Assembly (NCBI RefSeq): GCF_004923255.1
Contig: NZ_QYRT01000012.1
Coordinates: forward strand, 1-64,000
Length of the DNA: 64,000 nt
From: Subtercola vilae
GTDB lineage: Bacteria > Actinomycetota > Actinomycetes > Actinomycetales > Microbacteriaceae
Direction: 5' to 3'
Numbering within the stretch: the stretch's first letter is position 1; the number at the start of each line of letters is the position of its first letter. The notes below the pieces were generated by a model. It was not told the origin of the DNA. It saw only the letters and a program-made list of their open reading frames with translations, and made no database searches. The position numbers and the translations under genes are program-made. Shown here in pieces: positions 1 to 64,000 of the stretch.

Positions 1-92
1 CCCGCCGTCTCACCCGGCCCCATCGAGAAGACGCAAAGTGCTCTCAGACGGGCATGGACAGCACACGTCGAGGCCCCTCGCCTGCGGCGTGC

Positions 93-1283
93 TCAGCGGC
101 GCTGGGCTCCGAGCCGGGGCAGCCGCGGAATGCGCCCCACGGCAGCACCGGCCTCGGGCGGAACGATGATCTCCTGGTTCGCCGCCACCCTGATCGACTC
201 GCTCGACACCGCGAGAACGGCCTCGACGGGGGTAGTGCGCTTGACCAGCGCGAGGGCGATGGGGCCGAGCTCGAAGTGCAGTGCGCTCGACGTGATGAGA
301 CCCACCACGGTGTCGGGGGCATCCGGTGTCGTCGCGAGCACCGTCGCCGACGCAGGCACCAGCACCTCGTCGCCGGGCGCGGGCAGCACAGCGTCAGACC
401 CGTCGAGGTGCAGCATGACCAGCCGGCGCGGCGGATGCCCGAGATTGTGTACCTTCGCCACCGTCTCTTGCCCGCGGTAACAGCCCTTGTTCAGGTGCAC
501 CGCCGAGCGGATCCAGTCGACCTCGTGCGGAATCAGCTTCTCATCGGCCTCTGTGCTGAGCCGCGGCCGCCAGGCAGCAATGCGCAGCGCTTCGGCGGCC
601 AGCGCGCCGGCGACCTCGAGTTCGCCGCGGCGAACTGCATCGGCGAGCGCGCCGAGTGAGTCTCGCGGTACCAGAGTCTCTCGCCAGCGCCATTCGGCTC
701 CCGGATGCTCGTCGATCTCTGCGTACTGGTGCCCCCCGGCGACGACTTCGGCCCACGGGTCGGCCCACGTCACGGCAACGCCGTTCTCCGCGGCGGCGAA
801 CTCTTCGATTCCGGCCTCGACCCCGGCGCCCGACGCACCCTGCTCGTCGGAGCCCGGCATCCAGCCCACCGTGGCGAACTCGACCGACCGGTCGGCGATC
901 TCGACCCGCAGCATGAAGCGCATCCGCAACAACCACGCGGTCAGCGCCTCGACCTCGCCGCCGTCGACGAGCAACCACGCGGTGACGCCGTCGTCGAAGA
1001 CGCGGATGGCGTGTTCTACGCGCCCACTCGGGTCGAGCAGAAGAGTCTCGGCCGACGAGCCGGCGGCCAGCTGCTTCAGGCTCTGGCTGGTGACGGAGTC
1101 GAGCCAGCTCAGCCGGTCGGGGCCGGTCACCGAGATGACCCCGCGGTGCGAGAGGTCGACCACCGCTCCGCCGACGAGAAGACGCTGTTCGCGCAGCGGG
1201 TTGCCGTAGTGCGCCGCGACCCCGAGTGTGTCACCGCTGCCGTTGACAGCGCCGGGCAGGGCGAGGAATGGGGATGCGGTCAC
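93..1283 (-). CDS. ygfZ: YgfZ/CAF17-type folate-binding iron-sulfur cluster protein
   Basis: Cytoplasmic GcvT-like protein of the YgfZ/CAF17 family, which uses a folate to help assemble or repair Fe-S clusters in target enzymes. The family signature KGCYRGQE, with the conserved Cys, lies at about residues 266-273 of a 396-residue product. I chose the GTG at 1283 because it lies 10 bases after the stop of the upstream nitrobindin-like gene; the longer frame would overlap that gene. The two genes face the same way with a tiny gap and are probably co-transcribed. Bases 1-92 beyond the stop show no gene I can support. Confidence 0.9.
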   Translation of the reverse strand: MTASPFLALPGAVNGSGDTLGVAAHYGNPLREQRLLVGGAVVDLSHRGVISVTGPDRLSWLDSVTSQSLKQLAAGSSAETLLLDPSGRVEHAIRVFDDGVTAWLLVDGGEVEALTAWLLRMRFMLRVEIADRSVEFATVGWMPGSDEQGASGAGVEAGIEEFAAAENGVAVTWADPWAEVVAGGHQYAEIDEHPGAEWRWRETLVPRDSLGALADAVRRGELEVAGALAAEALRIAAWRPRLSTEADEKLIPHEVDWIRSAVHLNKGCYRGQETVAKVHNLGHPPRRLVMLHLDGSDAVLPAPGDEVLVPASATVLATTPDAPDTVVGLITSSALHFELGPIALALVKRTTPVEAVLAVSSESIRVAANQEIIVPPEAGAAVGRIPRLPRLGAQRR

Positions 1284-1293
1284 GAGAACCTTC

Positions 1294-1893
1294 TCAGTCT
1301 GTTTTGGCGAGCCGTGCCGACGCATGGGTGCGCAGGTCTTGGCCGAGCGCCGCGATGTCCCACGCCCAGAGCAGGTGCCCCGCCACTAAGCCATAAATGC
1401 GAGTGGCCGCAGAATATTCCTTCGCCGAGTGCGAGCGCATCACGGCGTCAGTGGCGAGGTCGATGCGGGCGGCCTTCACCTGGCCGATGTAGAGCTCGTC
1501 GACGCCGCCCGGGTGCAGCAGCGAGACCTCGATGTCGAAGCCGTCGCCGGCATTGCGAAGACCCTCGACAGCCTCGGTGCTGGCGTACGGCCGCGGGTCG
1601 GCGCCGGGCAGCATGCCGGGGCCCGGGTCGCCGTCGACCGCGGGGCGGCTGAGCCGCCAGTACCCCATCTCGGTGACCAGCGGCGTGGTCTTCTCGTCGA
1701 GCAGCCAGCTGTACGAGCTGTAGTTCAGGTAGGGCAGACCGTCGTGGCTGAAACTCACACGCTGGCCGAACTCATACGTCTTCTTCTCGTCGCCGACGGT
1801 GTAGTCGATGACACCGGTTCCCTCCCACACGCCGAGGAGCCAGGAAAGTGGAACGATCTCGGGCGGCAGCCCAGAGGGGATTTCAATCACCAC
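1294..1893 (-). CDS. Nitrobindin-like (FABP/DUF1794) beta-barrel protein
   Basis: 199-residue member of the nitrobindin/FABP-like family (UPF0678), a 10-stranded barrel that in characterised actinobacterial members binds haem b and isomerises peroxynitrite to nitrate. The family motif GVWEGTG is at residues 21-27, and GHLLWAWDIAA near the C-terminus matches the region that carries the proximal haem ligand. It heads a two-gene unit with ygfZ. Pairing of a haem/NO-chemistry protein with an Fe-S repair protein fits a redox-stress role, but that is inference. Confidence 0.85.
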   Translation of the reverse strand: MVIEIPSGLPPEIVPLSWLLGVWEGTGVIDYTVGDEKKTYEFGQRVSFSHDGLPYLNYSSYSWLLDEKTTPLVTEMGYWRLSRPAVDGDPGPGMLPGADPRPYASTEAVEGLRNAGDGFDIEVSLLHPGGVDELYIGQVKAARIDLATDAVMRSHSAKEYSAATRIYGLVAGHLLWAWDIAALGQDLRTHASARLAKTD

Positions 1894-1918
1894 GAGGAGA
1901 TGTCGGTTGCAGCAGCGG

Positions 1919-2032
1919 TTAGCGCTGGCCGCGGAACAGCCTCAGGATGACCACAATCGACGTGAAGGCGATGCCGACCCCCGCAAGACCGAGGAGCCCG
2001 AGGTAGAAGAGTTCAAGAGGCACGTATGACAT
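1919..2032 (-). CDS. 37-residue single-pass membrane protein
   Basis: Very short gene, ATG at 2032 and TAA at 1919-1921. The product begins MSYVPLELFYLG, has one hydrophobic helix (about residues 8-31, rich in L, G, V, I) and ends in a basic tail RLFRGQR. This is a typical N-out/C-in small bitopic protein. It sits between two genes of the same direction and fills an otherwise empty gap. No function is known to me. Confidence rests on frame, hydrophobic pattern and context. Confidence 0.6.
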   Translation of the reverse strand: MSYVPLELFYLGLLGLAGVGIAFTSIVVILRLFRGQR

Positions 2033-2041
2033 GCGTCAATT

Positions 2042-2308
2042 CTAGGCGAATGTGAGGGGCACAAGCACGAGCGTCGTCACAGCGAGTATGACGAACGAGC
2101 CGGCGATGCTCGCCGCGACCCGATCGACGAAGCCCTCCGGCCGTGTCAACGCCAGCTGCGCGATGAGCGTGACGACGGTGGCCGAACCGAGCGCGACCGG
2201 CAGGTAGAGCAGGTACTCGCTGGGGGCCGACGCAACGGCGATGAGAACAGCTCCCACCGCAGTGAGCAGCCAGATGGGCACGACCGTCTTCAGCAGCAGC
2301 ATGTTCAC
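2042..2308 (-). CDS. Small integral membrane protein, unknown function
   Basis: 88 residues and almost entirely hydrophobic, with about three predicted membrane helices (residues 5-27, 32-52 and 65-86) separated by a short loop [10 protein letters not shown]. It lies just upstream of the 37-residue membrane protein with a 9-base gap, so both probably share one transcript. The divergent neighbour is glnR. No recognised family. Confidence 0.65.
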
Positions 2309-2385
2309 CTGCCCATTCTGCCCGATGCGGCGAGTACCGAGGTCAAACCGCTAGGATTGTGGAAGGTAATTTCTGGAGGATCTCT

Positions 2386-3078
2386 GTGGCGCAGTTGTTG
2401 ATCCTGACCTCTGCGGTCGACAAAGAGGTACTTCCTGCGCTCTCTCTGTTGAGTCACCGCACCCGTCAGATTCCCGCAGAGGCATCACAGCTGGTGAACA
2501 CCCCCAACTGCGATCTCATCTTCATCGACGCGCGGCGCGACCTCGCCAGCGCTCGTTCGCTCTGCAAGATTCTGAAGACCACGGGTATCGGCGTGCCCAT
2601 TGTGCTCATCCTCACCGAGGGCGGGCTCACCGCCGTCAGCGCCGAGTGGGGCGCGGCAGACGTGGTGCTCGAGAGCGCCGGGCCCGCCGAAGTCGACACA
2701 CGCATCCGTCTCGCCATCGGCCGTCAGGTTCAAGAGCAGTCGTCGTCGAAGATCCAGGCCTCTGGCGTGGTCATCGACGAAGCGAGCTATTCGGCCCGGG
2801 TGCACGGCCGCCCGCTCGACCTCACGTTCAAAGAGTTCGAACTGCTGCGCTTCTTCGCCCTCAACCCCTCACGCGTCTTCACCCGCGAGCAACTGCTCAG
2901 CGAAGTGTGGGGCTACGACTACTTCGGTGGCACCCGCACGGTCGACGTGCACGTGAGGCGCCTGCGAGCGAAACTCGGTGACCTCGAGTCGCTCATCGGC
3001 ACCGTGCGAAACGTCGGCTACCGGTTCAACTTCTTCGAAGACGAGAATGACCGCCTCGCTGGGGCTCGCGGAGTTTGA
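2386..3078 (+). CDS. glnR: GlnR-type orphan response regulator (nitrogen metabolism)
   Basis: 230-residue OmpR/PhoB-family regulator whose N-terminal receiver domain resembles actinobacterial GlnR ([35 protein letters not shown]) and whose C-terminus is a winged helix ([20 protein letters not shown], then TVRNVGYRF). GlnR proteins act without a cognate kinase and control glnA, amtB and other nitrogen genes. The GTG at 2386 is preferred because TGGAGG lies seven bases upstream; the GTG at 2359 has no ribosome site. The end overlaps the mycothiol synthase gene by 32 bases, so the two are translationally linked. No two-component kinase is nearby, as expected. Confidence 0.85.
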
Positions 3079-3976
3079 CCCGGAAGGCGCGGCGCACGTT
3101 GCCGCGCTGACCGCTCTGCTCTCGCGCGCCACCCTGTCAGACGGCCAGCCGCCGTTCAACGACCAGACGCTCGCCGACGCCCGTGCCGGAACGAACTTCG
3201 TGGTTCTGGCTTTCGAGGGCGACCGCCTCGACAGCGACAGCCTGGTCGGCGCCGCGGCTGTCACCGACGACACCCTCGAGCTGGTCATCGCTCCGGATGC
3301 CCGGCGGCGCGGCCACGGCGAAGCACTCACGGCGCACATGCTCACCAGCCGCACCGGACCGCTGCTGGTTCGACTACTCGAACCGTTCGTCGCAGCTCAT
3401 CCCGCGCCCACCCTGGCCTGGGCCCACGGCGACCACCCTGGTGCCCGCGCCCTCGCCGCACGGCACGACTTCGAACCGGTACGCACCCTGCTGCAGTTGC
3501 GCATGCCGTTGACTGCCGAAATGCCGCCGCCGCCCGGTGTGACCCGCGTCGAAGCGTTCGTGCCGGGGCAGGACGATGAATCGTGGGTCGAGTTGAACGC
3601 GCGGGTGTTCCACGGGCATCCGGAACAGGGCAGACTCACCGTCGACGACCTGCACGCCCGCATGGCAGACGACTGGTTCGATGCGAACGACTTTCTCATC
3701 GCCCGCTCGCCCGACGGCGAGATGATCGGCTACAACTGGCTGAAGGTCGAACCCGGCGACACCGTCGGCGAGATCTACGTCATCGGCGTCGATGCCAGCC
3801 ACTCGGGCCAGGGTCTCGGGCGTGAACTGATGCTGCGTGGGCTCGCTCATCTACTCGGCCGCGGCTGCCGCACCGCAGCCCTCTATGTAGAAGAAGACAA
3901 CACCCCGGCCGTACCTCTCTACCGCTCGCTGGGGTTCACCGACCACACGATCGACGTGCAGTACCGTAGGCGTTAG
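3047..3976 (+). CDS. mshD: Mycothiol synthase (tandem GNAT acetyltransferase)
   Basis: 309-residue protein with two GNAT domains. Acetyl-CoA-binding loops are visible as [14 protein letters not shown] in the first half and [16 protein letters not shown] in the second. MshD acetylates Cys-GlcN-inositol, the last step of mycothiol synthesis, and mycothiol is the low-molecular-weight thiol specific to actinobacteria. The start ATG at 3047 lies inside the end of glnR. Only the second GNAT domain is catalytic in characterised MshD. This gene is strong evidence for an actinobacterial host. Confidence 0.88.
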
Positions 3977-3989
3977 CCGCCTCCCCCTC

Positions 3990-4007
3990 GTTCACCTCCC
4001 GTTTACT
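3990..4007 (+). promoter_or_regulatory. PHO box upstream of ppk
   Basis: Two direct-repeat units in 11-base register, GTTCACC at 3990 and GTTTACT at 4001, match the actinobacterial PhoP box (GTTCACC plus four bases, repeated). The box ends 34 bases before the ppk start. It implies phosphate-starvation control of polyphosphate kinase. No phoR/phoP genes are in the window. Confidence 0.7.
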
Positions 4008-4041
4008 CTCGGAGATCACCCGGGGGTGACATGATGATGGG

Positions 4042-6222
4042 ATGGACGGCGACAACATCACTCTCGACGCGGGCGTGGGCTCCGACTATCTCGACGACGA
4101 TTTCGAGATGGTAGAAGACCCCAACGACCCGGCGTTGCCCGAAGGCCGCTACCTCGACCGCGAGCTGAGCTGGCTGGCCTTCAACCGCCGCGTGCTCGAG
4201 CTCGCCGAAGACGCCTCGCTGCCGGTCATCGAGCGGGCGAACTTCCTGGCCATCTTCGCCAGCAACCTCGACGAGTTCTTCATGGTGCGGGTCGCCGGTC
4301 TGAAGCGCCGTATCGTGACCGGGCTGGCCGTGCCCACCAACGTGGGGCGCGGGCCGCAGGAGGTGCTCGACGACATCTCGCTCGCCGTGCACGAACTGCA
4401 GGCCAGACACGCGGCGGCGTACCAGAACCTGGTGAAGCCGGCGCTCGATGGCGCGGGCATCCACATCGTCGAATGGCAGTCGCTCGAACAGAACGAGAAA
4501 GACCGCCTCACCGAGGTGTTCAGCGAAGAGATCTTCCCGGTGTTAATGCCTCTGGCCGTCGACCCCGCGCATCCATTCCCTTATATCTCCGGGCTGTCGC
4601 TGAATCTCTCGGTACGCGTGCGCAACCCGAAATCAGACCGCCAGGAATTCGCCCGCCTCAAGGTGCCGCAGGTGCTGCCCCGCTTCGTGCGGGTCGACCC
4701 GCGTGAACGCACCAGAGACGTGCGCTTCATCAGTCTCGAAGACCTGATGGCCAATCACCTCGGCCACCTGTTTCCCGGCATGGAGGTGCTCGAGCACCAC
4801 GTGTTCAGGGTCACCCGCAACGAAGACGTCGAAATCGAAGAAGACGACACCGAGAACCTGATTCAGGCGCTCGAGAAAGAGCTTCTGAAGCGCCGCTTCG
4901 GCCCGCCCATCCGGCTCGAGATCACCGAAGACATGGATGACGTGACCCTCGGCCTCATCGTTCGGGAGCTCGACGTCACCGAGCAGGAGGTCTACCGTCT
5001 GCCCGGCCCGCTCGACCTCGGCGGCCTGTTCGAGCTCGGCAAGATCGACCGGCCAGACCTGAAGTACCCCAAGCACGTGCCCACCACGAACGTGCACCTG
5101 CTGCCGCCCGAGCCGAACGCGCGCCCCGACATCTTCAAGGCCATCGCGCGACAAGACATCCTGGTGCACCACCCCTACGAGTCGTTCGCCACCAGCGTGC
5201 AGGCGTTTCTCGAGCAGGCCGCGGCCGACCCCGACGTGCTGGCCATCAAGCAGACGCTCTACCGCACCAGCGGTGACAGCCCCATCGTCGAGGCCCTGAT
5301 CGACGCGGCCGAGGCGGGCAAGCAAGTGCTCGCTCTCGTCGAGATCAAAGCGCGCTTCGACGAGCAGGCGAACATCTCGTGGGCACGCAAGCTCGAGAAG
5401 GCCGGCGTGCACGTGGTGTACGGCCTCGTGGGCCTGAAGACGCACTGCAAGCTGGCCCTCGTGGTGCGCCGCGAAAAAGGCCACCTCAGGCATTACAGCC
5501 ACATCGGCACCGGCAACTACAACCCGAAGACCTCGCGTGTCTACGAAGACTTCGGGTTGTTCACTGCAGACGACCAGGTGGGCAAAGACCTCACCCGGCT
5601 GTTCAACGAGCTCTCGGGGTACGCCATCGAGAAGAAGTTCAAGCGACTGCTGGTGGCGCCGCTGCATCTTCGAAAAGGGCTGCTCAAACGCATTGCGCAG
5701 GAGGCCACGAACGCGTCACTCGGCTTGCCCTCTGGCATCAGCATCAAGCTGAACTCCATCGTCGACGAGGCCATCATCGACGGTCTCTACCGCGCGAGCC
5801 AGGCCGGCGTGCCCATCGATGTGTGGGTGCGCGGCATCTGCGCCATCAAACCGGGTGTGCCCGGGCTCAGCGAAACTATTCGGGTGCGTTCGATTCTCGG
5901 TCGCTACCTCGAACACTCGCGTATCTTCTCGTTCGTGAACAACGGCGACCCGCAGGTGTTCATCGGCAGCTCAGACATGATGCACCGCAACCTCGACCGC
6001 CGGGTCGAGGCGCTGGTTCGCCTCACAGCACCCGATCACCTCAAAGAGATCGCGTCGATGTTCGAGTTGGCCATGTCTGACACCGTCACCGCCTGGTGGC
6101 TCGACGGCGAAGGCGAGTGGGCCAGGCACACCACCAACGATGCCGGCGAAACGCTCATCGATCTGCAAGACCGCCTCATGTATCTCACCTCGCGCCGCAA
6201 ACGAACGGGCATTGCACGGTGA
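4042..6222 (+). CDS. ppk: Polyphosphate kinase 1
   Basis: 726-residue PPK1, which reversibly transfers the gamma phosphate of ATP to growing polyphosphate. Domains run in the usual order: N-terminal helical domain ([32 protein letters not shown]), head domain, then two phospholipase-D-like catalytic domains. The phosphorylated histidine is probably H468 in [11 protein letters not shown], followed by the conserved [10 protein letters not shown]. Length is normal for the family. It follows a PHO box and overlaps the mutT1-like gene by four bases, as in other actinobacteria where ppk and mutT1 are neighbours. Confidence 0.96.
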
Positions 6223-7151
6223 CCGTCTACGCCGCCGGCGCGGTGTGCTGGCGCCTCGACGGCGACAAGGTGCGCGTTCTCGTCATTCACCGGGAGCAAC
6301 GGGCCGACATCTCTCTGCCCAAGGGCAAGGTCGAGCCGGGCGAGACGCTGCCGGAGACGGCCGTGCGCGAGACGCTCGAAGAGACCGGCCTCGCGATCGA
6401 CCTCGGGGTACCTCTCGGGTTGACGAGCTACACCATGCCCAACAATCGCGACAAGGTCGTGTACTACTGGGCCGCCGAGGTCACCACCGCAGCGCTGTCG
6501 TCGTCGACCTTCGAACCGGGTGAAGAGGTGGCGGGGTGCGAATGGATGTCGCTACGCCGGGCCAAGAAGTCACTCACGTACGAACGCGACGTCGAAGTGC
6601 TCGAACGCTTCCAACTGCTCGTCGACCAGGGCGTCTCCCGCACCTTCGCCCTGATCGCGCTGCGGCACGCCAAAACCATCCCCGGCACTGAATTCGACGG
6701 CCCGGATGCCCTGCGAACGCTCACCCACCGCGGGCGCACCGACGCGAACGTGATCGTGCCCTCGCTCCGCGCATTCGGCGCCGAGGTCATCGTGTCGAGC
6801 ACCGCCCGCCGCTGCCTCGAGACCGTGGCACCGTTCGCCGAAGCCACATCCATTCGCGTACGGGCAACCGATCGCATCAGCCAAGACGCCTTCGAAGACG
6901 GCACGAGCGACGTGCGGCACGTGGTGGCGAAGCGGGTGCGCAAGCTGCGGTCGAGCATCCTGTGCTCACACGGGCCTGTGCTGCCCGAGATCGTTCGGGA
7001 GATCGGTCTCGCCGCGGGCGGTTCTCGGCAGCCCTCGCTCAGCCGCGCTGGAGATCTGCCGGTGGCGGGCTTCTCGGTGCTGCACCTCTCGCACGATCGG
7101 CCCGGCTCCGGCATCATTGCGATCGAGACCCACGTTCCGCAACTCGTCTGA
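6219..7151 (+). CDS. mutT1: MutT1-like Nudix hydrolase fused to histidine phosphatase
   Basis: 310-residue two-domain protein. A canonical Nudix box (GX5EX7REX2EEXG) spans residues 36-58, and a histidine-phosphatase domain opens with LRHAK at about residues 148-152. This is the architecture of mycobacterial MutT1, which degrades 8-oxo-dGTP and diadenosine polyphosphates. The GTG at 6219 overlaps the ppk stop in a GTGA junction. The link to ppk suggests coupled handling of polyphosphate, (di)nucleotide polyphosphates and oxidised nucleotides. Confidence 0.88.
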
Positions 7152-7152
7152 C

Positions 7153-7176
7153 ATCGGGTTCGGCTGAAACCCCGAT
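7153..7176 (+). terminator. Hairpin after the ppk-mutT1 unit
   Basis: Inverted repeat ATCGGGTT / AACCCCGAT (one bulge) directly after the mutT1 stop and before the pst promoter. There is no T-run, so it is only a candidate terminator. Confidence 0.4.
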
Positions 7177-7188
7177 TCGTCGACCGTC

Positions 7189-7206
7189 GTTAACCTTCTG
7201 TTCACC
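7189..7206 (+). promoter_or_regulatory. PHO box upstream of pstS
   Basis: GTTAACC at 7189 and GTTCACC at 7200 form direct repeats in exact 11-base register, the PhoP-binding pattern of actinobacteria. The site is 78 bases before the pstS start, so a sizeable leader is expected. It matches the box in front of ppk in design. Confidence 0.78.
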
Positions 7207-7283
7207 TCTCAGGGGGAGCGTGGTCAGGCGCCGTGCATATCTTCAGTGAGGGCCTGCACCGGCCTCGAATTGAAGGGAACACA

Positions 7284-8408
7284 GTGAAGTTCAAAAATGT
7301 GGCTGCGACCGGAGCCGTTTTCGTAACGGTAGCCATCGCGCTCTCCGCCTGCAGCAGTAGCAGCACCAGCGGCTCGAGCACCTCAGCTTCAACCGGCGCC
7401 GCGAGCACAGCCGTCACCTCGACTCCGCTCGACGCATCACTCACCGGTACCATCACTGCGGGCGGATCCAGCGCCCAGGCCAACGCCGAGAACGCCTGGA
7501 TCACGGCGTACAAGGCCCAGGTCGCGGGCGTCACCGTGAACTACGACAAGTCGCAGGGCTCGGGCGGTGGCGTCACCAACTGGCTCGCCGGCAGCTACGA
7601 CTTCGCTGGCTCTGACGCGCCGCTCAAGGCCGACCAGCAGACCAGCTCGCAGGCCATCTGCGGCACCGGCGGCGCGCTCAACCTGCCCGTCTACCTCGAC
7701 GGCGTCGCGCTCATCTACAACCTCCCGGGCGTCACCACGCTGAACCTGTCGACCGACACGATTGCCAAGATCTTCTCGCTCGCCATCACCACGTGGAACG
7801 ACCCGGCCATCGTCGCCGACAACCCCGGCGTCACGCTGCCCGCAACGGCCATCACCACGGTCGCTCGTTCAGACGGTTCTGGCACCACGCAGAACTTCAC
7901 GAACTTCCTCAGCGCGGCGTCGCCGACCATCTGGACCAACCCGGCCAGCAACGCGTGGCCCATCAAGGGCAATGTCTCGTCGCAGAAGGGTGGCTCTGGC
8001 GTCGTTCAGGCCGTCACCGCGGGCTCCGGCACCATCGGTTACGCCGACCACAGCGCGATCGGCACAGCCACTGCGGCAACGGTCAACAAGGTCGCCTTCT
8101 CGCAGGAGGGCGCAACCGCAGCGTTCGCCGCAGCCGCCACCACGGTACCCACCGCTACCGGCGATCTGTCGCAGAAGTTCGACTACTCGAAGCTGACCGG
8201 CACCACGGTGTACCCGATCCCGCTGATCTCGTACCAGATCGTCTGCACCACGTTCAAGACCGCCGCCCAGGCCACGCTCACCAAGTCGTTCATCGGCTTC
8301 GTAGCCTCGTCGGTCGGCCAGCAGGTCGCCGCGAAGAACGCCGGCTCGGCTCCCATCCCGGATGAGATGCTGACCAAGGTTCAGACGGCCCTCGCCTCCG
8401 TCAAGTAG
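7284..8408 (+). CDS. pstS: Phosphate ABC transporter substrate-binding lipoprotein
   Basis: 374-residue PstS that captures phosphate outside the membrane and delivers it to PstCA. A lipoprotein signal ends in the lipobox LSAC (Cys at about residue 23), followed by a Ser/Thr-rich linker. Ligand-binding segments typical of PstS are visible: TAGGSSAQ-like near residue 58, DKSQGSGGG and RSDGSGTT. The GTG at 7284 follows a GAAGGGA ribosome site; upstream in-frame starts lack one. First gene of pstSCAB, behind a PHO box. Confidence 0.95.
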   Translation: MKFKNVAATGAVFVTVAIALSACSSSSTSGSSTSASTGAASTAVTSTPLDASLTGTITAGGSSAQANAENAWITAYKAQVAGVTVNYDKSQGSGGGVTNWLAGSYDFAGSDAPLKADQQTSSQAICGTGGALNLPVYLDGVALIYNLPGVTTLNLSTDTIAKIFSLAITTWNDPAIVADNPGVTLPATAITTVARSDGSGTTQNFTNFLSAASPTIWTNPASNAWPIKGNVSSQKGGSGVVQAVTAGSGTIGYADHSAIGTATAATVNKVAFSQEGATAAFAAAATTVPTATGDLSQKFDYSKLTGTTVYPIPLISYQIVCTTFKTAAQATLTKSFIGFVASSVGQQVAAKNAGSAPIPDEMLTKVQTALASVK

Positions 8409-8467
8409 TAGTTTGAAACATCCGGTTTCTGTTTGATCTGCCTGCTGAACTCTCGAGAAAGAACGCT

Positions 8468-9682
8468 GTGAGCGACAAAACAACAGTTCGATCTGCAACC
8501 CCGAGTTCGGCGGGCGGGTCAGGCCAGACGCCGGGCACGACCGGCGCCGGGAAGGGATCGCGCGAAGACGCGACCCTCCCCCGGCGATCGACCCGGGCTC
8601 GCCCAGGCGATTTCATCTTCAAATCGTTGAGCACGGGCTCTGCGATGCTCATCATGATCATCCTCGCGGGCGTTGCGCTCTTTCTGATCATCTCGGCCAT
8701 TCCCGCCATCACGGCCGACTGGTCGACCGAGAGTCAGCTCAACACCGGCCCCACCGCGGGCTTTCCCAACTTCTGGGCCTATGTCGGCCCGCTCATCTGG
8801 GGCACACTCTGGTCGGCTGCCATCGCGCTGCTGTTCGGCGCACCGATCGGCATCGGCATCGCCCTGTTCATCTCGCACTACGCGCCGCGTCGCCTCGCCA
8901 GCATTCTGGGCTACCTCGTAGACCTGCTGGCCGCCGTACCCTCGATCGTGTTCGGTCTCTGGGGCATCATCGTCATCCGCCCGTTCCTGCTCCCACTGTC
9001 AGACTGGCTGGCCGCGAACCTGGGCTGGATCCCGCTGTTCGGCGGCCCCGTGTCAACCACAGGCTCCACGATTCTCGCTGGCGCCCTCGTGCTGGCCGTG
9101 ATGATTCTGCCCATCATCACCTCGATCTCCCGCGAGATCTTCCTGCAGACCCCGCGCCTGCACGAAGAGGCGGCCCTCGCCCTCGGCGCGACGCGCTGGG
9201 AAATGATTCGCATGGCTGTGTTCCCGTACGCCAAGTCGGGAATCGTGAGCGCCACACTGCTCGGCCTCGGCCGGGCGCTGGGTGAGACGATGGCCATTGC
9301 GCTCATCATCTCGCCGGCCATCCTCGTGTCGGTGAACCTCATCACCGAGGGTAAGAACTCGCAGACCATCGCGGCGAACATCGCCCTCAACTTTCCTATC
9401 GCCACCACGCTGCAGCGCGACGCGCTCATCGGTACGGGCCTGATGCTGTTCGTCATCTCGCTCGCCGTGAACTCGATCGCCCGTGTCATTGTCGGCGGCC
9501 GCAAAGGCAAGCGCACGAAGTCGAAGGTCTCGCCCAAGAGCCCCGGGCCACTCAGCCGCGTTCCCGCCGGTGACTTCGCTTCGGCCACCGCACTCGACGT
9601 GGTATCGGGTCGCAGCAGCGCCGGCATTGCCGACGACGAAGGCCCCACCCCTGAAGAAGACATCGAAGGAGCGAGATATTGA
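8468..9682 (+). CDS. pstC: Phosphate ABC transporter permease PstC
   Basis: 404-residue inner-membrane permease with a basic N-terminal tail, six membrane helices and the EAA-type loop that contacts PstB (HEEAALALGATRWEMIR). It forms the phosphate channel with PstA. The gene starts at GTG 8468 after GAGAAAG and ends overlapping the pstA start. The C-terminal tail of about 70 residues after the last helix is long and acidic. Confidence 0.95.
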   Translation: MSDKTTVRSATPSSAGGSGQTPGTTGAGKGSREDATLPRRSTRARPGDFIFKSLSTGSAMLIMIILAGVALFLIISAIPAITADWSTESQLNTGPTAGFPNFWAYVGPLIWGTLWSAAIALLFGAPIGIGIALFISHYAPRRLASILGYLVDLLAAVPSIVFGLWGIIVIRPFLLPLSDWLAANLGWIPLFGGPVSTTGSTILAGALVLAVMILPIITSISREIFLQTPRLHEEAALALGATRWEMIRMAVFPYAKSGIVSATLLGLGRALGETMAIALIISPAILVSVNLITEGKNSQTIAANIALNFPIATTLQRDALIGTGLMLFVISLAVNSIARVIVGGRKGKRTKSKVSPKSPGPLSRVPAGDFASATALDVVSGRSSAGIADDEGPTPEEDIEGARY

Positions 9683-10779
9683 CCGCCCTCAGCCCGCGCG
9701 TGAAGCCCACCGGGCCGGTCGGCAACTCGCTGACCACCGGCCAGCTGCCGCGCTTCGCCGAACTGTACGTGATCATCGGTGCCGCAGTTGTCAGCGCGCT
9801 GCTGCTTCTGCTCATCGGCTTCAACGTGGTGGGCTGGCTCGTGCTCACCGCCGTGGTCTACCTCATCGCCCTCGGGCTTCTCTCGGTCGTCGTAGAGAAC
9901 CGTCGAAAGGCCACTGACCGTATCGTTCGCGGCCTGGTCACCGTTGCCTTTCTGCTGGCGCTCATCCCCCTCATCTCAACGCTCGCCACGGTTGTCGCCA
10001 AGGGTGCCAGCGAACTGAGCTGGAGTTTCATCACCCAGACCGGTGCCTCGACCTTCGACCCCAACACACTCGAGGTGACGCAGACGCCCGGCGCGCTGCA
10101 GGCCATCGTCGGCACGCTGATCATCACCGGCATTGCGGCTCTCATCTCGATACCCATCGGGCTGTTCACCTCGATCTACCTGGTGGAATACGCGCTGCCG
10201 AAACAGTGGCTCGCCCGAACGGTGACGTTTCTGGTCGATGTGATGACGGGCATACCGTCGATCGTCGCCGGCCTGTTCGCCTTCTCGCTGTTCTCGATCA
10301 TCGTGGGCCCGAAAGCCTTCAGCGGGTTCTCTGCTTCGGTGGCCCTGTCTGTTCTGATGATTCCCACCGTCGTACGTGCCTGCGAAGAGATGCTGCGCCT
10401 CGTGCCCGGTGACCTGCGGGAGGCGTCGTACGCCCTCGGTGTGTCGAAGTTCGCAACAATCGTGAAGATCGTGCTGCCCACCGCCATCGCCGGCCTCATC
10501 ACGGGCATCATGCTCGCGGTGGCCCGCGTCATCGGTGAGACCGCGCCCATCTTCCTGGCCGCGAGCTTCACCGACAACTTCAACGCCAATCCGTTCGACG
10601 GCCCCATGCAGACACTGCCCGTGCTGGCCTATACCGGCTTTGCCTTCCCAGGCAAAGACATCGCCGCATCGAACAGCTCGGCGTGGGGTGCCGCGCTGCT
10701 GCTCGTCATTCTCGTGGTGATTCTGAACCTGATCGCCCGTCTGATTGCGCGCATCTTCGCCCCCAAGGGCTCGCGCTAA
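9679..10779 (+). CDS. pstA: Phosphate ABC transporter permease PstA
   Basis: 366-residue permease with extra N-terminal helices (two before the periplasmic segment) and the transport-loop motif [18 protein letters not shown]. The start at 9679 is a TTG overlapping the pstC stop by four bases, implying translational coupling. Works with PstC and PstB in high-affinity phosphate import. Confidence 0.94.
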
Positions 10780-10840
10780 CGCCCCTCCCACACTCGTCCG
10801 CCGTTCTTCTGCTCTCACCCGAACATTTGTTAGGAACCCC

Positions 10841-11620
10841 GTGTCAAAGCGAATCGAAGTCAACGACCTCAACGTCTACTACACCGACTTTCTTGCCGTC
10901 GAAGGCGTCACGATCACCATCGAACCGCGCACGGTCACGGCGTTCATCGGCCCGTCGGGCTGCGGCAAGTCGACCTTCCTTCGCACGCTGAACCGCATGC
11001 ACGAGGTGATTCCTGGCGCACACGTCAAAGGCGAGGTGCTCATCGACGGCAACAACCTCTACGACTCCGGGGTCGACCCCGTGATGGTTCGTCGCCAGGT
11101 GGGTATGGTCTTCCAGCGCGCAAACCCGTTTCCGACCATGTCGATTCGCGACAACGTTCTGGCCGGCCTGAAGCTCAACAACAAGCGTCTCAGCAAGGGC
11201 GACGGTGACGAACTCGTTGAGAAGGGCCTGCGCGGCGCCAACCTCTGGAACGAGGTCAAAGACCGGCTGAGCCTGCCCGGCGGCGGCCTCTCCGGCGGCC
11301 AGCAGCAGCGTCTGTGCATCGCACGCGCCATCACCGTCGAGCCCGACGTGCTGCTGATGGATGAGCCGTGCTCGGCGCTCGACCCCATCTCGACGCTCGC
11401 CATCGAAGACCTCATCACCGAGCTCAAAGAGCAGTACACGATCGTCATTGTGACGCACAACATGCAGCAGGCCAGTCGCGTCTCAGACAAGACGGCGTTC
11501 TTCAACATCGCGGGCACGGGCAAGCCCGGCAAGCTCATCGAGTACAACGACACCACCACCATCTTCGGCAGCCCCTCGATGAAAGAGACCGAAGACTACG
11601 TGTCGGGTCGCTTCGGGTAG
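10841..11620 (+). CDS. pstB: Phosphate ABC transporter ATPase PstB
   Basis: 259-residue ATPase with Walker [10 protein letters not shown], signature LSGGQQQR, Walker B VLLMDEP and the H-loop VTHNM. The GTG at 10841 is chosen because TTAGGA lies upstream and the alignment begins [13 protein letters not shown] as in PstB; a longer in-frame extension is Arg/Pro-rich and not family-like. It is followed by a strong terminator, which ends the pst operon; no phoU is present here. Confidence 0.96.
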
Positions 11621-11647
11621 CTGCTCGCCGTACTCGCTCTGCACCAC

Positions 11648-11685
11648 GAGAAATGCCCCGCCGGATGACCGGCGGGGCATTTCTC
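11648..11685 (+). terminator. Strong terminator after pstB
   Basis: Perfect 17-bp stem GAGAAATGCCCCGCCGG with loop ATGA and its exact complement. It stands between pstB and the convergent rskA gene and is symmetrical enough to serve both strands. Confidence 0.85.
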
Positions 11686-11693
11686 TGCTGTGG

Positions 11694-11745
11694 CTGTGTT
11701 TCAGGTGCTGCTGTGTTTCAGGTGCTGCTGTGTTTCAGGTTGCTG
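11694..11745. repeat. Tandem repeat of a 17-bp unit
   Basis: Three consecutive copies of CTGTGTTTCAGGTGCTG (11694, 11711 and 11728, the last with one extra T) plus a decayed fourth. The array lies between the pstB terminator and the rskA stop, outside both genes. Likely a slippage product; length could vary among strains. Confidence 0.8.
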
Positions 11746-11758
11746 TATTGCAGGTGGA

Positions 11759-12619
11759 TCAGATGACGCTCGGAACCGCCAGGATGGGGTTCGTCGTGGG
11801 CTTCTGCGAGCCACCGGCCGGCTCGACGGTGACACCCACGGTGTCGCCCGCGGTCATGGTGCCCGTCAGAACGTGCCAGGTGGTGGTGTCGCCACCCGGC
11901 GTGAAGGTACCAGCCGGGCTCACGTTCGACCCGTTGATGTACCAGGCCTCGTACGTCTTGTTCGACGGCAGCGACGGCAGCCCGGTTGCGACGACCGCCG
12001 ACTTGCCGAGCTTGCTCGACCAGAGAACGGTGGCCTCACCACCGCCATTCACGGTGCTGTGCGTGCTCTCGACATCAGAGGCCGCGTAGATCTCGGCCAG
12101 CGAGCTGGCTGCTGCCTGCTGCGACGTCGACGAGGTGTTCTGCATGAACGCAGACCCGACCACGCCACCACCGACGAACAGGGCGACAGCGGCTGCGGCT
12201 GCCACGAGGGCTCCGACCGGGCGGCTGAACCACCGCGAGTGGGCCTTTGCTGTAGCGGCGGTGAGGGGTTCGGCCTGGGCAGCGTCGGGCGACGCCGGGG
12301 CGGTTTCGAGCTGGCCAGCTTGAAGGCCTTCGGCCAGGGGCACGGCGGCCACGTTCGGCATCGAATGCAGGCTCGGGGTGAGCGGGGCATCCTGAGCCGT
12401 CTCTGCCAGCTTCGCCATGATCGACGACTTCAAGCCTGCGCTCGGTTCGACCGGCGTAGCCGCCAGTGCCAGAAGCACGGCCGTCTCGAGCAGATCGTCG
12501 CTCTCGGTTGCGAGGTCGGGCGACTCACGCATCGCCTGTTCGAACGCACGAGCCTCGTCGGGGGTCAGCGCATTCAGGGCGTAGGCACCAGACGAGAGGT
12601 AGTCAACATCTTTCGTCAT
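11759..12619 (-). CDS. rskA: Anti-sigma factor, RskA family
   Basis: 286-residue membrane-bound anti-sigma factor. The N-terminal cytoplasmic zinc-finger-like anti-sigma domain (YALNALTPDEARAFEQ, then ETAVLLALAATP) is followed by a long linker, one membrane helix (about residues 155-175, GALVAAAAAVALFVGGG) and an extracytoplasmic RskA domain (YEAWYINGS, GDTVGVTVEPAGGS). It sequesters the sigma factor encoded by the overlapping upstream gene and is normally released by regulated proteolysis. Confidence 0.92.
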   Translation of the reverse strand: MTKDVDYLSSGAYALNALTPDEARAFEQAMRESPDLATESDDLLETAVLLALAATPVEPSAGLKSSIMAKLAETAQDAPLTPSLHSMPNVAAVPLAEGLQAGQLETAPASPDAAQAEPLTAATAKAHSRWFSRPVGALVAAAAAVALFVGGGVVGSAFMQNTSSTSQQAAASSLAEIYAASDVESTHSTVNGGGEATVLWSSKLGKSAVVATGLPSLPSNKTYEAWYINGSNVSPAGTFTPGGDTTTWHVLTGTMTAGDTVGVTVEPAGGSQKPTTNPILAVPSVI

Positions 12620-13209
12620 GAGGTAACCCCCATCTCATCTCTCAGGCGAATCATTCCATCGCGTAATCGTGTTTTCACCGTGCCAATGGGCACGTGAAGC
12701 ATTTCTGCCACCTCGCTGTGGCTGTACCCGCCGTAGTACGCGAGCGAGACGGCCTGGCGTTGAAGCTCGGTCAGTTGGCCCATCGCCTTCTTCACCCTCT
12801 CGTGTTCGATGCGAATCTCGACGCTCTCGGCGACGTGGTCATACTCTTGCGGCAGGTCGCGGATGCCGATCTTGATGTCGCGGTCGTGGCCCGACTGCGA
12901 GGCACGCACCCGGTCGACGGCTCGGCGGTGAGACATCGTGAGGATCCACGACATCGCGGCGCCTTTGTTGGTGTCGAACTTCGCTGCGGTCTTCCAAATC
13001 TCGAGGAAGACCTCTTGCGCCACCTCTTCAGATTGCGCGTGGTCGACGAGCAGGCGTTTGATCAGACCGAGCACTCGAGGGGCGACCCTGTCGTACAACT
13101 CGGAGAATGCCCGCTGATCTGAGGTGGCGATGCGCTGCAGCAGAGAGTCAAGACTCGACTCCTGCAGAGGGTCATCACGTTCGCTTTGATGGGTCACAAG
13201 CTTAAGCAT
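12616..13209 (-). CDS. sigK: ECF sigma factor, SigK family
   Basis: 197-residue ECF sigma factor: region 2 (AFSELYDRVAPRVLG, EEVAQEVFLEIWK) and region 4 with HSEVAEMLHVPIGTVKTRLR. The ATG at 13209 is chosen because a GGGAGGG ribosome site lies about 10 bases upstream; longer starts add a non-conserved Arg-rich leader. The stop overlaps the rskA start in an ATGA junction. In mycobacteria SigK controls redox-sensitive secreted antigens; the targets here are unknown. Confidence 0.92.
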   Translation of the reverse strand: MLKLVTHQSERDDPLQESSLDSLLQRIATSDQRAFSELYDRVAPRVLGLIKRLLVDHAQSEEVAQEVFLEIWKTAAKFDTNKGAAMSWILTMSHRRAVDRVRASQSGHDRDIKIGIRDLPQEYDHVAESVEIRIEHERVKKAMGQLTELQRQAVSLAYYGGYSHSEVAEMLHVPIGTVKTRLRDGMIRLRDEMGVTS

Positions 13210-13317
13210 CGCAGGTCTTGCCCTCCCTCGGTTGGTCATCAGTGTCTTGGGTGACAACGGATATTCGGCGCACCGGCTCAAACGGATTGCCCGAGGCGCC
13301 GTGAACGGCGTTTTCGG

Positions 13318-13728
13318 CTATCGCCGGCGGGTCGTAGCGGCGACAATCATGCCGCTGACCACGACAAAAGCCTGGGCGCCGGCCGAGATGGCTTTCTCCG
13401 TCGTCCACGAGCCCATGGGCACTCCTGGGAGGCCGAGCGGCAGGTGGATGGGCATCCACACCGAGACGACGAGGGTCGCCAGGCCAGTCAGGGCGACCAG
13501 CACGGCGAAGAGCGAACTCCAGACACGCGGGCGGATGAGCACCAGAACCGCGGCGAGCGCATTGACGCCGGCCTCGACGTAGTAGAGGGTGCCGAGGTTT
13601 ATGCCACTGCTGGGCAGCGCAGAACCCGGAAACGTCTCGACGGAGGGGGCGAGCGTGAAATGGATGTACGCGTTCAGGCCGAGGGCCACCACGGTCCAGA
13701 GCACGGCTGCAAACCGGAACGGTCTCAT
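13318..13728 (-). CDS. Four-helix membrane protein, unknown function
   Basis: 136-residue protein with four hydrophobic segments (about residues 5-25, 42-63, 70-92, 108-130). The third-to-fourth loop contains MPIHLPLGLPGVPMG, and the last helix is followed by a basic tail TTRRR. It precedes sigK in the same direction, with a 108-base gap holding no gene I can support. No family recognised. Confidence 0.7.
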   Translation of the reverse strand: MRPFRFAAVLWTVVALGLNAYIHFTLAPSVETFPGSALPSSGINLGTLYYVEAGVNALAAVLVLIRPRVWSSLFAVLVALTGLATLVVSVWMPIHLPLGLPGVPMGSWTTEKAISAGAQAFVVVSGMIVAATTRRR

Positions 13729-13906
13729 GCGGCCACACGCCCATGCGGTGCGTACGCGACGGGCTCCGTGTACGCAGCTCGTGGCATAAGAGATGTCGGG
13801 CCGTGGAAACGCCTCTCGGCGCGAGGCCGCTCGGAGCGGCTAAATTTGGAGCCCGGGGTTACCACGGCCCGACCATCACAGTTTATCAAACGATCGGCCC
13901 GGTCGT

Positions 13907-14536
13907 TCAATCGAGGCTCTGACGTCGCCAGAGGGTTGCGCACGCCGTCAGTTCGGCTGCAATGGAGTGGAACCGCAGCGCACGGGTGGTCAGTTCGCTC
14001 GCTCTCGCCGGCGAAACCACCTCGGCGTCATCGGCCAGGCTCGCGCATCCCGCCGACATCAGGCGACAGAACGCGGCCGCCCGGTCGAGCGCAACGGCGA
14101 AGTCACCCTCGAACAGCCCGCGCAGAATCTGGTCGGCCAGCTCGGTGATCTCTTCGGGCCCGGTGGGCGTCGACGCGCCCGCAACCACCGGGTCGATGGT
14201 CGACGACATGTCGGCCCCCCGTTGAAAGACGAAACTCGACTGCTCAGGGTCTTGCCGCGTCAGCGCGCGCAGCAGGTAGATGCGCCAGAGGGCACCCGGC
14301 AGACTGCGAGCGGATGCCCGTGACCAGAGCTCGGCGATGGCATCGATACCGTTGACGTCGGTGTACGCGATGAGCCGGTCGATGACCTCTGGATCTCGGT
14401 CTTCGCGTACCCGGCTCAGCAGCGCTGCAGCGGTGTCGTGCGCCAACCGGCTGATGTGCGCCGGGTCTTCGCCGCCCTTGAACGCCTCGAACGTCGAGCT
14501 GGCGAACAGTGTCGGCTTGTGAAAATCGTCGCTCAC
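13907..14536 (-). CDS. Conserved actinobacterial protein of unknown function
   Basis: 210-residue soluble, helix-rich protein starting at the GTG 14536 with AGGAG eight bases upstream. It opens SDDFHKPTLFASSTFEAFKG and carries LWRIYLLRALTRQDPE in the middle. Similar proteins are common in Microbacteriaceae and are often mislabelled as RNA polymerase beta subunits; the sequence shows no polymerase motif. It is the last chromosomal gene before the tRNA that carries the island. The 178-base gap to the next gene holds no supported feature. Confidence 0.7.
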   Translation of the reverse strand: MSDDFHKPTLFASSTFEAFKGGEDPAHISRLAHDTAAALLSRVREDRDPEVIDRLIAYTDVNGIDAIAELWSRASARSLPGALWRIYLLRALTRQDPEQSSFVFQRGADMSSTIDPVVAGASTPTGPEEITELADQILRGLFEGDFAVALDRAAAFCRLMSAGCASLADDAEVVSPARASELTTRALRFHSIAAELTACATLWRRQSLD

Positions 14537-14651
14537 CCGGGCTACTCCTGTTCTCGTGGTTTTTCCTCCACAAAGGTACGACATAAAAAGGTGCGTCAGC
14601 CGTGAGCCACAATTTCGGCCTCGGCGAATAAACCGGTAAGTTAGTTCACAA

Positions 14652-14724
14652 GGGCCTCTAGCTCAGTTGGTAGAGCATCGGACTTTTAATCCGTGGGTCG
14701 TCGGTTCGAGCCCGACGGGGCCCA
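14652..14724 (+). tRNA. tRNA-Lys (anticodon TTT)
   Basis: 73-base cloverleaf: acceptor GGGCCTC pairs with GGGGCCC, D-arm GCTCAGTTGGTAGAGC, anticodon loop CTTTTAA giving TTT, T-arm CGTCGGTTCGAGCCCGACG, discriminator A. CCA is not encoded. The 3' end is duplicated at 31413-31443, marking it as the integration site of a genomic island; the tRNA itself stays intact. Confidence 0.96.
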
Positions 14725-14728
14725 CCCC
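14698..14728 (+). repeat. attL: 31-bp direct repeat in tRNA-Lys 3' end
   Basis: The 31 bases from the T-arm to just beyond the tRNA end are repeated without mismatch at 31413-31443 in the same orientation. The match stops abruptly on both sides (G versus T before, A versus T after), as expected for att sites of a tRNA-targeting tyrosine recombinase. Confidence 0.92.
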
Positions 14729-15148
14729 AAATGGCTGGTCAGTGGCAGTTTTTTGTGAAGTTGATTCAAACTCGATGTTATTCGACCACAGTCTGTCTAC
14801 AACTGAAAGATACGAACCAGAGCGTTCTGCTTCTGGGTCAAGTTGAGCCAGCCGCCGACAGCGGCAGGAAAACTCGGGGGCGCCGCTGGCCAACGCCTTC
14901 AGGCTTCTCGCTCTGGGTCGAAACGCTATGCGCACCATAGAGAACAGTTGACCCGGTTACGCCGGGGTGGATCCTAGGTTACTTGACGAAATATCCATTA
15001 TCAGCGCAAATACCCCTCAAGTATTTGTACCTCAATTTGCGCACAGCGTCAGGCTTCCTCTTTGTCAGCTCCCGGCGGATGTGGCTCTTTTCGTTCCATA
15101 GAGCCGTAGGCCCTGCACGCTGGCGTCCGGTGTTGTGTTTTTGAAGGG
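14729..15148. other. Gene-free left end of the island
   Basis: No supported gene. It contains a nested inverted repeat at 15004-15042: outer arms GCGCAAAT/ATTTGCGC, inner arms CAAATAC/GTATTTG. This lies about 107 bases past the end of the next minus-strand gene. It could be a terminator or the remains of a recombinase arm site. The element's integrase would normally be expected in such a tRNA-proximal segment. Confidence 0.5.
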
Positions 15149-15742
15149 TTACGGGCGTGCTGATCGGATTCGTTGGACTTGATAGGCGAAGAGGAGGGCG
15201 AGCACGAGCAGGCCGAAAGCGATTCCAGTGATCACGGCGGCGATGAGCGGCACGCCGGTTCCGATGGTTAGGACGACGGCGATGCCGGCTCCGCCAAGAA
15301 CGGAATTGACGACGGTGATCATGCTTGCTGTGGTGAAAAGCACAGCGGTGCGCCCGTATTTCACGCCCATTGTTCCTACCGTTGCCGTGTTGTCTGGTTG
15401 AAAATACGTAGCTGCGGCGGGATCTATGTCGGCGTAGAAGCGCCGGATGAGTTCGATCCGGTTTTGCGCGACGACGTTGGCGATGCTGGTGTCGACGAGG
15501 CGGACGACGGTGAAGCAGCCGAGGATGAAGACGGTTGGGAAGACGGTGAAGGAGAGTGCTGCGAGAATTCCGGGTGAGCTGCTGGAGAATCCGACGGCGA
15601 CGAGGCCGCTTGAGAGCGCTGCCAGGTAGATCGAGGCCCTGCTGCCGGATTCGCTGATTGTTGAGCTCGCGGCGGATTGCAGAACGAAATGCTCGGTGAC
15701 GAGCGCGCTCATCAATGCCGGCGATGCTTTCGTTTCCGTCAT
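15149..15742 (-). CDS. Four-helix membrane protein, unknown function
   Basis: 197 residues with two pairs of membrane helices (about residues 38-85 and 130-190) separated by a soluble segment of about 45 residues containing RIELIRRFYADIDPAAATYF. The N-terminus is a 35-residue soluble stretch (EHFVLQSAASSTISESGSRA). The paired-helix layout resembles small sensor-like or effector-like membrane proteins found beside regulators, but I do not recognise the family. First gene of the island; oriented away from the MmyB-type gene next to it. Confidence 0.7.
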   Translation of the reverse strand: MTETKASPALMSALVTEHFVLQSAASSTISESGSRASIYLAALSSGLVAVGFSSSSPGILAALSFTVFPTVFILGCFTVVRLVDTSIANVVAQNRIELIRRFYADIDPAAATYFQPDNTATVGTMGVKYGRTAVLFTTASMITVVNSVLGGAGIAVVLTIGTGVPLIAAVITGIAFGLLVLALLFAYQVQRIRSARP

Positions 15743-15854
15743 GGTGGGGCTCCCCTTGTTCCGGTGTCGCCGGGTGCGACAGCCGTGTGGTCATCAACGT
15801 AGGCCTGAGCTGTTGCTTACGCGTGGTGGCAGTGCGCCTAGGAGGAGCGGGGTC

Positions 15855-16403
15855 ATGTCCGTGGTGACGGTAGGTGCGGCGGGGTCACGCCCTGTCGTGG
15901 TCGTGGCTCGTAGGCTCGCGGCCATGCACAGAATCGATCCTCTTCTCCTTGCTTGGCTCGAGTCCGTTCAGACGGTACCTGTTTTCGTTCGAAGTCATGA
16001 CTTCGACGTGGTGGCATCGAACCGGTCGGCGCGGGAGCTCAGTGCCGTGTTCGAGGTTGGTACCAATTTGCTGCGTGCGACGTTCTTTGTCCCGGCCGCC
16101 CGGGAAGCGTTACCGGATTGGGCTGGCGCGACCGGTCAGGTTGTTGCGTTGGTGCTGAATGAGGCCGGCCTGATGTCGCCGGAACCGGAGCTCCGTCGCC
16201 TTGTCGGTGAGCTCGCGTCCAAGAGCGACCGGTTCTCCGAAGCGTTGGCTGAAGAGCCGGCCGTACTGCCGTCGGGTACGCCGATCGTGTTTGACCACCC
16301 GGAGCGGGGGCGGCTGCGGTTGTCGTTTCAGCAGTTGCGGCTGCCCGGCACCGACAGGCAAACCCTCGTCTTGGTCAGCGTCGATAGCGGGTCGCCCGTC
16401 TAA
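15855..16403 (+). CDS. MmyB-type ligand-binding domain protein lacking the HTH
   Basis: 183 residues. From about residue 24 the protein matches the C-terminal MmyB-like domain (HRIDPLLLAWLESVQTVPVF, VVASNRSARELSAVFEVGTN, FDHPERGRLRLSFQQLRLPG) found behind an XRE helix-turn-helix in actinobacterial regulators. Here the helix-turn-helix is absent: upstream codes only for a short Val/Ala-rich leader from ATG 15855, which has an AGGAGG ribosome site. It may be a truncated regulator or a stand-alone sensor that pairs with one of the two full-length paralogues next door. Confidence 0.65.
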   Translation: MSVVTVGAAGSRPVVVVARRLAAMHRIDPLLLAWLESVQTVPVFVRSHDFDVVASNRSARELSAVFEVGTNLLRATFFVPAAREALPDWAGATGQVVALVLNEAGLMSPEPELRRLVGELASKSDRFSEALAEEPAVLPSGTPIVFDHPERGRLRLSFQQLRLPGTDRQTLVLVSVDSGSPV

Positions 16404-16406
16404 CGT

Positions 16407-17204
16407 CTAGGGCAGAAGTGATCTGAGCGCGGTCTCTTCCTGGCTGCCGGGGAGCGCAAAGGTGGTGGTCAGCGCGAGTCGCGGGTCGGTTCGGATGCTC
16501 AGCTGCTGCCAGCGCAGTTCGACGACGCCGTACCCGTGGATCGGGTAGCTGGTTGTGCCGTGAGTGCAGGTTTTCACGTCGTGGCGGGCCCAGATACGCC
16601 GGAAATCCGTGTCGGTCAGGGAAAGCTCGCCGACGATCTCGTGCAGGCGCGGGTCGTTCGCGTCGGTGCGTTCCCGGGTCGCCGCGAGCATCTCTGACGC
16701 CACCGTCTCCCAGTCCGAAACGGTCGCCTTGGCCGTGTCGCTGAACAGCGCCAGCATCAGGTTCCGGCCCGGTTCGTACACCCCGGGCGCGAGCCTACCC
16801 GCGAGAGCGTTCGCGGCGAGGACGTCTTGGCAGCCGTTTGTCACGTACGCCGCTGAGTGGTCCCACCAGGTGAGGAAGTCCAGGTCTGCCGGGTCGACAT
16901 CGGCGAGGGTCGGGGCGAACGGGTGCGTCGCGGTTGGGCTGACCAGCCGTTGCAGATATGCCGTGGCCTGATCATCCAGCAGCAGAGCTTTCGCGATGGC
17001 GTTCACGACCTGATCCGACGGGTGGGCGTCTTTGCCTTGCTCCAGGCGCAAGTAGTAGTCGCTGCTGATGCCGGCGAGTTGGGCGACTTCTTCGCGGCGC
17101 AGGCCGCTGACCCGCCGGCCGGCGTCGACGTACAAACCGACGTCTTCGGGTTGGACTGTTTCTCGCCGGGCACGGAGAAACTCGCCCACCGGGTTGTTGT
17201 CCAT
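16407..17204 (-). CDS. XRE-family regulator with MmyB-like ligand-binding domain
   Basis: 265 residues: N-terminal helix-turn-helix (SGLRREEVAQLAGISSDYYL, RLEQGKD) and C-terminal MmyB domain (FLTWWDHSAAYVTNGCQDVL, LELRWQQL-like end). MmyB domains bind small hydrophobic ligands. Such regulators often sit beside, and control, SDR or hydrolase genes that detoxify or make the ligand. Divergent from a close paralogue at 17252; the 47-base gap should hold both promoters. The ATG at 17204 is preferred over the GTG two codons earlier. Confidence 0.85.
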   Translation of the reverse strand: MDNNPVGEFLRARRETVQPEDVGLYVDAGRRVSGLRREEVAQLAGISSDYYLRLEQGKDAHPSDQVVNAIAKALLLDDQATAYLQRLVSPTATHPFAPTLADVDPADLDFLTWWDHSAAYVTNGCQDVLAANALAGRLAPGVYEPGRNLMLALFSDTAKATVSDWETVASEMLAATRERTDANDPRLHEIVGELSLTDTDFRRIWARHDVKTCTHGTTSYPIHGYGVVELRWQQLSIRTDPRLALTTTFALPGSQEETALRSLLP

Positions 17205-17251
17205 GCGCACAGGCTATCGCCCGGCGAACCATTCGCCCCTACGATCAGAGA

Positions 17252-18049
17252 ATGAGCGGTGATGGTCTTCTAGCGGGCTACCTCACCGCGCGCCGCCAGT
17301 TAGTGACCCCAGAACAGGTCGGCCTTCCCGCACCCACCACGCACCGCCGAGTTCCCGGGCTGCGCCGGGAGGAAGTCGCGATGCTCGCCGGCATCAGCAG
17401 CGACTACTACCTCCGCATGGAGCAGGGCCGCGAACTCAGCCCCTCACCAACGGTCGTTGACGGGCTGATAAAAGCGTTGTGCCTTGACGGCGATGCAGCA
17501 CTGTACCTGCACGAGATCGCTCGCCCGTCGCTTGGCGCTACCCGACAGTCGGACGCGTTGTTGAGCGCCAGCACGATGGAGCTCGTGGAATCGATGCGAA
17601 GTACGCCAGTGTACGTAGCCACCCGGTATCTCGACATTCTCTACGCGAACGACCTGTTCGACGGCCTGGAACCACGGCTTCAGGTCGGCCAGAACATCGT
17701 GAAGATCATCTTCGAAGCCGACAGGCCCCGAAACGAGATCTGGCAGTCCGTCGCGAGCCGCGCCGTTGCCGCGTTCCGGTCCGGAATCGACCCTCTAGAC
17801 AATAGCCACGAGCTACTCACCTTGTTAGCCGAGCTGCATCAGTTCGATTACTTCAGCGAATACTGGGAACGACAAGACACGTTCGCCGCCTCCGGCATGC
17901 CCATCCCGGCGTATCACGTGACGGCGGGGATGCTAGCGCTACGGCTACTGACCTTCCGGATTCCAGCGACCGGTGGTCAGGTACTCGGCATGTACGTCGC
18001 AGAGCCGGGCTCTGAATCTGCAGCGAAGCTCGCCGCCCTTGCCAGCTGA
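17252..18049 (+). CDS. XRE-family regulator with MmyB-like ligand-binding domain
   Basis: 265 residues with the same plan as the divergent neighbour: helix-turn-helix VPGLRREEVAMLAGISSDYY, MEQGRELSPSPTVVDGLIKA, then MmyB domain (YVATRYLDILYANDLFDGLE, YHVTAGMLALRLLTFRIPAT). It faces the alpha/beta hydrolase and SDR genes, the most likely targets. Confidence 0.87.
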   Translation: MSGDGLLAGYLTARRQLVTPEQVGLPAPTTHRRVPGLRREEVAMLAGISSDYYLRMEQGRELSPSPTVVDGLIKALCLDGDAALYLHEIARPSLGATRQSDALLSASTMELVESMRSTPVYVATRYLDILYANDLFDGLEPRLQVGQNIVKIIFEADRPRNEIWQSVASRAVAAFRSGIDPLDNSHELLTLLAELHQFDYFSEYWERQDTFAASGMPIPAYHVTAGMLALRLLTFRIPATGGQVLGMYVAEPGSESAAKLAALAS

Positions 18050-18186
18050 CTGTACCCTCGCCAGCTGACTGACTGTCATGTTCCTAGGTGCGCCGGGGCC
18101 ACGTGCCCACCGGTACCGCGAACCTACCTTGAGTTCAGGCAGCCAACCGGTCGCCCAAACCGCATCTCTCGCATTGGAGCACCGTC

Positions 18187-19029
18187 ATGTCAACACCCAC
18201 CAACCCGCCCGTCGTCTTCATCCACGGCCTCTGGATCCACTCCGACTCCTGGACCCCATGGATCGACCTGTTCGACCAGCACGGCTACACCGCCGTCGCA
18301 CCCGGCTGGCCCGGTGACGGCGACACCGTCGAAGCAACCCGGGCACACCCCGAAGCCCTCGACGGTATCGGGATCGAAGCGATCTTCGACCACTACGCCG
18401 ACATCATCGAAGCCATGCCGCAGAAACCGATCGTGATCGGCCACTCCTTCGGCGGACTCATCGCCCAAGAACTCCTCGCCCACGACCTCGCCATCGCAGC
18501 GGTCGCCATCGACCCCGCCCCGATCAAAGGCGTCAAAGCACTGCCCTTCGCGCAGCTCCGCTCCGGCTTCCCCATCCTCGGCAAGCCATCCAGCAAGAAG
18601 CACACCGTCTCCCTGACCGGGGCGCAGTTCCAGTACTCGTTCGGCAACGCCCTCAGCAAAGACGAATCCGACGCCCTGCACACCCGCTTCACGATCCCCG
18701 GCCCGGGACGGCCGCTGTTCGAAGACGCCGCCGCGAACTTCTCCCGCACCTCACCCGCCGCCGTCGATACCTACAAAACCCCCCGAGGACCCCTGTTGCT
18801 GACCTCAGGGTCGCTGGATCACACCGTGCCTGAGAAAGTCACCCGGGAGGTCTTCGCGCTGTACACCAAGCACACCGACTCCGTCACTGACTTCCACGAG
18901 TTCGAAGGCCGCGGCCACTCCCTCGCCTTCGACTCCGGCTGGGCCGATGTCGCCGCCGACGTCCTCACCTGGCTCGACCAGAAAGTCACCACCGATGCGC
19001 CCCTGAAATCGTTTGCCGCAAACGCGTAG
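18187..19029 (+). CDS. Alpha/beta hydrolase
   Basis: 280-residue cytoplasmic hydrolase of the esterase/haloperoxidase-like group. Catalytic elements: oxyanion-hole FIHGLWIHSDSW, nucleophile elbow GHSFGG, acid in SGSLDHTVP, base in GRGHSLAFD. Substrate unknown. It lies between a MmyB regulator and an SDR, a common trio in actinobacteria that is generally read as a stress-inducible detoxification unit. Confidence 0.85.
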   Translation: MSTPTNPPVVFIHGLWIHSDSWTPWIDLFDQHGYTAVAPGWPGDGDTVEATRAHPEALDGIGIEAIFDHYADIIEAMPQKPIVIGHSFGGLIAQELLAHDLAIAAVAIDPAPIKGVKALPFAQLRSGFPILGKPSSKKHTVSLTGAQFQYSFGNALSKDESDALHTRFTIPGPGRPLFEDAAANFSRTSPAAVDTYKTPRGPLLLTSGSLDHTVPEKVTREVFALYTKHTDSVTDFHEFEGRGHSLAFDSGWADVAADVLTWLDQKVTTDAPLKSFAANA

Positions 19030-19126
19030 CGTCACCTTCCTCATCCCCGGGGTGCCCGGCTCGAACCCGACCAGGGCACCCCATAACGTCTCACCTATCG
19101 GTCAGCCCTCGGGCGAAGGAGTAAAA

Positions 19127-19909
19127 ATGGATCTCCAACTAGCCGGCAAAACGGCCATCGTCACCGGCGCCAGCAAAGGCATCGGCCTCGCCATCACAAC
19201 CGCCCTCGTGAACGAGGGCGTCACCGTGATTGCGGGCGCACGTTCGTCGTCGGCAGAACTGGAAGCGCTCGGCGACGCAGTCCGGTTCATCCCCGTCGAT
19301 CTTTCCACCTCCGACGGCCCCGCCGCGCTTGTTGCAGAAGCCGGCGACGGCCTCGACATCCTCGTCAACAACGTCGGCGCGCTCGTACCCCGCACAGCCG
19401 GATTTCTCGCCATCACCGATAGTGACTGGGACGTCACCCTGAACCTTGACCTGATGGCCGTCGTGCGCACAACCCGCGCCGCCATCCCACTACTGATAAA
19501 GCGTGGCGGCGGGACCGTCGTCACAATCAGCTCCGTGAACGCGTTTCTCCCCGACCCCGGCGTCATCGACTACTCCGCCGCGAAAGCCGCCGTCTGGAAC
19601 CTCTCCAAATCCCTCTCCAAAGAATTCGGCCCCCAAGGCCTTCGCTTCAACACCATCAGCCCCGGCCCGGTCTCCACCCCACTCTGGTTAGGTGACACTG
19701 GTGTCGCCGCGACAGTCGGCAAAGCCATGGGCGTATCCGCAGACGAAGCACGCAAACGAATCATCCAATCCGGCGGTGGATTCGCCACCGGACGCTTCAC
19801 CCAACCCGACGAGGTCGCCGACCTCGTCCTCCTCCTCACCAGCAACCGAGCCGGCAACGTCACCGGCGCCGACATCCGCATCGACGGCGGGTTCACGAAA
19901 GAACTATGA
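19127..19909 (+). CDS. Short-chain dehydrogenase/reductase
   Basis: 260-residue classical SDR: NAD(P)-binding TGASKGIG near the N-terminus, NNVG motif, Ser-Tyr-Lys catalytic set (SSVNAF, YSAAK) and C-terminal GADIRIDGGFTKEL. The ATG at 19127 follows GAAGGA. Downstream of the hydrolase with a 97-base gap. Substrate unknown. Confidence 0.88.
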   Translation: MDLQLAGKTAIVTGASKGIGLAITTALVNEGVTVIAGARSSSAELEALGDAVRFIPVDLSTSDGPAALVAEAGDGLDILVNNVGALVPRTAGFLAITDSDWDVTLNLDLMAVVRTTRAAIPLLIKRGGGTVVTISSVNAFLPDPGVIDYSAAKAAVWNLSKSLSKEFGPQGLRFNTISPGPVSTPLWLGDTGVAATVGKAMGVSADEARKRIIQSGGGFATGRFTQPDEVADLVLLLTSNRAGNVTGADIRIDGGFTKEL

Positions 19910-20220
19910 CGACCAGGCGCCCCATCGCGATACAGACGGTAAGGCTGTCAGTCGAGCCGCCTGTACCTGCCCTAAGCCTCGATTAGGGCAGGTTCAGTCG
20001 CTCGAATGAACCCGTAAAGCTGACGTATGGTCCGTTATCAGCGCGTTTGCGTCTTGCGGCCGTATGCATCGGATCAGTAGTGGTGCGATGTTCTCCATAA
20101 ATTTCAGCTGCGTGCCACGGCAGGGCGTCATGCCCGACCGCGTGGCTCCCGGCGACCGCTGGACGCCGGACTGACAAGCTTTAAATGCGCCGAAGGACAC
20201 TGAGCCTGCGCATGCACTCG
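19910..20220. other. Gene-free stretch between SDR and defence cargo
   Basis: No gene can be supported. GC content drops from here to the right. A palindrome-like segment CTGCCCTAAGCCTCGATTAGGGCAG (arms CTGCCCTAA/TTAGGGCAG, about 19967-19991) can form a hairpin and may be the terminator of the SDR transcript. The change in composition suggests a junction between two acquired segments. Confidence 0.45.
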
Positions 20221-21051
20221 CTAAAGCGTAGGCTCTCCGCTCGCCTTCTGCTCCTGCCAGGCGTCGCTGGGAGAAGTTGCGCTGTCAACGCTCTCGCGCT
20301 CTCCACCGAACTCTTCGTGCAGCGGTGTACCGACAGGGGCTGACCAAGCTCTTGCCTTATTTCGGAAGACAGTCTCGCTGACGACGACATCTTCAGTGAA
20401 AAGCTCTTCAGGCAGTTCGAGCAGCCCGGTCGTCCTCATGTTGCGGGTGACATTCAAAGTCGCAATAGTCAGCACCATGATGAAGCCGACAATCGGTGCG
20501 GCGGCTTTGAACCGCTCTTTCACGCCATGCATCTTCGTCGCCGCGAGGCGGTCGACATCGTTGTGCACGATATCCCCGTAGATGTAGGCAAACGCCAGTT
20601 CTGTATCGCTGAGGAATTCCGACTTGTTCCCGTCAGCATCCTCAATCTGAGTGCTGGCGCCGAGAATGTTTTTCCCCTTCGGCTGTATCCGATTCCAATC
20701 CGAGCGAATCGCAGCGAGGGCGTTCCGAAGCTTTTCGTCTCCGCTATCCTTCGCAAAATACCCGAGAGCGTTCAGAACTTTGATGTAGTGAACGCTATCT
20801 TCTTGAAGGATCAGGGGTCGCACACGTGCAGCGGCGGACTCCACCTGCTCTTCGGGTGGGAGAACCTGAATCAGGTATCCCTGATTTTCAGCTGCGACGA
20901 ACTGGTAAGTCACCTCCATTCTCCAGAGCTTTTGGAGGAGGGCTTTGTCGACAGCCAGTGAATGTGCTTCCACACGTCTTGCCCTCAAGACGAACGCCGA
21001 CAGAGTAGCGATGTGGCGTTCCTCAACTTGCTGCTTACGGGCGTCATTCAT
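20221..21051 (-). CDS. Unknown protein divergent from the type IIL enzyme
   Basis: 276-residue protein of no family I recognise. The first 160 residues look soluble and helical (AVDKALLQKLWRMEVTYQFV, LRNALAAIRSDWNRIQPK). One possible membrane helix follows (about residues 195-215, AAPIVGFIMVLTIATLNV), then a charged tail. The ATG at 21051 is 68 bases from the divergent restriction-modification gene, so the pair shares a promoter region. It could be an accessory or control protein of that system; this is inferred from position only. Confidence 0.6.
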   Translation of the reverse strand: MNDARKQQVEERHIATLSAFVLRARRVEAHSLAVDKALLQKLWRMEVTYQFVAAENQGYLIQVLPPEEQVESAAARVRPLILQEDSVHYIKVLNALGYFAKDSGDEKLRNALAAIRSDWNRIQPKGKNILGASTQIEDADGNKSEFLSDTELAFAYIYGDIVHNDVDRLAATKMHGVKERFKAAAPIVGFIMVLTIATLNVTRNMRTTGLLELPEELFTEDVVVSETVFRNKARAWSAPVGTPLHEEFGGERESVDSATSPSDAWQEQKASGEPTL

Positions 21052-21118
21052 ACCGTCATTCTTCCCGACTCGACCGACGCTCCCGTGGTGAACATCGCTC
21101 GGTCCGTAAACTGAGCGG

Positions 21119-23980
21119 GTGACTTCCGGGGATGCAAAAACAGGCGTTGAACTCTCACGCCAGAAAGCTCGAATCTTTGCCGACAAATGGGCAACGGTGA
21201 CTAATGAGAAGCAGTTCGCCCAGTCTTTCTGGAGCGACTTCTTTCACCAGGTCATTGGCGTGGAAGACCTGCTTGCTACGGGAGTGGACTTCGAATTCCC
21301 GATAAAGAATGTTGCTACCGGAACCACGAATTTCATTGACGTTCTGTGGGGCGGCGTAGTTCTGATTGAGCACAAGTCCGCAGGTAAGTCGCTGGACAAA
21401 GCCGAAGTTCAGGCTCGTCAATACATGGTGAGCCTCAGCCCACACCTGCGACCGCCTATTCTTATCGTTTCCGACTTTGCCAATATCCGCATCATTGACG
21501 TGCTGCGTGGAGCCAGTATTCAGTTCCTGCTCACCGACCTTCCGAAGCACCTTGATCACCTTGATTCGATCTTCAAGGTGTACGGGTCAAAGGCGACAGC
21601 AGAGGAAATCGACGCCGACATCAAAGCCGTCAATTTGATGGCGAACCTCTATGTCGAGTTTGAAAAGAACGGCTACGAGGGTCACGCTGCCAGCGTGTTC
21701 ATGGTTCGCATCCTCTTCCTCAATTTCGGTGATGACACGAGGATGTGGAAGAAGGGTCTCTTCGCTGAATTTTTGGCGGAGAGTGCCGAATCGGGAGGGG
21801 GTCTGGGTGGAAGTATTCAGGAACTTTTTCAGGTTCTGGACACCCCCAAAGAGAAACGTCCGCACAACCTTCCTGCGTCCATCTCGAATTTTCCGTATGT
21901 GAATGGCGGGTTGTTCAAGGAAATCATTCCCGTCTTCTCGTTCAACGCAGAGATGCGAACAGCACTTATTGCGTCAAGCTCATACGACTGGTCAAAAATC
22001 AGCCCTGCCATCTTCGGAGCAATGTTCCAGACCATCAAGAGCAAGGAGAATCGGCGGGCGTTGGGCGAGCACTACACGAGCCAGCAGAACATTTTGAAGG
22101 TCATCCGACCGCTCTTCTTGGACGAGTACTTGGATCGACTTCGCAAAGTCTGGGATGACCGTGCTGGACTCAAGAAGCTTCGCAAGGACCTCGGCACCAA
22201 GAACTACCTCGACCCCGCTGCAGGCAGCGGCAACTTCCTTTTGGTCACCTACAAACGGCTAAGGGACATAGAGTACAAGATTATCGCTCGACTGATCGAG
22301 CTTGAAGGAAAAGTAACGACAGGTTACGACGGTGAAGAGCTTCAAGTCGGTCTGGATGGCTTGGGAACCATCGGTCTTACAGTCAGCCTCGAGCAATTTC
22401 ACGCCATTGAATACGAGCAGTGGAGCTCGCAGATCGCTTCGGTTGCGATGTACCTCGCTGAGCATCAGGCGAATCAGGAACTGGATGAGCTGACTGGTGC
22501 AGCTCCAACGATTTTCCCGCTCTCGCACGCAGCAACTATTCGTCAAGGCAACGCTTTGCGAATCGACTGGGCCGAAGTCTGCCCGATGAATAACGACACG
22601 ATTATCATGGGCAACCCTCCGTTCTACGGCTCCTCCTGGTTGAGTGCAGATCAGAAGAACGATCAGGCTCTCGTCTGGGGCAAGACGAAGAGTGCGGGCA
22701 TCCTGGATTACGTTGCGAGCTGGTATCTCGTCGCCGCCCGCAACATCGAAGGCACAACCGCACGAGCTGCCTTCGTCTCCACAAGCTCCATATCTCAAGG
22801 TCAGCAGCCGCCCGTCATATGGGGAGCATTGAATAAGCTCGGCATGGGCATCGACTTCGCCCACCGCACTTTCGCCTGGAACAACGACGGTGGAAAGAAC
22901 GCAGCCGTCCACTGCGTCATCATCGGCTTCTCTGCCAACAGGAAACCTTCTCTTCGCCCGTTGTGGTCTTATCCCAGCCTGAAAGCCGAACCTGTTCTGG
23001 TTCGTGTCAAGAATATAAACGCCTACTTGCTGGATGCCACTGACGCTCTAATTACGAGCCGAAGCAATCCGCTTCAAGGCGGAACCCAGAAGATGACGAA
23101 CGGCAACAAGCCCGTTGATGGCGGACTACTCTCCAACATTTCCGTGGACGAAGCTCAGGAGATCGAAGCGACTGACTCCATAGCTACGAAGTACCTGAGG
23201 CGTGTGGTTGGCAGTGCTGAACTCATCGGCGGCATTCTTCGTTACGGTCTATGGCTCAAGGACGCTGACCCCTCCGACCTGCTCGCGTCCCCTGTGTTGA
23301 AAGAGCGTATTGCCAAGGTTCGTGAAATGCGTCTGGCTTCTACAAAACTGGACACCCAGAAGTCAGCAACACGTGCTTGGGAATGGCAGCAGGCTCTTCG
23401 CCAGCCCACAACTGAGTACCTAGCCGTACCTCGTGTTTCGTCGCAGGAGCGGGAGTATGTCCCGATGGCGGTAATGCCCGCAAAGGTGGTTCCGAACGAC
23501 AAGCTGCTGTACATTCCGAACGCCACCTCCGAGACCTTCGGAGTCATGATGAGCAGCGTCTTCAACATCTGGAATCGGGCCATCTCTGGTCGGTTGAAGT
23601 CTGACTATTCGCTGTCCGCTGAGGTCACCTACAACAATTTCCCCTTCCCCGATTTAAGCAATGAAGCGACGATGAAGAAGGTGCAGTCCGCTGCTGATGC
23701 AGTTCTTCTCACACGCGAGCAGTTCCCCACCAGCTCCCTCGCCGTACTCTATAACCGCAACTCAATGCCTTCGGCTCTCCGCAACGCTCACAACGCTCTG
23801 GATAAAGCTGTACTGAACGCTTACGGGCTGAAGACCAATGCAACCGATGCTGGCACGCTGGAGCTCCTTTTTGGCATGTACGCGGAGATCACGCAGGGTC
23901 TTCTCGCTCCTGAAAAGAAGACGAAGATGCGCGGAGCTGCACCTACCGACGACCTGAACTCACACGTCCTAAATCACTGA
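21119..23980 (+). CDS. MmeI-like type IIL restriction-modification enzyme
   Basis: 953-residue single-chain restriction enzyme and adenine methyltransferase of the MmeI group. The nuclease motif D74-X9-E84-X-K86 (FIDVLW then LIEHK) has the MmeI spacing. A helical linker follows, then the methyltransferase with motif I LDPAAGSGNF (about residue 364) and motif IV NPPF (N499). The C-terminal half is the target-recognition region with FPFPDLS near residue 840. Such enzymes cut about 20 bases from an asymmetric site and protect by methylating one strand, so no separate methylase is needed. Length and motifs are complete. Confidence 0.9.
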   Translation: MTSGDAKTGVELSRQKARIFADKWATVTNEKQFAQSFWSDFFHQVIGVEDLLATGVDFEFPIKNVATGTTNFIDVLWGGVVLIEHKSAGKSLDKAEVQARQYMVSLSPHLRPPILIVSDFANIRIIDVLRGASIQFLLTDLPKHLDHLDSIFKVYGSKATAEEIDADIKAVNLMANLYVEFEKNGYEGHAASVFMVRILFLNFGDDTRMWKKGLFAEFLAESAESGGGLGGSIQELFQVLDTPKEKRPHNLPASISNFPYVNGGLFKEIIPVFSFNAEMRTALIASSSYDWSKISPAIFGAMFQTIKSKENRRALGEHYTSQQNILKVIRPLFLDEYLDRLRKVWDDRAGLKKLRKDLGTKNYLDPAAGSGNFLLVTYKRLRDIEYKIIARLIELEGKVTTGYDGEELQVGLDGLGTIGLTVSLEQFHAIEYEQWSSQIASVAMYLAEHQANQELDELTGAAPTIFPLSHAATIRQGNALRIDWAEVCPMNNDTIIMGNPPFYGSSWLSADQKNDQALVWGKTKSAGILDYVASWYLVAARNIEGTTARAAFVSTSSISQGQQPPVIWGALNKLGMGIDFAHRTFAWNNDGGKNAAVHCVIIGFSANRKPSLRPLWSYPSLKAEPVLVRVKNINAYLLDATDALITSRSNPLQGGTQKMTNGNKPVDGGLLSNISVDEAQEIEATDSIATKYLRRVVGSAELIGGILRYGLWLKDADPSDLLASPVLKERIAKVREMRLASTKLDTQKSATRAWEWQQALRQPTTEYLAVPRVSSQEREYVPMAVMPAKVVPNDKLLYIPNATSETFGVMMSSVFNIWNRAISGRLKSDYSLSAEVTYNNFPFPDLSNEATMKKVQSAADAVLLTREQFPTSSLAVLYNRNSMPSALRNAHNALDKAVLNAYGLKTNATDAGTLELLFGMYAEITQGLLAPEKKTKMRGAAPTDDLNSHVLNH

Positions 23981-24004
23981 ACGCGGCGGCCAGCGTCGAT
24001 ATGG

Positions 24005-24142
24005 TCAATTCATGACAGTTAAACATGGACATCGGCTATCGCCTGCGGCGAGCAGAATGTCCTCGTTGACGGCCTCGCGTCTGACCCAGAGATAAATGGT
24101 CGCGTCCGAGATCCCAAAATCGGGACTGCTGACGGCTTTCGG
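24005..24142 (-). pseudogene. Transposase relic (IS3 OrfA-like helix-turn-helix)
   Basis: A 45-codon minus-strand frame between two stops reads DFGISDATIYLWVRREAV, the recognition helix typical of IS3-family OrfA proteins. There is no start codon or rest of the transposase. It marks a past insertion between the restriction-modification gene and the hypermodification-like pair. The exact family is a guess from a short peptide. Confidence 0.45.
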
Positions 24143-24187
24143 CTAACAGCTACGATCCAGATGAGTTGACTTTGAGGGTGGGACGCA

Positions 24188-25729
24188 ATGAAGTATAGGA
24201 ATGCCTCCGCGGCGATGATCGCGAAGCTCGATCAACTCCTTCTCACCGGTGTTGAAGTCAGCGTTCGTGGATCAGAAACTCGTGAGTTGATGCACCAGCT
24301 GGTTTCTCTGACCAAACCTTTGGAGCGCTGCATTGTTGTTCCAAGTCGAAACAACAACGTGTTCGCCTCGATAGCAGAAACAATGTGGGTGATAGCGGGC
24401 CGCAATGACATCGCATACCTCGCAAACTACCTGCCCAGGGCAGCCAACTTCTCTGACGACGGTAAGACGTGGCGAGCCGGCTACGGACCGCGCCTTCGAC
24501 AGTGGCATGGCGTCGACCAACTCGGGTCCGTCCTCAACACCCTCGCCGACTCACCATCCAGCCGCCGCGCCGTGATGTCGATCTTCGATCCCGCAGCCGA
24601 TTTGCTCGACAGCCTCGACATTCCCTGTACTAACTGGTTGCACTTCACCGTCCGAGACGGTCACCTCGACCTCAACATCGCGGTGCGCAGCAACGACATC
24701 ATTTGGGGGTTCTCGGGTATCAACACGTTCGAATGGAGCGTTGTTCAGGAAATGATGGCCTACTGGCTTGGCGCGAAAGTCGGGATAACTAACTATTTCA
24801 TCTCGTCGCTACATCTTTACGCACGGCATTTCGACCGGGCGACTCAGGTCGTCTCGCAGCCGCCAGTCCCGTCGCCATACACACAACACCCAGCGGTCAT
24901 CCGATTTGACACCCGATTCGGCGACCTCGAGCAGACTCTCGACAGATGGTTCGAGCTTGAAGCGGCCATCCGCGACGGGGCAAACGTCACCAATCGCATC
25001 GATAGCTTCCCAGATCCGATGTTGCGAGATTTTCTTCGAATGCTTTCCGCGTACCGGTCATTCGTCGAAGGCGACACGGCTGCAGCGACCAAGATTTTAG
25101 ATGGCGTCGAAGACGGCGCCTTGGCTACCGCGGGATCCGATTACATCTCGTGGAAGACTGCGACCCCGTCCCGATCTGTCGTACTTGCGGCGCCCCCAAG
25201 AATCTCCAAAGCAGAAATCACCCGATGGCTGAGTCAACTTCACCGCACAAAATCTCTTGCCTATGGCGACAGCTGGAAGCGGCGCGGAGAGCAGATGGCC
25301 ATCATGGCCAACATCGCAAGAAAAATCGATCGGCTTGCGCTTCACGATCCCAACATTCCATCAGATGGCGAAAATATCATCGATACAGCTGCGGACCTGC
25401 TGGTCTATTCCGTGAAGTACGAAACCTACCTCAACGACGTGAACGGCAAACCCCGGCGCGACGCGGCTGCCTGGAGCGACGGAACCGATGGTTTTGATCT
25501 GCTGATGCAACAAATGCAGGCCGAAGCAGTGGCTGCGACTCATGCGGAGGCGACGGCTGACGTCATGGAAGTATTCGAGCAGCTCGAGCGCACGTTCACA
25601 CCAGACACTGGTCCCGCATCCCGCCGCCAACTCGTGCACACCCTCGGCACCCGGGCGCTCGAACTTCTGCAATTTCACCTCCACAAAAACCCTGCCGCTG
25701 CCTATCGCGTCATGGCGTTCGAGGAATGA
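24188..25729 (+). CDS. Thymidylate-synthase-like enzyme fused to DUF1599 (Nmad1-like)
   Basis: 513 residues in two parts. Residues 1-230 are a thymidylate-synthase fold: PSRNNNVFASIAETMWVIAG, catalytic Cys147 in DIPCTNWLHF, and RSNDIIWGFSGINTFEW, equivalent to the RSxD nucleotide-binding loop. Residues about 345-425 match DUF1599/nucleotide-modification-associated domain 1 (SLAYGDSWKRRGEQM, then IARKIDRL and IIDTAADLLVYSVKYETYL). The usual QFYV/LPPC surroundings of housekeeping ThyA are altered, pointing to a pyrimidine hydroxymethylase or other dUMP/dCMP C5-modifying enzyme rather than dTMP supply. The next gene, 82 bases on, is a 5-hmdU-DNA-kinase-like protein. Exact reaction unknown. Confidence 0.82.
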   Translation: MKYRNASAAMIAKLDQLLLTGVEVSVRGSETRELMHQLVSLTKPLERCIVVPSRNNNVFASIAETMWVIAGRNDIAYLANYLPRAANFSDDGKTWRAGYGPRLRQWHGVDQLGSVLNTLADSPSSRRAVMSIFDPAADLLDSLDIPCTNWLHFTVRDGHLDLNIAVRSNDIIWGFSGINTFEWSVVQEMMAYWLGAKVGITNYFISSLHLYARHFDRATQVVSQPPVPSPYTQHPAVIRFDTRFGDLEQTLDRWFELEAAIRDGANVTNRIDSFPDPMLRDFLRMLSAYRSFVEGDTAAATKILDGVEDGALATAGSDYISWKTATPSRSVVLAAPPRISKAEITRWLSQLHRTKSLAYGDSWKRRGEQMAIMANIARKIDRLALHDPNIPSDGENIIDTAADLLVYSVKYETYLNDVNGKPRRDAAAWSDGTDGFDLLMQQMQAEAVAATHAEATADVMEVFEQLERTFTPDTGPASRRQLVHTLGTRALELLQFHLHKNPAAAYRVMAFEE

Positions 25730-25811
25730 CCAAGGGCCGGCGTCCACGCCCGTCGAAACGGATATCTAACCCACGCCGCAGCTACGATGAGGCAACGGCA
25801 AAGGAGCTCAC

Positions 25812-26810
25812 ATGACTAGCCCAACCCCGCGCCCCCACGCTTTCGACATCTATTGGCAATTTGCCCACGAACGCCACCGAATCTTTCAGTCGCGCCTCAC
25901 CCAACAGGTTGGCCCATGGACGGACGACCGCATCCTGCGGACCTACAAGTTCTGCAACGTCTACCGCGCAGCAGACAGAGTCAGTCAATATATGATCCGG
26001 AACGTCTGCTACAGCTCTAACGACATCAGCGAAGCAGACAGAGTCTTCCAAATCGTCGCCTTCCGCACCTTCAGCAACATCGCGACCTGGGACTCCTTGA
26101 CCATGTTGCTCGGCCAAGCTCCAGTCGTCGAAGACATCCGCAACGGCCGGCTAGAAGCGGCACTTACGAGCATCCGTGACAGCGACAAACGCCTCTACAC
26201 GGGCGCCTTTATTCTCTGTGCAACGAACGCCTACGGTCGCGGACTAAAACATCTCAATCACGTCGAACTCTTTCGACACATGTTCGTTCAAACCACGCTG
26301 GCTGAAGAAATCCTCGAAGCACCATCGCTAGCGGCGGTATATGCGCTCCTTCACAAGTACCCACTGATGGGCGACTTCATGTCCTACCAAGTGGCGATCG
26401 ACCTCAACTACTCAGAACTCATCCACTTTTCCGAGAACGACTTCACCCAGCCAGGGCCCGGAGCTTTGAGAGGCATCAAGAAAGTGTTTTCGAGTACCGG
26501 CGGAATGACGCCCAGTGACACAGTCATGTGGATGGTCGACAACCAAGACACCGAGTTCGAACGGCTCGGTCTCGATTTTGATGGCCTCTGGGGTCGCCCT
26601 ATCCAAGCCATCGATGCGCAGAACCTTTTTTGCGAGACGGACAAATACTGCAGGGAGGCCCTGCCGGAGCTTGCAAGCGCCCGAACTCGCATCAAAGCCA
26701 AGTTCGTTGAGTCAGCAGAGCCAGTGTCGCTGTACTTCCCGCCAAAATGGGGTATCAACGAGTCTCTTCCCGCCGCCCTTCCGCAAATGCGACAACTCGC
26801 GCTCTTCTAG
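25812..26810 (+). CDS. Putative DNA base hypermodification protein (5-hmdU DNA kinase-like helical domain)
   Basis: 332 residues. The pattern FAHERHRIFQSRL, RTYKFCNVYRAADRVSQY, FRTFSNIATWDSL and the C-terminal YFPPKWGINESLPAALPQM matches, from memory, the helical family annotated as 5-hydroxymethyl-dUrd DNA kinase/alpha-glutamyl-putrescinyl-thymine pyrophosphorylase-like. In hypermodified phages such proteins act on 5-hydroxymethyl-pyrimidines in DNA. No separate P-loop is visible, so kinase activity is not assured. Its place directly after a thymidylate-synthase homologue supports a two-step pathway: make a 5-substituted pyrimidine, then modify it. An HMM search would settle the family. Confidence 0.7.
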   Translation: MTSPTPRPHAFDIYWQFAHERHRIFQSRLTQQVGPWTDDRILRTYKFCNVYRAADRVSQYMIRNVCYSSNDISEADRVFQIVAFRTFSNIATWDSLTMLLGQAPVVEDIRNGRLEAALTSIRDSDKRLYTGAFILCATNAYGRGLKHLNHVELFRHMFVQTTLAEEILEAPSLAAVYALLHKYPLMGDFMSYQVAIDLNYSELIHFSENDFTQPGPGALRGIKKVFSSTGGMTPSDTVMWMVDNQDTEFERLGLDFDGLWGRPIQAIDAQNLFCETDKYCREALPELASARTRIKAKFVESAEPVSLYFPPKWGINESLPAALPQMRQLALF

Positions 26811-27081
26811 CTCGTCCCGGGCTACGCGCTCGAGCGCGGACCGCTCATGCGAGTCGCGCTGAGGGTGCTTTTCAACAAAAGACCATCCTCTCGTTCGGTC
26901 GGGCAGACGTCGCTGACAGAGCTAACTTGTGTTGATGATGACGGACGACTGCTTGCGGACATAGGCTCGTGGGCCAGGCGCCCTACGACGATCAACGCTG
27001 ACGTGAGCCCGTCCTTCCTAGAGGGCACGAGCAGCTGGACGATACCCGGTCCTAGCTCGAAAGGTCCCTAAACCTGAATAG
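26811..27081. other. Intergenic region between convergent blocks
   Basis: 271 bases between the hypermodification-like pair and the convergent Nmad2 gene. A 74-codon plus-strand frame from 26847 has no ribosome site and no recognisable features; I do not call it. No clear terminator is visible. Confidence 0.4.
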
Positions 27082-27726
27082 TTACGTCTGCACCAGCGAA
27101 GAAGTTCCCGTGCGTGTGCTGCGCATGTTGCGGGTCCGATGCCAATCAAAAGGCGTTCCTATTGGGCCACGAGGTAACTCCGCAAACCACTCTAGGGCCA
27201 GACTAATCTCGTCATCCTCAAATCTGTTTCGGTGACCGCGACCGCTGACGATGCCGAACTCGCGAAGTAGGGTCGGCACAATCGGCCCGCTGCTTCCGAA
27301 GTAAACGAAGTCATCGCTGACAAGCACTTTTTCGGTGGTCCCCGTATCGCGTGAGAGATGAACCAGCTCCGGCGTGCCGTCCGCCTTGCTGTGCCTTGAG
27401 TCCTCTTGAATCCAGTTTCCAGATGAATCGTGATGATAAATATTGTCACCAAACCGAACCTGACGGCTCCCGCGCAGATTTGGACGCTTTCGTTCGAATC
27501 GCTTATCGGACCAATACTCATCGAACGACAACGTTTCGGTGACCCGCATGGCATACACCAAGAACCCGGTTCGCCTGTTCTTGGCAGCGCCAGTCCCCAT
27601 CACCCAGTCGCCGACGCTGGCGCCTCGGCGAATTATTTGCTTGCAGGTCGCCAGCGTGCAAAACCCTTGAAACGGATTAGGCGCGAAGCCGATGTCGTGA
27701 TCGACGACGTAACTATGAAGTCTCAT
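27082..27726 (-). CDS. Nucleotide-modification-associated domain 2 (Nmad2) protein
   Basis: 214 residues. The N-terminus MRLHSYVVDHDIGFAPNPF, GFCTLATCKQIIRRGASVGD and the stretch FDEYWSDKRFERKRPNLRGS, FGDNIYHH match the Nmad2 family that Aravind and colleagues linked to DNA base modification gene clusters. The fold is thought to be EVE/PUA-like, a reader of modified bases; this is known of related families, not shown here. It is the second gene of a two-gene unit behind a TIR-like gene, six bases apart. Its base-reader link fits the neighbouring hypermodification-like pair. Confidence 0.72.
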   Translation of the reverse strand: MRLHSYVVDHDIGFAPNPFQGFCTLATCKQIIRRGASVGDWVMGTGAAKNRRTGFLVYAMRVTETLSFDEYWSDKRFERKRPNLRGSRQVRFGDNIYHHDSSGNWIQEDSRHSKADGTPELVHLSRDTGTTEKVLVSDDFVYFGSSGPIVPTLLREFGIVSGRGHRNRFEDDEISLALEWFAELPRGPIGTPFDWHRTRNMRSTRTGTSSLVQT

Positions 27727-27732
27727 GCGTAT

Positions 27733-28194
27733 TCAGCAAGGGGCCCGTGGAATGGAATGAGGCGCGGTCGGAGCGCCGTCTGGGTCGGTCCAGTGTTCGT
27801 TTTCAAGGGCGTCAATAATCAATTCGGCGTCCCAATTGATTATCGAATCAGCAAAGTCTTCGAGCTCTTCCGGGAGATTATCTGCAGTAGTCCCAGGTGC
27901 CCACACGCCGATAATCTTCTTGTCAGGGAACTTTCTTGCGTATTCGATTTCCCAATCCACCCAGTCGTGGTTGTAGGTTTCCGGGGATACGATGACGATC
28001 ATCTTCCCCGCCCAGTCAATTCGGGCCCTCAGCAGACTCCTGATGTACTCCTCATTGTGAGCGTCGTTAGGATTATCTGTCGTGATCGACGAATCCCGAA
28101 TCTCAGCCCCGCTTTTCGCGAGCATCGATTTCAGCTCCCCCACCAGGTGATCGTCTTCATGCCTATGGGCTACAAAGATGTTGTGCGCGCTCAT
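27733..28194 (-). CDS. TIR-like protein (MTH538/ThsB group)
   Basis: 153 residues. Opens with NIFVAHRHEDDHLVGELKSM and has IDWAGKMIVIVSPETYNHDW then WVDWEIEYARKF, the layout of the MTH538 TIR-like domain used by Thoeris ThsB. The Glu in WVDWE (E82) is the likely catalytic residue for NAD+ breakdown. A short acidic C-terminal tail follows. It leads the Nmad2 gene and is divergent from a second TIR gene; the 77-base gap between them must hold both promoters. A canonical ThsA (SIR2-SLOG) is not nearby. Confidence 0.8.
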   Translation of the reverse strand: MSAHNIFVAHRHEDDHLVGELKSMLAKSGAEIRDSSITTDNPNDAHNEEYIRSLLRARIDWAGKMIVIVSPETYNHDWVDWEIEYARKFPDKKIIGVWAPGTTADNLPEELEDFADSIINWDAELIIDALENEHWTDPDGAPTAPHSIPRAPC

Positions 28195-28271
28195 CAGTAC
28201 TCCTCGTTAGAGATAACATACGACGAACCGCTGACAACTGCTCAACACGCAACGCATGGAAGGCCGCTGGG

Positions 28272-29480
28272 ATGCCCATACCCCCAATTCTTGACGTCTT
28301 CGTCGTATGGCATCCCGACGACGAGGGGGGTGTGAAGCGCTTCAGAGAACTGCAGGACCATTTCCACAGTTCGGCGTTCTCGGGGCTTGTCGGCGGAGCG
28401 GTCGAGGTCTACGCCAGAAGCGAAGCCTGGTCGACAGATGGGGCACCACGACCGTTCGGTATCCGCACCCCGCTCGCCGACGAACTACCTGCTGCGCAAT
28501 TCAACGCAATCGTCCCCGTGCTCAGCAAAGAGATGGCGCGCGCTGCCGCAAGTGGAGGCTGGAAACAATTCATTGCCGAAATAGGAGCTCTCGCTGACCT
28601 TCCGGGAGTCGGCGTATTCTCTCTCCCCTCAGCGGGTGTTGACCTGCAAAGCGGCGCGTTATCTGTAGCCCTTGGCCCCTTCCAGGTATTGCCACAGGAC
28701 GTTGTGGAGAACCCGAAAATGCTGGGCCGGGAATTGGATCAAGCGATCGCCCAGAAAATTCGCAGCGAGGACGACCAGGCGGCGCGAATCACCGTGTTCG
28801 TCAGCCATTCAAAGCACCGGTCGCTCAGCGAAGACGACGAGGCGCCCGCCATCTATTCATTGGTCCGCGAGCGGATTGCCGAATCGCGGCTTGCAGAATT
28901 CTTTGATGCCCACGACATTCAGGTAGGCGACAGATGGGTCGAGGAGCTTGAGCAGAATGCGAGCGAGCACGCACTCTTGATAGTGCGAACTGACCGTTAC
29001 GCGGAACGTCCGTGGACGCAGCGTGAGGTAAAGGCCGCCAAAACCGCTGAAGTTCCGGTCGTGACCATGTACGCCATTCGGTCTGGCGAGCAACAAGGCT
29101 CATTCCTTATGGACCATGTGCCGACGGTTGTGTGTGACCTGGATAATCGCATACCGGGCATAGAGGCCGCCCTCGATGCCCTCGTAACGGAAGCCCTCAA
29201 GAGCACGCTTTGGAATGCGCAACGGTCCTACCTGAAGGCTGATGGCTTTGACTGGTTGCCAGCTCGGTCACCTGAACCAACCACGATCGCATCATGGTTA
29301 ACCACTCACAAAGCTGAGCATCCCGACGATCAACACATCTGGATCATGCATCCAGACCCTCCGCTAGGGCAAGCGGAGCGCGATGTGCTCATTCAGATGG
29401 TCGAGCTCGCGGGATACTCCGACGACGTTAACATTTATACGCCACGCACATTCGCTGCTAGAGGCGGAGAAGTGAAATGA
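28272..29480 (+). CDS. Double-TIR domain protein
   Basis: 402 residues. Residues 1-125 look like a degenerate TIR fold (PILDVFVVWHPDDEGGVKRF, then FNAIVPVLSKEMARAA). Residues 173-290 are a clear TIR domain: ITVFVSHSKH, FFDAHDIQVGDRWVEELEQN, and RPWTQREVKAAK with probable catalytic E252. A C-terminal segment of about 90 residues is unassigned. TIR enzymes cleave NAD+ or make ADP-ribose signals upon infection. Translation is coupled to the next gene (SLOG) by a four-base overlap, so the pair probably acts as producer and receptor. Confidence 0.8.
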   Translation: MPIPPILDVFVVWHPDDEGGVKRFRELQDHFHSSAFSGLVGGAVEVYARSEAWSTDGAPRPFGIRTPLADELPAAQFNAIVPVLSKEMARAAASGGWKQFIAEIGALADLPGVGVFSLPSAGVDLQSGALSVALGPFQVLPQDVVENPKMLGRELDQAIAQKIRSEDDQAARITVFVSHSKHRSLSEDDEAPAIYSLVRERIAESRLAEFFDAHDIQVGDRWVEELEQNASEHALLIVRTDRYAERPWTQREVKAAKTAEVPVVTMYAIRSGEQQGSFLMDHVPTVVCDLDNRIPGIEAALDALVTEALKSTLWNAQRSYLKADGFDWLPARSPEPTTIASWLTTHKAEHPDDQHIWIMHPDPPLGQAERDVLIQMVELAGYSDDVNIYTPRTFAARGGEVK

Positions 29481-30316
29481 ACGACCCAGAGGTCATCGCG
29501 CTCGGAACACTGAACGAAAAACGCGTGGCGCTTTCAGCATCAGAAAGCGCTGATCTCGGCAGGCTTGGGCTGAGCGAATACCACTGTCGACTGGTTATAG
29601 CTGAAGTTGGGCGGGCGCTTATGTTAGCCGGAGCCACAGTCGTCTACGGCGGTAACCTGTCTGCCGACGGGTACACCGACATACTCCTCGAAGAGGCCCA
29701 ACGCTTCGGAGGATCTCGTCAGTTGCTCGAACTGACAATCCCCGAGTCCGAATACACCAAACATACCGTTTCTGAACTAAATAAGATCGACGGCCGCCTC
29801 GGGGAGCACGGAAAACTGGTTCTCATCCGTTCCGATTCTGTCGTGGTGCAGATACGAGACGCGGTCACAACATCCTCGACACGGGTAGATCTATCTCAAT
29901 CGCTTTCAGCTATGCGAGCGTATACCTCAACTAATACGGACGCCCGTGTCGTAGTAGGAGGAAAGCTGACGGACTATCAAGGCCGATTGCCAGGCGTAAT
30001 TGAAGAGGCTCTACTGACGGCGGAGGCAGGCAAGACCTTGCTTGTGGCAGGCGGCTTCGGCGGAGCCGCAACCGTGATATCAAATGCCCTGAACTCCGAA
30101 GCAACCCAAGGATGGCAACCGCCGAATTTTCCAGTCCATGCGCACAGCGCGACGATGGAAGCTGCACTTGGCCGGCTAAAAACGTCTCGCCCCTACGTAG
30201 GAAGTGAAGACGAATACGCAGACCGCCTTCGTAAGGTGCTAGCGGTGAGCCACAGACCTGCAGACATATCGACCTCCGTCATCCGCTTGCTAGCCGCCTC
30301 CTTCGAGGAAAGTTAA
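29477..30316 (+). CDS. SLOG-family protein coupled to the TIR gene
   Basis: 279 residues with two SLOG/LOG-like halves: VALSASESADLGRLGLSEYH and VVYGGNLSADGYTDILLEEA, then ARVVVGGKLTDYQGRLPGVI and LLVAGGFGGAATVI. SLOG domains bind nucleotide-derived ligands; in Thoeris ThsA the SLOG domain senses the cyclic ADP-ribose signal made by TIR proteins. No separate effector domain is seen, so it may be receptor only, or may hydrolyse or sequester the signal. The start overlaps the TIR stop in an ATGA junction. Confidence 0.78.
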   Translation: MNDPEVIALGTLNEKRVALSASESADLGRLGLSEYHCRLVIAEVGRALMLAGATVVYGGNLSADGYTDILLEEAQRFGGSRQLLELTIPESEYTKHTVSELNKIDGRLGEHGKLVLIRSDSVVVQIRDAVTTSSTRVDLSQSLSAMRAYTSTNTDARVVVGGKLTDYQGRLPGVIEEALLTAEAGKTLLVAGGFGGAATVISNALNSEATQGWQPPNFPVHAHSATMEAALGRLKTSRPYVGSEDEYADRLRKVLAVSHRPADISTSVIRLLAASFEES

Positions 30317-30671
30317 CCATCTAACTACTTCTGTGTGTATGACTCGGGGAGCTTCCCTGACACTTCGTTGTCAGGAATTCCTTTACACCCTAACGATTCG
30401 TCTATCGGCGACGCCACAGCAGCGGACTGCGCCTCGCCGTCTCGAAAACCTAAACCTTAACGAGGCATATTGCGCCGCCGGTGACCAGTAGAGAAATGTC
30501 CAGAGAATCCGCAGATGCGGCTTGTCTCAAAAACTCATCTTACAATCACGCCTGTCTCCCTCCTGTTTCTAGGGGTTTCTAAGACAGGACGGCTGTGGGA
30601 GCTTGGGGATGACAGGGAAGGGCCGTTCCAGAACTATCGACATCCTTTAGACCCCTGCTTCGCTGCCCGGT
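30317..30671. other. Gene-free stretch with two inverted repeats
   Basis: 355 bases without a supported gene. At 30356-30375 a hairpin CCTGACA-CTTCGT-TGTCAGG can end the TIR-SLOG transcript. At 30523-30534 and 30575-30586, TGTCTCAAAAAC and the inverted TGTCTTAGAAAC (10 of 12 matching) face each other 40 bases apart, a layout like crossover sites of serine recombinases. The recombinase reading is only a suggestion. Confidence 0.45.
30356..30375 (+). terminator. Hairpin after the SLOG gene
   Basis: Seven-base-pair perfect stem CCTGACA/TGTCAGG with a six-base loop, 40 bases after the SLOG stop, followed by AATTCCTTT. A plausible terminator without a full T-run. Confidence 0.5.
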
Positions 30672-31019
30672 CTACAGTCCAAGAACGAGTCGAATTCCCG
30701 AACTGATCTCGGAGAGTAAATACGAGGGAACGTGGCCCGCCGGATAGGGATCGAGGAACTCGCGGCTGACTGGCCCGACCTGGGAGACGACGGCGACGGA
30801 GTCCTTCTCGAGCCCCGACGCCTCTGCAGGAAGCAGAACGTTGCCGGGAAACGCCTCAAGTCCGATGTTCGAGGTCAGTGGAACGACCTGCACCGTGGCG
30901 ATGCTCGTTGCCAAGAGCCAGTCTTCCTGAATCACGACCGCCGGCCGAACTTTCGCCGGTTCCAACCCCCTCGGCGTGCCGAAGTCGACCCAGACGACAT
31001 CGCCGCGCGCCGTCACCAT
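30672..31019 (-). CDS. mazF: MazF-family toxin (PemK-like endoribonuclease)
   Basis: 115 residues. The PemK/MazF features are present: RGDVVWVDFGTPRG, KVRPAVVIQED, VVPLTSN, and SQVGPVSREFL. MazF toxins cut mRNA at short sequences and halt growth when the antitoxin is lost. The gene follows its antitoxin with a seven-base overlap. Its place next to attR suggests an island-retention role. Confidence 0.88.
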   Translation of the reverse strand: MVTARGDVVWVDFGTPRGLEPAKVRPAVVIQEDWLLATSIATVQVVPLTSNIGLEAFPGNVLLPAEASGLEKDSVAVVSQVGPVSREFLDPYPAGHVPSYLLSEISSGIRLVLGL

Positions 31020-31258
31020 TCGGTTCCATCACGCATCACACGCTGCGACTCACGCAGGAACAAGCCGTCACCCGATGGTTGCCCCGTGCGAGCCAGGACC
31101 GCATTCGCAATCGCAGTGAGTTCCGACGCGCCCTCCAACTCGTCGGCGAGCCGTTGCGCAGCAAGTCGGTAGAACTCCGACCGGTTCATACCATGCTTGT
31201 CGGCCACACGCTCGAAACGCTCGAAGTCACCGTTGGGAACTGATATCGCCGTCTTCAT
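31013..31258 (-). CDS. mazE: Ribbon-helix-helix antitoxin of MazF
   Basis: 81 residues: an N-terminal ribbon-helix-helix (TAISVPNGDFERFERVADKH, NRSEFYRLAAQRLADEL) followed by a toxin-binding tail. Start ATG 31258 is embedded in an inverted repeat that is the likely operator, so the gene pair should be autoregulated. Upstream in-frame starts give a non-conserved leader and are rejected. Confidence 0.82.
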   Translation of the reverse strand: MKTAISVPNGDFERFERVADKHGMNRSEFYRLAAQRLADELEGASELTAIANAVLARTGQPSGDGLFLRESQRVMRDGTEW

Positions 31259-31270
31259 ACTTAGAGTATG
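31256..31270. promoter_or_regulatory. Palindromic operator at the mazE start
   Basis: Perfect inverted repeat CATACT-TAG-AGTATG overlapping the mazE start codon. A related half-site CATACC follows at about 31277. This is the expected binding site for the ribbon-helix-helix antitoxin and would allow repression of mazEF. Confidence 0.65.
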
Positions 31271-31412
31271 ACCATTCATACCAGATGACGGGAGTAAATA
31301 GGCGCGCCCACGAAATGCCCGCAAACGTGCATGAACGATGCACATCTCAGGTGATCACCTAAGACGCGACTTCCGCACCATCACTGGAAAGACCCATCGA
31401 AATCAGGGGCCT

Positions 31413-31443
31413 TCGTCGGTTCGAGCCCGACGGGGCCCACCCC
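31413..31443 (+). repeat. attR: 31-bp direct repeat of tRNA-Lys 3' end
   Basis: Exact copy of 14698-14728 in the same orientation, standing alone without the rest of a tRNA. It closes the genomic island. The stop codon of the next chromosomal gene (GH13 hydrolase) lies only 11 bases further. Confidence 0.92.
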
Positions 31444-31454
31444 TAATTGTTCAG

Positions 31455-33143
31455 TCAGAGTGACGTGATCAGCCAGGCCGTGGTCGAGCCTGGGAGGAAG
31501 CCCTGTTCGAGCGGTGCGCTCGAAAGGAGCAGCTCCCCCGCCGGCAGAACCACAGGCGACGAACCGAAGTTCGTGACTGATGTCCAGCCGTTCTGTCTCC
31601 GGAACGTCAGAACCGCGTCGGCGCTCGTCTGCAGCCATTCGAGGGACTCGTCACACTGCAACCGCTGCCGTAGCGCAAGCGCACCTCGGTAGAGCGAAAG
31701 AGTAGAACCCGCGTCACTCCCCTGCGCTTCGACCGAAAGCCGACCGAACGACGCCGGTTGCGGCAGGTGAGCCGCCTGGCTACTGAATCCGAAGGACGGG
31801 CCTGACCCAGTCCAGGGCATCGGTATCCGACATCCGTCGCGACCGATATCGACACCCGGATTGCGATAGAAGACGGGGTCCTGCCGACTCGCGGGTGGCA
31901 GGCTGGCGACTTCGTGCAGACCAAGCTCTTCACCTTGAAAGAGGTACGACGAGCCCGGCAGAGCGAACTCGAACAATGTGGCGGCGCGGGCCCGCCGCAG
32001 GCCCAATTCGGAATCGAGAATGGGCACCTCCCCACCGCTGAGCAGCCATTCGCGACCCTGTTTGTCTGGCCGCCCCGCGAGCGGGGGGAGACCATAACGG
32101 GTCGCGTGTCGCACCACGTCGTGGTTCGACAGCACCCAGGTCGTAGAGGAACCTGATTGGGCGGCAAGATCGAGATTGAATGTCACTATACGTCGGAACG
32201 ATTCGGCTTCGAAGTCCGCCTCGAGAAGATCGAAGTTGAAGGCTTGGCCGAGACCCTCGGCACGGGCGTAACGAACACGCCGCGATGGATCCACCCATGC
32301 CTCCGCAACAGCGGTACGCGGCGGGTCGTACGTGTTGAAGACTGTGCGCCATTCTGCATAGATGTCGTGAACTTCATCGCGATCCCACAGGGGGTGCGTT
32401 CCGTCCCTCGGCATGACGTCGAGTTCGGCCTGAGAGGGTAGTTCTAACGGCAGTTCCTTCGCGAGGCCGTGGGCGACGTCGATTCGAAAGCCATCGACAC
32501 CCCGATCAGCCCAGAACCTCAGAGTGCGCAGGAAGTCATCGCGAACCTCACGATTCTTCCAATTGAGGTCGGGCTGTTCCGCTGCGAAGTAGTGCAAGTA
32601 CCATTGGCCATCACCTGCGGCTGTCCACGCGGATCCGCCGAAAATCGAGGTCCAGTCAGCAGGAGGGAACTGACCGTTCTCGCCGAGACCGTCACGGAAC
32701 AGATATCGCTCTCGCGCGACGGAGCCCGGGGGCGAATCCAGTGCCTCTCGAAACCACTCGTGTCGGTTCGAGGTGTGATTCGGCACGATGTCGATGATGA
32801 TGCGGATGCCACTCGAACGCAGCGCAGCTACCATCTCATCGAAGTCGCTGAGTGTACCGAGGTTGGCGTCGACAGTGCGGTGATCGTCGACGTCGTATCC
32901 GCCATCGATGAGCGCCGAGGGGTAGAACGGGCTCAGCCACACGGCGTCAATTCCCAGCGCCTTCAGATAGGGCACCCTTTCGGTTACTCCGGCGAGGTCA
33001 CCGATGCCGTCACCGTTCGAATCGGCGAATGAGCGCGGATAGATCTGATAGACCGCCGCCTGACGCCACCAGGCATCTCTGTTCGGGCGGAACGGAGCGC
33101 CGGGCTCGATCGTCTCACGGATGATCATGTTGTTCTCGGTCAC
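31455..33143 (-). CDS. GH13-family alpha-glucosidase
   Basis: 562-residue cytoplasmic glycoside hydrolase of family 13 (oligo-1,6-glucosidase/alpha-glucosidase type). Conserved regions: VYQIYPRSFADSNGDGIGDL, IDIVPNHTS, nucleophile Asp in GFRIDVAH, acid Glu in AVAEAWV, and LSNHDVVRH with the third catalytic Asp. It hydrolyses alpha-linked oligosaccharides. It sits 15 bases after the HisD-family gene in the same operon, next to a sugar-type ABC importer. The end nearly touches attR. Confidence 0.9.
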   Translation of the reverse strand: MTENNMIIRETIEPGAPFRPNRDAWWRQAAVYQIYPRSFADSNGDGIGDLAGVTERVPYLKALGIDAVWLSPFYPSALIDGGYDVDDHRTVDANLGTLSDFDEMVAALRSSGIRIIIDIVPNHTSNRHEWFREALDSPPGSVARERYLFRDGLGENGQFPPADWTSIFGGSAWTAAGDGQWYLHYFAAEQPDLNWKNREVRDDFLRTLRFWADRGVDGFRIDVAHGLAKELPLELPSQAELDVMPRDGTHPLWDRDEVHDIYAEWRTVFNTYDPPRTAVAEAWVDPSRRVRYARAEGLGQAFNFDLLEADFEAESFRRIVTFNLDLAAQSGSSTTWVLSNHDVVRHATRYGLPPLAGRPDKQGREWLLSGGEVPILDSELGLRRARAATLFEFALPGSSYLFQGEELGLHEVASLPPASRQDPVFYRNPGVDIGRDGCRIPMPWTGSGPSFGFSSQAAHLPQPASFGRLSVEAQGSDAGSTLSLYRGALALRQRLQCDESLEWLQTSADAVLTFRRQNGWTSVTNFGSSPVVLPAGELLLSSAPLEQGFLPGSTTAWLITSL

Positions 33144-33158
33144 CCCAAGTACCCCGTC

Positions 33159-34490
33159 TTAATGCGCTGCCTCGACACCGTACGTGGCAAGACGCATGGT
33201 GGCCGTGGCACTGTGCGCCGCCATGCCCTCAGAATCCGAGATGATCTGTACCGCGTTGGCGAGATCAGGCGTGGCCCCCCGTGAGACGCGCTGGTAGGTG
33301 AGAGGTTTCAGAAAGCGCCCTACCGACAGTCCGGCGCTGTGCTTGGCGCCGCCAGCGGTGGGAAGCACGTGATTCGTCCCCGCCATGCCTTTGTCAGAAT
33401 ATGCGACGGTGCTCCAGTGACCCAGAAAGAGCGACCCGTAGTTGCGGAGGGCATCGTGGTACCAGTCGTCTTCAGCGGTCAGGACTTCGAGGTGTTCCGG
33501 GGCGAGATCATCCATCAGGGCGACCGCAGTTTCGCGGTTGTCTGCCACGGTGACAACGCCGTAGTCGCGCCACGCCGGGCCGGCTATCGGCTCCGTGGCG
33601 AGCGTGGCGAGCTGGCGGTCGACGGCGTCGATCACGGCCCGGCCGTGACTGTCAGAGGTGGTGACCAGGGCAGCTGGCGAATTCGGGCCATGCTCAGCCT
33701 GACCCAAGAGGTCAGCAGCAACAATCTCGGGATCGGCCGTCTCGTCCGAGATGACGGCGACCTCGGAGGGGCCCGCCAGCAGATCGATCGCAACAGACCC
33801 GAAGAGCTGACGTTTCGCCTCCGCGACGAAAGCGTTGCCTGCCCCCACCAGCATGTCGACGGGCAGTTCCCCGAGCAGACCGTAGGCCATGGCCGCCAGT
33901 GCCTGGACGCCGCCGAGCACGAACACCCGGTCGACGCCCGACAGGTACGCTGCGTACACCACAGCGTCGTTCGCGCCCCCGTTCGGTTGCGGTGGCGTAC
34001 AGGCGATCACGGTGGGCACGCCAGCCGCCTTGGCGACTCCGACGGTCATGAAGGCACTGGCCGTCAGGGGGAAGCGGCCGGCGGGAAGGTAGGCGCCGAC
34101 TCGGGCGACGGGTACGTAGCGGGCGCCGGTGACTAGGCCCGGCACGAGCTCGGTCTCGAAATCGGAGAGATGAGATCGTTGTGCAGCCGCGAAGGCCTGT
34201 GTGCGCGTGGATCCGAGCTCCATGGCATCGCGGAGGTCTGCAGGCAGCCGGTCTCCGCTCGTCGCGATGTGCGCGGCGGTGAGCTCGATGTCAGTGCCGT
34301 GATAGTTGTCGAGCTTGCGAGCATAGTCGAGGATCGCGTCGATGCCGCGGTTCTGGATGTCGGCCAACATCGACGAGACGGTGGCGATGACAGCGGGGTC
34401 GCGCTGCGCGGCAGGTGCGTCGATGAGGGGAGTCTTCAGGTGATGAAAGGAGCCTTCGAGGCTCTGCAGGAGGGCGGGGCTGTATCGCAT
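33159..34490 (-). CDS. HisD-family NAD-dependent alcohol dehydrogenase (catabolic)
   Basis: 443 residues of the histidinol dehydrogenase superfamily: VGAYLPAGRFPLTASAFMTV, AGNAFVAEAKRQLFGSVAID, DLLGQAEHGPNSPAALVT, GTNHVLPTAGGAKHSAGLSV. Zn-ligand and catalytic Glu/His positions of the HisD fold are kept. Context (no his genes, a LysR partner, a paralogue 6 kb away) argues for a catabolic polyol- or sulfopropanediol-type dehydrogenase, not histidine synthesis. ATG 34490 is preferred over the upstream TTG. Divergent from the LysR gene. Confidence 0.82.
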   Translation of the reverse strand: MRYSPALLQSLEGSFHHLKTPLIDAPAAQRDPAVIATVSSMLADIQNRGIDAILDYARKLDNYHGTDIELTAAHIATSGDRLPADLRDAMELGSTRTQAFAAAQRSHLSDFETELVPGLVTGARYVPVARVGAYLPAGRFPLTASAFMTVGVAKAAGVPTVIACTPPQPNGGANDAVVYAAYLSGVDRVFVLGGVQALAAMAYGLLGELPVDMLVGAGNAFVAEAKRQLFGSVAIDLLAGPSEVAVISDETADPEIVAADLLGQAEHGPNSPAALVTTSDSHGRAVIDAVDRQLATLATEPIAGPAWRDYGVVTVADNRETAVALMDDLAPEHLEVLTAEDDWYHDALRNYGSLFLGHWSTVAYSDKGMAGTNHVLPTAGGAKHSAGLSVGRFLKPLTYQRVSRGATPDLANAVQIISDSEGMAAHSATATMRLATYGVEAAH

Positions 34491-34568
34491 GACCAATAGC
34501 TAAGCTTCGTTGCTGCTACAGCACAAGCCTGGTGGATCCGATGTTTGCCATCGGGTTTACCATTGGTT

Positions 34569-35495
34569 ATGACGATCGCGCAGCTCACTGCCTTTCTTGC
34601 CGCCATTCGGTGTGGCTCGTTCACCGCCGCTGCCCTCGAACTCGACTCGACTCAAGCGTCGGTATCGGAGCTCATAGCCCGCCTCGAGCGAGAGCTGGGA
34701 GTTCGACTTTTCACCCGAGGTGCACGCCGACTCACCCCCACCGATGCGGCGATTGCCCTGCAGTCGCACGCCGAGCTGGCCCTCAGCGCTATATCGAACG
34801 GCGTGGAGACCATCGCTGCCATCAATTCCCTTGAAGGCGGCATTTGCACCTTCGGAGTGTTGCGCAACGCCGCCTACTACGATCTGGCCGACCTGGTGCA
34901 GCGGTTCCACCTCCTGTACCCGAACGTGAAGGTGCGACTCGTCGGTCTCAACTCGGCGCTCGTAGCCGAGTCGATTGCGGCAAACGAGATCGAGGCGGGC
35001 TTGATCGTGCTGCCGGTCGACGAGGCAGGCCTGCGCATCACTCCCCTGTTTCGCGACGAGGTGCTCTACGCCTCAACACTGCGCTCACCGAACGATGGCC
35101 CCGTGCACATAGCGGAGCTGGCCCGAGCCAAGCTCGTTCTCTACGACGCGTACGCGGGGTGGAGGGATCCCACTCGTCGGCAGCTGCTCGAGCGTGCCCG
35201 ACTTCAGGGCATCACGATCGATCCCGCCATCGAGGTCGAGCACGTCGAGACCGCCTTGAGCCTGGTCGCAGCGGGTGCGGCGGATACCATCGTGTCGCGA
35301 ACGATCGCCGAGTCGTCGACATTCCCGCCAGGCATCCTGGTGACGCCGTTCACAGATCCGCTTTTCGACACCATCGCTCTGGCCCAGCGCGAGGGGGCCT
35401 ACCTCTCCCCCGCGACCCAGCGTCTTGCCGAGCTCGCCGAATCGACGTTGCTTACTGCGGTGGGCGAACATGTGGGGCGCTCTCAAGCAGGCTGA
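34569..35495 (+). CDS. LysR-family transcriptional regulator
   Basis: 308 residues: N-terminal helix-turn-helix (FLAAIRCGSFTAAALELDST, QASVSELIARLERELGVRLF) and a substrate-binding-protein-like effector domain (GVLRNAAYYDLADLVQRFHL). Divergent from the HisD-family/GH13 operon; LysR proteins usually control the divergent gene. The 78-base gap contains ACCAAT near 34492 and its inverse ATTGGT near 34562, possible contact sites. Confidence 0.88.
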   Translation: MTIAQLTAFLAAIRCGSFTAAALELDSTQASVSELIARLERELGVRLFTRGARRLTPTDAAIALQSHAELALSAISNGVETIAAINSLEGGICTFGVLRNAAYYDLADLVQRFHLLYPNVKVRLVGLNSALVAESIAANEIEAGLIVLPVDEAGLRITPLFRDEVLYASTLRSPNDGPVHIAELARAKLVLYDAYAGWRDPTRRQLLERARLQGITIDPAIEVEHVETALSLVAAGAADTIVSRTIAESSTFPPGILVTPFTDPLFDTIALAQREGAYLSPATQRLAELAESTLLTAVGEHVGRSQAG

Positions 35496-35513
35496 CCGCT
35501 CGGCTCCAACATC

Positions 35514-36317
35514 TCAGTACAAGTGAGGTCGACGGTCTCCAAAGAGATCGTTATGAGGAGGGAGGGACTTGTCGCCTCGAACACCAAGAACGAGCGTCTG
35601 CACAGCGCAGCCGGATGCGTCGGGTACGGCGAACACCCAGCCTCCGCTGTCAATGACCGCAGTTCCCTCAGTCCACTCCACGCCGCGCTCCGTACCGACC
35701 CTGTCTGCGATGACCGTGGCGAGCCGCGAGGAACGCGCGGCAGCCATCGCCTGGATGATCTCCGGAGGCCGCTCACCGTTCGGCCGCGGCACTCGCGGCC
35801 AGTTCACCGGAAGCGCCAGCACGTCGGCCCCGCCCAACGCGAGCCTGCGAGGCACCTCCGGAAATTCATTGTCGTAGCAGATCGCAACACCCAACCGACC
35901 GAAGGGCACCTCGAAGAGCGCCCCGGCACTGCTTCCCTTCTCGAAAAGCCCGGCCTCCGCACCCCACAGGTGCGATTTGCGGTAGTCACCGATCCATTGA
36001 TCGCTGGTGAACACCGCGGCGGAGTTGTAGAGGTGGTGTTCGGCGCGTTCGGCATAGCCCACGACCGCAGTGACACCCGGCGCCAGAACCGCGGCGAGCT
36101 CGGACCAGAGGGGATCGTCTCGAGTGATGGAGGCCTCGGCAGCCTCATCGCGATCGGTGAAGACGTATCCGCTTGTAGCAAGTTCGGGGAGCACGATGAG
36201 TTCTGCGCCGGCGGCGACGGCATCCTTCAACGCGACCCGGATACTCTCAGCGTTGCTCGCGACCTCGCCCAGACGTATCTGGGGCGAGGTCGCGGCAACG
36301 CGGAGGGACCAAACCAT
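35514..36317 (-). CDS. Carbon-nitrogen hydrolase (nitrilase superfamily amidase)
   Basis: 267-residue amidase with the Glu-Lys-Cys triad: E in VLPELATSG, K in GDYRKSHLWG, C in AICYDNEFPE. It cleaves a nonpeptide C-N bond, probably an amide of the compound degraded by this cluster. ATG 36317 begins MVWSLRVAATSPQ, family-like; the longer frame adds 101 Arg-rich residues with no match. Last gene of the unit NTF2-like, bicupin, amidase. Confidence 0.88.
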   Translation of the reverse strand: MVWSLRVAATSPQIRLGEVASNAESIRVALKDAVAAGAELIVLPELATSGYVFTDRDEAAEASITRDDPLWSELAAVLAPGVTAVVGYAERAEHHLYNSAAVFTSDQWIGDYRKSHLWGAEAGLFEKGSSAGALFEVPFGRLGVAICYDNEFPEVPRRLALGGADVLALPVNWPRVPRPNGERPPEIIQAMAAARSSRLATVIADRVGTERGVEWTEGTAVIDSGGWVFAVPDASGCAVQTLVLGVRGDKSLPPHNDLFGDRRPHLY

Positions 36318-36340
36318 AATAGGCGTGAGAGCCTCTCGAC

Positions 36341-37492
36341 TCAGTCGTCTTCCGTCGCGGTCACCATCACTCCAACCGGAGCGAGATATCCATTCGGATC
36401 GATCATCCAGTCTGCGCGCCGGGCGGCCTCGACGACCTCCGGTGCCCAGTCCAGGTAGACGCGGTCGTCGCCGCCGTTGATGACGAGCAGTTCGCCGAAG
36501 CCCGAATCGCCACCTTCGACGCAGCGGAACTCGCGCCAGCTGCCTTCCGGTACCGAGAACGAGTCCGACGACCCGAGCTCCACGGTCGTTGTCGGGTCGC
36601 CATTCAACGTGATCTCCCACCGGCCCGATTTCACGAGCAGCGCCTGGGTCTTGTCATGGCGGTGTCGCAGGAGCCCTTCGCCCGCGGCGGCGCGAATCCA
36701 AGCGACGTTGAAAGAGTGTGGTTCGTGAATGCGCGGCACCTGGCGACGGTCTTGCGTCATACCGTAGCCGATCGCCAGGCTGAGTTCAGCACCGCCGCCG
36801 GGAAGCGCCGCGCACAGCAGGGCGTTGCGGCTGTAGACGCGATCGCCCGGCTGCACGACGCGCGTGCGCAGTTCGTCCACTGAATAGGTGGACAGCTCGT
36901 CGATGTAACGCTGCTGCATCGGCGTGATCAGCGGAACGTTCTCAGGCACGACATCGCCGGCGACGGTATCGATCAGCCGGTTGTCGGCGGTGAGGTGCAG
37001 GCCATATGACTCCGCCTCCTTGAGCACAGACGGGCCCCAGATGATGCCGCCGGGAGCATCGCGACCGAGCACGGTATAGAGGATCGCCTCATCCGGTCCC
37101 TCGTTGGTGAAACCGCGAAAGATCCAGGTGGGGATCGAGACGATGTCGCCGTCAGTGCTGACATACTCGCCCTGCTTGCCGTCTACACCCCAGCGCAGAC
37201 GGAACGTGCCGCCCAGATTGATGAAGACCTCTGCTGTGAAGTGGAGGTGGAGGTTGTTGGAGATTCCGTTGGGCATCCCGGCCGCGCCGGTGTTGAAGCC
37301 GTGGTTCTCGGTCAGGTTGACGACCTGACTCGCGTTCTGGGAGACGCCGGCCCCGATGAAGGCGTAATTCTCCTTTCGGTCCGACCCCGGTGTGCGGCAG
37401 TCGATGAACGCTGAGTTGCAGGCAACCCAGTCGCTCTTGCGGATGGTGCGTCGTTCCACTTCTGCTTGATCGATGATTACGTCGATGCTCAT
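36341..37492 (-). CDS. Bicupin protein
   Basis: 383 residues with two cupin barrels. The first has a full metal motif, HLHFTAEVFINLGG, followed by IPTWIFRGF. The second has LRHRHDKTQALLVKSG and VPEGSWREF, where the motif Glu is Gln. Cupins in catabolic clusters are often isomerases or dioxygenases; the reaction cannot be read here. Located between a double NTF2-like protein and an amidase, all on one transcript. Confidence 0.8.
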   Translation of the reverse strand: MSIDVIIDQAEVERRTIRKSDWVACNSAFIDCRTPGSDRKENYAFIGAGVSQNASQVVNLTENHGFNTGAAGMPNGISNNLHLHFTAEVFINLGGTFRLRWGVDGKQGEYVSTDGDIVSIPTWIFRGFTNEGPDEAILYTVLGRDAPGGIIWGPSVLKEAESYGLHLTADNRLIDTVAGDVVPENVPLITPMQQRYIDELSTYSVDELRTRVVQPGDRVYSRNALLCAALPGGGAELSLAIGYGMTQDRRQVPRIHEPHSFNVAWIRAAAGEGLLRHRHDKTQALLVKSGRWEITLNGDPTTTVELGSSDSFSVPEGSWREFRCVEGGDSGFGELLVINGGDDRVYLDWAPEVVEAARRADWMIDPNGYLAPVGVMVTATEDD

Positions 37493-37519
37493 GAGTGTGC
37501 TTCTTTCCGTGCTGAGTAG

Positions 37520-38500
37520 TCAGTAGATGTTGGTGGGCCCGGTAGGCTCGTCGCCGCGCATGCCAGCGATCTGGGCCCTCAGTGCGATGTCATCCCAGAG
37601 GCGCACCTCTTTAGCGAGGGCGCCTTTGTGGAAGGTGAACTGCGACATGCCCAGAACGTCGACGGGTTTGTTGGTGGTCGGCCCGTAGTTCGGCTGACCG
37701 TTGTAGGCACCGACGAACTTCCAGGTGACGGCGACCCTGAGGCCGGCGTAGCGCACGTCGTAGTTCGTCTGTATGTCGCGGACTTCGAACTCTCCTGCTG
37801 GGAATGCCTCGAGGAAGCGAAGCAGTGCGCGCCGGTATCCTTCGGGGCGGATGATCGTTCGGTTGCCGACGGTCTGCAGCACCAGGTCGCGGTTGAAGAA
37901 CGACTCGACCCTCTGAAGGTCGCGTTCGTTCCAGACAGTCTGGATCATTTCGAGTACCGATTGCACTTCGGAACGGAAATCATCCGGTCGAGGGCCGGAA
38001 TCGCCACAGACGATCGGGTCGATGGGGGCCGGTTCCAGCCAGGATCCCGCGTAACCCCGGAACGCCTGAGCGCGGGCGAGCGCGTCGAGGTCGTCCCCCC
38101 GTTCCAGGGCGCCGGCCAGTGTGTCACGCACGACCCACTCCTCGACCATGCGCCCTCGACGATAGAGGCAGTTCGCGATGGTGCGGCTGACTTCAGGAGC
38201 TTGCAGGTGGCCGGAGAGAACGAGATGTGAGCTGAGAAAGGCATCGTCGCCCCGGGCTTCCCAGATCACATCTTCGGCTTGGCCCGTTCGGTCGGGCGTG
38301 GCCGAGATGCGCATCAGAGTGCCGTGAATGACCTCTGCGCGATTGTCGATCGTTCCATAGCCCCCATGCACGATGGAGTCGGGTTCGTAGTTTTCACGGA
38401 TGAAGCTGATCGAGCGATCAACCCAGATGAGGTCTGTGACCTCGCGGATGAAATCGTCGGGGTCGGCATACGGTTGATAAGCGACCGGATCGAGAGGCAC
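37520..38500 (-). CDS. Double NTF2/SnoaL-like domain protein
   Basis: 326 residues built of two SnoaL/NTF2-like halves (VTDLIWVDRSISFIRENYEP in the first; QTVWNERDLQRVESFFNRDL in the second). Such folds are used as hydratases, isomerases or small-molecule binders. GTG 38500 is the start, with AAGGAG nine bases upstream. First gene of its operon, with a LacI-type operator 67 bases upstream. Confidence 0.82.
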   Translation of the reverse strand: MPLDPVAYQPYADPDDFIREVTDLIWVDRSISFIRENYEPDSIVHGGYGTIDNRAEVIHGTLMRISATPDRTGQAEDVIWEARGDDAFLSSHLVLSGHLQAPEVSRTIANCLYRRGRMVEEWVVRDTLAGALERGDDLDALARAQAFRGYAGSWLEPAPIDPIVCGDSGPRPDDFRSEVQSVLEMIQTVWNERDLQRVESFFNRDLVLQTVGNRTIIRPEGYRRALLRFLEAFPAGEFEVRDIQTNYDVRYAGLRVAVTWKFVGAYNGQPNYGPTTNKPVDVLGMSQFTFHKGALAKEVRLWDDIALRAQIAGMRGDEPTGPTNIY

Positions 38501-38566
38501 GCTTGCGCTCCTTCTTTGTCGTGGCCCGTTGCACTGATGCGTCACGGGCCGTGGATATTTGGCAGC

Positions 38567-38579
38567 GTATACGTATGCA
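38567..38579. promoter_or_regulatory. LacI-type operator upstream of the NTF2-like operon
   Basis: GTATACGTATGCA, reverse complement TGCATACGTATAC, identical to the site at 46422. It lies in the promoter region of the NTF2-bicupin-amidase unit and just past the lacI gene. Part of a set of five such sites in this window. Confidence 0.75.
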
Positions 38580-38617
38580 CGATTGAATGCAAGGAGACCC
38601 AGCTCGGCAACCGGAGA

Positions 38618-39622
38618 TCAGTCCGAGAGTGGTGCCGACGAGAGCGTTCGACGTTCGACAAAGGACGTCTCATATTCGACATGGAGCACGGAGGCATCGG
38701 GCTGTTCGATGCGGCGGGTGATCAGCCGAGCTGCCTCGCCAGCCATTGCGGTGAGATCGTAGGCGATTGTCGAGAGCTCGATGATCGGCCAGGAGGCCGC
38801 TGGCAGATCATCGAAACCGACGATCGACAGGTCACCGGGAACCGAAACGCCCCGTCGGCTCGCAGCGTTCAGTGCCCCGTAGGCCACGACATCGTTGGCG
38901 CAGAAGAGGAGAGTGGGGGGCGACGGCTGGCTGAGCAGCGAGGTTGTCGCCTCGTCTCCCGTGCGTGTATCGAATGGCCCGCGCCTGATGTCATCCGGAC
39001 TGAGACTGAGGCCGTTTGTCGCCAGGGCCGCGCGAAGGGCCACCTCACGGGACTGCGCCGTGCTCGTGTTGCTCGGGCCGAGTACAGCACCGATTCGAGT
39101 GTGCCCGAGAGCGACAGCCCGAGAGACGGCCGCTTCGAACCCGGCCGTTGGCTCCACTACGGTCGCGTCGGCGTCGACGAAGGATGTCGTCCGGTTGAAA
39201 TAGACGAACGGCAGACCATGGTCGCGCAGGCGCAGCGGTACGACGGAATCCACGGTCGTCGTTGCGAGGATCACCCCGTCGAGGCCGTTTGCGATCAGCC
39301 GCTCGACGATCGTGTCGTTATCTGCCGTCTCCGTGTGAAGCATGAGCTGATAGCCGAGCCGTTCCAGCTGGAGGTGAACCGGCGCAATGATGTGAGTGTA
39401 GAACTGATTCTCGATATCGGTGATGAGAAGGCCGATGCGACGGGTACGGCCGGAGGAGAGGGCTCGGCCCGCTTCGCTGGGTACATAGCCCAGCTGTTCG
39501 GCCGCAGCCCGTACCTTGGCCTTCGTCGCCTCGGAGACACGAGGGTCGTCACGAAGAGCCCGGGAGACCGTGGGCTGCGAAACGCCGGCTAGTCGCGCAA
39601 CATCCCGGCTGGTGATGGCCAT
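38618..39622 (-). CDS. LacI-family transcriptional repressor
   Basis: 334 residues: LacI helix-turn-helix and hinge (SRDVARLAGVSQPTVSRALR, GYVPSEAGRALSSGRT) and a periplasmic-binding-protein-like sensor domain (IGLLITDIENQFYTHIIAPV, SIVGFDDLPAASW). It should bind the sugar-like ligand of this cluster and control sites at 38567, 39661, 39683, 46422 and 46488. Divergent from the HisD-family/SDR/aldolase operon. ATG 39622 has GGGAAAAG upstream. Confidence 0.92.
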   Translation of the reverse strand: MAITSRDVARLAGVSQPTVSRALRDDPRVSEATKAKVRAAAEQLGYVPSEAGRALSSGRTRRIGLLITDIENQFYTHIIAPVHLQLERLGYQLMLHTETADNDTIVERLIANGLDGVILATTTVDSVVPLRLRDHGLPFVYFNRTTSFVDADATVVEPTAGFEAAVSRAVALGHTRIGAVLGPSNTSTAQSREVALRAALATNGLSLSPDDIRRGPFDTRTGDEATTSLLSQPSPPTLLFCANDVVAYGALNAASRRGVSVPGDLSIVGFDDLPAASWPIIELSTIAYDLTAMAGEAARLITRRIEQPDASVLHVEYETSFVERRTLSSAPLSD

Positions 39623-39660
39623 TTCTTTTCCCTCACAGTCGATGGAGGGTTGACCCTCCG

Positions 39661-39695
39661 TGCATACGAAAGCATAATGGCAGCATACGTATGCA
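39661..39695. promoter_or_regulatory. Two LacI-type operators in the lacI / hisD-like intergenic region
   Basis: TGCATACGAAAGC at 39661-39673 and GCATACGTATGCA at 39683-39695 (core GCATACGTATGC is a perfect palindrome). They stand between divergent lacI and the catabolic operon, consistent with autoregulation and repression of the operon. Confidence 0.78.
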
Positions 39696-39714
39696 TGGCG
39701 AAAGGAAATCAGCA

Positions 39715-41043
39715 ATGGTTGTGTACCTGAAGAGCGCTCCGACGAAATTGTTCACCGACAGCGCCCAGAGCGACGTGGCTGAGCGGGTGAAATCCATCAT
39801 CGCCACCATTCGTGAAGACGGCGACGACGCCGTTCGTCGGTACTCGCAACAGTTCGACTCGTGGTCGCCAGAGGCGTTCCGCCTCGACGATGCTCACATC
39901 GAGGCGATAATGGCCAGTCTCGATCCCCAGGTGATAGCCGACATCGAATTCGTTCAGAAGCAGGTGAGTGCCTTTGCGCAGGCTCAGCGCGACTCGCTGG
40001 TCGACATCGAGGTCGAGACGCTCCCGGGCGTCTTCCTCGGGCAGAAGCACGTGCCCGTACAGGCCGTCGGCGCATACATTCCCGGCGGCAAATACCCGCT
40101 CACTGCTTCTGCGCACATGACCATCATCACGGCGAAGATCGCTGGCGTGCCGCGTGTGGTCGCTTGCACTCCGCCCATCCGCGGGGAGATTCCCGCCGCC
40201 ACTGTCGCCGCGATGAAGCTCGCCGGTGCCGACGAGATCTACGTACTCGGCGGCGTGCAAGCGGTGACGGCGATGGCCGTCGGAACCGAAACGATGCAGC
40301 CCGTCAATATGATCGCCGGCCCAGGGAACGCGTACGTGGCCGAGGCCAAGCGCCAGTTGTTCGGTGAGGTCGGCATCGATCTGTTCGCCGGCCCGACCGA
40401 GATCATGATCGTGGCTGACGGTGAGGCGGATCCCTTCCTGACCGCCGTCGACCTGCTTTCGCAAGCGGAGCATGGCCCGGAGTCACCGGCCGTTCTGATC
40501 ACGACGTCACAGACTCTCGGCGAACAGGTGATGGCGCACATCGAGCAGTTGCTGCCAAGCATGTCGACGAGGGACTATGCCGAGCCGGCCTGGCGCGATT
40601 GGGGCCAGGTCATTGTCGTCGACGACATCGACGAGGCCTACGCTCTTGCTGACTCGTTCGCCTTCGAGCACGTGCAGATCTTCACGGAGGAGCCGCGGCT
40701 CGCCTTGGCGAAGATGCATGACTACGGGGCTCTGTTCCTCGGCGAGAACACCTGTGTGTCATACGGAGACAAAGTCATCGGCACGAATCATGTGCTGCCG
40801 ACCCTCGGCGCGGCCCGCTACACCGGCGGGTTGTGGGTAGGCAAATACCTTCGCACGGTCACGTACCAGCAGATCACCGACCCCGCCTCGTCAGGGATGC
40901 TCGGCGAAGTGTGCGGCCGTGCCGCGCGGGTTGAACTGTTCGAGGGCCACGCCCGGTCGGGAGACGCACGAGCCTGGATCCATAACGGCCGGACCTTCCC
41001 CTGGATCGAGGAGAACCTCGCTTCACGAGAGCGCGTACAGTGA
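39715..41043 (+). CDS. HisD-family dehydrogenase (HpsN-like)
   Basis: 442 residues of the HisD superfamily, paralogue of the gene at 33159. Key stretches: VGAYIPGGKYPLTASAHMTI, GPGNAYVAEAKRQLFGEVGI, DLLSQAEHGPESPAVLIT, GTNHVLPTLGAARYTGGLWV. It resembles sulfopropanediol 3-dehydrogenase-type enzymes (HpsN) more than biosynthetic HisD, from memory. ATG 39715 follows AAAGGAAA. Overlaps the SDR gene by four bases; the operon is led by two LacI operators. Confidence 0.83.
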   Translation: MVVYLKSAPTKLFTDSAQSDVAERVKSIIATIREDGDDAVRRYSQQFDSWSPEAFRLDDAHIEAIMASLDPQVIADIEFVQKQVSAFAQAQRDSLVDIEVETLPGVFLGQKHVPVQAVGAYIPGGKYPLTASAHMTIITAKIAGVPRVVACTPPIRGEIPAATVAAMKLAGADEIYVLGGVQAVTAMAVGTETMQPVNMIAGPGNAYVAEAKRQLFGEVGIDLFAGPTEIMIVADGEADPFLTAVDLLSQAEHGPESPAVLITTSQTLGEQVMAHIEQLLPSMSTRDYAEPAWRDWGQVIVVDDIDEAYALADSFAFEHVQIFTEEPRLALAKMHDYGALFLGENTCVSYGDKVIGTNHVLPTLGAARYTGGLWVGKYLRTVTYQQITDPASSGMLGEVCGRAARVELFEGHARSGDARAWIHNGRTFPWIEENLASRERVQ

Positions 41044-41798
41044 GCGCGCTCGCTGGCCGAACAGCCCTTGTGACCGGAGGCGGAAGCGGCCTCGGTGCAG
41101 CCATCGCCACCGCCTTGCACTCTGCTGGCGCTGACGTCGTCGTCGTCGGCCGTGACACCGCGAAGCTTGTCAGCGTCGTCGACCGGCTCGGAGACCGCAC
41201 CCGAGCGCTCTCGTGTGACGTGACGGACTCCGAGTCGGTCGACCGGCTGGCGATGAGTCTTGCGGACACGCCCGTGTCGATCCTGGTCAACAACGCTGGC
41301 GTGCCCGGGCCCGTGGCCTCACTCATCGACATCTCGGTCGAAGAGTGGGACGCAGTCTTCGCTGCCAATGTGCGCGGGATCTTCTTGCTCTGCAAGGCGT
41401 TCCTCCCTCCCATGGTCGAACGGGGTGCCGGAGACGTCATCAATCTCGCCTCGGTCTCGGGCAAGCGGCCTCTCCCGTTCCGCACTCCCTACTGCGCCTC
41501 CAAGATGGCCGTGATCGGGCTGACATCCACACTCGCCTTTGAAATGGGACCGGCCGGCGTCAACGTGAATACGTTGTCGCCCGGGCCCGTGGAGGGGCCG
41601 CGCATGCAACGCAACTTCAGGCTCGAAGCCGACCGTGCCGGAACGTCGATCGCCGAGGCTGAAGCGTCGTTCGTCTCGCGATCGGCGCTCGGTCGGATGG
41701 TAACGGAGGAAGAAGTCGGCCGCGCCGTGGTCGCCATGCTCGGTATGCCCGGGCTGTCCGGCGCTGACATCGACCTCTCAGCGGGAATGGTCGCATGA
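41040..41798 (+). CDS. Short-chain dehydrogenase/reductase
   Basis: 252-residue SDR: TGGGSGLG cofactor motif, NNAGVPG, catalytic Ser in ASVSGKR and YCASK, C-terminal GADIDLSAGM. Start GTG 41040 overlaps the previous stop; the end overlaps the aldolase start. Probably a second oxidation step of the same substrate as the HisD-like enzyme. Confidence 0.9.
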   Translation: MSALAGRTALVTGGGSGLGAAIATALHSAGADVVVVGRDTAKLVSVVDRLGDRTRALSCDVTDSESVDRLAMSLADTPVSILVNNAGVPGPVASLIDISVEEWDAVFAANVRGIFLLCKAFLPPMVERGAGDVINLASVSGKRPLPFRTPYCASKMAVIGLTSTLAFEMGPAGVNVNTLSPGPVEGPRMQRNFRLEADRAGTSIAEAEASFVSRSALGRMVTEEEVGRAVVAMLGMPGLSGADIDLSAGMVA

Positions 41799-42541
41799 CA
41801 TCGGGGTCTCTTCGAGCGCGAGCCGAGTCGGGCGAGCGTCTTCTCGGAGTGCTGGTGAGGATTCCCGCGGAGGAACTCGTCGAGATGGCAGCAGTCGCCG
41901 GGTTCGACTTTGTGCTCGTCGACTGTGAGCACGGGCCCGCCGACGTCGTAGCGCTGCGTCAACACATTGCTGTGGCCGCGATTCACCGTGTTCCCGTTGT
42001 GGTCCGAGTCGGCGAAAACGATCCCGGCATGATTCTGCGCGCGCTCGACCAGGGCGCCGAAGGCATCGTCGGACCCCATGTCGACACTGCCGCGGACGCT
42101 GAGGCGCTGGTCGCTGCTGCCCACTACCCCCCGATCGGCACGCGGGGCTTCGCGACGTACAGTCGTGCCGGTCGGTTCGGTGAAACCGACCCGACCGGCC
42201 ACCGTGACTGGTACCACGCGAACACACTCGTCATCGGCATGATCGAATCGCCCGCCGCGGTAGCCGAGGCAGACGCCATCGTGGCAACGTCGGGACTCGA
42301 CGGCGTGATGATCGGCCCTGCAGACCTGGCTGCATCATCCGGTACCCATGACCTCCCCGTCGCCGAGGCTATCAAATGCGTGAACACGGCCATTTCATCA
42401 GGCGGTGTTCTCCGAATGGATATCGTGAGCAGCGTCGAGGCCGCGAATGCCGCTTTTGAGCAAGGAGCGCAGCTGGTCGTGTACAACCTCGCGGCCTCGC
42501 TAATGACGCATCTGATCGGTCTGCTGACTCCGAGAAACTAG
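41795..42541 (+). CDS. HpcH/HpaI-family aldolase
   Basis: 248-residue class II pyruvate aldolase: DFVLVDCEHGPADVVALRQH, VVVRVGENDPGMILRALDQG, GTRGFATYSRAGRFG, VIGMIESPAAVAEADAI, GVMIGPADLAAS. The family splits 2-keto-3-deoxy acids to pyruvate and an aldehyde, using a divalent metal bound by the Glu of MIESP and an Asp of GPADL. The last gene of the operon, convergent with the next with a four-base overlap. Confidence 0.92.
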   Translation: MTSGSLRARAESGERLLGVLVRIPAEELVEMAAVAGFDFVLVDCEHGPADVVALRQHIAVAAIHRVPVVVRVGENDPGMILRALDQGAEGIVGPHVDTAADAEALVAAAHYPPIGTRGFATYSRAGRFGETDPTGHRDWYHANTLVIGMIESPAAVAEADAIVATSGLDGVMIGPADLAASSGTHDLPVAEAIKCVNTAISSGGVLRMDIVSSVEAANAAFEQGAQLVVYNLAASLMTHLIGLLTPRN

Positions 42542-43248
42542 GTGCGGCGCGGCGCGTTCGTGAGCCAGGGCTCGCTTGTGTGCCATGCCCGTATGGCCTC
42601 GCCAATCACATTCGCTCGTTCGAGGGGCAGGAGGTGTCCACCGTCGACGTTCGCGAGCCGTGCATTCGGCATCTCGGCCACAATCTCATGATGGAATTCG
42701 GGTGGACAGATCGCGTCGCGAATTCCTGAGATGACGAGCGTCGGGATCCGAATTCCTCGCAATGTCGGCCGCAGGTCGACGCGCGTGCCCTGCATCGCGA
42801 GCTGAGCATCGAGAGTAGATGCACTCGTTGCCGCTCCCATCTGACGAGTCCTCCGAACGAGGTCGGGGCGATGGGCGAGTGCATCGGCCGACAGGAGCGC
42901 GGGCAAGATTTCATCCTGAAGTTCTGCGGGAGTCTCGCCAGCGCTGATTCTCTCTGCCCAGGCCCTCCAGGACTCGTGTTGCGCTGGCGTCGGAGCCTTC
43001 GCGTTGGTCGATATCAGGCACAGACGCTCGACGCGCCCGGGTGCCTCCGCAGCAAGTGCCATGGCGACGATGGCGCCCAGGGACAACCCGCAGAGGACGA
43101 AAATCGGCGGAAGCTCGGCGAGCAGTCGATCGACTTGTGCACTGACGGATCGCTCGTCGAGCGCGGGTGCCAGAACATCACCGAGCCCGCAATCAGCCCA
43201 GAGATCATCCGTGCAGTTCATGCCCGGCAGAAGAACGAGCGGCCTCAT
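42538..43248 (-). CDS. Alpha/beta hydrolase
   Basis: 236 residues: LLPGMNCTDDLW (oxyanion region), nucleophile elbow GLSLGA, acid in SGIRDAICPP, base in GGHLLPLE. ATG 43248 lies two bases after the stop of the upstream permease gene, so it is the last gene of the ABC transporter operon. Likely a lactonase or esterase acting on the imported compound; substrate unknown. Confidence 0.86.
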   Translation of the reverse strand: MRPLVLLPGMNCTDDLWADCGLGDVLAPALDERSVSAQVDRLLAELPPIFVLCGLSLGAIVAMALAAEAPGRVERLCLISTNAKAPTPAQHESWRAWAERISAGETPAELQDEILPALLSADALAHRPDLVRRTRQMGAATSASTLDAQLAMQGTRVDLRPTLRGIRIPTLVISGIRDAICPPEFHHEIVAEMPNARLANVDGGHLLPLERANVIGEAIRAWHTSEPWLTNAPRRT

Positions 43249-43249
43249 C

Positions 43250-44155
43250 TCACCCCTTGACTGCACCATCGCTGAGCCCAGCGACGAGGTATTTCTGGGC
43301 GACGAGCGCGATGAAGATCACCGGGATCGTCAACAGTAGTGCGGCCGCACCCGACTGTTGAAGCATCGGGAGGGTTTGCCCGAGTTGCGTAGCGATGAAT
43401 ACGGGAACGGTCTTCGAGGAGGTGTCTGTGAGCACCAGGGCGGTGAGGTATTCCTGAAAGGCGAAGAGGAACACGAAGATACCGGCCGTGATGATGCCGG
43501 GGCCCATCAGCGGAATCATGACGCGGCGCAGGACTCCGATGCGTGTACAACCATCGAGCATCGCGGCCTCGTCGAGCTCTCGCGGAATGTCCGCGAAGAA
43601 GTTTCGGAGAAGCCAGATCGTGAACGGCTGGTTAATCGCGACCAGCGCTATGGCCAACGCGAAGGTGGTGTCGTAGATGCCAAGCGACCGGCTGATGTCG
43701 TACATCGGCAGCACCACGGCGAAGCGCGGCAGCGCCCGAAAAATGAGTGCGAGTACGAGGAGCAAGGCTGACACGTAGTTCGGGAACCGCGACAGAGCGT
43801 AGGCGGCAGGGATGCCGATCACCAGAGCGATGACCGTCGAGACGACAGCCACGACAAGGGTGTTCGTGAGGTAGTCGGCGAAGTAGGTGGTCTCCCACAG
43901 GTCAACGAAGGCTTGGAGGGTGGGCTGATAGCCCCCGAAGACGGGCGGGTTCGCGAATGCAACGTTGGTCGGTTTCGTGACGGAGAGCGTCATCCAGATG
44001 ATCGGACTCAGGGTCAGCAGACAGAACAGGCCGAGCAAGGTGCCCGTGATGATCGGCGGCCTGCGCCTGGCCCGGTTCTTCGGCATCCCCGTTCCGCCTC
44101 TCCCGGGCGCGGGAGCAATCGTTCGTGCAGGGAGTGTTCTGGAGTTGAGCGTCAT
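43250..44155 (-). CDS. Sugar-type ABC transporter permease (MalG-like)
   Basis: 301 residues, six membrane helices after a basic N-terminus, with the EAA loop DEAAMLDGCTRIGVLRRVMI. Second permease of a CUT1-type importer, translationally coupled to the first. No ATPase gene is in the cluster; actinobacteria commonly use a shared MsiK-type ATPase encoded elsewhere. Confidence 0.92.
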   Translation of the reverse strand: MTLNSRTLPARTIAPAPGRGGTGMPKNRARRRPPIITGTLLGLFCLLTLSPIIWMTLSVTKPTNVAFANPPVFGGYQPTLQAFVDLWETTYFADYLTNTLVVAVVSTVIALVIGIPAAYALSRFPNYVSALLLVLALIFRALPRFAVVLPMYDISRSLGIYDTTFALAIALVAINQPFTIWLLRNFFADIPRELDEAAMLDGCTRIGVLRRVMIPLMGPGIITAGIFVFLFAFQEYLTALVLTDTSSKTVPVFIATQLGQTLPMLQQSGAAALLLTIPVIFIALVAQKYLVAGLSDGAVKG

Positions 44156-45024
44156 CGTAGAGCCTTCGCTTCCTTGAAGATCCCCCTGATGAAGGGAATC
44201 AACATGATGAGGATGAGGATGATGGTGAGTACGTTGATCGCGCTTCCCAGGCCGAGCTCCTGCGCGCCGTTGGCGAACGCCACAGAGTAGACATAGAGCA
44301 TGATCGACTCGTTTCCGATGGCTTCCGCCTGCGGCGAGAGGGGGATCAGGTTGTCGAACATGCGCAGCACGTCCATGATCGAGATGAGCGTCACGAAACC
44401 GAGCACACCTCGGATCGTCGGGATGATCACGCTGATGTGAGTCTGCAGGGGCGACGCCCCATCGATGTTCGCCGACTCCCGCAGCTCAAGCGGCACGCCC
44501 TGTAGGCCGGCGAGAATGATGAGCATCGCGAACGGAAGCATGTGCCACACGGTGTTCGCGATGATGAGGATCGCGTTGGGCACCTGGTCGGTGAACCACA
44601 GTACCTCCCCTCCGCCCATCAGACCGATGAAGCGGTTGACCAGACCGCCGAAGTTGTCATCGAACAGCCAGGAGAAGGCGACGGCACCCACGAGGTTGGG
44701 TAGCACGTACGAGACGAGCAGCAGCCCCAGTACGATCGGGCGCGACTTCGTGAGCCTGTCGATCCCGGTCGCGATGACGTAGCCCAGCACCAGCAGAATC
44801 GCTGTCGTAATCACGGTCACCGTGACCGTGAAGAGAACTGCCCTGCCGAACCTCGGGTCGGTGAGCGCCGTGACGTAGTTGTCGAACCCGACAAAAGTGC
44901 CGGGTGTGCCGTAGCGCACGTTCTCGACGCTCCACTGGATCGTGCGGATAAGCGGGATGACGAGAAGCCCGCCCATCACCAAGAAACTCGGTGCAAAGAG
45001 CAACCAGAATTCACGCCTCTTCAT
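44152..45024 (-). CDS. Sugar-type ABC transporter permease (MalF-like)
   Basis: 290 residues, six membrane helices, EAA loop region ELRESANIDGASPLQTHISV. First permease of the importer, downstream of the binding protein and a GC-rich intercistronic hairpin. Confidence 0.92.
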   Translation of the reverse strand: MKRREFWLLFAPSFLVMGGLLVIPLIRTIQWSVENVRYGTPGTFVGFDNYVTALTDPRFGRAVLFTVTVTVITTAILLVLGYVIATGIDRLTKSRPIVLGLLLVSYVLPNLVGAVAFSWLFDDNFGGLVNRFIGLMGGGEVLWFTDQVPNAILIIANTVWHMLPFAMLIILAGLQGVPLELRESANIDGASPLQTHISVIIPTIRGVLGFVTLISIMDVLRMFDNLIPLSPQAEAIGNESIMLYVYSVAFANGAQELGLGSAINVLTIILILIMLIPFIRGIFKEAKALR

Positions 45025-45045
45025 CTGTTCATCTCCACTGACAGG

Positions 45046-45074
45046 CCGCGGCCTGGACTGGGTCCAGGCCGCGG
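45046..45074 (-). terminator. Intercistronic hairpin after the binding-protein gene
   Basis: Perfect 13-bp stem CCGCGGCCTGGAC / GTCCAGGCCGCGG with a three-base loop. It lies between the binding-protein gene and the permeases. Such hairpins usually reduce read-through or protect the upstream mRNA, giving excess binding protein over permease. Confidence 0.75.
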
Positions 45075-45104
45075 CGATGGATTGTTGGATAGTGCTGCGG
45101 AAAT

Positions 45105-46412
45105 TCAGCCGGCGGCAGACTCGCCGGCGGCTTGCATCTGCGTCAGACCGTCATCGACGGAAATAGCGCCCGTCAGCACCTGCACCAGGATCGGACGGAT
45201 CTTGGTGGTCACCGCGGCCAGGTCCGCCGCAACGACAGGCGGCATCGCGGCCGCAATCGAATCGTTCGCGGCTTGACCGTAAGGAGAATTGTCGGCCGTC
45301 ACCATCCCTTCGCGCGCCGGGTAGGCCGCCGGTACCGACGCCTTCGACGCATCCTCATTGACGGACGATGCCATCATCACGAAGAGCATGTCGGGGTCGA
45401 GTTTGGTGTTGGCAGGAATCGACCATCCGTCTATCGACAGGCGGTCGTAGGCATATTTGGAACTGTCGGTGACCTTGGGCGGAGACGCAAAGGCAAACGA
45501 CGTCGACAACGTGCTGTTCTTGTCGAGGGTGAGGTCGTTCATACGACCCGAGAACATGATCGACATCGCGGCAGTGTTGTTGTACATCTGCTGCTGCACC
45601 TTGGGCTGGTCGAAGGTGGTCACCTGCGGATCCATGTATGGCTGAAGCGACTTCAATGCCTCCAGAGCCTGTTTGCCCTCAGGAGTGTTCAGGGTGACTT
45701 TTCCGTCAGAGGTGACGAAGTCGGAGCCCAGGGAGTTCATGGCAGCTTCGTAACTCGTCGAGACGTCTGCCGTCGCGAGCCACGGGAGAGCGATCGGATA
45801 CTGCATGAGGCCGGCGGCCTTGATCGCGTCGGCTGCCGTGATCATCTCGGCAAACGTTGTCGGAATCTTCAGGCCGAGCTTCGCGAAGATGTCTTTGCGG
45901 TAGGCCATCACATACATCTGTGTCTGCATCGGGAGGGCATAGAGCTTTCCGTCGAAGGACATGCCTTTTTGCAGGGACGCACTGATCTTGTCGAGACCGT
46001 AGTCGCTCGCGTACTTCTTGTAGAGATCGTCGAGCGGCATGAGTTTCTTGTCGGTCGCCAGGCTGGGAATCACGAAGCCGTACGTCTCGATGATGTCATA
46101 GGAGCCCGAATCGCCCGCGAGGGTCGCAGTCGTCTTGGTGACTTGGCCGCCGAAGTCGATGGGATCGTGTTTCACTGTGACATTGCCTTTGGTGCAACTG
46201 GACACCATGGTGTTCGTGAAGGGGTCGATAGCGGACGAGTTGTACGCCAGAACGTTGACTGTCGTGGCCGAACTGGGTGCTGTGTAGTCACAAGTGACCT
46301 TGGTCGCATTCGCATTGCCGGTGCGGCTGCCCGCGCTGCATCCGGTGATGGCGAGTGCGCCAACGGTGCCCATTACTATGAAGGCTAAAACACGCTTTCT
46401 GAAAGTTGACAT
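45105..46412 (-). CDS. ABC transporter substrate-binding lipoprotein (CUT1 type)
   Basis: 435 residues with a lipoprotein signal peptide ending in ALAITGC and a two-lobe solute-binding fold (SYDIIETYGFVIPSLATDKK, MYVMAYRKDIFAKLGLKIPT). Ligand unknown, presumably sugar-like. First gene of the importer operon; two LacI-type operators lie upstream at 46422 and 46488. Confidence 0.92.
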   Translation of the reverse strand: MSTFRKRVLAFIVMGTVGALAITGCSAGSRTGNANATKVTCDYTAPSSATTVNVLAYNSSAIDPFTNTMVSSCTKGNVTVKHDPIDFGGQVTKTTATLAGDSGSYDIIETYGFVIPSLATDKKLMPLDDLYKKYASDYGLDKISASLQKGMSFDGKLYALPMQTQMYVMAYRKDIFAKLGLKIPTTFAEMITAADAIKAAGLMQYPIALPWLATADVSTSYEAAMNSLGSDFVTSDGKVTLNTPEGKQALEALKSLQPYMDPQVTTFDQPKVQQQMYNNTAAMSIMFSGRMNDLTLDKNSTLSTSFAFASPPKVTDSSKYAYDRLSIDGWSIPANTKLDPDMLFVMMASSVNEDASKASVPAAYPAREGMVTADNSPYGQAANDSIAAAMPPVVAADLAAVTTKIRPILVQVLTGAISVDDGLTQMQAAGESAAG

Positions 46413-46421
46413 GCGCTTACC

Positions 46422-46434
46422 GTATACGTATGCA
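46422..46434. promoter_or_regulatory. LacI-type operator, importer promoter (proximal)
   Basis: GTATACGTATGCA, reverse complement TGCATACGTATAC, identical to the site at 38567 and 10 bases from the start of the binding-protein gene, so binding would block initiation or early elongation. Confidence 0.75.
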
Positions 46435-46487
46435 TGCCACTAAGGAAAGCCTTACTTTTTCCCCTCGTTTCCCACTCAGCAACAGAA

Positions 46488-46500
46488 TGCATACGCATAC
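46488..46500. promoter_or_regulatory. LacI-type operator, importer promoter (distal)
   Basis: TGCATACGCATAC, one mismatch to the consensus TGCATACGTATAC, 54 bases beyond the proximal site. The pair could support cooperative binding. The remaining sequence to about 46700 shows no gene. Confidence 0.7.
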
Positions 46501-46704
46501 TCATACCCGGTGCTTCGCACGGGGCAGTCGGGATGCACCGCCGGGACTGGTGCGCACGTGCAACCGCTCGGTAAGACCAGTCGAACACGCCTCGATCACG
46601 GCCCACATGGGACTGTTGAAGGTGTGGATGGCTGGGCGACGTGCCCCACGGTTTGGTTGCCTGAACTGGTGTAAGGATCGAGCCTTCGCTGAGAGGCTTC
46701 ATCC

Positions 46705-46797
46705 ATGCCACGACCATTCCCTGTGGAATTCCGAATGCGTACTGTCACGCTTGTCTGAGCCGGCAAACCCGTCGCGACCACAACTCACGAACTCGGC
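46705..46797 (+). pseudogene. 5' relic of an IS3-family transposase OrfA
   Basis: From ATG 46705 the frame reads MPRPFPVEFRMRTVTLV, then an in-frame TGA (46756-46758), then AGKPVATTTHELG: the typical N-terminus of IS3-family OrfA broken by a stop and cut off before the rest of the helix-turn-helix. It runs into the end of the CstR-type gene. It marks a former insertion at the border between the catabolic and stress regions. Confidence 0.6.
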
Positions 46798-46824
46798 GCC
46801 ATCGGCGAGCTCGCGCAGCGACTG

Positions 46825-47136
46825 TCAGGCGAGGGTGAGAAAGAGCTTTTCGAGTTCTTCTACCGTCAGCGAGCTGCGGGCGGCGTCCTTCCGGTCGGCG
46901 GGTTCGTCAGTGATGCACTGGCGCATCGCGGTAGAGACGATCGCGAAACCGGCTCGGTCGAGGGCGCTGGAAACGGCGGCGAGTTGGGTGACGACGTCGC
47001 GGCAGTCTGCGCCAGTTTCTACGGCTGTGATGACGGCAGCGAGTTGGCCCTGCGCCCGCTTGAGACGGTTGGCGATCTTCCGCACGGCGACGTCGTCGCG
47101 GTGGCCGCCGTTCGTGTCTTTCGGATCTGGGGTCAC
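46825..47136 (-). CDS. cstR: CstR-type persulfide-sensing repressor (CsoR/DUF156 family)
   Basis: 103-residue all-helical repressor of the CsoR/RcnR family. Two cysteines, C45 (GADCRDVV) and C74 (TAMRQC), are 29 apart as in CstR, and the His required for Cu(I) in CsoR is absent from the third-helix position. CstR proteins sense reactive sulfur species and derepress sulfide-oxidation genes, which matches the rhodanese and CoA-disulfide reductase here. GTG 47136 overlaps the rhodanese stop (GTGA). Confidence 0.78.
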   Translation of the reverse strand: MTPDPKDTNGGHRDDVAVRKIANRLKRAQGQLAAVITAVETGADCRDVVTQLAAVSSALDRAGFAIVSTAMRQCITDEPADRKDAARSSLTVEELEKLFLTLA

Positions 47137-47438
47137 GACTGGTTCGTTTCTACGTTGTGGCCGTTCTGAATCCATGCCGTGGTGCCGCCTTCGACGTTGA
47201 TCGCATCGATGCCAAGGTCAGTGAGAAGCGCCGTTGCTTGGGCGCTGCGCCGACCGGATTGGCAGATGACGTGCACGGGTCTACCGACGGGGATGTCGCC
47301 GACGTGGTCGATGAGCTCCGAGAGGGGAATATTCACGGCGCCCGGCGCGTGTCCGGTCGCGTATTCGTCGGGCTCTCGAACGTCGAGGAGCATGGGGGCT
47401 CTTAGTTTGGCGAGTTGGTCGACGGTGATCTGGTTCAT
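47133..47438 (-). CDS. Single-domain rhodanese sulfurtransferase
   Basis: 101 residues, one rhodanese domain: MLLDVREPDEYATGHAPGAV, active loop CQSGRRS (C59), GIDAINVEGGTTAWI. It carries persulfide sulfur between thiols in the cytoplasm. Coupled by four-base overlaps to the CoA-disulfide reductase before it and the repressor after it. Confidence 0.9.
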   Translation of the reverse strand: MNQITVDQLAKLRAPMLLDVREPDEYATGHAPGAVNIPLSELIDHVGDIPVGRPVHVICQSGRRSAQATALLTDLGIDAINVEGGTTAWIQNGHNVETNQS

Positions 47439-49099
47439 CGTGTTTCTTTCGTGAGGCAAGCAGGGCTGGTTGAGGTGGTTCCGGCTTTCCAGGTCTGGTA
47501 TCCGCCATCGAGATTGGTGACGTCGTGACCGAGCTGGGTGAGGAGGCGAGAGGCGGTGTGGCCGCGTTGGCCCACCTGGCAGTGCACGATGAGCGGGCCG
47601 TCAGGAAGTTCGGCGTGACGGGCGCGGAGCTCGTCGAGGGGAATGTTGATGGCGCCCGGAATCGCTCCTGACGCGAATTCGGTTGCGCTCCGAACGTCGA
47701 TCAGGGTGTCCCCGGATTCCTGGCGTGCGCGGAGCTTGTGCCATTGGGTAGTGCGGGTGGTGCCCGCACGCACGTTGTCAGCGACGTATCCGGCGAGATT
47801 GATGGGGTCTTTCGCTGATCCGTATTGGGGTGCGTAGGCCAACTCGAGGCGCGAGAGCCCCGAGGCGGTGATGCCGCCGGTCATGGCGGTCGCGATGACG
47901 TCGATTCTCTTGTCGACGCCGTCTTCTCCGACGATCTGGGCCCCGAGGATACGGTCGTCTGCCGGGTCGACGAGGAGCTTAACCGCCATCTGCTTCGCGC
48001 CCGGGTAGTAACCGGCATGGGATGAGGGATGCGTGTGGATCACTGTGCGCTCTCGACCGGCCGCGCGGAGACGCTTCTCGCTCCAGCCGACAGTGGCGAT
48101 CGTCAACCCGAGAACACCGACGATCCCTGTGCCGAGAGCCGACGCCGCCTCTGCGTCGAGGACGCCGGCGATCGCGTCGGCTGCCGCACGGCCGTGCCGG
48201 TTCGCAAGCCCGGCCATGGTGATCAGGGCGGGAGTGTGGTCGAGAGCATCGATCTTCTCGACGCCGTCGCCCACCGCGTAGATCGATGCGTCGCTCGTGC
48301 GCTGGCGTGCGTCGACTGAGATTCCACCAGTCGGCCCGATCGTGAGCCCCGCACCGCGGGCTAAGCCGGACTCTGGATGAACGCCGCTTGCCTCAATCAC
48401 CAGATCGGTGGGTACCTCGGTTCCGTCGGACAGCACGGCGATGCCCGGTCGGGCGCCCGTCACCGTGGTGTTCAGTCGGAGGTCGACGCCGTGGTCGCGG
48501 AGGACCCGTTCGACGGGTGTCACCATCTCGGGGTCGAGGGGCGACAGGATCTGGGGGCCGCGTTGCACGAGGGTCACGAGCGCTCCCCGTGCAAGGAGAT
48601 TTTCGACCGCCTCAAGACCGATGTAGCCGGCACCGATCACCGTGACCCGCGCGGGCCCGTCGACGGAACCTAGGATCTCAAGCACACGATCGACGTCGTC
48701 GACGCTTCGGAGGGTGTGCGTGGGGAGTATGCCCGCTGTCGGACCGACACCGGCTGACGACCCGCCGGCAAGAACCAGCGTGTCGTAACTGGCCTCGAAC
48801 TCCATTCCCGCATCGAGATCGCGAATCGTGACGGTCTGAGTGGCAGGATCAATGGCGATGACTTCGTGACGCACCCGCACGTCGAGGGCGAACCGCGCGG
48901 CGAGGGATTTTGGTGTCTGTAACAGAAGTGCCGAGCGATCCTCGATGACGCCGCCGACGTGGTAGGGCAGGCCGCAGTTGGCGAATGACACATAGCTGCC
49001 ACGCTCGAGCACCATGATGTGTCGCTGCTCGTCGAGCCGGCGGAGGCGGGTCGCCGCGGACATTCCTCCGGCGACTCCCCCGACAATGATTGTTCTCAT
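47435..49099 (-). CDS. CoA-disulfide reductase-rhodanese fusion
   Basis: 554 residues: FAD-binding VGGVAGGMSAATRLRRLDE, single redox Cys42 in SFANCGLPYHVGG, NAD-binding VTVIGAGYIGLEAVE, FAD motif ASIYAVGDGVE, dimerisation domain, and a C-terminal rhodanese domain with active CQVGQRG. Such fusions reduce CoA persulfide/polysulfide. It is the first gene of the persulfide operon; a CsoR-type operator starts 10 bases upstream. Confidence 0.9.
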   Translation of the reverse strand: MRTIIVGGVAGGMSAATRLRRLDEQRHIMVLERGSYVSFANCGLPYHVGGVIEDRSALLLQTPKSLAARFALDVRVRHEVIAIDPATQTVTIRDLDAGMEFEASYDTLVLAGGSSAGVGPTAGILPTHTLRSVDDVDRVLEILGSVDGPARVTVIGAGYIGLEAVENLLARGALVTLVQRGPQILSPLDPEMVTPVERVLRDHGVDLRLNTTVTGARPGIAVLSDGTEVPTDLVIEASGVHPESGLARGAGLTIGPTGGISVDARQRTSDASIYAVGDGVEKIDALDHTPALITMAGLANRHGRAAADAIAGVLDAEAASALGTGIVGVLGLTIATVGWSEKRLRAAGRERTVIHTHPSSHAGYYPGAKQMAVKLLVDPADDRILGAQIVGEDGVDKRIDVIATAMTGGITASGLSRLELAYAPQYGSAKDPINLAGYVADNVRAGTTRTTQWHKLRARQESGDTLIDVRSATEFASGAIPGAINIPLDELRARHAELPDGPLIVHCQVGQRGHTASRLLTQLGHDVTNLDGGYQTWKAGTTSTSPACLTKETR

Positions 49100-49108
49100 A
49101 ACGACATA

Positions 49109-49124
49109 ATACCCCCTGGGGTAT
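49109..49124. promoter_or_regulatory. CstR/CsoR-type operator
   Basis: ATACCCCCTGGGGTAT: inverted repeat ATACCCC/GGGGTAT around CT, the classic operator of CsoR/CstR proteins. It lies between the divergent CoA-disulfide reductase gene and the small cysteine-rich gene, so one site should control both. Confidence 0.85.
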
Positions 49125-49173
49125 ATTTATTTTGAAAGGTTCACTCCGTGGACCTGAGATCGAAGGAGCGTTC

Positions 49174-49341
49174 ATGTGTAGAGCTGTGAAGTGCCGTGTC
49201 TGCGGGAAGACGACTTGGGCGGGCTGCGGTCAACACGTCGATCAGGTTATGCGCGCTGTTCCACGAGCGGATCGGTGCCCCGGGCACGAGAAGGAACCGT
49301 CGAAATCGAAAGGCTTCTTCGGGCGACTCCTGACGAAATAG
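49174..49341 (+). CDS. Small zinc-ribbon-like protein, 55 residues
   Basis: Opens MCRAVKCRVCGKTTWAGCGQ and continues HVDQVMRAVPRADRCPGHEK. Cys and His spacing (CxxC, CGQH, CPGH) suggests a metal-binding knuckle. Homologues with nearly the same opening are frequent in actinobacteria and remain uncharacterised. ATG 49174 has GAAGGA eight bases upstream. It is divergent from the persulfide operon and shares its operator, which hints at a role in sulfur or thiol stress. The 231 bases after it hold no supported gene. Confidence 0.75.
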   Translation: MCRAVKCRVCGKTTWAGCGQHVDQVMRAVPRADRCPGHEKEPSKSKGFFGRLLTK

Positions 49342-49572
49342 ATGGATGCCCCGCATCTGAACATTCACAGCGACAGACACGCCGGAGGGCTTCCATCCAG
49401 CGCCCACCACAGCCCAGCTCAACGCCGCCATCCCCCCCAGCACCTCTTCATGGCCAGCGCACCCGTTCGCCCAAACGAACTGCAACCCGGTATCGAAACG
49501 GTGCCGTCTGCTGTGGCATTCCTGGCCGAACGACAATTCAACAGATGGGCCTACATCCGGATCTGACATTTC

Positions 49573-50880
49573 TCATGAGCAACAGGACCCTCCGTCACCG
49601 GGCCCGGAGGAGCAGACACCGGTCTCGGGGAGGATGAGCTGCACGACACGAGCCGCATCAGGGTCGCCTGCGAGTTCGTCGGCAATGGATCGAACCTGCT
49701 CGTAGCCGGTCAGCATCAAGAAAGTCGGGGCGCGCCCGTACGACTTCATCCCTGCAATGAAGAAGTTCGGCTCCGGTTGCGTCAGCTCTGCGACCCCGTG
49801 CGGAGGAACAGTTCCACAGGAATGAAGGTTGGGGTCGATCAACGGCGCCAACTGGCGAGGAGCTTCGACGATGTCATCCAGCGACAGGCGTATCTCGCGC
49901 AAGATCGAAAGGTCCGGCCGGAACCCGGTCGCTGCTACGACGATGTCGCCACGAAGCTCGAACGGGTTCCCGTATCGGCGCCCTGTCAGCCGAACACCCT
50001 CCTCGTCGGGGTGGGCGTCGTCGATCTCGAACAGATCGACGAGTTCAACAACGCCGCGACGAACAAGAGAATGAGTGTTGTCACCGAGTTGCCCGCGGGC
50101 GGCCAATTCGTCTGTTGCCTCTCCGAAGACCCGCACGGGGGTCGCATTTCGGATCACCCACACGATCTCGGTTTCTGGCTCCGTTTCTTTCAACTTCGCC
50201 AGAGCCAGGAGGGTATTCGCGGCCGAATGCCCTGCGCCGACGACCACGACACGGCGCCCCGCGAACCTGGCCCGTTCCGTACCGAGCACATCAGGCATCG
50301 CGTTCGCCAACCACAGTGCCCCGTCTGCGGTGGGGTTCCAGCCGGAGGCGAGGAGCCCATTCGCGTTCGAGAGGGTTCCCGACGTATCGATGACCGCTCG
50401 CGCCAAAAGGGTCTCGTCAGCAGTTGGCGTGGAGATTCGAAGGAGGAAAGGAGTATCGGCGCGGCCCATGGAGCGAGTTTTGTCCATACCCTGCCGGGAC
50501 ACCGCTGTCACTCTCGATGAATATCGCAGCACCGGGGAGAGCGCGGGTGTTCCGGCGAGGGGAAGCAGGTAGTCGCGCACGACCTCAGACCCCAACGGCA
50601 GCCTCCTCGCTTCGGGGGCATCCCAGCCTGCCGCATCGAGGAGCCGGGCGGCGGCCGGATCGACCACCTCAGACCACGGCGAAAAAAGTCGCACATGACC
50701 CCAGGACGACACTCCGGCACCAGCGGCTTCGCCGGCTTCCAGAATCAGGACCTCCACGCCCCTCTCGAGCAGGTGCGCGGCTGCAGCAAGGCCCACCGGC
50801 CCCGCGCCGATCACGACCACGGGGAGTCCGGCGAGGCGGGACGCTTCGCGTCTCGCCGGCACCGTCAGTGCCATCGTCAC
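49573..50880 (-). CDS. FAD-dependent oxidoreductase of the arsenic module
   Basis: 435-residue flavoprotein: FAD motif VVVIGAGPVGLAAAAHLLER, second dinucleotide motif VVVVGAGHSAANTLLALAKL, ATGFRPD, and a C-terminal GSCCS. Flavoproteins of this type (ArsO-like) accompany arsenate reductase in actinobacterial ars clusters; the precise reaction is unknown. The C-terminal vicinal cysteines could bind As(III). Coupled by a four-base overlap to arsC. Confidence 0.84.
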   Translation of the reverse strand: MTMALTVPARREASRLAGLPVVVIGAGPVGLAAAAHLLERGVEVLILEAGEAAGAGVSSWGHVRLFSPWSEVVDPAAARLLDAAGWDAPEARRLPLGSEVVRDYLLPLAGTPALSPVLRYSSRVTAVSRQGMDKTRSMGRADTPFLLRISTPTADETLLARAVIDTSGTLSNANGLLASGWNPTADGALWLANAMPDVLGTERARFAGRRVVVVGAGHSAANTLLALAKLKETEPETEIVWVIRNATPVRVFGEATDELAARGQLGDNTHSLVRRGVVELVDLFEIDDAHPDEEGVRLTGRRYGNPFELRGDIVVAATGFRPDLSILREIRLSLDDIVEAPRQLAPLIDPNLHSCGTVPPHGVAELTQPEPNFFIAGMKSYGRAPTFLMLTGYEQVRSIADELAGDPDAARVVQLILPETGVCSSGPGDGGSCCS

Positions 50881-51302
50881 GAAAGCATCTCCTCGGTCTC
50901 GGCGGGGAGCAACTCCGACAGGAGCGCTTCGATACGGGCCCGGATGTCGTCACGGATCGGCCGTACCTCATCGATGCTCTTCCCGGCCGGATCGGTGAGT
51001 TCCCAGTCCTCATAGCGCTTGCCGGGGAAGATCGGGCAGACATCACCACAGCCCATCGTGATCACGACATCGGATTCGCGCACCTGGCCCGTCGTCAGCA
51101 GCTGGGGCACATTGCCCGTGATATCGATGCCCTCCTCGGCCATCACGGCAACCGCGACCGGATTGATCTGGTCTCCCGGTTCCGAGCCACCGGAAAGCAC
51201 CTCGACCCGCCCCCCGGAGAGCTCCTTCATGAACCCCGCAGCCATCTGGGACCTACCAGCGTTATGGACACACACGAACAACACCGTCGGCTTCTCGGCC
51301 AT
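50877..51302 (-). CDS. arsC: Arsenate reductase (LMW-phosphatase type)
   Basis: 141 residues: P-loop VCVHNAGRSQ with catalytic Cys, a second Cys pair region MGCGDVCPIFPGKRYEDWEL, and DPAGKS. It reduces arsenate to arsenite using thioredoxin or mycothiol. ATG 51302 is chosen for GGAG seven bases upstream. No arsenite efflux gene (acr3 or arsB) is adjacent; the permease at 56.7 kb or a distant pump might serve. Confidence 0.92.
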   Translation of the reverse strand: MAEKPTVLFVCVHNAGRSQMAAGFMKELSGGRVEVLSGGSEPGDQINPVAVAVMAEEGIDITGNVPQLLTTGQVRESDVVITMGCGDVCPIFPGKRYEDWELTDPAGKSIDEVRPIRDDIRARIEALLSELLPAETEEMLS

Positions 51303-51347
51303 CACCACTCCAGACATAGACGAACATCGATGCCTAGATTCTGGATC

Positions 51348-51373
51348 AAGACATCGACAACTGTCAATGTCTT
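51348..51373. promoter_or_regulatory. Probable ArsR operator
   Basis: Imperfect inverted repeat AAGACATCGAC-AACT-GTCAATGTCTT (one mismatch) in the 86-base gap between divergent arsC and arsR, ending 15 bases before the arsR start. Confidence 0.75.
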
Positions 51374-51388
51374 TGTCAGACTGGTGCC

Positions 51389-51739
51389 ATGCCCGTCGCC
51401 ACACTGCTCCCCCTTACCGATGTCACGGCCTGCTGCGCGCCCATCACCCGGGAACCGCTCGGCGCCCACGACGCGGAAACGCTCGCGAAGACCCTGAAGG
51501 CTCTCGCCGATCCGGCCCGGCTCCGCCTGGTCTCGATGGTGGCCGCACACGATGGTCAGGAAGCCTGCGTCTGCGACCTCATCGAACCCCTCGGCCTCAG
51601 CCAGCCGACCGTATCGCATCACCTGAAGGTCCTCGTCGACGCGGGCATTCTCAGCCGCGACAAACGCGGCGTGTGGGCCTATTACGCCATCATTCCTGGG
51701 GCCCTGGACGCTCTGGCGGCCGCCCTGACAACTCCCTGA
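51389..51739 (+). CDS. arsR: ArsR-family repressor
   Basis: 116-residue winged-helix repressor: LKALADPARLRLVSMVA, metal loop EACVCDLIEPLGLSQPTVSH, LVDAGILSRDKRGVWAYY. The CVC in the recognition region plus the N-terminal TACCAP cysteines could form the As(III) site. Divergent from arsC. The last 50 bases overlap the convergent lgt gene. Confidence 0.92.
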   Translation: MPVATLLPLTDVTACCAPITREPLGAHDAETLAKTLKALADPARLRLVSMVAAHDGQEACVCDLIEPLGLSQPTVSHHLKVLVDAGILSRDKRGVWAYYAIIPGALDALAAALTTP

Positions 51740-52643
51740 TCGACAGGTCTGCGTCACCGTTCGCCTCGTTGCCGGAGAGAAGCTGCGACAGTTTCGAGGC
51801 CCTGCCTGAAACGTAGGGGCTTCCGGGGTTCGGCAGGTGCCGCCTGGTCTGGACAGTGAACAGCACGACACCGACCACTGCCAAGAGGAGGGCGGCGATC
51901 ACGTTGGCTTTCAGGCCGGCGAAGACAAATTCGGTCGGGTCGAGGCGAAGGGATTCGAAGAACGCTCGCCCGATTCCGTACCAGATGAAGTACAGCGCGA
52001 CGGTTCGGCCGGAGTGCAGTCGGAGGCGGCGTTCGAGATAGATGATCAGGAACGCGCCGGCGATGTTCCAGATCATCTCGTAGAGGAACAGGGGGTGGAA
52101 CAGGGTGCCCGGTGGCAGGCCGGGGGGGAATGCGGCGTTTGTCGCCTCGATCTGAAGACCCCAGGGCAGCGTGGTTGGCCCGCCGTAGAGCTCGTGGTTG
52201 AAGTAGTTGCCGAACCGGCCGAACGCCTGGGCGAAGAGAAGACCCGGGACGAGGGCGTCGGTGAACGCCCAGAACCGAAGGCCCCTCCTTCGACAGGCGA
52301 TGTATGCGCCGATGCTCCCCGCGATGATGGCGCCGAAGATCGCAAGCCCGCCTTCCCAGACGAACAGTACTTTCCAGAGGTCGGCGCCGGGGAAGAAGTA
52401 GTCGTTCGGGTGTGTGACGACGTGATAAAGCCGCCCTCCGACGATTCCGAGCGGGACGGTCCAGAGTGCGACGTCGAGCACGATGCCCTTCTCTGCTCCT
52501 TGGCGGCTGAGTCGGCGTTGGGTGAGCGCGACTGCAATGAGGATGCCGGTGAGGATGCAGAGGGCGTAGAAATGGATCGTGAACGGTCCGATATCGAAGG
52601 AGCTGATCGGGGGGCTGGGAATGCTTTCGTGCACAGTGCTCAT
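51690..52643 (-). CDS. lgt: Prolipoprotein diacylglyceryl transferase
   Basis: 317-residue membrane enzyme, about seven helices, with the Lgt signature FGRFGNYFNHELYGGPT near residues 140-156. It attaches diacylglycerol to lipobox cysteines. Its setting (after marR and a small gene, beside ars) is not that of a housekeeping lgt in trpCBA-lgt order, so this may be an extra copy. The C-terminus has a 40-residue hydrophilic tail. Confidence 0.93.
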   Translation of the reverse strand: MSTVHESIPSPPISSFDIGPFTIHFYALCILTGILIAVALTQRRLSRQGAEKGIVLDVALWTVPLGIVGGRLYHVVTHPNDYFFPGADLWKVLFVWEGGLAIFGAIIAGSIGAYIACRRRGLRFWAFTDALVPGLLFAQAFGRFGNYFNHELYGGPTTLPWGLQIEATNAAFPPGLPPGTLFHPLFLYEMIWNIAGAFLIIYLERRLRLHSGRTVALYFIWYGIGRAFFESLRLDPTEFVFAGLKANVIAALLLAVVGVVLFTVQTRRHLPNPGSPYVSGRASKLSQLLSGNEANGDADLSIRELSGRPPERPGPQE

Positions 52644-52837
52644 TTCAGTTGGGCGAGGTCGTCTCGCACCGAATCGATGGCGTGTTGGGCGTTCTGCAGC
52701 TGTTCGGTGCTGCTCTGGCTGAGGTCCGAAGGCCTGGGCACCAGGCCTTCGGATAGGGGCTGCAGGTCATCGTGAAGGGGCTGCACTATCGGGGGCGCAG
52801 TGATTGCCGGAACGAGAGTCGGGGCAGTACCCGTCAT
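52640..52837 (-). CDS. Small hypothetical protein between marR and lgt
   Basis: 65 residues, Pro/Leu/Gln-rich (VPAITAPPIVQPLHDDLQPL, QLQNAQHAIDSVRDDLAQLK), with a likely C-terminal amphipathic helix. Its stop overlaps the lgt start in an ATGA junction and it begins four bases after marR ends. Translational coupling supports that it is real; function unknown. Confidence 0.5.
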   Translation of the reverse strand: MTGTAPTLVPAITAPPIVQPLHDDLQPLSEGLVPRPSDLSQSSTEQLQNAQHAIDSVRDDLAQLK

Positions 52838-52841
52838 CCCG

Positions 52842-53339
52842 TCACAGCCCGATCGTCAGAAGGTCGTGGAGTGGAATCTCCCCGGCTGCGTGCGTGAAGG
52901 TGTCGAACGCGACGGTCAACGCGACCTGCTCCTCTTCGCTGAGGGCCGAGAGGATCCGGGCCAGTTCGGTGCGCCGCGATGCCGTGACCTGGTCGACAAG
53001 CGCCTGTCCCTTCGCTGTGATGGTGATGACGATCTCCCGACGGCTGTCGGGGCTCGGTGTGCGATTCAGCCACCCCGCCGACACCATGCGCTGAACACTG
53101 CGGCTGAACGTGGACTGCACCGCACCCATCCGCGCGGCCAGATCACCGATCCGGATCTGACCGGCACCTGAAACGACGACCAGAACCCGGAACTGCGGCA
53201 GCGTGACCTCGGTCAACGCCTCGATCATCGACCGGGCCACAACGCCCAGAAGCGCTCTCGATGCGAGCAAAGTCGCGTCGACCAGGGCAATTTCACCCAC
53301 CCGCTGACCACCGCCAATCCTGTGATAAGTCACAGACAT
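52842..53339 (-). CDS. MarR-family transcriptional regulator
   Basis: 165 residues with a MarR winged helix: IRIGDLAARMGAVQSTFSRS, VQRMVSAGWLNRTPSPDSRR, and flanking dimerisation helices. Start codon is part of a perfect palindrome, so the gene should be autorepressed. Leads the unit marR, small protein, lgt. Confidence 0.88.
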   Translation of the reverse strand: MSVTYHRIGGGQRVGEIALVDATLLASRALLGVVARSMIEALTEVTLPQFRVLVVVSGAGQIRIGDLAARMGAVQSTFSRSVQRMVSAGWLNRTPSPDSRREIVITITAKGQALVDQVTASRRTELARILSALSEEEQVALTVAFDTFTHAAGEIPLHDLLTIGL

Positions 53340-53356
53340 ATGCGTTAGCGCATATG
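53337..53356. promoter_or_regulatory. Palindromic MarR operator at the start codon
   Basis: Perfect inverted repeat CATATGCG-TTAG-CGCATATG overlapping the marR ATG. The 20-base length and symmetry are typical of MarR binding sites. Confidence 0.78.
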
Positions 53357-53443
53357 AATTGAGTGTACCTAGTGGGAGCCTTTGTGGCTTCGGGGTCGAC
53401 TGTCGGTTCCAGGGTGGGCGGTGAGTGAGTGGATGCGGTCAGG

Positions 53444-53655
53444 TCACAGTGACCCGCCGATCGTGAGGCCGGCGAGCGCTGCCAGAATGGCGAGCACGAG
53501 CATCCCGAACCCGTTCATCAGTGCGGCGCCCCATCGGCGTTCCTGCAGCAGGCGAACGGTCTCGAAGCTGGCTGTGCTGAACGTGGTGAAGCCGCCCATC
53601 GGCCCGGTTCCGATGATGAGGTGCCACGACTCCGCGACCGCATGGCTGAGGGTCG
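53444..53655 (-). pseudogene. crcB: Second crcB, C-terminal half only
   Basis: In the frame ending at TGA 53444-53446 the sequence reads [60 protein letters not shown]: the second half of a fluoride channel subunit, including the GGFTTFST pore motif. The N-terminal half is missing, and the sequence runs directly out of the end of the first crcB in another frame. Paired crcB genes normally form a heterodimeric channel; this one cannot. Confidence 0.8.
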
Positions 53656-54105
53656 CACCAGTGCGATACCGCAGAAAGTTGCTGCGGCGCCCAGCAGCAC
53701 TGTCATGACGGCGTAGACGATCGCGACACTGGTGCGGCCGTGGGTGAGCAGGATGCCCGTGTCGGTGGCAAGCGTGCTGTAGGTCGTGAACCCCCCGAGC
53801 ACACCGGTGCCGACCAGCAGACGCACGATGCGTCGGCGTCCGTGGTCAGGCCCGGCACTCGCGAGGGTTTCCAGCAGCACGCCGAGTGCGAGAGCGCCGA
53901 TGACGTTGATCGCGATGATCACGACGGCGATGTCATCGATCTGGGGTGCGCCGAGCGCGAGCAGCTCCCGGATCGCGGTGCCGACCACGCCGCCCACTGC
54001 GACCAGCGCGAGGTAGGCGGGCCGGATGTGTACCGGCCGAGGGGCCGCCCCTCTGGCCTGGTCGGTTTCGATGTCGCTGTCGACCGGGAGTTGATCGCCG
54101 CTCAT
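53518..54105 (-). CDS. crcB: Fluoride exporter CrcB (Fluc), with a read-through tail
   Basis: Fluoride channel subunit with four helices: [32 protein letters not shown], pore motif [38 protein letters not shown]. The natural end is near residue 153. The open frame then reads 40 Arg/Ser-rich residues out of frame through the second crcB, the result of a deletion that fused the genes. The start overlaps the enolase stop (ATGA). Function of this subunit may survive if the tail is tolerated. Confidence 0.82.
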
Positions 54106-55253
54106 GCGAGTCCGTAGGAGATCGTGGGGTTCTGTGCTTCGATCTGGGTGAGCCGGTTGTATTTCGCCACGCGTTCTCTGCGGGCGGCCGTGATGGCGTC
54201 GAGGGTCTGGCTGACGGTTCCGATCTGGTTCGGTTTGATGAGAGCCGCCGTCGAGTAGTGCTCGTGCGCGCCGTCGAGGATGCGGGCGGCGTCGGTGACG
54301 TAGAGGTCGTCACCGACGAGCTGGATCCGGTCGGCGAGGCGCCCGGAGAGCGCGATCCACCCTTCGTGGTCGTCTTCGGCGAAGCCGTCCTCGATGCTCC
54401 GGATCGGGTACGAGTCGACAAGGTTCTCGTAGTAGTCGACGAGCTCGTCGCGGGCCAGTTCCCGGCCCGCCAGCCGGTAGCGGCCGCCGCCGAGGGAGAA
54501 GCCGTTGGCGGCAGGGTCCATCGCGATCGCGACACTGTCGACTCCGGGCGTGTAGCCGGCATCGGTGATCGCGGCCACCAGCAGATCAAGCGCTTCCTCG
54601 GCGGAGTCGATCGGTGGCGCGAATCCTCCCTCGTCACCGAGGCCCGCGGCGGAATACTTCGTACTGATGCGCCGGGCGAGAGCATGGTAGATCTCCGCTC
54701 CCGTCCGTACTGCCTCGGCTTCGGTGGCCGCCTGCACGGGTGCGATCATGAATTCCTGGAAGTCGAGTGCGTTCGTCGCATGGGCGCCGCCGTTCAGCAC
54801 GTTGAAGTGCGGCACCGGCATCCGCTCTGCCGAACCCGTCACGAGCGACAACCAGCGGTGAAGCGGCAGCTCTGCCCGGGTGCCGTCGAGGTCACGGAGT
54901 GCCCGGTCGAGGTCACTGATCGTGTTGTACGAATGGTGTGTCAGAAGCGTGCCGATCTCGGTTCGTACTGCGGTGACCGCGCCCTGCACGCCGAGGCCTC
55001 CGTATGCGGGGCCACCGTCGCGGAGTTCGACGGCCTCGAACGCTCCCGTCGAGGCTCCCGCGGGTGCTGATGCGACCGCCTCGAAACCGTCGTCGAGACG
55101 AAGCGACACACGAACGGTCGGGTTGCCGCGCGAGTCGAGAATCTGCTCGGCGGTGACCGTACTGATGGTGAGCGCGTGTCCTGTCGGGTGGCTGACGTAT
55201 TCGCCCGCGTCGTAGGCAATAGTGCGGTTGTGGTGTCCGGTGTAGTCGTTCAT
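54102..55253 (-). CDS. eno: Enolase with two internal deletions (fluoride operon copy)
   Basis: 383 residues, about 50 short. Kept: ILDSRGNPTVRV, PAGASTGAFEAVELRDG, NGGAHATNALDFQEFMI, GDEGGFAPP, IEDGFAEDD, GDDLYVT, LIKPNQIGT (K340). Missing: about 25 residues after DLDGT (the SRLGANAILGVS region) and about 45 after TLDA, including the SHRSGET loop and the second active-site Lys. Both losses keep the reading frame. Enolase is the classic target of fluoride, and eno genes sit in fluoride-riboswitch regulons. ATG 55253 follows AGGAGGAA. As read, catalysis is unlikely. Confidence 0.85.
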   Translation of the reverse strand: MNDYTGHHNRTIAYDAGEYVSHPTGHALTISTVTAEQILDSRGNPTVRVSLRLDDGFEAVASAPAGASTGAFEAVELRDGGPAYGGLGVQGAVTAVRTEIGTLLTHHSYNTISDLDRALRDLDGTRAELPLHRWLSLVTGSAERMPVPHFNVLNGGAHATNALDFQEFMIAPVQAATEAEAVRTGAEIYHALARRISTKYSAAGLGDEGGFAPPIDSAEEALDLLVAAITDAGYTPGVDSVAIAMDPAANGFSLGGGRYRLAGRELARDELVDYYENLVDSYPIRSIEDGFAEDDHEGWIALSGRLADRIQLVGDDLYVTDAARILDGAHEHYSTAALIKPNQIGTVSQTLDAITAARRERVAKYNRLTQIEAQNPTISYGLA

Positions 55254-55925
55254 CAGGTTCCTCCTTCGTGTGCCAGCAGCTCGGCGGCGGCGTGGGCGCT
55301 TTCTGTGTTCAGGTATGTGCCGGTGCCGGTGCGGGTGCGCACCCGCAATGTTTTGTCGAACGAATACACGAGCGGATGCCCGGTGGGAATGTTCAGCCGT
55401 TCGAGCTCGGTGCTCGGCGAAGAAGGCCCGCACCCTGACTTACACATCGGTAAGGGACTCCGAGCGGGTCAGCGCCTCGGCGGGCAGTCGGCCGAACAGA
55501 CGGCTGCCTGCCAGCGTTTCGTATTGGGCATCTGTCATCGGTGGTGGGGCATCGGAAACCGATCGTCGCCATCGCAGAAACTGTGCATCACCGTATTCGG
55601 CGCGAACTTCGGCCTTCGACAAGCCGGTCAGGGAGCCGTAATTGCGTTCGTCGAGGCGCCAGTCGCGAAGGACACGAGCCGGCCACAGGCGCAGGTCATC
55701 GACGACCGTCTGCGCCGTGATCGTCACACGCCTCAGTTCCGAAGCGAACACGGCGTCGGGCGCGATGTGCGCGGCGGAAAGCTGCGCGGCAGCACAGTGC
55801 GCTTCGGCGACGCCTGTCTGCGAAAGACCGACGTCGAGCAGCCCGGTGAAGAGGCCCTCGGCGTTTGCGGTGTTTTGGCCGTGCCGCAGCAGCACCAGCC
55901 GGGATACTCCGGCGTCGCCCGTCAT
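55253..55925 (-). pseudogene. gpmA: Phosphoglycerate mutase gene with internal deletion and frameshift
   Basis: N-terminal part from ATG 55925: LVLLRHGQNTANAEGLFTGL, SELRRVTITAQTVVDDL, WRLDERNYGSLTGLSKAEVR, ending TRSESLTDV then TAA. The C-terminal part continues in another frame: LERLNIPTGHPLVYSFDKTL to ELLAHEGGT, whose TGA overlaps the eno ATG. About 45 residues between the parts, including the second catalytic His (AAHGNS in the family), are gone. The preserved coupling to eno shows that the second piece is the genuine end. Confidence 0.85.
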
Positions 55926-56312
55926 GAAGTCACCGCCCACGGGAGGGCATCGTCTGATGCGACCGGTGCCACCGGGATGACAATCACCGGCCGGTGTTGA
56001 CGGTGGGCCAGATGCGCGGCAACGGAGCCGTTCAAGAACTCACCGACAGTGGAACGCCCGCTGGCGCGGCGGGTTCCGACCACGATCGCCGTCGCATCCC
56101 ACTCCCCCGCGAGTTGCGCGAGAGCAGCGGCCGCGTCGCCAGCCGGTATCGACGTACACGAACACCAACCGCGCGCCGAACCGTTCCGCGAAGACGACCG
56201 CCTGCGAGACCACGACGTCGGGCATGCCCGGGAACACGCCGACGACAATGACTGGCGTGCTCACTACCGCCAAAGGTTCGGGCAGTGACGATGCGGTGGG
56301 TGACTGTGACAC
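55922..56312 (-). pseudogene. Universal stress protein gene with deletion and frameshift
   Basis: From GTG 56312 the frame reads STPVIVVGVFPGMPDVVVSQ, AVVFAERFGARLVFVYVDT; the family then continues in another frame as DAAAALAQLAGEWDATAIVV, GTRRASGRSTVGEFLNGSVA, AHLAHRQHRPVIVIPVAPVA. About 45 residues normally between these parts are absent and the frame is shifted by one near 56145. The stop overlaps the gpmA start. First gene of the riboswitch-led operon. Confidence 0.8.
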
Positions 56313-56321
56313 GGTGGGCTC

Positions 56322-56353
56322 CTATCTCGTGGCGCACCAAAGTGCTGAGATAG
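56322..56353 (-). promoter_or_regulatory. Leader hairpin, probable riboswitch expression platform
   Basis: On the minus strand, arms CTATCTC and GAGATAG enclose an inner GCAC-TTTG-GTGC hairpin. Its 5' arm shares bases with the 3' end of the proposed aptamer (56350-56356) and its 3' arm reaches into the AGGAG ribosome site (56319-56323). The two structures exclude each other, as expected for a translational on-switch. Confidence 0.55.
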
Positions 56354-56403
56354 GGACTGTTGTCGACCTGGGTCGAGGTTGGTTACGGTGAGCCCCACCG
56401 CCG
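56350..56403 (-). ncRNA. Probable fluoride (crcB-motif) riboswitch, degenerate
   Basis: Minus-strand leader of the usp-gpm-eno-crcB operon. Proposed parts: stem CGGCG/CACCG (one C-A mismatch) around loop GTGGGGCT, then TAACC, a stem ACCT/AGGT, then AGTCCC-TAT. The loop GGGGCT can pair with AGTCCC as the pseudoknot, in the order and spacing of crcB-motif RNAs; the canonical loop AUG is GUG here. The gene context (crcB, eno, gpm) is typical of fluoride riboswitches. Mismatches may reflect decay like that in the genes. Confidence 0.58.
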
Positions 56404-56487
56404 TCGCACCAAGGTGCTCTCTAAACATGCCACAGATGACTGGGTAGCGCTACGACCGAGACGGCTGGTGATTCCACGGTCGCAAGC

Positions 56488-56505
56488 GTACCCTAGGGGG
56501 GTATC
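56488..56505. promoter_or_regulatory. CsoR-family operator upstream of DUF305 relic and permease
   Basis: GTACCCTAGGGGGGTATC holds TACCC-N5-GGGTA, a second CsoR/CstR-type site in the window, about 20-35 bases before the DUF305 remnant. It may bind the CstR encoded at 46825 or a copper-sensing CsoR encoded elsewhere. Confidence 0.65.
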
Positions 56506-56522
56506 CAATAGGGGAGTTGACG

Positions 56523-56705
56523 ATGAATGTTCGAAGTGCAGGATTCACCCCAGAGATCACGACGATGAACGCCTGGCTCGTCGAATGGGGCGCGAGTTCC
56601 CGCCGCATGCCGGGCATGGACATGAGCGGCATGATGAGCCAGAGCATCATGACCTCGCAGACGGCTGAGATCACCACCATTCACACTCTGCTCGCGGGGC
56701 TCTGA
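56523..56705 (+). pseudogene. DUF305 protein remnant
   Basis: A 60-codon frame reads PEITTMNAWLVEWGASSRRM, PGMDMSGMMS, then QSIMTSQTAEITTIHTLLAG. These are separate pieces of a DUF305 protein (methionine-rich, common near copper genes): the N-terminus with signal peptide and the middle MIxHHxGAIxMA segment are missing. Same deletion pattern as in the divergent fluoride operon. Two bases before the permease gene. Confidence 0.7.
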
Positions 56706-56707
56706 TC

Positions 56708-57889
56708 ATGTTCATCATTCAGGCCGTCGGCGACGCTCTCGCCACCGCCGGGTCGATGGCCTGGCAGATTCTCTGGCCGCTGATACTCGGTTTCACCCTC
56801 TCCGGCGTCATCCAGGCACTGATCAGGCGCGAGCAGATCACTCGGCTGATGCGAACCGACTCGCCGCGCTCGCTGGTCATCGCGAGTGGCCTTGGTGCGG
56901 CATCCTCTTCATGCTCGTATGCCGCCGTGGCACTGGCGCGGGCCCTCTTTCGAAAGGGAGCCAGCTTCTCTGCTGCCATGGCCTTCGAGATCGCGTCGAC
57001 CAACCTGGTGGTCGAGCTCGGCCTGATTCTGGCCTTCGTGATGGGCTGGCAGTTCACTCTCGCCGAGTTCGTCGGCGGCCCCATCATGATCATCCTGGTA
57101 GCCCTCGGCTTCCGACTCTGGATGCGTGGCAAGATCATCGACAAAGCCCGCGAGCAGGCAGAGAAGGGCCTGGCCGGCTCGATGGAGGGCCACGCCGGCA
57201 TGGACATGTCGGTGCAGCAGGGCGGCACGTTCTGGCAGCGCCTCTTTTCCCGCCCCGGCATCACCTCGGTGTCTCAGTACTTCGTCATGGACTGGGCCGC
57301 GGTACTCAAAGACATCGTCATCGGCCTACTGATCGCCGGCGCGTTCGCTGCGTGGGTTCCGAAAGCCTGGCTGCAAGCCGCTTTCTTCGTCAACGATCCG
57401 ACCGTGGCGTTCCTCCTCGGCCCGATCATCGGCCCGCTGCTCGCGATGATCAGCTTCGTCTGCTCGGTCGGCAACGTACCACTGGCCGCGGTGCTCTGGA
57501 ACGGCGGCATCAGTTTCGGCGGGGTGATCAGCTTCATCTTCGCCGACCTCATCATCATTCCGATCATCCTGATCTACCGGAAGTACTACGGCACAAAGGC
57601 AGCCATCCGCATTACTGTCATCTTCTACGGCGCCATGGTGCTCGCTGGGTACGCCGTCGAACTGATCTTCACCCCGCTCGGCCTCATCCCCACGAATCGC
57701 AACCTCACGATCGTCGACGATGGAACCAGCTGGAACTACACCACGTGGCTCAACATCGTCTTCCTGCTGATCGGAGCTCTGCTGCTGGTCGTGTTCTACC
57801 GAAGCGGCAGCGGGCCCATGCTGAAGATGATGGGCGGCAACCCCGACGGGGGGGCCGACCACGCGGTCCACAATCACGCAGGACACTAG
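56708..57889 (+). CDS. Permease of the PF03773 (ArsP/YraQ-like) family
   Basis: 393-residue membrane protein with about ten helices in two blocks. Conserved Cys motifs SSSCSYAAVALARALF and SFVCSVGNVPLAAVLW occur once in each block. A cytoplasmic loop carries a Met/His patch (EGHAGMDMSVQQ) and the C-terminus is His-rich (HAVHNHAGH). ArsP members export organoarsenicals; other members are linked to metal and thiol stress. Substrate not decidable here. A CsoR-type operator lies upstream. Confidence 0.85.
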   Translation: MFIIQAVGDALATAGSMAWQILWPLILGFTLSGVIQALIRREQITRLMRTDSPRSLVIASGLGAASSSCSYAAVALARALFRKGASFSAAMAFEIASTNLVVELGLILAFVMGWQFTLAEFVGGPIMIILVALGFRLWMRGKIIDKAREQAEKGLAGSMEGHAGMDMSVQQGGTFWQRLFSRPGITSVSQYFVMDWAAVLKDIVIGLLIAGAFAAWVPKAWLQAAFFVNDPTVAFLLGPIIGPLLAMISFVCSVGNVPLAAVLWNGGISFGGVISFIFADLIIIPIILIYRKYYGTKAAIRITVIFYGAMVLAGYAVELIFTPLGLIPTNRNLTIVDDGTSWNYTTWLNIVFLLIGALLLVVFYRSGSGPMLKMMGGNPDGGADHAVHNHAGH

Positions 57890-57912
57890 CCCTGAGGGGT
57901 CGCCGGAGCCAC

Positions 57913-59616
57913 TCAGGTGATCTTCTGATGGGGGGCGTCGGGGGCATCCTCCATCGGGCCGACACCCACCGGTATTCCCGCTTCAGGATGGTTCAGGTCG
58001 AAAGCTGGCGACTCGCTACGAATGCGCGGAATGGTGGTGAAATTGTGCCGAGGAGGCGGACAGGAGGTAGCCCATTCGAGCGAGCGACCGTAGCCCCACG
58101 GGTCGTTCACGGTGACCTTCGGAGCGTTTCGGGCCGTGATGTACACGTTCAAGAAGAACGGGATCATCGACGAGGCCAGCAGGAAGGCGCCCACGGTGGA
58201 GATCTGGTTCATCCAGGTGAAACCGTCGTCGGGTGAATACGACGCGTAGCGACGGGGCATGCCCACCACTCCGAGCCAGTGCTGGATGAGGAACGTGGTG
58301 TGGAACCCGATGAACAGCAGCCAGAAATGCCACTGGCCCAGCTTCTCGTTCAGCATCTTGCCGGTCCATTTGGGCCACCAGAAGTAGAAGCCGGAGAACA
58401 TGGCGAACACCACGGTTCCGAAGACCACGTAGTGGAAGTGGGCGACGACGAAGTAGCTGTCGGAGACATGGAAGTCAAGCGGCGGGGAGGCGAGGATGAC
58501 GCCCGTGAGCCCGCCGAACGTGAAGGTGATGAGAAAGCCGATCGCCCACACCATGGGTGTCTCGAACGTGACCGAGCCTCGCCACATCGTGCCCACCCAG
58601 TTGAAGATCTTGACCCCGGTGGGAACGGCGATCAGCATCGTCATCAGGGAAAAGAAAGGAAGCAGAACGGAGCCCGTCACGTACATGTGATGTGCCCACA
58701 CGGTGATCGAGAGTGCCGCGATCGCTATGGTCGCATAGATCAACGTCTTATACCCGAACAAGGGTTTCCGGCTGAAGACGGGGAGTACTTCGCTGATGAT
58801 GCCGAAGAACGGCAGCGCGATGATGTAGACCTCCGGATGCCCGAAGAACCAGAACATGTGCTGCCAGAGCAGGGGTCCGCCGTTGGCTGGGTCGTAGATG
58901 TGCGCACCGAAGACGCGGTCGATACCGAGCGCTGACAGTGCTGCTGCGAGCACGGGGAACGCCATCAGGATGAGGATGGCCGTGACCAGGGTAGTCCAGC
59001 TGAACAACGGCATACGGAACATCGTCATACCGGGTGCCCGCATGGTGATGATGGTGGTGATGAAGTTCACGGCGCCGAGGATGGTGCCGAACCCGGAGAG
59101 CACGAGTCCGAACACCCAGAGGTTGCCGCCGTCTCCCGGGGTGAATGTCTGGCTCGAGAGCGGTGCGTACGCGAACCAGCCGAACGATGCGGCGCCCTGG
59201 GGGGTGAGGAACCCGCCGACGACAATTGCGCTTCCGAACGTGTACAGCCAGAACGCGAGCCCGTTCAGCCGCGGAAATGCGACGTCGGGGGCACCGATCT
59301 GTAACGGCATCAGCACGTTCGCGAACCCCGCGAAGAGTGGTGTTGCGAACATCAGCAGCATGATCGTGCCATGCATCGTGAACAGCTGGTTGTATTGGTC
59401 CTTCGTCGCGAGGAGCTGCGCCCCGGGTTCGAAGAGCTGAGCACGGATCACCAGAGCGAGCACGCCACCGAAACAGAAGTAGAGAAACGATTCGATCAGG
59501 TACATGTACCCGATGATCTTGTGATCGGTCGATGTGACCCATCGCACAAACACATTTCCTTTGCGCAGGGCCGAAGCGCTGACAGCGACATCGGCATGGT
59601 CACTGAGCGTGGTCAT
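57913..59616 (-). CDS. ctaD: Cytochrome c oxidase subunit I (orphan copy)
   Basis: 567 residues, twelve membrane helices. Haem and copper ligands: [24 protein letters not shown] with the His-Tyr pair, [10 protein letters not shown], and [13 protein letters not shown] 59616 has GGAGGGGA upstream. Subunits II and III are not nearby, so this is an extra or displaced ctaD; a solitary oxidase gene in a metal/stress region may serve as a resistant alternative oxidase, which is inference. Confidence 0.95.
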
Positions 59617-59746
59617 GACATTCCCCTCCGGCGGCCGGTCACACCCGTCTTCATGTTTATACACTCGTACGTTCTAGTTTGACAGGGGCATCATTTCTGA
59701 AGGCGCCCGTGTATGTTTTCTCGAACATCTGCTGATCGGAGCGCGC

Positions 59747-60514
59747 GTGCTACTCGAGGGAAAAACCATTGTCGTCACGGGAGGCAACAGCGGCATCGGA
59801 GAAGCGATCGTGATCGCCGCGGCCGCCGAGGGGGCGAACATCGTGATCGACTACCTCACCCACCCAGAGGAAACATCCGACATCATCGACCGCATCGAGA
59901 AGGCCGGTGGCCACGCCGTCGGTGTGCAAGCGGACGTCAGTCGGGCCTCCGACCTCCACAAGATGATCACGACGGCTGTCGACACCTACGGCAGGCTCGA
60001 TGTGATCATCAACAACGCCGGCATTGAGACACGCACCTCCATCCTCGACACGACCGAAGCGGACTTCGAGAAGGTCATCGATGTGAACCTCAAAAGTGCA
60101 TTCTTCGGCACACAGTTCGCCGCGAAACGGTTCATCGAACAGGGCGGCGGCGGGCTCGTCATCAACATCTCATCGGTGCACGAAGACTGGCCGATGCCGG
60201 GAAACATCGCCTACTGCGTCTCCAAAGGCGGCACCCGGATGCTCACACGAACCGCGGGCGTCGAGCTCGGCAAGCACGGCATCCGGGTCGTCAACCTGGC
60301 ACCGGGCGCCGTCGACACGCCCATCAACGCCAGCACCGAAGCGAATCCTGCACAGCTGAAAGCACTCGATGCGGCTATCCCTCTCGGCCGGATGGCTAAA
60401 CCCAGCGAGATCGCGGATGTCGCCGTTTTCCTGGCCTCGGGCCAGTCCTCGTATTTCACTGCCACAACCCTGTTCCTCGACGGTGGGATCATGCAGGGAA
60501 GCGTCGGACTGTGA
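59747..60514 (+). CDS. SDR, glucose 1-dehydrogenase-like
   Basis: 255 residues: TGGNSGIG, NNAGIETRTS, catalytic SSVHEDWPMPGNIAYCVSKG, C-terminal TLFLDGGIMQGSVGL. GTG 59747 is the start. Stop overlaps the start of the GMC oxidoreductase. Pairing of these two types suggests a sugar or polyol oxidation unit. Confidence 0.88.
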   Translation: MLLEGKTIVVTGGNSGIGEAIVIAAAAEGANIVIDYLTHPEETSDIIDRIEKAGGHAVGVQADVSRASDLHKMITTAVDTYGRLDVIINNAGIETRTSILDTTEADFEKVIDVNLKSAFFGTQFAAKRFIEQGGGGLVINISSVHEDWPMPGNIAYCVSKGGTRMLTRTAGVELGKHGIRVVNLAPGAVDTPINASTEANPAQLKALDAAIPLGRMAKPSEIADVAVFLASGQSSYFTATTLFLDGGIMQGSVGL

Positions 60515-62103
60515 GCGAACCACACACCTCACCGAGTGATCACTACGACGTGATTGTCATCGGCAGCGGCCCAGGCGGTGGCACCACCGCCGCAGAGGTG
60601 GCCAAGACCGGAAAGCGGGTTCTGCTGATCGAACGAGGCGACTACCTCCGACGTGAACGGGAGAACTGGGACTCGAAATCGGTGTTCGCCGAGAACCGAT
60701 ACGTTGCCGAAGAGACGTTCTACGATCTCAACGACAAACCATTCCGGCCCGAGCTGCACTTCTACGTCGGAGGCAATTCGAAAGTGTACGGCGCAGCTCT
60801 GTTCCGCCTGCACCCCACCGACTTCACCGGTGTTCAGCACCCCGGCGGTGTATCGCCGGAATGGCCGATCAGCTACGACGACCTCGAACCGTACTACGTA
60901 AAGGCAGAGCACCTGTACTGGGTTCATGGCAAACACGGCGAAGACCCTTTCGCTGGAGCATCCAGTCAGGACTACGCCTTTCCCCCGGTCAAACACGCAC
61001 CGCGGATCCAAGAACTCTCCGACGGCCTGACGAAGCTCGGGCTGCACCCGTTTCATCTGCCGGTCGGTGTGAATCTCGTGCAGAATGACGACGGCACCGC
61101 TGCCCACGGATCAGCGTGCATCCGCTGCGACCGGGTCGATGGTTTTCCCTGCCTTGTCGAAGCGAAAGCGGATTCCGAGTCGGTCGTCGTACGCCCCGCG
61201 CTTCGCGCGAACCCCAACCTGCGCCTGCTGACCAACACCACGGTCACGAAGCTGCTCACCGACACAACCGGCCGCACGGTCACCGGGGTGGCGACTGTGA
61301 ACACTGCAGGAGAGCACACCACATTCAGCGCCGACATCATCGTTCTCTCGGCCGGGTCGATTCTCTCCTCGGCGCTGCTGCTCGCCTCAGCAACGGATAC
61401 CCACCCGGGCGGCCTCGGCAACAGCTCCGATACCGTCGGGCGCCACTACATGCGGCACAACAACCTCGCGCTCATTGCGTTCTCCAAAGACCGCAACGAC
61501 ACCGTCTTCCAAAAAACACTGACCCTGAACGACTACTACGGGCCGAGCAGCGCGTGGGAATACCCGATGGGCAACATTCAGATGCTCGGCAAATCCGACG
61601 ACTGGCAGGTCAAAGGCCAGGCGCCGAAGGGGCTCGGCTGGGCACCACCAGCAGCGTACGGAATCGTCGGCAAGCATTCGATGGACTTCTGGCTCGCCAG
61701 CGAAGACCTGCCTCTCCCCACCAGCCGCGTCACTCTCCGAACCGACGGCCACATCAACCTCACCGTGCAACCCGACAACAATTCTGAGGGGCTCAAACGG
61801 CTCCGCCACACCTTCGACAGCATGCTCACCGATCTCGGCATGCACTCACAATCGTTCGAAAGAAACCTCTACCTCAGTAAAGCGATGGATGTCTCAGCCA
61901 CCGCACACCAAGCCGGAACCGCACGATTTGGAACCGACTCAAGCACCTCCGCCCTCGACACGAACTGCAAAATGCACGACCTCGACAATCTCTACGTGAT
62001 CGACGGCTCATTCATGCCCTCCATCGGCGCTGTGAATCCCACACTCACCATCATCGCCAACGCACTCCGAGTCAGCGAACACATCACGGGCAGGCTGAAC
62101 TGA
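60511..62103 (+). CDS. GMC-family FAD oxidoreductase
   Basis: 530 residues: FAD motif VIVIGSGPGGGTTAAEVAKT, GGNSKVYGAALFRL, a Cys-rich segment ACIRCDRVDGFPC typical of one GMC branch, and the C-terminal GSFMPSIGAVNPTLTIIANA. It oxidises an alcohol group, donor unknown. Coupled to the SDR gene. Confidence 0.9.
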   Translation: MSEPHTSPSDHYDVIVIGSGPGGGTTAAEVAKTGKRVLLIERGDYLRRERENWDSKSVFAENRYVAEETFYDLNDKPFRPELHFYVGGNSKVYGAALFRLHPTDFTGVQHPGGVSPEWPISYDDLEPYYVKAEHLYWVHGKHGEDPFAGASSQDYAFPPVKHAPRIQELSDGLTKLGLHPFHLPVGVNLVQNDDGTAAHGSACIRCDRVDGFPCLVEAKADSESVVVRPALRANPNLRLLTNTTVTKLLTDTTGRTVTGVATVNTAGEHTTFSADIIVLSAGSILSSALLLASATDTHPGGLGNSSDTVGRHYMRHNNLALIAFSKDRNDTVFQKTLTLNDYYGPSSAWEYPMGNIQMLGKSDDWQVKGQAPKGLGWAPPAAYGIVGKHSMDFWLASEDLPLPTSRVTLRTDGHINLTVQPDNNSEGLKRLRHTFDSMLTDLGMHSQSFERNLYLSKAMDVSATAHQAGTARFGTDSSTSALDTNCKMHDLDNLYVIDGSFMPSIGAVNPTLTIIANALRVSEHITGRLN

Positions 62104-62409
62104 CGACGCCCACGCAACAGCGCTGCCACTGCAGGAAGTGCCGCTTGGCAGACCCGAGCCGGAGTACCAACTGCGTCGACTCAGCGAAGTGAGCGGAGCA
62201 GCGCGTTGACCGCGCGCACGTGATTCGCGCTGCGCCGGTGCCCGTTCGCGGGAGACGGGTGCGGCGCCGCCAGCACCGGCACGATTATCGGATGATCGTG
62301 CAGGGTGTATGCCGGCTGCATCGAACAACGGCCAGGAAACCACGTTCCACCGGAAGCAGTCGCTCCGCGACATACCGGCCTCGATGTCATCCCTGCGCCC
62401 CCTGTGGTC
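62104..62409. other. Gene-free region between convergent genes
   Basis: 306 bases between the GMC gene and the LysR gene. A minus-strand frame (about 62181-62330) reads HDHPIIVPVLAAPHPSPANG and ends ALLRSLR; it could be the tail of a lost gene, but no start or domain can be assigned. No clear terminator seen. Confidence 0.35.
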
Positions 62410-63330
62410 TCAGCGCGCATGCGTCAGAGCGATGGAGAGCAGCCGTTCAGCGTTCTCCGGCAGGCCGGTCGAATTGCGCACCCACACCGCCGTGAGCGGA
62501 CGCTTCAACGTCAGCCCCGCAACACGAACCCGCGCGAGGCGACCGAGCGTAAAGTCGTCGCGGATGGCGAGCGAGCTCAGGACGGCGGGCGCCCTACCCG
62601 ATGCGACGGTCGAACGGATCGCGGTCGTCGTCGGCAATATCGAAGCTGGAGCAGCCAGGACAATCTTCGGTTCGAGTGTGTCGAGCGCGAGTTCGAGCGT
62701 GCGCCTCGTACCGGAACCCTCCTCACGAACCACCAGGGCGGTCGAGGCGAGCTCGGCGGCGCTGAGCGCACGCCGCCGCCGCGCCCACGGATGGTTCACA
62801 CCGACCACGACAACGAGTTCATCGAATGCGATGACACGCGACTCGAGGTCGGATGGCACATCGGGTGTCTCGATGAACCCAATGTCGCGGGCACCCGCGC
62901 GCAACTGCTCGATGACCGCGCGACTGTTCGCCACGACCAGGTCGACGGCAGCAGGATTTCCGCTCCCCGTCTGGAATGCGATCAACCACTCCGGCATCAG
63001 ATGCTCGGCGATCGTGAGGCTCGCGCCGACCCGAAGCTGCGAATGACTTTTGTCTCGGAGTGCGGCGACCGCGACCTCGAACCGTTCGGCGGCATCCAGC
63101 ACGTCCTTCGCCCAGCCTGCCACTAGCAGGCCCGCCTCGGTCAGCTGCGATCCGCGGGCAGACCTCGTCACGAGCGGAGATCCGGTGCGAACTTCAAGAG
63201 CGCGGATACGCGATGAAACTGCCTGCTGGGTCACGCCGAGCGCGGTGCTGGCCGACGTCAGGCTGCCAAGCTCGGCCACCACTGCGAGCGTCTGCAGGCT
63301 CTTCAGGTCAGGCGGGTCGCTGCGGATCAT
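62410..63330 (-). CDS. LysR-family transcriptional regulator
   Basis: 306 residues: helix-turn-helix SLQTLAVVAELGSLTSASTA, LGVTQQAVSSRIRALEVRTG, and an effector domain of the CysL/CbbR-like type (LRVGASLTIAEHLMPEWLIA, VVREEGSGTRRTLELAL). Divergent from a TDT-family transporter, a pairing frequent in actinobacteria. The 86-base gap holds the shared promoter. Confidence 0.9.
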   Translation of the reverse strand: MIRSDPPDLKSLQTLAVVAELGSLTSASTALGVTQQAVSSRIRALEVRTGSPLVTRSARGSQLTEAGLLVAGWAKDVLDAAERFEVAVAALRDKSHSQLRVGASLTIAEHLMPEWLIAFQTGSGNPAAVDLVVANSRAVIEQLRAGARDIGFIETPDVPSDLESRVIAFDELVVVVGVNHPWARRRRALSAAELASTALVVREEGSGTRRTLELALDTLEPKIVLAAPASILPTTTAIRSTVASGRAPAVLSSLAIRDDFTLGRLARVRVAGLTLKRPLTAVWVRNSTGLPENAERLLSIALTHAR

Positions 63331-63416
63331 CACTAACCCTCCCCCACAAACTCAGCTTGTGACCTCACAACCCTAACGCTCTTCTGCGATCACCCCGTGG
63401 AACGCAGGATTGAAGT

Positions 63417-64000
63417 ATGTCAATAGCCCAGGCCCTCCGACCCGCCGCCCCGTCACGGATGTTCCTGCGTGAGCTCGAACGCCCGATGCACATGTTCCGG
63501 AACATCACCCCGAACTGGTATGCGTCGGTCATGGGAACGGGAATCGTGGCCAACGCAGCAGCCACGCTCCCTCTGCAGTTCGCTGGGCTTCGCATCGCGG
63601 CGACAGTGGTGTGGGTGATTGCCAGTGCACTGCTCCTTGCGCTCACTGCAGCCACGGTCATCCACTGGGTCACGAATCGGCAGACAGCCCGAACCCATCA
63701 CCTGAACCCCGTCATGGCGCACTTCTACGGCGCACCCGCGATGGCCCTGCTCACGGTCGGGGCCGGCACGATCCTGCTCGGCCGGGACGTCCTCGGCGAA
63801 CAGACCGCCGTCGCCGTCGACGCCGTCCTGTGGACCCTCGGCACGATCATGGGCCTGGCAACTGCTGTCGCGGTGCCCTACCTGACCTTCACGAAGTTCA
63901 CGGTCGCCGCCGACAGCGCATTCGGCGGCTGGCTGATGCCCATCGTGCCACCCATGGTCTCCGCCTCGACAGGCGCCCTGCTCATTCCGTACCTACCCGA
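63417..64000 (+). CDS. TDT/SLAC1-family transporter, cut by the window end
   Basis: The first 194 residues are present: FRNITPNWYASVMGTGIVAN is the family's opening motif, followed by about five membrane helices (LPLQFAGLRIAATVVWVIAS, YGAPAMALLTVGAGTILLG, FTKFTVAADSAFGGWLMPIV). TDT proteins export or import C4-dicarboxylates, tellurite or sulfite. With a CysL-like LysR partner a sulfite-exporter role is possible. ATG 63417 has AGGATTGA upstream. Confidence 0.85.
   Translation, partial: MSIAQALRPAAPSRMFLRELERPMHMFRNITPNWYASVMGTGIVANAAATLPLQFAGLRIAATVVWVIASALLLALTAATVIHWVTNRQTARTHHLNPVMAHFYGAPAMALLTVGAGTILLGRDVLGEQTAVAVDAVLWTLGTIMGLATAVAVPYLTFTKFTVAADSAFGGWLMPIVPPMVSASTGALLIPYLP

Follow-up and report, generated by a model that had tools for sequence, protein, structure and literature searches.

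A locus of Subtercola vilae couples a non-housekeeping member of the thymidylate synthase (TS) superfamily with a protein of the HMUDK_hel family and places both beside TIR-domain and SLOG genes. Judging from these sequences, the pair most likely makes a 5-hydroxymethyl-dU-derived nucleotide for anti-phage defense, with TIR signaling as the readout. The genes lie in the window, the 64,000 nucleotides of contig NZ_QYRT01000012.1 that were analyzed (Table 1), and the island they form probably protects against viruses, with a modified DNA building block as its mark or its signal. The parts of this reading differ in firmness: production of a 5-substituted dU nucleotide is very likely, a role in defense is likely, and the specific mechanism of marking and reading DNA is tentative. 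The evidence computed here consists of protein families, active-site residues, membership of the TS clade, a conserved gene order, and co-varying divergence. The initial annotation had singled out the first two genes, without including the Nmad2, ThsB-like TIR, second TIR, and SLOG genes (27082–30316) as members of the conserved unit.

Table 1. Features of the island, in positions of the window.
Feature	Positions	Strand	Basis
Gene 1, TS-superfamily domain (residues ~1–326)	24188–25165	+	PF00303, PDB comparison, residue alignment, tree
Gene 1, C-terminal domain (residues ~327–513; boundary approximate)	25166–25729	+	Conserved in relatives
Gene 2, HMUDK_hel (PF18723) protein, no P-loop	25812–26810	+	PF18723, 1.1e-97
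Nmad2 protein (nucleotide modification associated domain 2)	27082–27726	-	PF18753, 5.1e-70
ThsB-like TIR protein	27733–28194	-	ThsB_TIR, 6.6e-21; PADLOC ThsB PDLC00418, 9e-50
Second TIR-domain protein (TIR at residues 175–258)	28272–29480	+	TIR_2, 4.4e-7
SLOG family protein (LD_cluster2)	29477–30316	+	PF18163, 9.1e-46

Both open reading frames of the initial annotation were recovered exactly where it had placed them, intact and on the same strand: gene 1 (24188–25729) encodes 513 amino acids and gene 2, 82 nt away, encodes 332. PF00303 matches residues 51–232 of gene 1 (E = 5.4e-24), and all nine active-site residues checked (E64, R126, C147, R167, S168, D170, N179, H209, and Y211) are present and are invariant in eight aligned proteins, including the ThyA that the host genome encodes on contig C60. 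The best relatives of the domain in the PDB are hydroxymethylases, not ThyA, with the CMP 5-hydroxymethylase MilA first at 9.3e-32 and the best ThyA at 1.4e-17. In the tree, gene 1 belongs to a group of 15 sequences with the TS of phage LuckyBarnes (support 98/96), nested in a group of 19 (96/91) that includes a Kuttervirus TS; the TS of phage M6 falls outside the larger group, and the host ThyA is set apart on a 100/100 branch of length 3.23. Gene 1 is thus a member of the TS superfamily and not a housekeeping ThyA, as the initial annotation had held. According to the MilA paper, an Asn goes with a uracil substrate, and Ser and Arg with a deoxyribose substrate. Gene 1 has Asn at the position that sets base specificity and Ser and Arg at those that face the sugar, which points to dUMP and not CMP as the substrate; in this it differs from MilA, the enzyme of the mildiomycin pathway that is its closest solved relative. 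On two grounds, these residue rules and the phage-containing tree group, the TS domain is predicted to be of the dUMP 5-hydroxymethylase type.

The C-terminal domain of gene 1 carries the motif LHxxKxxxYxxxWKxxGE...RKxDR and is conserved in the window protein and eight aligned relatives. Among relatives it is also found as a stand-alone gene of ~195 amino acids and fused to MazG, and it has weak PHROG matches (phrog_22490, 9e-8 for gene 1; 4.8e-8 for the stand-alone form). It had been named DUF1599, an assignment the profile searches do not bear out: PF07659 matched neither gene 1 (at E ≤ 1) nor the L026 and stand-alone L030 proteins, both of which carry the same domain, nor anything across the host genome at E ≤ 0.001, and it did match the control genome, Bacteroides ihuae. 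The domain is real despite the missing DUF1599 match.

Gene 2 aligns with nearly the whole HMUDK_hel model (profile positions 2–280 of 281). The phage M6 protein gp055, of the “aGPT-Pplase1” type, also matches PF18723 (8.1e-56) and aligns with gene 2 by BLASTP (24% identity, 5e-19), and by these sequence comparisons the two belong to the same family. The proposed resemblance to the 5-hmdU kinase family therefore stands as family membership and falls as a statement of activity. A kinase was rejected for gene 2, which has no P-loop and no match to PF18748 (5-hmdU DNA kinase), while the Walker A pattern was found in none of 99 family sequences, 90 of them distinct; in M6 the kinase is a separate protein (PF18748), not gp055. 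Most annotated plasmid relatives bear the name “nucleotide kinase domain-containing protein,” which our analysis suggests is misleading. HMUDK_hel aligns weakly with ADDT, the amino acid:DNA transferase of phages, at E = 2.4e-4 in one direction and 2.1e-3 in the other, and all 22 decoy comparisons run as controls gave E ≥ 0.023, so that the protein is possibly a distant relative of this transferase family. Profile comparison gave no signal between HMUDK_hel and the HhH-GPD DNA glycosylases, whose rows included spurious N-terminal stretches (a weak negative), and no link of HMUDK_hel or Nmad2 to a known fold.

In the second half of the island, the Nmad2 gene is directly downstream from the ThsB-like TIR gene on the same strand, and the SLOG start overlaps the stop of the second TIR gene by 4 nt. 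The ThsB-like TIR has a conserved W81-E82 and a C-terminal Cys153, and the second TIR a conserved W248...E252. An “RGG” near the C terminus of the latter was weighed as a possible conjugation tag, but we discarded the idea because it is encoded by the purine-rich, Shine-Dalgarno-like stretch that precedes the overlapping SLOG start. Profile comparison of Nmad2 with EVE (a set of three rows) gave no signal, likewise a weak negative. GC content is 0.54–0.57 at 20–30 kb against 0.60–0.69 elsewhere in the window, and a type IIG restriction-modification gene and a MazF-like gene lie inside or at the edge of this low-GC region. Together with the two TIR genes, the type IIG gene agrees with the earlier description of a defense-like island with restriction and TIR genes.

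The bacterial counts that follow come from the best 80 of at least 519 confirmed relatives of gene 2 and so apply to close relatives rather than to the family as a whole; 11 loci in this set are shorter than 12 kb. TS or TS2, a divergent TS-like family (PF00303 matched none of four members scanned), is near HMUDK_hel in 43 of these best 80, and the pairing seen in the initial annotation is conserved in other genomes. The figure rises to 63/80 when MazG is included, and TS, TS2, and MazG are all absent from the flanks examined in 17/80, two of which are contigs of <4 kb. Among viral HMUDK_hel loci, 18 of 22 have TS or TS2. TS was counted at ≥150 bits, which gave 22 loci, with a two-domain profile that also scores the stand-alone C-terminal domain; L041 (81 bits) and L119 (69 bits) were left out because the same profile gives up to ~99–110 bits for loci retrieved as distant TS matches, which were ThyA-like where checked. 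The full Nmad2-ThsB-TIR-SLOG set accompanies HMUDK_hel in nine of the best 80 loci, plus L011 and L012. The order of all six genes is identical in Microbacterium, Glaciibacter, and a Propionibacteriaceae MAG (L026–L028), and in L011, L012, L039, and L042 HMUDK_hel occurs with the same four genes and with MazG in place of TS. Because the gene order recurs elsewhere, and because the accessory-gene HMMs had no match in a 165-kb control sequence, the cassette is more than a chance assembly.

Both proteins have relatives in phage modification cassettes, as had been proposed. LuckyBarnes carries the TS and the HMUDK_hel protein, and its TS aligns with gene 1 across both domains (35% identity, 2e-97). 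The cassette of M6 and ViI comprises a TS-type hydroxymethylase, Nmad5, aGPT-Pplase1, the 5-hmdU DNA kinase, and ADDT; its TS-superfamily enzyme (gp058 in M6) and its PF18723 protein (gp055) have counterparts in Subtercola, and the gene list of an M6-like phage, SN1, is available (PMC9476957). In M6, ViI, and phiW-14, 5hmdU is thought to be a common intermediate (PMC6449724). The Subtercola TS differs in its extra C-terminal domain, and the pair lies in a bacterial genome contig, with Nmad2 and the TIR/SLOG genes attached. As a counterpoint to the phage parallel, the host genome did not yield a full M6-type pathway: PF18748 (kinase) and PF18724 (ADDT) had no match there, in searches that were silent in the control genomes as well.

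The pathway had also been called undescribed, which is correct in part. DefensePredictor names TS, dNMP kinase, 5-hmdU kinase, and NMAD domains in a figure legend, and TS and “5-hydroxymethyluracil kinase” domains are among those validated in E. coli anti-phage systems in 2026; the likeness to our TS and HMUDK_hel pair is one of domain names, and the passages that name the domains do not say which of them share an operon (PMC13092281). Related domains are thus already known in defense, but their coupling to TIR was not found described in the literature searched. E. coli DNA searched for relatives yielded a phosphoesterase-MazG-TS cassette with no HMUDK_hel among its annotated genes. This cassette, reached through a plasmid TS match, carries a fourth protein that was rejected as TS2, since the TS2 HMM was silent; PF00303 matched it only below the cut-off (E = 0.0069). 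Distant searches of E. coli DNA produced no match to HMUDK_hel or TS, and one of them returned two matches, both to a GIY-YIG gene. Thoeris resembles the island in that a ThsB-family TIR and a SLOG protein belong to a single conserved unit. The island differs in that its SLOG is an LD_cluster2 protein without SIR2 (STALD, E = 0.15, below the cut-off), no ThsA effector or SIR2 was matched among the island proteins scanned, and a second TIR, Nmad2, and the attached modification genes are added.

The full explanation we put forward, held at slightly less than even confidence, is that 24188–30316 is one anti-phage cassette with a half that makes a modification and a half that reads the mark; the product of the reaction, its entry into DNA, its recognition by Nmad2, and the TIR response are what we infer. 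With methylene-tetrahydrofolate as the one-carbon donor, the TS domain would act on dUMP and release 5-hydroxymethyl-dUMP, which host kinases would convert to the triphosphate for incorporation by DNA polymerase. The HMUDK_hel protein, as a possible transferase relative and not a kinase, would elaborate the 5-hydroxymethyl group. Nmad2 might then bind modified or wrongly modified thymine and control the neighboring ThsB-like TIR; an NAD-derived signal, made and sensed by the second TIR and SLOG, would shut down the infected cell. Since dUMP modified at the level of the pool would mark host and replicating phage DNA alike, such a system could discriminate only against incoming DNA.

Other explanations bear on the same evidence. 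The modified nucleotide could be a small molecule induced by infection, either a poisonous dNTP or an alarm nucleotide sensed by SLOG/TIR, and not a DNA mark. SLOG and TIR are nucleotide-handling folds, and partner genes in relatives include nucleotide-pool enzymes (MazG/MazG_C, dCTP-deaminase-like DCD, TylF O-methyltransferase) and XRE/IrrE regulators; the presence of XRE and IrrE in architecture II suggests induction and not constant marking. On Apilactobacillus plasmids, moreover, a 43%-identical TS stands beside a DNPH1-annotated gene, three ATP-grasp proteins, and an MFS transporter, so enzymes of this TS group can work in the chemistry of free nucleotides. However, the HMUDK_hel relatives occur in phage DNA-modification cassettes, whose modification is described as post-replicative, on 5hmdU (PMC6449724), and the HMMs used detected no MazG, TylF, XRE, or IrrE gene of these families in the window. 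We regard the small-molecule explanation as rather unlikely.

It is improbable that the TS/HMUDK_hel pair and the Nmad2-ThsB-TIR-SLOG genes are independent defense systems sharing an island. The two halves can occur apart, since Nmad2 is absent from 60 of the best 80 (of at least 519) HMUDK_hel loci and five of five Nmad2 loci from another sample lacked HMUDK_hel in their flanks, and the type IIG and MazF-like genes occupy or border the same low-GC region. Yet the six genes keep their order in the three loci named above and the MazG variant recurs in four; of the loci listed, L011 alone had a match to the MmeI-like gene. Within the best-80 set, ThsB is present in 18 of the 20 Nmad2-positive loci, and all 20, which were chosen through HMUDK_hel, also have TS, TS2, or MazG. 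Distances of HMUDK_hel co-vary with those of TS plus the C-terminal domain (r = 0.87, n = 22), ThsB (r = 0.75, n = 22), and Nmad2 (r = 0.59, n = 24), none of 2000 permutations being as high in each case and with shared genome ancestry retained in the values. Clear phage relatives, low GC, and the existence of plasmid-borne copies would fit a selfish device, with which a mobile element or a remnant of a prophage would mark itself to escape host restriction as hypermodified phages do, but the TIR and SLOG genes are of immune type, the nine island proteins scanned include no phage structural protein or integrase, and no long direct repeat flanks the block and no boundary was found in 19500–32200, making this origin very improbable.

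The cassette offers a direct test of whether 5-hydroxymethyl-dU-derived nucleotides are used in bacterial defense. In its boldest form, which we consider doubtful, bacteria would use phage-type enzymes to place a hypermodified thymine in their own DNA, and Nmad2 would couple the mark to a TIR/NAD alarm so that the wrong thymine leads to shutdown. If true, this would be an analog of restriction-modification whose “restriction” arm is second-messenger immunity and not a nuclease, and it would join the modified-base chemistry of phages with TIR-based bacterial immunity, two fields that have been kept apart.

Both open reading frames that the initial annotation placed at 24188-26810 (gene 1 and gene 2) were found in the ORF listing, and Pfam agreed with its restriction and TIR neighbours, an MmeI-like type IIG enzyme upstream and two TIR genes downstream. 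GC content drops across the island, to 0.54-0.57 at 20-30 kb against 0.60-0.69 in the remaining 2-kb steps of the window. Beside the toxin gene at its right edge lies a probable antitoxin gene, judged by position alone. At the cut-offs applied, the 321-aa ORF matched no family of Pfam, PHROGs, PADLOC or NCBIfam, and among the loci printed only one (L011) showed an MmeI-like relative.

Coordinates of the island genes (window positions) and of related loci (positions within each locus)
Feature	Position	Context	Evidence
321-aa ORF	20221-21186	overlaps start of MmeI-like gene, opposite strand	
MmeI-like type IIG restriction-modification enzyme	21119-23980	upstream of gene 1	Pfam
Gene 1, TS domain plus C-terminal domain	24188-25729		PF00303 5.4e-24 (Pfam)
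Gene 2, HMUDK_hel protein (PF18723)	25812-26810		HMUDK_hel 1.1e-97
Nmad2	27082-27726	downstream of gene 2	PF18753 5.1e-70 (Pfam)
ThsB-like TIR	27733-28194	downstream of gene 2	6.6e-21 (Pfam)
Second TIR protein	28272-29480	downstream of gene 2	4.4e-7 (Pfam)
SLOG LD_cluster2 protein	29477-30316	downstream of gene 2	9.1e-46 (Pfam)
PemK/MazF-like toxin gene	30672-31345	right edge of low-GC region	Pfam
TS2	L102:9120-9944		
Apilactobacillus kunkeei plasmid cassette	L212:3905-10243		
E. coli cassette, plasmid	L211:6852-9783		
E. coli cassette, chromosome	L215:7038-9984		
HMUDK_hel/TS cassette	L209:7787-11751		

The thymidylate-synthase (TS) fold proposed for gene 1 was recovered by Pfam, and its proposed separation from housekeeping ThyA held in a 36-row tree, in which a branch of length 3.23 (100/100) set six ThyA and a T4-like td apart; the host ThyA is encoded elsewhere (contig C60 of the host genome, G000). 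Gene 1 fell within a group of 15 rows (98/96), namely 11 TS-plus-C-domain proteins, the TS of phage LuckyBarnes and three further bacterial TS; this group is enclosed by a wider one of 19 rows (96/91), which adds three viral-contig TS and one from a Kuttervirus. The TS of phage M6 lay outside the latter, beside bacterial TS from other cassettes (84/77). Phage ViI is a member of the genus Kuttervirus.

Among solved structures, the nearest to gene 1 were two MilA CMP 5-hydroxymethylase sequences (9.3e-32 and 1e-31), against 1.4e-17 for the best ThyA. E64, R126, C147, R167, S168, D170, N179, H209 and Y211 were invariant across eight aligned TS proteins, which take in the host ThyA, M6 gp058, a Kuttervirus TS and LuckyBarnes gp41. 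Because the MilA paper links Asn at the position of N179 with enzymes that use uracil, and Ser and Arg at those of S168 and R126 with enzymes that use deoxyribose, the predicted substrate is dUMP. Both Trp of the ThyA 'IWNEW' stretch are exchanged in gene 1 (A85 and F88), and an (F/Y)SDDG stretch is common to gene 1 and the M6 and Kuttervirus TS. The ThyA C-terminal tail, which according to published work seals the active site and is lacking in T4 dCMP hydroxymethylase, is replaced in gene 1 by the extra domain. This domain is conserved among aligned relatives; its designation as DUF1599 had to be dropped, as PF07659 matched neither gene 1 nor the two relatives scanned (L026 and the stand-alone domain of L030) nor the host genome. 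It also occurs as a stand-alone gene beside MazG genes (L029, L030, L034, L035) and fused to MazG (L032, L036, L055), and profile comparison found no similarity between it and MazG.

For gene 2, described as 5-hmdU-kinase-like, the family assignment stood but the kinase part did not, none of 99 family rows (90 distinct) showing the Walker A pattern. Of the phage M6 proteins, gp055 belongs to PF18723, gp054 is the kinase (PF18748) and gp051 the amino acid:DNA transferase (PF18724, ADDT). For the M6-like phage SN1, an excerpt (PMC9476957) lists, under consecutive locus tags, Nmad5, aGPT-Pplase1, a nucleotide kinase, rSAM, a PLP enzyme and aGPT-Pplase2, which is the M6 gene order in reverse. Read this way, gp055 is aGPT-Pplase1, which makes gene 2 a protein of the aGPT-Pplase1 type. 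Profile comparison linked HMUDK_hel weakly to ADDT, at E 2.4e-4 (probability 43%) one way and 2.1e-3 (13%) the other way round, all 22 decoys scoring E 0.023 or worse; it gave no link to HhH-GPD glycosylases, and no solved relative of gene 2 was found by sequence. LuckyBarnes encodes both proteins with two glucosyltransferase-annotated genes between them; Pfam found no glucosyltransferase among the island proteins scanned.

At least 519 relatives of gene 2 emerged from a profile scan of genome contigs; locus counts refer to the 80 best of them, accessory genes being scored with purpose-built HMMs and fixed thresholds. The pairing proposed initially was indeed conserved: TS accompanied the family in 22 of these best 80 loci, the divergent family TS2 in 25 and either in 43, and among 22 viral loci TS was present in 16 and TS or TS2 in 18. 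MazG was found in 37/80, and TS, TS2 or MazG in 63/80; the 17 partnerless loci include Clostridia, Bacilli and Patescibacteria MAGs as well as two contigs below 4 kb. TylF O-methyltransferase occurred in 25/80, Nmad2 in 20, Nmad2 with ThsB in 18 and all four of Nmad2, ThsB, TIR and SLOG in nine. The window order (TS-HMUDK_hel, divergent Nmad2-ThsB, TIR-SLOG) was repeated in Microbacterium album (L026), Glaciibacter superstes (L027) and a Propionibacteriaceae MAG (L028). Among sampled genomes the gene 2 family is rare: 6 of 396 from the phylum have it (host counted), as do 4 of 369 from a class sample built around a known carrier (carrier counted).

Pairwise HMUDK_hel distances correlated with those of full-length TS (r=0.87, n=22), TylF (0.93, 26), Nmad2 (0.59, 24), ThsB (0.75, 22), TS2 (0.77, 33) and MazG (0.79, 44), values to which shared genome ancestry, not removed, contributes; with that ancestry retained, 0 of 2000 permutations was as high for any of the six. 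Nine of the ten HMMs stayed without a match in 165 kb of control sequence, made up of 21 small loci, the remainder of the window and 40 kb of the contig it belongs to. The TS-domain HMM matched seven control loci, all of which had been retrieved for distant TS similarity; five of these were ThyA-like and entered the tree as ThyA.

A second architecture comprises an ACP-like gene (labelled by eye; no Pfam match), XRE, an IrrE peptidase, TS2, HMUDK_hel, MazG, AcpS and DCD. TS2 was found in L102 and 24 further genome loci of the best 80, and IrrE was present in 23 of the 25, the remaining two being loci whose TS2 is at a contig edge. PF00303 had no match in the four members scanned; the TS2 profile aligned to that of the TS domain with probability 97.9% and E 4.4e-13, against E 0.11 at best for four other profiles, and a Sinorhizobium protein named 'thymidylate synthase' in RefSeq matched the TS2 HMM at 3e-84. 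TS2 is a divergent family of the thymidylate-synthase-like kind.

Related cassettes were also met. In L212 a TS that shares 43% identity with the TS domain of gene 1 neighbours three ATP-grasp proteins, an MFS transporter and a gene carrying the annotation DNPH1, a set that may be likened to a natural-product cluster; 13 Apilactobacillus records matched this TS search. In the E. coli cassette, MazG and TS accompany a phosphoesterase and a protein whose TS match stays below threshold (E 0.0069); 4 of 5426 E. coli genomes have a stretch that covers 80% or more of the query. L209 brings together HMUDK_hel, a TS without C-domain, a thymidylate-kinase-family gene (PF02223 1.5e-9) and a ThsB-like TIR gene.

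The TIR glutamate has a role in NADase activity. Because W81 and E82 were kept in 22/22 ThsB rows and W248 and E252 in 9/9 rows of the second TIR, both could be NADases. All 22 ThsB paired with Nmad2 (20 distinct) carry a Cys at the C-terminus or within three residues of it, which is absent from most of 14 lower-scoring TIR rows; at the window ThsB, no obvious Shine-Dalgarno site accounts for it. Nmad2 was detected in the host alone among 198 genomes of the phylum, and in 5 of 321 in a class sample centred on a Variovorax carrier; HMUDK_hel was seen in none of these five loci, one of which carried ThsB and MazG.

According to the DefensePredictor paper (PMC13092281), '5-hydroxymethyluracil kinase' and thymidylate synthase domains occur in anti-phage systems validated in E. 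coli; it credits Burroughs et al. 2015 with earlier predicting several nucleotide-modifying domains in defence. In the literature searched, no paper was recognised as describing the TS/HMUDK_hel pair in combination with Nmad2 and TIR/SLOG. The product could be a DNA mark or a free signal or poison, which the evidence does not separate. We lean, at somewhat under even probability, towards a mark-and-read arrangement, because the modification half is a pair known from phage cassettes, because none of the second architecture's pool enzymes and regulators was found beside the window cassette, and because Nmad2 stands directly behind a TIR gene. Taken together, the evidence supports a cassette encoding enzymes for a 5-substituted deoxyuridine nucleotide, conserved, defence-like and common to distant bacteria.
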